Assembly: GCA_029287645.1 (NCBI GenBank)
Contig: JARFQS010000106.1
Coordinates: 1-10,823 of the forward strand
DNA: 10,823 nt
Direction of reading: 5' to 3'
DNA from: Thermoanaerobaculia bacterium
Lineage (GTDB): Bacteria; Acidobacteriota; Thermoanaerobaculia; Multivoradales; JAHEKO01
The position numbers and the translations under genes were made by a program. How positions within the stretch are numbered: position 1 is the stretch's first letter; every line of letters begins with the position of its first letter. Shown in pieces: positions 1 to 10,823 of the stretch. The notes beneath the pieces are model-generated. The model searched no databases. It was not told the origin of the DNA and was given only the letters and a program-made list of their open reading frames with translations.

Positions 1-369
1 TGGCTACCCTTGAAGATGCACGGTGTGTCGGTCTTCCGGGAGGCGCTAGATGAGAAGTTGGACCTCGCCGCCTGGGCTTGTGAGGAGCTGCGTGCGATCG
101 AGCCGATGGAGATCGTCGCCGAGCCACAGCTCTCGATTCTCGCCTTCCGCCTCGAGCCGCCAGGTATGGACGACGAAGCGACCGATCAGCTGAACCGCGA
201 GCTGCTGCGACGCATCAACGACCGCCAGAGGGTCTTTCTCACCGCCACCAACCTGGAGGGTCGGTACGTCATCCGGATCTGTGTGCTGAGCTTCCGAACG
301 CATCTCGACCGGATGCGTCAGGCACTGGAGGACATTCGCGAGGCGGTGAGCGAAGTCCTCTCCTCGTAG
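1..369 (+). CDS. PLP-dependent (group II) decarboxylase, C-terminal fragment
   Basis: This is the 3' end of a gene that begins before the window. The reading frame is open from base 1 (W-L-P-L-K-M-H-G-V) and stops at TAG 367-369. The 'WLPLKMHGVSVFREALDEKL' stretch followed by a small alpha/beta domain ('LSILAFRL', 'RRINDRQRVFLTATNLEGRYVIRICVLSFRTH') matches the C-terminal lobe of pyridoxal-phosphate decarboxylases of the aromatic-L-amino-acid/tyrosine/glutamate decarboxylase family. These enzymes remove CO2 from amino acids to make amines. The PLP lysine lies upstream of the window and cannot be checked, so the substrate cannot be stated. An internal TTG at 10-12 or ATG at 16-18 could be miscalled as a start, but family homology continues upstream of both. 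The gene converges on the small secreted-protein gene at 395 with a 25-bp gap and no clear terminator hairpin. Confidence 0.85.
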   Translation, partial: WLPLKMHGVSVFREALDEKLDLAAWACEELRAIEPMEIVAEPQLSILAFRLEPPGMDDEATDQLNRELLRRINDRQRVFLTATNLEGRYVIRICVLSFRTHLDRMRQALEDIREAVSEVLSS

Positions 370-394
370 CTGCCCCCTGCCGCCTCAACGACGT

Positions 395-892
395 CTACTC
401 GACGCGAAGCTCGACGCCCCCGTCCTTCTTGACGCTGAATCGGAGGCCGTCGGCCTTCTCGAGCTCCTTGGCGGCGACCTTGTTGCCGAGCATGCACTCG
501 GCGAGGATCCAGGGCATCGAGACGTGGGTCGGGTCCTCATCCTCACCGACAATCTCCAGATCCAACTGGTCCTTGCGTCGATGGGCCTTGATGATCTCGC
601 CGTCTTCCTTCTCGAGCGTGTAGCGGGAGCCCTTCCCTTTCTGGCTCAGGTACTCGAGCATCTCCCGGGTGTCGGACTCGATGTCTCCCTCACACTCGAG
701 ATCTTCGTCGATCATGCCTTCGAGGACCCCTGAAACAAGGTCGGTGGTCAGAGAGATCGAGGCCTTGCTGCCATCGGAGTCTTCGATGTCGATGGTAATC
801 GTGTCCTTCTTCTCCTTGGCCAGCACCGGAGCTACCACCAACACGAGAATCGCCAGAACGGCGCAGGTCTTCATCAGGTTGTGTGTCCACAT
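395..892 (-). CDS. Small secreted acidic protein, unknown function
   Basis: This 165-residue protein has a clear N-terminal signal peptide: a short polar start with a lysine (MWTHNLMK), a hydrophobic core (residues 10-22) and an 'APVLA' cleavage site before K26. The mature part is very acidic and polar, predicted mixed alpha/beta, with only two cysteines (C67 and C133) that could form a disulfide after export. The start at 892 is supported by an AAGGAGG-like Shine-Dalgarno on the minus strand (complement of 901-907) with an 8-nt spacer. An in-frame ATG at 874 would also keep the signal peptide but has no such site. I do not recognise a family. It is divergent from the multihaem cytochrome at 1070 and shares a 177-bp intergenic region, so the two may be co-regulated; a role next to the cytochrome is only a guess. 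Confidence 0.8.
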   Translation of the reverse strand: MWTHNLMKTCAVLAILVLVVAPVLAKEKKDTITIDIEDSDGSKASISLTTDLVSGVLEGMIDEDLECEGDIESDTREMLEYLSQKGKGSRYTLEKEDGEIIKAHRRKDQLDLEIVGEDEDPTHVSMPWILAECMLGNKVAAKELEKADGLRFSVKKDGGVELRVE

Positions 893-900
893 GCGAAATT

Positions 901-907
901 CCTCCTT
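901..907 (-). promoter_or_regulatory. Ribosome-binding site of the 395-892 gene
   Basis: The minus strand reads GAAGGAGG followed by an 8-nt spacer and ATG at 892. This near-perfect Shine-Dalgarno decides for the upstream ATG rather than the internal ATG at 874. Confidence 0.7.
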
Positions 908-971
908 CTCTTCGACACTACTGATTCCCCTGGAGGAAAGTTTCGGTCGGACTCGTCCATGAAGAGGGAAG

Positions 972-986
972 AGGTCTCAGTGACCT
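972..986. promoter_or_regulatory. Possible operator palindrome AGGTC-N5-GACCT
   Basis: A perfect 5-bp inverted repeat with a 5-bp spacer (AGGTC tcagt GACCT) lies in the divergent intergenic region 893-1069. It abuts and overlaps by one base the candidate -35 box of the cytochrome gene. Geometry and position fit a dimeric regulator site, but the arms are short and one such palindrome can arise by chance. Confidence 0.25.
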
Positions 987-1012
987 TGTCCACAGTCCCT
1001 GCCATGTATAGA
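986..1012 (+). promoter_or_regulatory. Candidate sigma70-like promoter for the multihaem cytochrome
   Basis: TTGTCC at 986-991 is a 4/6 match to the -35 consensus. TATAGA at 1007-1012 follows after a 15-bp spacer, and an overlapping TAGATA at 1009 gives 17 bp. This is an AT-rich island in an otherwise GC-rich intergenic region, about 55-60 bp upstream of the ATG at 1070. The rest of 893-1069 shows no other strong element. The call is weak because acidobacterial promoter consensus is poorly known and the spacing is ambiguous. Confidence 0.3.
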
Positions 1013-1069
1013 TAAGATACTCCCACCAGTATCCACGCAGTACGGGTCAGCATACAGAAGGGAGATGCC

Positions 1070-3085
1070 ATGAGACCTCGGAATCTCATATTCGGATTGT
1101 CCGCTCTACTGCTCGTCGCAAGCCTCGCCGGCAGAGTCGTCGATTCCGTCGAGGCTGGCGGTGGCGACTGGACTCTCGTGGGCTGGAATGACCTGGGAAT
1201 GCACTGCATGGATGCCGACTACGCGGTGTTCTCCATTCTGCCGCCCTTCAATACCATCCAGGCCCACCTGATGGACGAAAACGGGGATCTGGTGACCAGC
1301 CCAGCGGGCGTCTCGGTGACCTATGAGGGAATTGCCGACCCACAAGGCTCGATCAATGTCACCTCGGCCAGTAAGACCAATTTCTGGGACCACGCCCAGG
1401 ATCTCTTTGGTGCTGCCCTGCCCGTCGACGAAGGCTTGGCTGGCAACACCATGCCTGGGGCTGCCAACACGCCGCAGTCCATGCAATGGGAGGCGACCCA
1501 TGACTGGTTCGTCGGCGAGGGCATCCCGATCACCCCTTACGACGACGATGCGAAGAAGAACTACTACCCCATGATGCGCCTCGTGGCACGCGCTGCCGGT
1601 GGGCAGTTGCTGGCGGAGACGGCGATCGTGCTGCCGGTCTCCGATGAGATGGATTGTTCGGCCTGTCATGCCTCCGGCTCGCCCGACGATGCAGAACCCT
1701 TCGGCGGCTGGATCTGGGACGCGGATGCGGAGCGCGACTACCGGCTCAATATTCTCCTGCTCCACGACGACTATCGAGGCAACTCCACAACGTACGCCGA
1801 CGCCCTCGCCACCATGGGCTACAACAGCGGCGGTCTCTATCCCACGGTCGTCACCGACGGTACCTCCGTGCTGTGCGCCGGCTGTCACGGCTCGAACGCC
1901 CTGCCGGGAACCGGTATCGCAGGGATTCCACCGCTGACCAACGCTGTGCACGACCTCCACGCTTTCGTTATCGACCCAACCAACCAAATGACACTCAATT
2001 CGAGCGACAACCGTACAGCCTGCTACCGCTGCCACCCGGGCAGCGAGACCCGGTGCCTGCGAGGCGCCATGGGCAAGGCGGTCGCCGACGACGGCACGCT
2101 CGCCATGCAGTGCCAGGGATGCCACGGCAACATGCTTGCCGTCGGCGATCAGAATCGGATCGGCTGGCTCGACCAGCCCAATTGCCAGAGTTGCCACACG
2201 GGTACCGCTACCGACAATAACGGCCAGATTCGCTACGAATCGGTGTTCGAGCCCAGCGGGGACGTCCGCCAGGCCGTGAACCAGACCTTTGCAACGGATT
2301 CCGACGTTCCGGCAGCTGGGTTCTCGCTCTACCGCTTCTCCTTCGGCCATGGCGGCCTCTCCTGCCTCGCCTGCCACGGTTCGACGCACGCCATCTACCC
2401 GGCCTCGCACCCCAACGACAATATCCAGAACCAGGATCTCCAGGGTCACGAGGGCACATTGGCGGAATGCACCGCCTGCCACGCCGCGAGTCCGAATACC
2501 GTGACCGGAGGTCCCCACGGCCTTCACCCGATCGGCCAGAGCTGGATCGAGGGTCACAAACAGGCGGCGGATCACGACACCACCCCCTGCCAGGACTGCC
2601 ACGGCACCGACTACAAGGGCACCGTGCTCTCCTACTCGCAGGCCGACTGGATCGCCGACGCCGACGACTTCGGGGACAAGCACTTCTGGCGGGGCTTCCG
2701 GATCGGCTGCTATGCCTGCCACAACGGACCCGACAGTGAGGCGCCGAGCCCCAACCATCCGGCTGTGGTTCAGAACGCCTCGGCGGATGCCGATAACGGG
2801 GTTCCAGTGGAGATCCCCCTGGTGGCCACCGACCAGGACGGTAACCCGATGACCTTGCGCATCGTCTCGCAGCCCGCCAACGGCACAGTGGCCCTGAGCG
2901 GTACGACCGCTACCTATTACCCGTTCGACGGCTTCAGCGGCGTCGACACCTTCACGTTCGCCGCTTGGGACGGCTGGACCGACTCGAACCTGGGATCCGT
3001 GATGGTGACGGTCGTGGACGCCAGGATCTTCACCGACGGCTTCGAGTCCGGCAATCTCTCCGCCTGGTCCAGCAGCGTGCCCTGA
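1070..3085 (+). CDS. Secreted nine-haem c-type cytochrome with C-terminal Ig-like domain
   Basis: This 671-residue exported protein has a signal peptide at residues 1-29 (hydrophobic core FGLSALLLVASLAG, likely cleavage after SVEA). A conserved 'GWNDLGMHCMD' block at about 38-48 is, as I recall, typical of a family of environmental multihaem cytochromes. Nine CXXCH motifs start at residues 196, 269, 318, 348, 372, 432, 467, 507 and 547, each expected to bind a covalent haem c. Many extra histidines could be distal ligands. Residues ~565-650 form a bacterial Ig/cadherin-like domain (Big_9 type: 'DADNGVPVEIPL', 'TDQDGNPM', 'YYPFDGFSGVDTFTF'), and the last residues carry the tail 'DGFESGNLSAWSSSVP'. 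No membrane anchor is seen, so it probably acts in the periplasm or on the cell surface as an electron-transfer protein. Start: ATG at 1070 with AAGGGAG at 1058-1064 and a 5-nt spacer. It converges on the kinase gene with a 9-bp gap. The electron partner and haem potentials are unknown. Confidence 0.9.
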   Translation: MRPRNLIFGLSALLLVASLAGRVVDSVEAGGGDWTLVGWNDLGMHCMDADYAVFSILPPFNTIQAHLMDENGDLVTSPAGVSVTYEGIADPQGSINVTSASKTNFWDHAQDLFGAALPVDEGLAGNTMPGAANTPQSMQWEATHDWFVGEGIPITPYDDDAKKNYYPMMRLVARAAGGQLLAETAIVLPVSDEMDCSACHASGSPDDAEPFGGWIWDADAERDYRLNILLLHDDYRGNSTTYADALATMGYNSGGLYPTVVTDGTSVLCAGCHGSNALPGTGIAGIPPLTNAVHDLHAFVIDPTNQMTLNSSDNRTACYRCHPGSETRCLRGAMGKAVADDGTLAMQCQGCHGNMLAVGDQNRIGWLDQPNCQSCHTGTATDNNGQIRYESVFEPSGDVRQAVNQTFATDSDVPAAGFSLYRFSFGHGGLSCLACHGSTHAIYPASHPNDNIQNQDLQGHEGTLAECTACHAASPNTVTGGPHGLHPIGQSWIEGHKQAADHDTTPCQDCHGTDYKGTVLSYSQADWIADADDFGDKHFWRGFRIGCYACHNGPDSEAPSPNHPAVVQNASADADNGVPVEIPLVATDQDGNPMTLRIVSQPANGTVALSGTTATYYPFDGFSGVDTFTFAAWDGWTDSNLGSVMVTVVDARIFTDGFESGNLSAWSSSVP

Positions 3086-3094
3086 AGCCCGGTA

Positions 3095-5746
3095 CTAGCG
3101 GAAGTCGTCGATCAGGACGATGTCGCGGACGCGGCGGCCCTGAGCGATCAGGAGGGTCGAGCCGTCGGGCGAGACATCAAAGTGGAAGATCTCCCCCTCG
3201 CTGAAGTCGGTCAGTTGCCGCGGCTCACCTCCGTCGAGGGGCATCAGAAAGAGGTTTGTGACGCCATCTATGGTCTCGGCGTGGAACAGGCTACCCCCGT
3301 CGGCGCTCCACGGCGACTCGAGCTCGGAGTGGAAATCGTGGGTCTCCACAATCTCGCTGCCGTCGGGAGTGAGAATCCCCGTCTTCCAGAGACTGTCCCC
3401 TTCACCCCGGAAGTGTAGGGCCATGCGGCTCCCGTCGGGCGACCATGATGGGGAATGGCTGAATTCGGTAGGCACTGCTGTCGTCTCGCCGGTAGCGAGA
3501 GATCGCCGCAACATCCTGAAATCGCCCTCGAGAATCCCGTCGAAGAACAACCATTCGCCATCGGGTGAGATCGCCGGACGACCGCCGATCGTGGCGTCGG
3601 GTATGAGGTCCTCGAGTCCGGTACCGTCCAAGCGGATCGACCAGACGCTCAACCGGTCTCCATCCAACGAATCGAAGACGACCCTCTCGCCATCGGGGTG
3701 CAACCACGGCTCCTCCTGAGCGACACCCTGCACCGTAAGGCGCCGGGCATCGCTGCCGTCCGTGCTCATCATCCAGAGGTGCTTCTCCGTTCCCTCGTCG
3801 GCCACATAGATGATCCTGCCGTCCTGGGTCCAGAGCACACCGTCCGCGCCGTCCGCGGTGCCAGTGGTGGTCTCGACTTGTCGTCGCGGGCTCGACCCGT
3901 CAATCGGCTGAACCCAGATCGACGAGTGGCGATTGCCCAGTACGGCCGCCATCCGCTTGCCGTCGGCAGCGAGGCTCACTCCCTGATAGGAATTCAGATC
4001 GTTGGTGATCCGATGGACCTCACCGGATGGATACCGCATCTCGAAGAGCTGCCAGCCGCTGTAGCCATCCTCGAGGGCAATCAAGACCAGGCCCGAGCCA
4101 TCGGGGAGCCAGGCGAGCTCCCATAGCCCTCTCCACGCGCGCTCCGTGATGAGCTGCAGATCGCCTCCCTCTACCGGGACGCCCACCAGCCGTGACCTGA
4201 AATCCCTTGCGTCGCCCTGAGCGACGACCAACAACTCTTCCTTCGGTGACCAGACAGGAGTCCCCATAAAGACTCTGGGCATCTCCAAGGACGTCACCCG
4301 CCTGGCATCACTGCCGTCCAGCCCCGAAACCCAGAGCTCGCTGCCATAACCTCCGCCGAGGCCCTTGAGATAAACGACTCTCGAGCCGTCCGGCGAGAAG
4401 CTGACCCCGGTGGCGATGTCTCCTAGCAGCTTACGGGGTGCTCCACCCAGGGTGGGTACCTGATACAGCTCACCCGGGGCGTCGAACTCCGGTTGTGCGA
4501 CGTAGTAGACATAGTCTCCATCGTTCGAGAAGCGGACATCGCTGTACCAGGTGATGCCGGCACCGACGATCTCGACATCGCTACCCGTGGCAACCTGTTT
4601 GACCCGCAGGGTCCTCTCCTTGCCCTGGTCGTCCGCGTAGGCCACGTACTTGCCATCCGGAGAGATGGCGACGAGCGAGGCGTTGCCGGTGCTCGTCAAG
4701 GGCCGGATCTGCATCGACTCGAAACTCGAAGACCTGCGCGCTACCGGTGCCTCCTCGCGGCCCTTCAGACTCCACAGCCCGAAGCCGAGCCCTAACGCGC
4801 CTACGATCAGGGCACCGGCGACAACCAGTCTCTTCCAGCCACTGTCCGCGGCAGCCGGCAGGCCTGCCTGCCCTACGGGTGTTACTTCTCCGGTGGCGAC
4901 TTCCTCCTCCAGCTCCTCGAGCTCGTTACGAAGGTCCAGAGCTGACTGATACCGCCGATCGGGCTCCTTCTGCAGACAGCGGCGGACGATGCGACCAAGC
5001 TGGCGAGGGAGACGCGTATTGAGATCGGTGACCGAGGTCGGCGTGTCCCGCAGGATCGAGGACAGGACCGACAGGCTGGTGTCGCCGCCGAAGGGGCGCT
5101 GGCCTGTAGCCATCTCGTAGAGGATGATGCCCAGAGAGAAGATGTCGCTTCGGTGGTCGACGGGTTTGCCCTCGGCCTGCTCTGGAGACATGTAGGCAAC
5201 GGTCCCGAGGACTTTGCCCTCCTGGGTCACCGACTGGGTCGGTGCCTCGGCGGGCCCCTCCTCGCCGCTGGCGGTTTCGGCTAGCTTGGCGAGGCCGAAA
5301 TCCAGCACCCGAAGGCGACCATCGTCGCCCATCATGATGTTGTCGGGCTTGAGATCCCGGTGGGTGACACCGTTCTGGTGCGCTGTGCTGACGGCGTCAG
5401 CCAGAGGTGTCGCGAAATCGAAGAATCGGGTCAGTGCGAGGCCTCCCTCGGGAATCAGCTCCGAGAGGGACTTGCCATGCACCATCTCCATGGTGAGGAA
5501 GTGGGTTCCATCCGCCTCTTCGACCGAGTGGATGGTGACGATATTGGGATGATTCAGGGAGGCGACGGCCTTGGCTTCGCGCTCGAAGCGGGCCCGGCGC
5601 TCGCCGTCTCCGGCCAGCTCGGCCGGCAGGATCTTCAGCGCCACCTGGCGGTCGAGCTTGGTGTCCTCGGCCAGATAGACCTCGCCCATGCCACCCTTGC
5701 CCAGCAGTTGGACGATCCGATAGTGACCCAGGGTCTCGCCAATCAC
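3095..5746 (-). CDS. Transmembrane Ser/Thr protein kinase with C-terminal PD40/TolB-type propeller repeats
   Basis: This is an 883-residue PknB-like (Hanks-type) kinase. Residues 8-275 form the kinase domain with all key motifs: glycine loop GKGGMGEV (16-23), ATP lysine K38 in VALKI, alpha-C glutamate near E57, catalytic HRDLKPDN (129-136), DFG (149-151) and 'MSPEQ' (186-190). It should therefore be active. A charged linker is followed by one membrane helix (about 307-327). The remainder, expected outside the cytoplasm, holds twelve 'S-P-D-G'-like repeats (for example ISPDGKYVAY at 361, FSPDGSRVVY, WSPDGSRMAL, VSPDGSTLLI), enough for two six-bladed propellers. Known PD40/TolB repeats bind proteins or ligands, so this is probably a sensor domain. 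Start: GTG at 5746, supported by AGGAGG on the minus strand (about 5754-5759). It is the last gene of the minus-strand cluster, 54 bp after the preceding gene. Targets are unknown. Confidence 0.93.
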   Translation of the reverse strand: MIGETLGHYRIVQLLGKGGMGEVYLAEDTKLDRQVALKILPAELAGDGERRARFEREAKAVASLNHPNIVTIHSVEEADGTHFLTMEMVHGKSLSELIPEGGLALTRFFDFATPLADAVSTAHQNGVTHRDLKPDNIMMGDDGRLRVLDFGLAKLAETASGEEGPAEAPTQSVTQEGKVLGTVAYMSPEQAEGKPVDHRSDIFSLGIILYEMATGQRPFGGDTSLSVLSSILRDTPTSVTDLNTRLPRQLGRIVRRCLQKEPDRRYQSALDLRNELEELEEEVATGEVTPVGQAGLPAAADSGWKRLVVAGALIVGALGLGFGLWSLKGREEAPVARRSSSFESMQIRPLTSTGNASLVAISPDGKYVAYADDQGKERTLRVKQVATGSDVEIVGAGITWYSDVRFSNDGDYVYYVAQPEFDAPGELYQVPTLGGAPRKLLGDIATGVSFSPDGSRVVYLKGLGGGYGSELWVSGLDGSDARRVTSLEMPRVFMGTPVWSPKEELLVVAQGDARDFRSRLVGVPVEGGDLQLITERAWRGLWELAWLPDGSGLVLIALEDGYSGWQLFEMRYPSGEVHRITNDLNSYQGVSLAADGKRMAAVLGNRHSSIWVQPIDGSSPRRQVETTTGTADGADGVLWTQDGRIIYVADEGTEKHLWMMSTDGSDARRLTVQGVAQEEPWLHPDGERVVFDSLDGDRLSVWSIRLDGTGLEDLIPDATIGGRPAISPDGEWLFFDGILEGDFRMLRRSLATGETTAVPTEFSHSPSWSPDGSRMALHFRGEGDSLWKTGILTPDGSEIVETHDFHSELESPWSADGGSLFHAETIDGVTNLFLMPLDGGEPRQLTDFSEGEIFHFDVSPDGSTLLIAQGRRVRDIVLIDDFR

Positions 5747-5800
5747 GATGCCCCCTCCTGCGGTTCTTTGTCGTCTACCAAGATAACAGAGCTTTGAGCG

Positions 5801-6658
5801 TCAGGGCAGCTCGATCGAGAGACGGCTCATGACGCGGCGCTGGCCACGATCCTTGAAGGAGTGATCGAAATCCAACTCGAGAAGCCCTATCGGGACGCCT
5901 GCCTGCCGATTCACTTGGATCTGCAGTCGCTCCACGAAGGTGTCGAGCTCCAGGCGACCGAACAGGATGTCGTCGATCTCCACCCGTGTCACCTTGTCGA
6001 AGTACTCGAGGTGTCGGCTATCGCTAACCGTGCCAATCACCACTGAACCGTCGGAGACCACACTGGCCTGCCCGTCCACGCTCGGCTTCACCTCACGGGT
6101 TACCTTCTCGCCCGCAGCGGTGAGCTCGATGCGTGTTCCCGCTTGCGACGGTAGGAGATAGTAGAGACCGTAGAGCAATACCTCGAGTCGATCTCCCTTG
6201 CGTCGAAACACCGCCTCCATGAAGAGAGGCTCGTTGGAACCAGCTGGGTTCAGAACCTGGTAGTCGCCCCCTTCGAACCTCACCCGCAGCGCTGCGCCCT
6301 TGGAATGCACGAGCACTCGTTCGATCTGGTGCTCTTCCGGATCGAGCTGTGGGTAGATCAGGGGCGCCGTGGAGCCCCAGAACGCTCCTTCCAATCGCCT
6401 ACCGCCGAGGATCGGCGTGACACCGACCAGGTGCTGTTTGTCCGCAGGTCCGTCGTAGTCGATCTCCAGGACCACCTCCTTCCCGGAGTCTAGACGGGCC
6501 AGAATTCGATAGGCCTCGGGCTCGTGCTCCAGTGTCCAGGAAGCGTTGTCACTCCTGAGAATGTCGACCTCGACCGAACTCGATGCAGCCACGAGACCAC
6601 CGACCAGGCACATCTGGAGCAGCGCCAGGCAGGTCTTCACTCTCTGCAATTGCGTCAC
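5801..6658 (-). CDS. Exported beta-rich protein, unknown function
   Basis: This protein of up to 285 residues has an N-terminal signal peptide (VKTCLALLQMCLVGGLVAAS, cleavage probable near residue 25). The mature part alternates hydrophobic and polar residues in strand-like runs (VVLEIDYD, AALRVRFEGG, RLEVLLYGLYYLL, LQIQVNRQ, GLLELDFDHSF), suggesting an all-beta fold such as a sandwich. No cysteines remain after the signal peptide, and no catalytic motif or lipobox is evident. I do not recognise a family. The start is uncertain: GTG at 6658 has no good ribosome-binding site, and GTG at 6640 (residue 7) also keeps the signal peptide. It follows the Rieske-ThDP gene by 24 bp and precedes the kinase gene by 54 bp, consistent with one operon. 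A possible link is that it acts outside the cytoplasm, where the kinase's propeller domain also resides; this is inference from topology only. Confidence 0.78.
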   Translation of the reverse strand: MTQLQRVKTCLALLQMCLVGGLVAASSSVEVDILRSDNASWTLEHEPEAYRILARLDSGKEVVLEIDYDGPADKQHLVGVTPILGGRRLEGAFWGSTAPLIYPQLDPEEHQIERVLVHSKGAALRVRFEGGDYQVLNPAGSNEPLFMEAVFRRKGDRLEVLLYGLYYLLPSQAGTRIELTAAGEKVTREVKPSVDGQASVVSDGSVVIGTVSDSRHLEYFDKVTRVEIDDILFGRLELDTFVERLQIQVNRQAGVPIGLLELDFDHSFKDRGQRRVMSRLSIELP

Positions 6659-6682
6659 GGATCGGATCTCGGGAGAAGTGGG

Positions 6683-8674
6683 CTAGATGAGCTCCGGGTC
6701 GCTCATGATCTCTACCAGCGCAGGGCCGTCGTGGGCCAGCGCTCGCCCGAGTGCATCGTCGAGGTCTGTGCTCTCGTTGACGCGAATGCCCAGAGCGCCA
6801 CACAGCTCCGCGTAGCCGGCAAAGTTCGGGTTGTGGAGATCCGTCTGCCACACGTCCCAGCTGCCGGCCCGCTGTTCTTTGGAGATCTTGCCCAGCTCGC
6901 TGTTGTTGAGCAGGACGTGCGTGATGTTCATGCCGTATTTGACCGCGGTGGTGAGCTCGCCCATGTACTGACCGAAGCCTCCATCGCCCGAGACCGACAC
7001 TACGGGTCGACCCCTGAAGAGGGGGTCTTCCTCCTGGGTGGCCGCCCATGCTCCCATCGCAGCGGGGAGGGCGAACCCGATCGACCCCAGATAGCCGGAC
7101 ATGAGCACCGCTTGACGCCCGCATTCGAAGTAGCGCCCGAAGGAATAGGTATTGTTGCCCACGTCTACGGCGAGAATGGCATCGACGGGCACCTGTCTCG
7201 TCAGCGCGGCAAAGGCGGCAGCAGCAGAGATTCCCCGACCGCGCTCTTCACCGATTCGTCGGGACTTCTCCTCACGCCAGATCTCCCAGCGCTCGGCGAT
7301 CTCGTCGCGCTGGTCCTCAGCATGAACGATGTCGGGTAGAGCTTCGCCGAGCGCCCTCGCTGTGACGCCGATCTCACCCCAGACTGGTACCTCGATCTTG
7401 TGGAACTTGCCCAGCGCCATGGGATCGAAATCGACCTGAATCGTCGGCTTCTTGGGCGTGATGCCCGTGTGGTTGCTGAAGCTGGCACCGAAGACCAACA
7501 GACAGTCCGCCTCGTTCATGAAGTGGCTGGCGATGGGAGTTCCACTACGCCCCAGGACCCCACAACCCAGAGGGTGGTGGTCGGAGATGAGTCCCTTGGC
7601 CTTGAAGGTCGTGATCACCGGGCAGGAAAGCTGTTCCGCCAGCGCGACAATGGACTCCATCTGCGAGCCGGCTCCGTGGCCAACGATGATCACAGGCCGC
7701 TTCGACCCTCCCAGACGCTCGAGAGCTCGATCGAGAGAGTCCGCGGGTGGAGCGATCTCTCTCTCCGTGACCCGTCCCTCGGGAGTCCCGGCCTCCTCGG
7801 CCTCGGGTACCTCGAGAGTCTGCACCTCGTCCGGAAAGATGAGATGGGAAACGCCTCGATTCAGGATGGCGCTCTTGAGGGCCAGGTTGACGAGCTCGGC
7901 GTGCTTGCTGGTCGGCAGAACCGACTGGCTCCACTGCGCCACCTTGCCGAAGGCTGCCGAGAGGTCCACCTCCTGAAAGGCGCCGGGGCCCAGGACCTGG
8001 GTATCCACCTGACCCGTCAGGGCCAGCACCGGGGATCGATCGACATGAGCGTCCCAGAGACCCGTCAGCAGGTTCGTCGCGCCGGGCCCCGCAATCGACA
8101 GGCAGGCCGCCGGTCGGCCGGTGAGCTTGCCATAGGCGGAAGCGGCGAAGGAGGCCGCTCCCTCGTGGCGGATTCCGTAGTAGTTGAGCTGCCCGGTCTC
8201 CGTTTGGCGACGCACCGCATCCGCCAACCCCAGGTTGGAGTGCCCGACCATGCCCCAGACATGACGGATCCCCCAGTTGACCATGGTCTCCACCATGACA
8301 TCGGAGACGGTCGTTGAATGAGCTTCTGTCTCGTCGAACCCGACGTAGATACCGTCGTCACGCACCTCCACCGGATAGGTGGCCACCCCGTCGTCAAAGC
8401 CGGGCGCCTTGCCGGTCAACGGATCGAAATCCCAACCGTGCCAAGGACACCGCAGCAGGCCCTCCTCGATCGAGCCCTCGCCCAGAGGTCCTCCCTGATG
8501 AGGACACTCGTTGTCCAGGGCCGCGTACTGGCCCTCGAAGTGAGTCATGCAGACCGTCTGATTTCGACACGTAACCGCCTGGACCCTTCCCTCGCCGAGC
8601 TCTTCGGGCTCCAAAGCCTTCTCCCAGATCCGATTCTCGGAGGCTTGGCTCGACTTCTTGTCGTTGGCAGCCAT
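6683..8674 (-). CDS. Rieske [2Fe-2S] domain fused to thiamine-pyrophosphate enzyme (pyruvate oxidase/acetolactate synthase type)
   Basis: This is a 663-residue cytoplasmic fusion. Residues ~14-115 are a Rieske ferredoxin domain with both cluster motifs: C57-P-H59 and, 16 residues later, C76-P-W-H79. Residues ~120-663 are a complete three-domain ThDP enzyme. The N-terminal Pyr domain carries the catalytic glutamate E171 (IRHEGAASFAASAYGKLTG) and 'GPGATNLLTGLWDAH'. The middle domain is about 310-450. The C-terminal PP domain has the ThDP/Mg motif GDG (563-565) to NN (590-591). The retained glutamate and 'NNSELGKI' segment favour the PoxB-like/acetolactate synthase branch that acts on 2-oxo acids such as pyruvate; the exact substrate cannot be read from sequence. 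The Rieske domain could take electrons from the ThDP enamine or a bound flavin. Start: ATG at 8674 with AAAGGAG nine nt upstream is preferred over an in-frame GTG at 8749, which would add 25 unstructured residues. The next gene begins 24 bp downstream. Confidence 0.9.
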   Translation of the reverse strand: MAANDKKSSQASENRIWEKALEPEELGEGRVQAVTCRNQTVCMTHFEGQYAALDNECPHQGGPLGEGSIEEGLLRCPWHGWDFDPLTGKAPGFDDGVATYPVEVRDDGIYVGFDETEAHSTTVSDVMVETMVNWGIRHVWGMVGHSNLGLADAVRRQTETGQLNYYGIRHEGAASFAASAYGKLTGRPAACLSIAGPGATNLLTGLWDAHVDRSPVLALTGQVDTQVLGPGAFQEVDLSAAFGKVAQWSQSVLPTSKHAELVNLALKSAILNRGVSHLIFPDEVQTLEVPEAEEAGTPEGRVTEREIAPPADSLDRALERLGGSKRPVIIVGHGAGSQMESIVALAEQLSCPVITTFKAKGLISDHHPLGCGVLGRSGTPIASHFMNEADCLLVFGASFSNHTGITPKKPTIQVDFDPMALGKFHKIEVPVWGEIGVTARALGEALPDIVHAEDQRDEIAERWEIWREEKSRRIGEERGRGISAAAAFAALTRQVPVDAILAVDVGNNTYSFGRYFECGRQAVLMSGYLGSIGFALPAAMGAWAATQEEDPLFRGRPVVSVSGDGGFGQYMGELTTAVKYGMNITHVLLNNSELGKISKEQRAGSWDVWQTDLHNPNFAGYAELCGALGIRVNESTDLDDALGRALAHDGPALVEIMSDPELI

Positions 8675-8683
8675 GAATGCAGG

Positions 8684-8690
8684 CTCCTTT
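8684..8690 (-). promoter_or_regulatory. Ribosome-binding site deciding the Rieske-ThDP start
   Basis: AAAGGAG on the minus strand with a 9-nt spacer to ATG at 8674. The GTG at 8749 has no comparable site. The leader from 8675 to 8826 (152 bp) otherwise shows no clear promoter or terminator. Confidence 0.65.
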
Positions 8691-8826
8691 CCCTCACGAG
8701 GAGAAGTGTCGTACCCCGTTGGAGACACAGAGATCGCTGTCCGACTCACCGGGGCGTCGGGTTCGACTCAGCGACGAAAGTGGAAATGAGTCTAGCTCAG
8801 GTGGAAGGCAAATATTCGCGACCCGT

Positions 8827-9105
8827 TCAGGGCTCGATGCCGAAATCCTCGGCGGGAACGCCGACCTGCAGACACAGAGTTCGGATGTCGGACGGCTCCA
8901 GCTCCTCTCGACGAGTGACACCTGCGAAATGGAGACCGTTGCGACGAATGGTGATACCGAACTCGCGCTCCAGGCGCGTGATGAACTCACCGAACGTAGG
9001 TCGCTTCCAACCTCTGGGCCGCGGCTGAATGTCCCTCGGAAGAAGCGGAATCTCCTCCCGGGCGGAATACCGAGCCCAGATCTCTAGCTGGGATCCATGT
9101 TTCAT
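8827..9105 (-). CDS. Small protein, faintly HicA-like, unknown function
   Basis: This is a 92-residue protein if started at ATG 9105, or 109 residues from an in-frame TTG at 9156. It lies between the two Rieske fusion genes. Codon use is GC-rich in third positions and the sequence looks real. The C-terminal half (residues ~37-90: 'TFGEFITRLEREFGITIRRNGLHF' split by a turn, then 'ELEPSDIRTLCLQVGVPAEDF') resembles the short helix-strand-GxH-strand-helix layout of HicA/YcfA-type RNA-binding proteins, where the histidine after the glycine is catalytic (here H59). No HicB-like partner is adjacent, and the strand after the histidine is shorter than usual, so a toxin role is doubtful. Neither start has a good ribosome-binding site; the TTG lies inside a hairpin, so I prefer the ATG. 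Its position suggests translation with the operon and perhaps a regulatory or assembly role for the redox enzymes, which is inference. Confidence 0.6.
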   Translation of the reverse strand: MKHGSQLEIWARYSAREEIPLLPRDIQPRPRGWKRPTFGEFITRLEREFGITIRRNGLHFAGVTRREELEPSDIRTLCLQVGVPAEDFGIEP

Positions 9106-9138
9106 GCCCAGATTAGACGAGACGACCGTGACGCTGAT

Positions 9139-9162
9139 ACCCCTTTCCCGTAACAAAGGGGT
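9139..9162 (-). other. Perfect inverted repeat at the 3' end of the Rieske-GltB-like gene
   Basis: ACCCCTTT and AAAGGGGT form a perfect 8-bp stem with an 8-nt loop. On the transcribed minus strand it starts at the last base of the TAA stop of the upstream gene. A competing 5-bp stem, GTAAC/GTTAC (9150-9165, 6-nt loop), overlaps it, so the two cannot form together. There is no following U-run, so it is not a standard Rho-independent terminator. It may be an intercistronic RNA processing, stability or attenuation element. Confidence 0.5.
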
Positions 9163-10796
9163 TACACCCCCTCATCCTCGCAGGGCTGTACGACGCCGCC
9201 GAAGTCGACCCCGGTCAGCAACGCGACGTCCTGCTTCCAGGTCGTCAGGTCCCCGATCCCGAACTCATTCAGATGCGTGTGGCCGCAGGCGCGCGCCAGA
9301 AGCTTCATCAGCTCCACCGCAGCCCCGAAAAACCTCGCTAGCCGCTCCGCCGCCTCGTCCACTGGTAGTCGGGCTCTTAGGTGCTCCTTCTGAGTCGCAA
9401 TGCCTACGGGGCAGTTATTGGTGTGGCAAGCTCGCATCCCCAGACAGCCGATGGCCTGCAAAGCAGCGTTTGAAACCGCCACTCCGTCTGCACCCAACGC
9501 CAGGGCCTTGGCGAAATCGGCCGGGGTTCTCAAGCCCCCCGTGATAATCAAGGTGACTTCATCGCTCTTCTCGCGCTCGTCTAGGTGGCGGCGGGCCCGA
9601 GCCAGGGCCGGTAGCGTAGGCACGGAGATGTTGTCCCTGAAGATCAGGGGGGCCGCGCCTGTGGCACCTCCACGGCCGTCGAGGATCACGTAGTCGACTC
9701 CGATCTCCAGCGCCGCATCCAGGTCCTCCTCGATGTGCTGCGCGGAGAGCTTGAAACCGACAGGAATGCCTCCGGTCGCTTCCCGCACCTCGTTGGCGAA
9801 CTCCCGAAAGTCGTCGAGGCTGTCCCAATCGGGGAAACGAGCCGGTGAGATCGCCGATTCGCCCTCTTCGAGATCGCGTACCTCGGCGATCTTGCCCTGC
9901 ACCTTCGAGCCCGGGAGATGACCCCCGGTGCCTGTCTTGGCTCCCTGCCCACCCTTGAAGTGAAACGCCTGCACCCGCGCGAGCTTGTCCATGGAGAATC
10001 CAAAGCGGGCCGAGGCCAGCTCGTAGAAGTAGCGGGTGTTGGCCTCCTGCTCCTCGGGGAGCATGCCTCCCTCTCCCGAACAGATGCCGGTACCGGCCAG
10101 CTCCGCTCCTTTCGCCAGCGCCACCTTGGCCTCGAAGGAAAGCGCTCCAAAACTCATATCCGACACGAAGATCGGGATGGATAGCTCCAGGGGCCTCTTG
10201 GCTCCCGGGCCGATGACGAGATCCGTTCCTACCGGAACCTCGTCGAGCTTGGGTAGGCGGGCGAGCTGCGCCGTGACGAACTGGAGGTCCTCCCAGCCCG
10301 GCAGCTCGGTCCGGGGTACACCCATGGCGGAGACCGGGCCATGATGGCCAACCTTCTCGAGACCGCCACCAGCGAGCTGACGGATGAGCCGCACATGGGG
10401 CTCGAGCGACGTACCGTGGTGATCCTGGTAGGCCCCCTGGTAGCTCTTGCGGTCGAAAGCCTGTGGGTTGCGACGCTCCCATGCGGAGATCTCGTCCGCG
10501 TCGACCCAGACACCGTCCTCCTCGACCCAGGCTTCGAACTTCTGCAGACACTCCTTCGGGTTGTAGGAGCTGATTCCGGAGCGAACCTGGTAATCCCAGG
10601 AGTGAACCCCACAGATGAGATCCTCACCCCGGACGAATCCGTCGGACATGAGAGCACCACGATGCAGGCAGCGCCCGTAGAGCACCGACACGTCGTCGTC
10701 CATGCGGACCACCACGAGATCGACCCCAGCAACCAGGGCATGGGTTGGCTTCCGATCCTCCAGCTGACTCCAAACCGCGACTTGCACTCTCTTCAT
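9162..10796 (-). CDS. Rieske [2Fe-2S] domain fused to glutamate synthase-like FMN/[3Fe-4S] domain
   Basis: This is a 544-residue cytoplasmic fusion. Residues ~1-105 form a Rieske domain: C43-L-H45, then 16 residues, then C62-G-V-H65. Residues ~150-520 match the FMN-binding synthase core of glutamate synthase large subunit (GltB). Visible landmarks are 'SDMSFGALS' (212-220), 'GEGG' (241-244), 'GGQGAKTGTGGHLPG' (282-296), 'ISPARFPDWDSLDDF' (316-330), 'LDGRGGATGAAP' (372-383), 'TGGLRTPADF' (419-428) and the [3Fe-4S] cysteines C451, C457 and C462 in the CX5CX4C pattern followed by PVGIATQ. It lacks the N-terminal glutaminase domain and the C-terminal GXGXG helix of true GltB. It therefore cannot use glutamine by the usual route and may act on another amino- or oxo-compound, with the Rieske cluster serving as a built-in ferredoxin. 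Start: ATG 10796 with AGGAGGT on the minus strand (10804-10810), 7-nt spacer. It is the first gene of the cluster visible here. Confidence 0.9.
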   Translation of the reverse strand: MKRVQVAVWSQLEDRKPTHALVAGVDLVVVRMDDDVSVLYGRCLHRGALMSDGFVRGEDLICGVHSWDYQVRSGISSYNPKECLQKFEAWVEEDGVWVDADEISAWERRNPQAFDRKSYQGAYQDHHGTSLEPHVRLIRQLAGGGLEKVGHHGPVSAMGVPRTELPGWEDLQFVTAQLARLPKLDEVPVGTDLVIGPGAKRPLELSIPIFVSDMSFGALSFEAKVALAKGAELAGTGICSGEGGMLPEEQEANTRYFYELASARFGFSMDKLARVQAFHFKGGQGAKTGTGGHLPGSKVQGKIAEVRDLEEGESAISPARFPDWDSLDDFREFANEVREATGGIPVGFKLSAQHIEEDLDAALEIGVDYVILDGRGGATGAAPLIFRDNISVPTLPALARARRHLDEREKSDEVTLIITGGLRTPADFAKALALGADGVAVSNAALQAIGCLGMRACHTNNCPVGIATQKEHLRARLPVDEAAERLARFFGAAVELMKLLARACGHTHLNEFGIGDLTTWKQDVALLTGVDFGGVVQPCEDEGV

Positions 10797-10803
10797 CGGT
10801 GCG

Positions 10804-10810
10804 ACCTCCT
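10804..10810 (-). promoter_or_regulatory. Strong ribosome-binding site of the Rieske-GltB-like gene
   Basis: A perfect AGGAGGT on the minus strand, 7 nt before ATG at 10796. Any promoter for the cluster lies beyond the right edge of the window. Confidence 0.75.
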
Positions 10811-10823
10811 GACTTCCGAGTGT

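Follow-up and report, generated by a model that had tools for sequence, protein, structure and literature searches.

Why do two unrelated enzymes encoded side by side on one strand each carry an N-terminal Rieske domain? The question is raised by contig JARFQS010000106.1 of a Thermoanaerobaculia bacterium (GCA_029287645.1, an assembly that is 70% complete), of which positions 1-10,823 of the forward strand were analysed (the window, 10,823 bp). Both genes lie on the minus strand. The first (9162..10796, 544 aa) joins a Rieske [2Fe-2S] domain to a glutamate-synthase-type, GltB-like FMN/[3Fe-4S] core (hereafter Rieske-GltB). The second (6683..8674, 663 aa from Met26 of a 688-aa frame) joins a Rieske domain to a ThDP core of the PoxB/AHAS type that lacks the PoxB C-terminal region (hereafter Rieske-ThDP). 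The frames are open and, in each protein, both domains score above the Pfam curated cut-offs, so that the starting point of the original prediction, two distinct Rieske fusions with intact ligands on the same strand, holds. The two fusions lie 487 bp apart, and 27 bp of contig remain upstream of the Rieske-GltB gene. Within positions 5700-10823, no promoter-like sites were found and terminator-like sites occurred only at chance level.

A small ORF is located between the two fusions (8827..9105, minus strand; 92 aa from its ATG, with the TTG frame reaching 9156). Its relatives were 6 proteins among 23 candidates, one of them belonging to the window's own cluster, and none was found at 80 Rieske-GltB loci or in the plasmids searched. 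We thus ruled it out as a component of the system: it is a lineage-specific ORF outside the conserved pair.

In the GltB-like protein, the Rieske domain spans 10557..10787 (minus strand, residues 4-80) with the ligand pattern C43-L-H45 / C62-G-V-H65, and the FMN barrel (Glu_synthase, PF01645; 304.6 bits, above the curated cut-off) spans 9282..10202 (minus strand, residues 199-505). The barrel includes C451, C457 and C462 of the [3Fe-4S] motif (C-x5-C-x4-C), present in 201/201 alignment rows, and the Rieske ligands are conserved in 200/201, the single exception being a second GltB-like copy without Rieske at one locus (L037). Only Rieske, Glu_synthase and FMN_dh were matched by Pfam in the 544 aa: the glutaminase, central and C-terminal GltB domains are absent, and CDGSH (PF09360) gave no match. 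The best structural matches of the predicted fold are glutamate synthases, and the loop of the [3Fe-4S] motif is modelled with low confidence. The position of Q978 in glutamate synthase (GltS) is occupied by His in 200/201 rows, which makes 2-oxoglutarate uncertain as the substrate.

In the ThDP protein (688-aa numbering), the Rieske domain spans 8402..8626 (minus strand, residues 42-116) with the pattern C82-P-H84 / C101-P-W-H104. The TPP_enzyme_N, _M and _C domains cover 6707..8311 (minus strand, residues 147-681; 112.6, 113 and 117 bits, all above the curated cut-offs), with the catalytic E196, the GDG motif and K621. Translation most likely starts at Met26 (8674) rather than at the GTG at 8749, because the 120 relatives listed are 646-673 aa long. 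The Rieske ligands are conserved in 140/144 alignment rows; the exceptions are a split frame whose row lacks the N-terminus (L050) and three distant ThDP proteins drawn in by clustering (L031, L037 and L072). E196 is found in 144/144 rows and the D of GDG in 143/144. PoxB is the best match to the core by both sequence and fold, pyruvate oxidase-type cores being 24-29% identical; the structure model is closest to E. coli PoxB and C. glutamicum PQO, with AHAS and 2-hydroxyacyl-CoA lyases also among the close matches. The PoxB alignment stops at residue 527 of 572, and the ThDP protein ends 5 residues further: in this match, the PoxB C-terminal segment, which serves membrane/lipid activation, is absent. 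The middle domain (TPP_enzyme_M) is present and may hold FAD, as the nearest relatives do. At the position of L. plantarum POX F479, the substrate-site Phe, Lys is found in 139/144 rows.

Rieske domains are usually at home in bc1/b6f complexes and oxygenase chains. Those described here score 43.9 and 54.4 bits against PF00355 (cut-off 20.3) and appear to lack the hallmarks of high-potential Rieske proteins of the bc1 type. Neither fusion has a Pfam match to the C-terminal mononuclear iron catalytic domain of Rieske non-heme iron oxygenases, and the Rieske domain of the GltB-like protein weakly matches soluble Rieske-type ferredoxin families. As shown by the row counts above, Rieske, [3Fe-4S] and ThDP residues are nearly invariant across homologues. 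The two Rieske domains are only 22% identical over 77 aa, which rules out the recent duplication of one module, as the original prediction had argued. Its further claim of independent recruitment is supported by the same value and by a second form of the GltB core, in which CDGSH replaces Rieske. Of the 33 genomes with the Rieske-less form only, 22 were inspected and CDGSH domains were present in all 22; the proteins of L081 and L082 contain two PF09360 stretches each. The CDGSH-bearing and Rieske-bearing cores are 62-72% identical; a swap on such similar cores indicates that what sits at the N-terminus functions as a [2Fe-2S] module. The combination of CDGSH with Glu_synthase (class II CDGSH) has been reported, as has that of CDGSH with Rieske (PMC5859297).

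The pairing extends well beyond this genome, as the gene-neighbourhood check revealed. The original prediction thereby withstood two checks that could have overturned it, one on adjacency in other genomes and one on the Rieske ligands of homologues. The two fusions travel together in distantly related bacteria and in haloarchaea. Rieske-ThDP lies in the examined flank of Rieske-GltB at 22/80 genome loci from several phyla; 13 of these 22 have at most 130 bp between the matches and 21 are on the same strand. The 80 loci and three group samples rule out an assembly artefact or a single-genome oddity. In the group samples (669 genomes, after removal of the query genome and of two sample centres, G180 and G181), both proteins occur in 16 genomes vs 1.12 expected (Fisher p 2e-18, uncorrected for relatedness). 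Absences in these samples are weak, since scoring (at E <= 1e-150) covered a fraction of the first-look candidates, in places no more than 3 or 4 per genome. The Gammaproteobacteria tally depends largely on two genomes, G177 and G169, that the loci had already brought up: after removing them and the centre, both proteins were found in 1/226 genomes (p 0.03). Pairwise distances within one protein family correlate with those within the other (Mantel r 0.69, without species-tree control), and co-occurrence is also seen where the genes sit on different contigs. The three plasmids found with Rieske-GltB are all haloarchaeal and also have Rieske-ThDP, and the latter gene is also present on a mycobacterial plasmid. 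Within phyla, both genes are patchily distributed. Rieske-ThDP was undetected in 42/79 genomes selected for Rieske-GltB and, in the three samples, Rieske-GltB was undetected in 6/25 Rieske-ThDP genomes, 5 of them from one genus. Since each occurs apart, neither protein strictly requires the other as a subunit.

The association follows the N-terminal domain of the GltB-like protein. Rieske-ThDP is present in 19/37 genomes with Rieske-GltB vs 1/33 with the Rieske-less form only; here, a genome with both forms (G275) and one with a partial protein (G487) were tallied as Rieske-GltB, while G283, with a partial match lacking the N-terminus and no Rieske-ThDP, was left out of the Rieske-less tally. 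No ThDP, membrane Rieske, DUF5996-type or antiporter partner was found in 20 CDGSH-GltB regions. The original prediction had also proposed an electron route shared by the two enzymes, and on this point the support is indirect: co-inheritance tracks Rieske-GltB, whereas the form without Rieske shows no such pattern.

The likeliest reading, which we hold tentatively, is that the ThDP protein is a 2-oxo acid dehydrogenase of the PoxB kind, that Rieske-GltB is an FMN oxidoreductase of the GltB kind, and that both feed a single low-potential Rieske electron route. The two genes would form the core of an accessory redox module that is widespread and moves horizontally. The ThDP protein would oxidise pyruvate or else a 2-oxo acid of higher polarity, the latter considered because a conserved Lys replaces the POX substrate-site Phe. 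Without the PoxB C-terminal membrane segment, it would hand single electrons, probably taken from FAD, to the Rieske cluster that it carries. Rieske-GltB would act as a stand-alone GltS-type FMN enzyme, its Rieske domain standing in for the ferredoxin or beta subunit toward [3Fe-4S]/FMN, and would reduce an imine or a 2-oxo acid, or run in reverse. Both Rieske domains may meet one common low-potential carrier, or each other.

A third Rieske fusion could enlarge this route. A ferric-reductase-like membrane protein with a Rieske domain is found at 10/80 loci, and also at L088 and L090; a search of the window's own genome (70% complete) did not recover it. In some genomes, it could tie the route to the quinone pool. 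It is conceivable, if somewhat doubtful, that these proteins belong to a system of electron transfer not described before. In it, three or more proteins of unrelated origin (GltB-like FMN, PoxB-like ThDP and ferric-reductase-like membrane haem) would each have acquired a Rieske domain independently, so that electrons pass through one Rieske-type wiring between the oxidation of 2-oxo acids, reductive amination (or the reverse reaction) and the quinone pool; the system would have spread across bacterial phyla and into haloarchaea.

Other neighbours point as much to ion/pH stress as to a redox pathway, in particular the conserved cation/proton antiporter and DUF5996. A DUF5996-type gene often lies between or beside the pair in other genomes; in the window's genome it is on a different contig. 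In an alternative that we take seriously without favouring it, the two enzymes belong independently to a single regulon that answers ion, pH, CO2 or electrophile stress, and have no electrons in common. The counter-ion would be glutamate or a similar amino acid made by the GltB-like enzyme, and the ThDP enzyme would clear a reactive carbonyl or a 2-oxo acid. Ions and pH would be tuned by antiporters, K+ channels and carbonic anhydrase, and each Rieske domain would meet a general cellular electron carrier. Coherently with this, a Na_H_Exchanger-type antiporter family (cluster 4, one member identified) occurs at 9/80 loci and at L145, L151, L156 and L157, and Halorarius has an annotated antiporter and a K+ channel between the paired genes. 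In Mycobacteroides, the ThDP gene has an annotated antiporter and a flavodoxin-family protein a few kb away at most, the flavodoxin being 70% identical to one near the ThDP gene in L157. Alpha carbonic anhydrase is found in L059, L062 and L078, and malic enzyme in L026, with relatives in L039, L147 and L157. However, a stress regulon alone leaves unexplained both the co-inheritance with Rieske-GltB rather than with its Rieske-less form and the presence of Rieske on both enzymes.

It is unlikely that the ThDP enzyme is a non-redox, AHAS-like carboligase or decarboxylase switched by a Rieske domain that senses redox state or oxygen, with the GltB-like protein perhaps behaving likewise. AHAS binds FAD without net redox, and AHAS and 2-hydroxyacyl-CoA lyases are among the close structural matches; nevertheless, the best sequence and fold matches are the redox enzymes PoxB and PQO, the GltB-type core is inherently redox, and the Rieske/CDGSH swap favours electron transfer. 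Lastly, hitchhiking of functionally unconnected genes in mobile accessory islands or plasmids would fit the plasmid-borne copies and the patchiness within phyla, but it is very improbable given the recurrent immediate adjacency in many phyla and the co-occurrence that persists across contigs.

In the proteins described here, Rieske domains are plug-ins on enzymes of central metabolism. If the shared electron route is real, it would join 2-oxo acid oxidation to amino-group chemistry in a new way, and a testable function could be assigned to the many genes annotated as "glutamate synthase-related protein" or "thiamine pyrophosphate-binding protein". Both genes are present in named strains, which makes the question accessible to bench work: Acanthopleuribacter pedis KCTC 12899, where the two matches are separated by 16 bp, Halorarius halobius ZY10 and Halorubrum salinarum RHB-C. 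Among the titles and abstract beginnings of the open-licence literature, the scope of our search (subscription papers and preprints lay outside it), no paper on either fusion was found.

Compared with known systems, the GltB-like protein has in common with GltS/GltB the FMN barrel, the [3Fe-4S] cysteines and the residues aligned to E903, K966, K972 and R992 of Synechocystis Fd-GltS, but Q978 is replaced by His, and a Rieske domain is found at the N-terminus of a protein missing the three other GltB domains. In GltS, electrons reach [3Fe-4S]/FMN from an external ferredoxin (Fd-GltS) or from the beta subunit (NADPH-GltS). The ThDP protein shares the three-domain core of PoxB (3EY9), PQO (9EV3-9EV6) and L. 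plantarum POX, and differs from them in its N-terminal Rieske domain, the missing PoxB C-terminal segment and the Lys at POX F479. The soluble Rieske-type ferredoxins weakly matched by the GltB-like Rieske domain include those of biphenyl, anthranilate and phenylpropionate dioxygenases and NirD, whereas the Rieske domains of the window are fused to GltB-like and ThDP enzymes, with no oxygenase domain. The CDGSH-Glu_synthase proteins, finally, also combine a GltB core with an N-terminal [2Fe-2S] module, but they carry CDGSH (3Cys-1His) twice where the window protein has one Rieske domain (2Cys-2His).

The two Rieske fusions with intact ligands that the original prediction had placed in this window were borne out; the Pfam domains of both proteins lie far above cut-off. 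On the minus strand, we found a Rieske-Glu_synthase protein of 544 aa (Rieske-GltB, 9162–10796) and a Rieske-ThDP protein (6683–8674); the long frame of the latter opens at 8749, and the start at Met26 is favoured because the listed relatives are 646–673 aa long. No NCBIfam model was matched at cut-off by Rieske-GltB among the rows shown, nor by Rieske-ThDP in the best 25 of 57. The small ORF between the fusions encodes 92 aa, and a search of 5.8 billion proteins returned six proteins, including the window's own. The window is contig C398 of a draft genome of 3.1 Mb (638 contigs, ~70% complete), and the nearest homologues, among the matches listed, include several named Thermoanaerobaculia. 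Downstream of the pair, 3095–5746 on the minus strand encodes a Ser/Thr protein kinase of 883 aa that also contains a PD40/WD40-like propeller. On the plus strand, 1070–3085 encodes a 671-aa protein in which about nine CxxCH haem motifs accompany stretches resembling cytochrome c7/MtrC and, close to the C-terminus, a bacterial Ig-like domain; it is likely a multihaem cytochrome.

The ligands proved conserved in homologues of both proteins. The Rieske ligands of the GltB-like protein are retained in 200/201 alignment rows, the only exception being a Rieske-less second copy in locus L037, and the [3Fe-4S] cysteines in 201/201. The equivalents of Synechocystis Fd-GltS E903, K966, K972 and R992 are retained in 201, 200, 201 and 200 rows, respectively, and that of Q978 is His in 200/201; these residues belong to the 2-oxoglutarate/FMN site. 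For Rieske-ThDP, 140 of the 144 rows retain the Rieske ligands (the others being a split frame in L050 and three distant ThDP proteins), and conservation in this alignment extends to the catalytic Glu and GDG motif. The position of POX F479, the substrate-site Phe, is occupied by Lys in 139/144 rows. Judging from these residues, the redox modules of both fusions are intact. CTHLGC and CPCHGS are the Rieske motifs of bc1 proteins; since neither Rieske domain contains them, both clusters would be expected to have low potentials.

Each fusion has at least 8,000 relatives in the protein database, and the fusion architecture is common to all 120 listed relatives of each. At least 15 longest-contig sizes occur in both lists (e.g., 10062, 30896, 40294 and 3986945 bases), and these matches between the two tables suggest further same-contig pairs. 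Co-occurrence across genomes was confirmed: among the best 80 of 566 confirmed Rieske-GltB loci, 22 carry a Rieske-ThDP match (≥60% identity) in the flank, as do 16 of the 49 loci flanked on each side by 3 kb or more. In these 22 paired loci, Rieske-ThDP lies downstream in 20 and upstream in two, the strand is shared in 21, and the gap between matches is ≤130 bp in 13. By record title, they include Gammaproteobacteria, Burkholderiales, Acidobacteriota (including Acanthopleuribacter pedis), Gemmatimonadota, Planctomycetota, Nitrospirales, Deltaproteobacteria, Actinomycetes and a cyanobacterial MAG. Genome-wide, Rieske-ThDP is present in 37/79 genomes of the 80 loci (L078 excluded), and the distances of the two proteins are correlated over 26 loci (Mantel r 0.69, p 1e-4, without species-tree control).

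Then, we considered genomes not selected for the pair (E ≤ 1e-150). Among 149 Acidobacteriota, seven carry Rieske-GltB, ten Rieske-ThDP and five both, always adjacent (gap ≤50 bp in four, 487 bp in the window). Among 294 Planctomycetota the counts are 20 (one partial), 11 and 10, with the pair ≤1.3 kb apart in 5/10. Among 229 Gammaproteobacteria, a sample centred on a known carrier of both and containing two others, they are 10, 4 and 4, with the pair ≤1 kb apart in 3/4; after removal of these three genomes, both occur in 1/226 (p 0.03). Excluding the query genome and two sample centres, the pooled 669 genomes include 34 with Rieske-GltB, 22 with Rieske-ThDP and 16 with both vs 1.12 expected (Fisher p 2e-18, kinship uncorrected). 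Across 72,556 plasmid records, with Rieske forms called by match coverage, Rieske-GltB is present on three, all haloarchaeal, and Rieske-ThDP on five (four haloarchaeal, one Mycobacteroides), including all three with Rieske-GltB (spacing ~1.4, 4 and 17 kb). In one Acidobacteriota genus, 5/5 sampled genomes carry Rieske-ThDP without detected Rieske-GltB, and there it adjoins a TonB receptor and proteins resembling 3-keto-disaccharide hydrolase and penicillin amidase (L085, L086, L152–L154).

As regards neighbouring genes, 11/22 paired loci encode a DUF5996-type protein of cluster 3 or 6 and 6/22 a Na_H_Exchanger-type antiporter of cluster 4. These identities were assigned from one member of each cluster, of which that from cluster 6 gave no Pfam match but resembles cluster 3 (36% over 96 aa). 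DUF5996 proteins (L026 9627–10469 and relatives) recur between or beside the fusions, and the family is present in 17/229 Gammaproteobacteria genomes, including 4/4 with Rieske-ThDP; its name was not found in the open-licence literature searched. Antiporters also lie between the two fusion genes in Halorarius, beside or near the ThDP gene in L151, L156 and L157, where GltB is located elsewhere, and near it on the Mycobacteroides plasmid, on whose record Rieske-GltB was not found. Flavodoxin-family proteins of L157 (9596–10342) and of this plasmid (L171, 4265–4981), 70% identical and both near antiporter and Rieske-ThDP, recall KefF/KefG, which are found beside K+/H+ antiporters. Cluster 2, assigned from two identified members, is a ferric-reductase-like membrane protein that likewise carries a Rieske domain; it occurs at 10/80 loci, four of them paired, and also in L088 and L090, both paired. 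It lies beside Rieske-GltB at L014 4844–5977, L088 9616–11118 and L062 2110–3921, often with uncharacterised proteins of clusters 7 and 8; the L014 Rieske domain is 37% identical to that of ThDP and 22% to that of GltB. Alpha carbonic anhydrase was found in L059, L062 and L078, and malic enzyme in L026, with relatives in L039, L147 and L157.

These neighbours are compatible with a stress regulon, and the data leave room for one in which the two enzymes share no electrons. The shared electron route of the original prediction is a plausible hypothesis, open to test: the PoxB-like enzyme would hand electrons to its own Rieske domain, the GltB-like enzyme would be fed or drained via its own, and both would lie on one route.

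In some genomes, two CDGSH domains replace the Rieske domain on the same GltB core (62–72% identical). PF09360 is present in the L081 and L082 proteins, and the CDGSH motif occurs twice in each of the 22 Rieske-less proteins inspected; the CDGSH form (L081, L082, L125–L144) is commoner than Rieske-GltB in the Gammaproteobacteria sample. At these loci, neither Rieske-ThDP nor the membrane Rieske protein, the DUF5996-type protein or the antiporter was seen beside it, and Rieske-ThDP was not found on four plasmids with Rieske-less GltB (Vibrio, Photobacterium, Pseudoalteromonas). Over the three samples, Rieske-ThDP is present in 19/37 genomes with Rieske-GltB vs 1/33 (G472) with only the Rieske-less form, called from match start (27 Gammaproteobacteria, three Acidobacteriota, three Planctomycetota). 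Thus, the partnership tracks the Rieske form and co-inheritance follows it, which we read as the strongest hint that the Rieske domain matters for the GltB-ThDP link. CDGSH-Glu_synthase proteins are already described (PMC5859297). Rieske-ThDP lacks the C-terminal segment of PoxB. As for the predicted structures, the Rieske-ThDP model (pLDDT 88.7) best matches PoxB and PQO, and the GltB-like model (pLDDT 79.7, cofactor loops at low confidence) best matches Fd-GltS.
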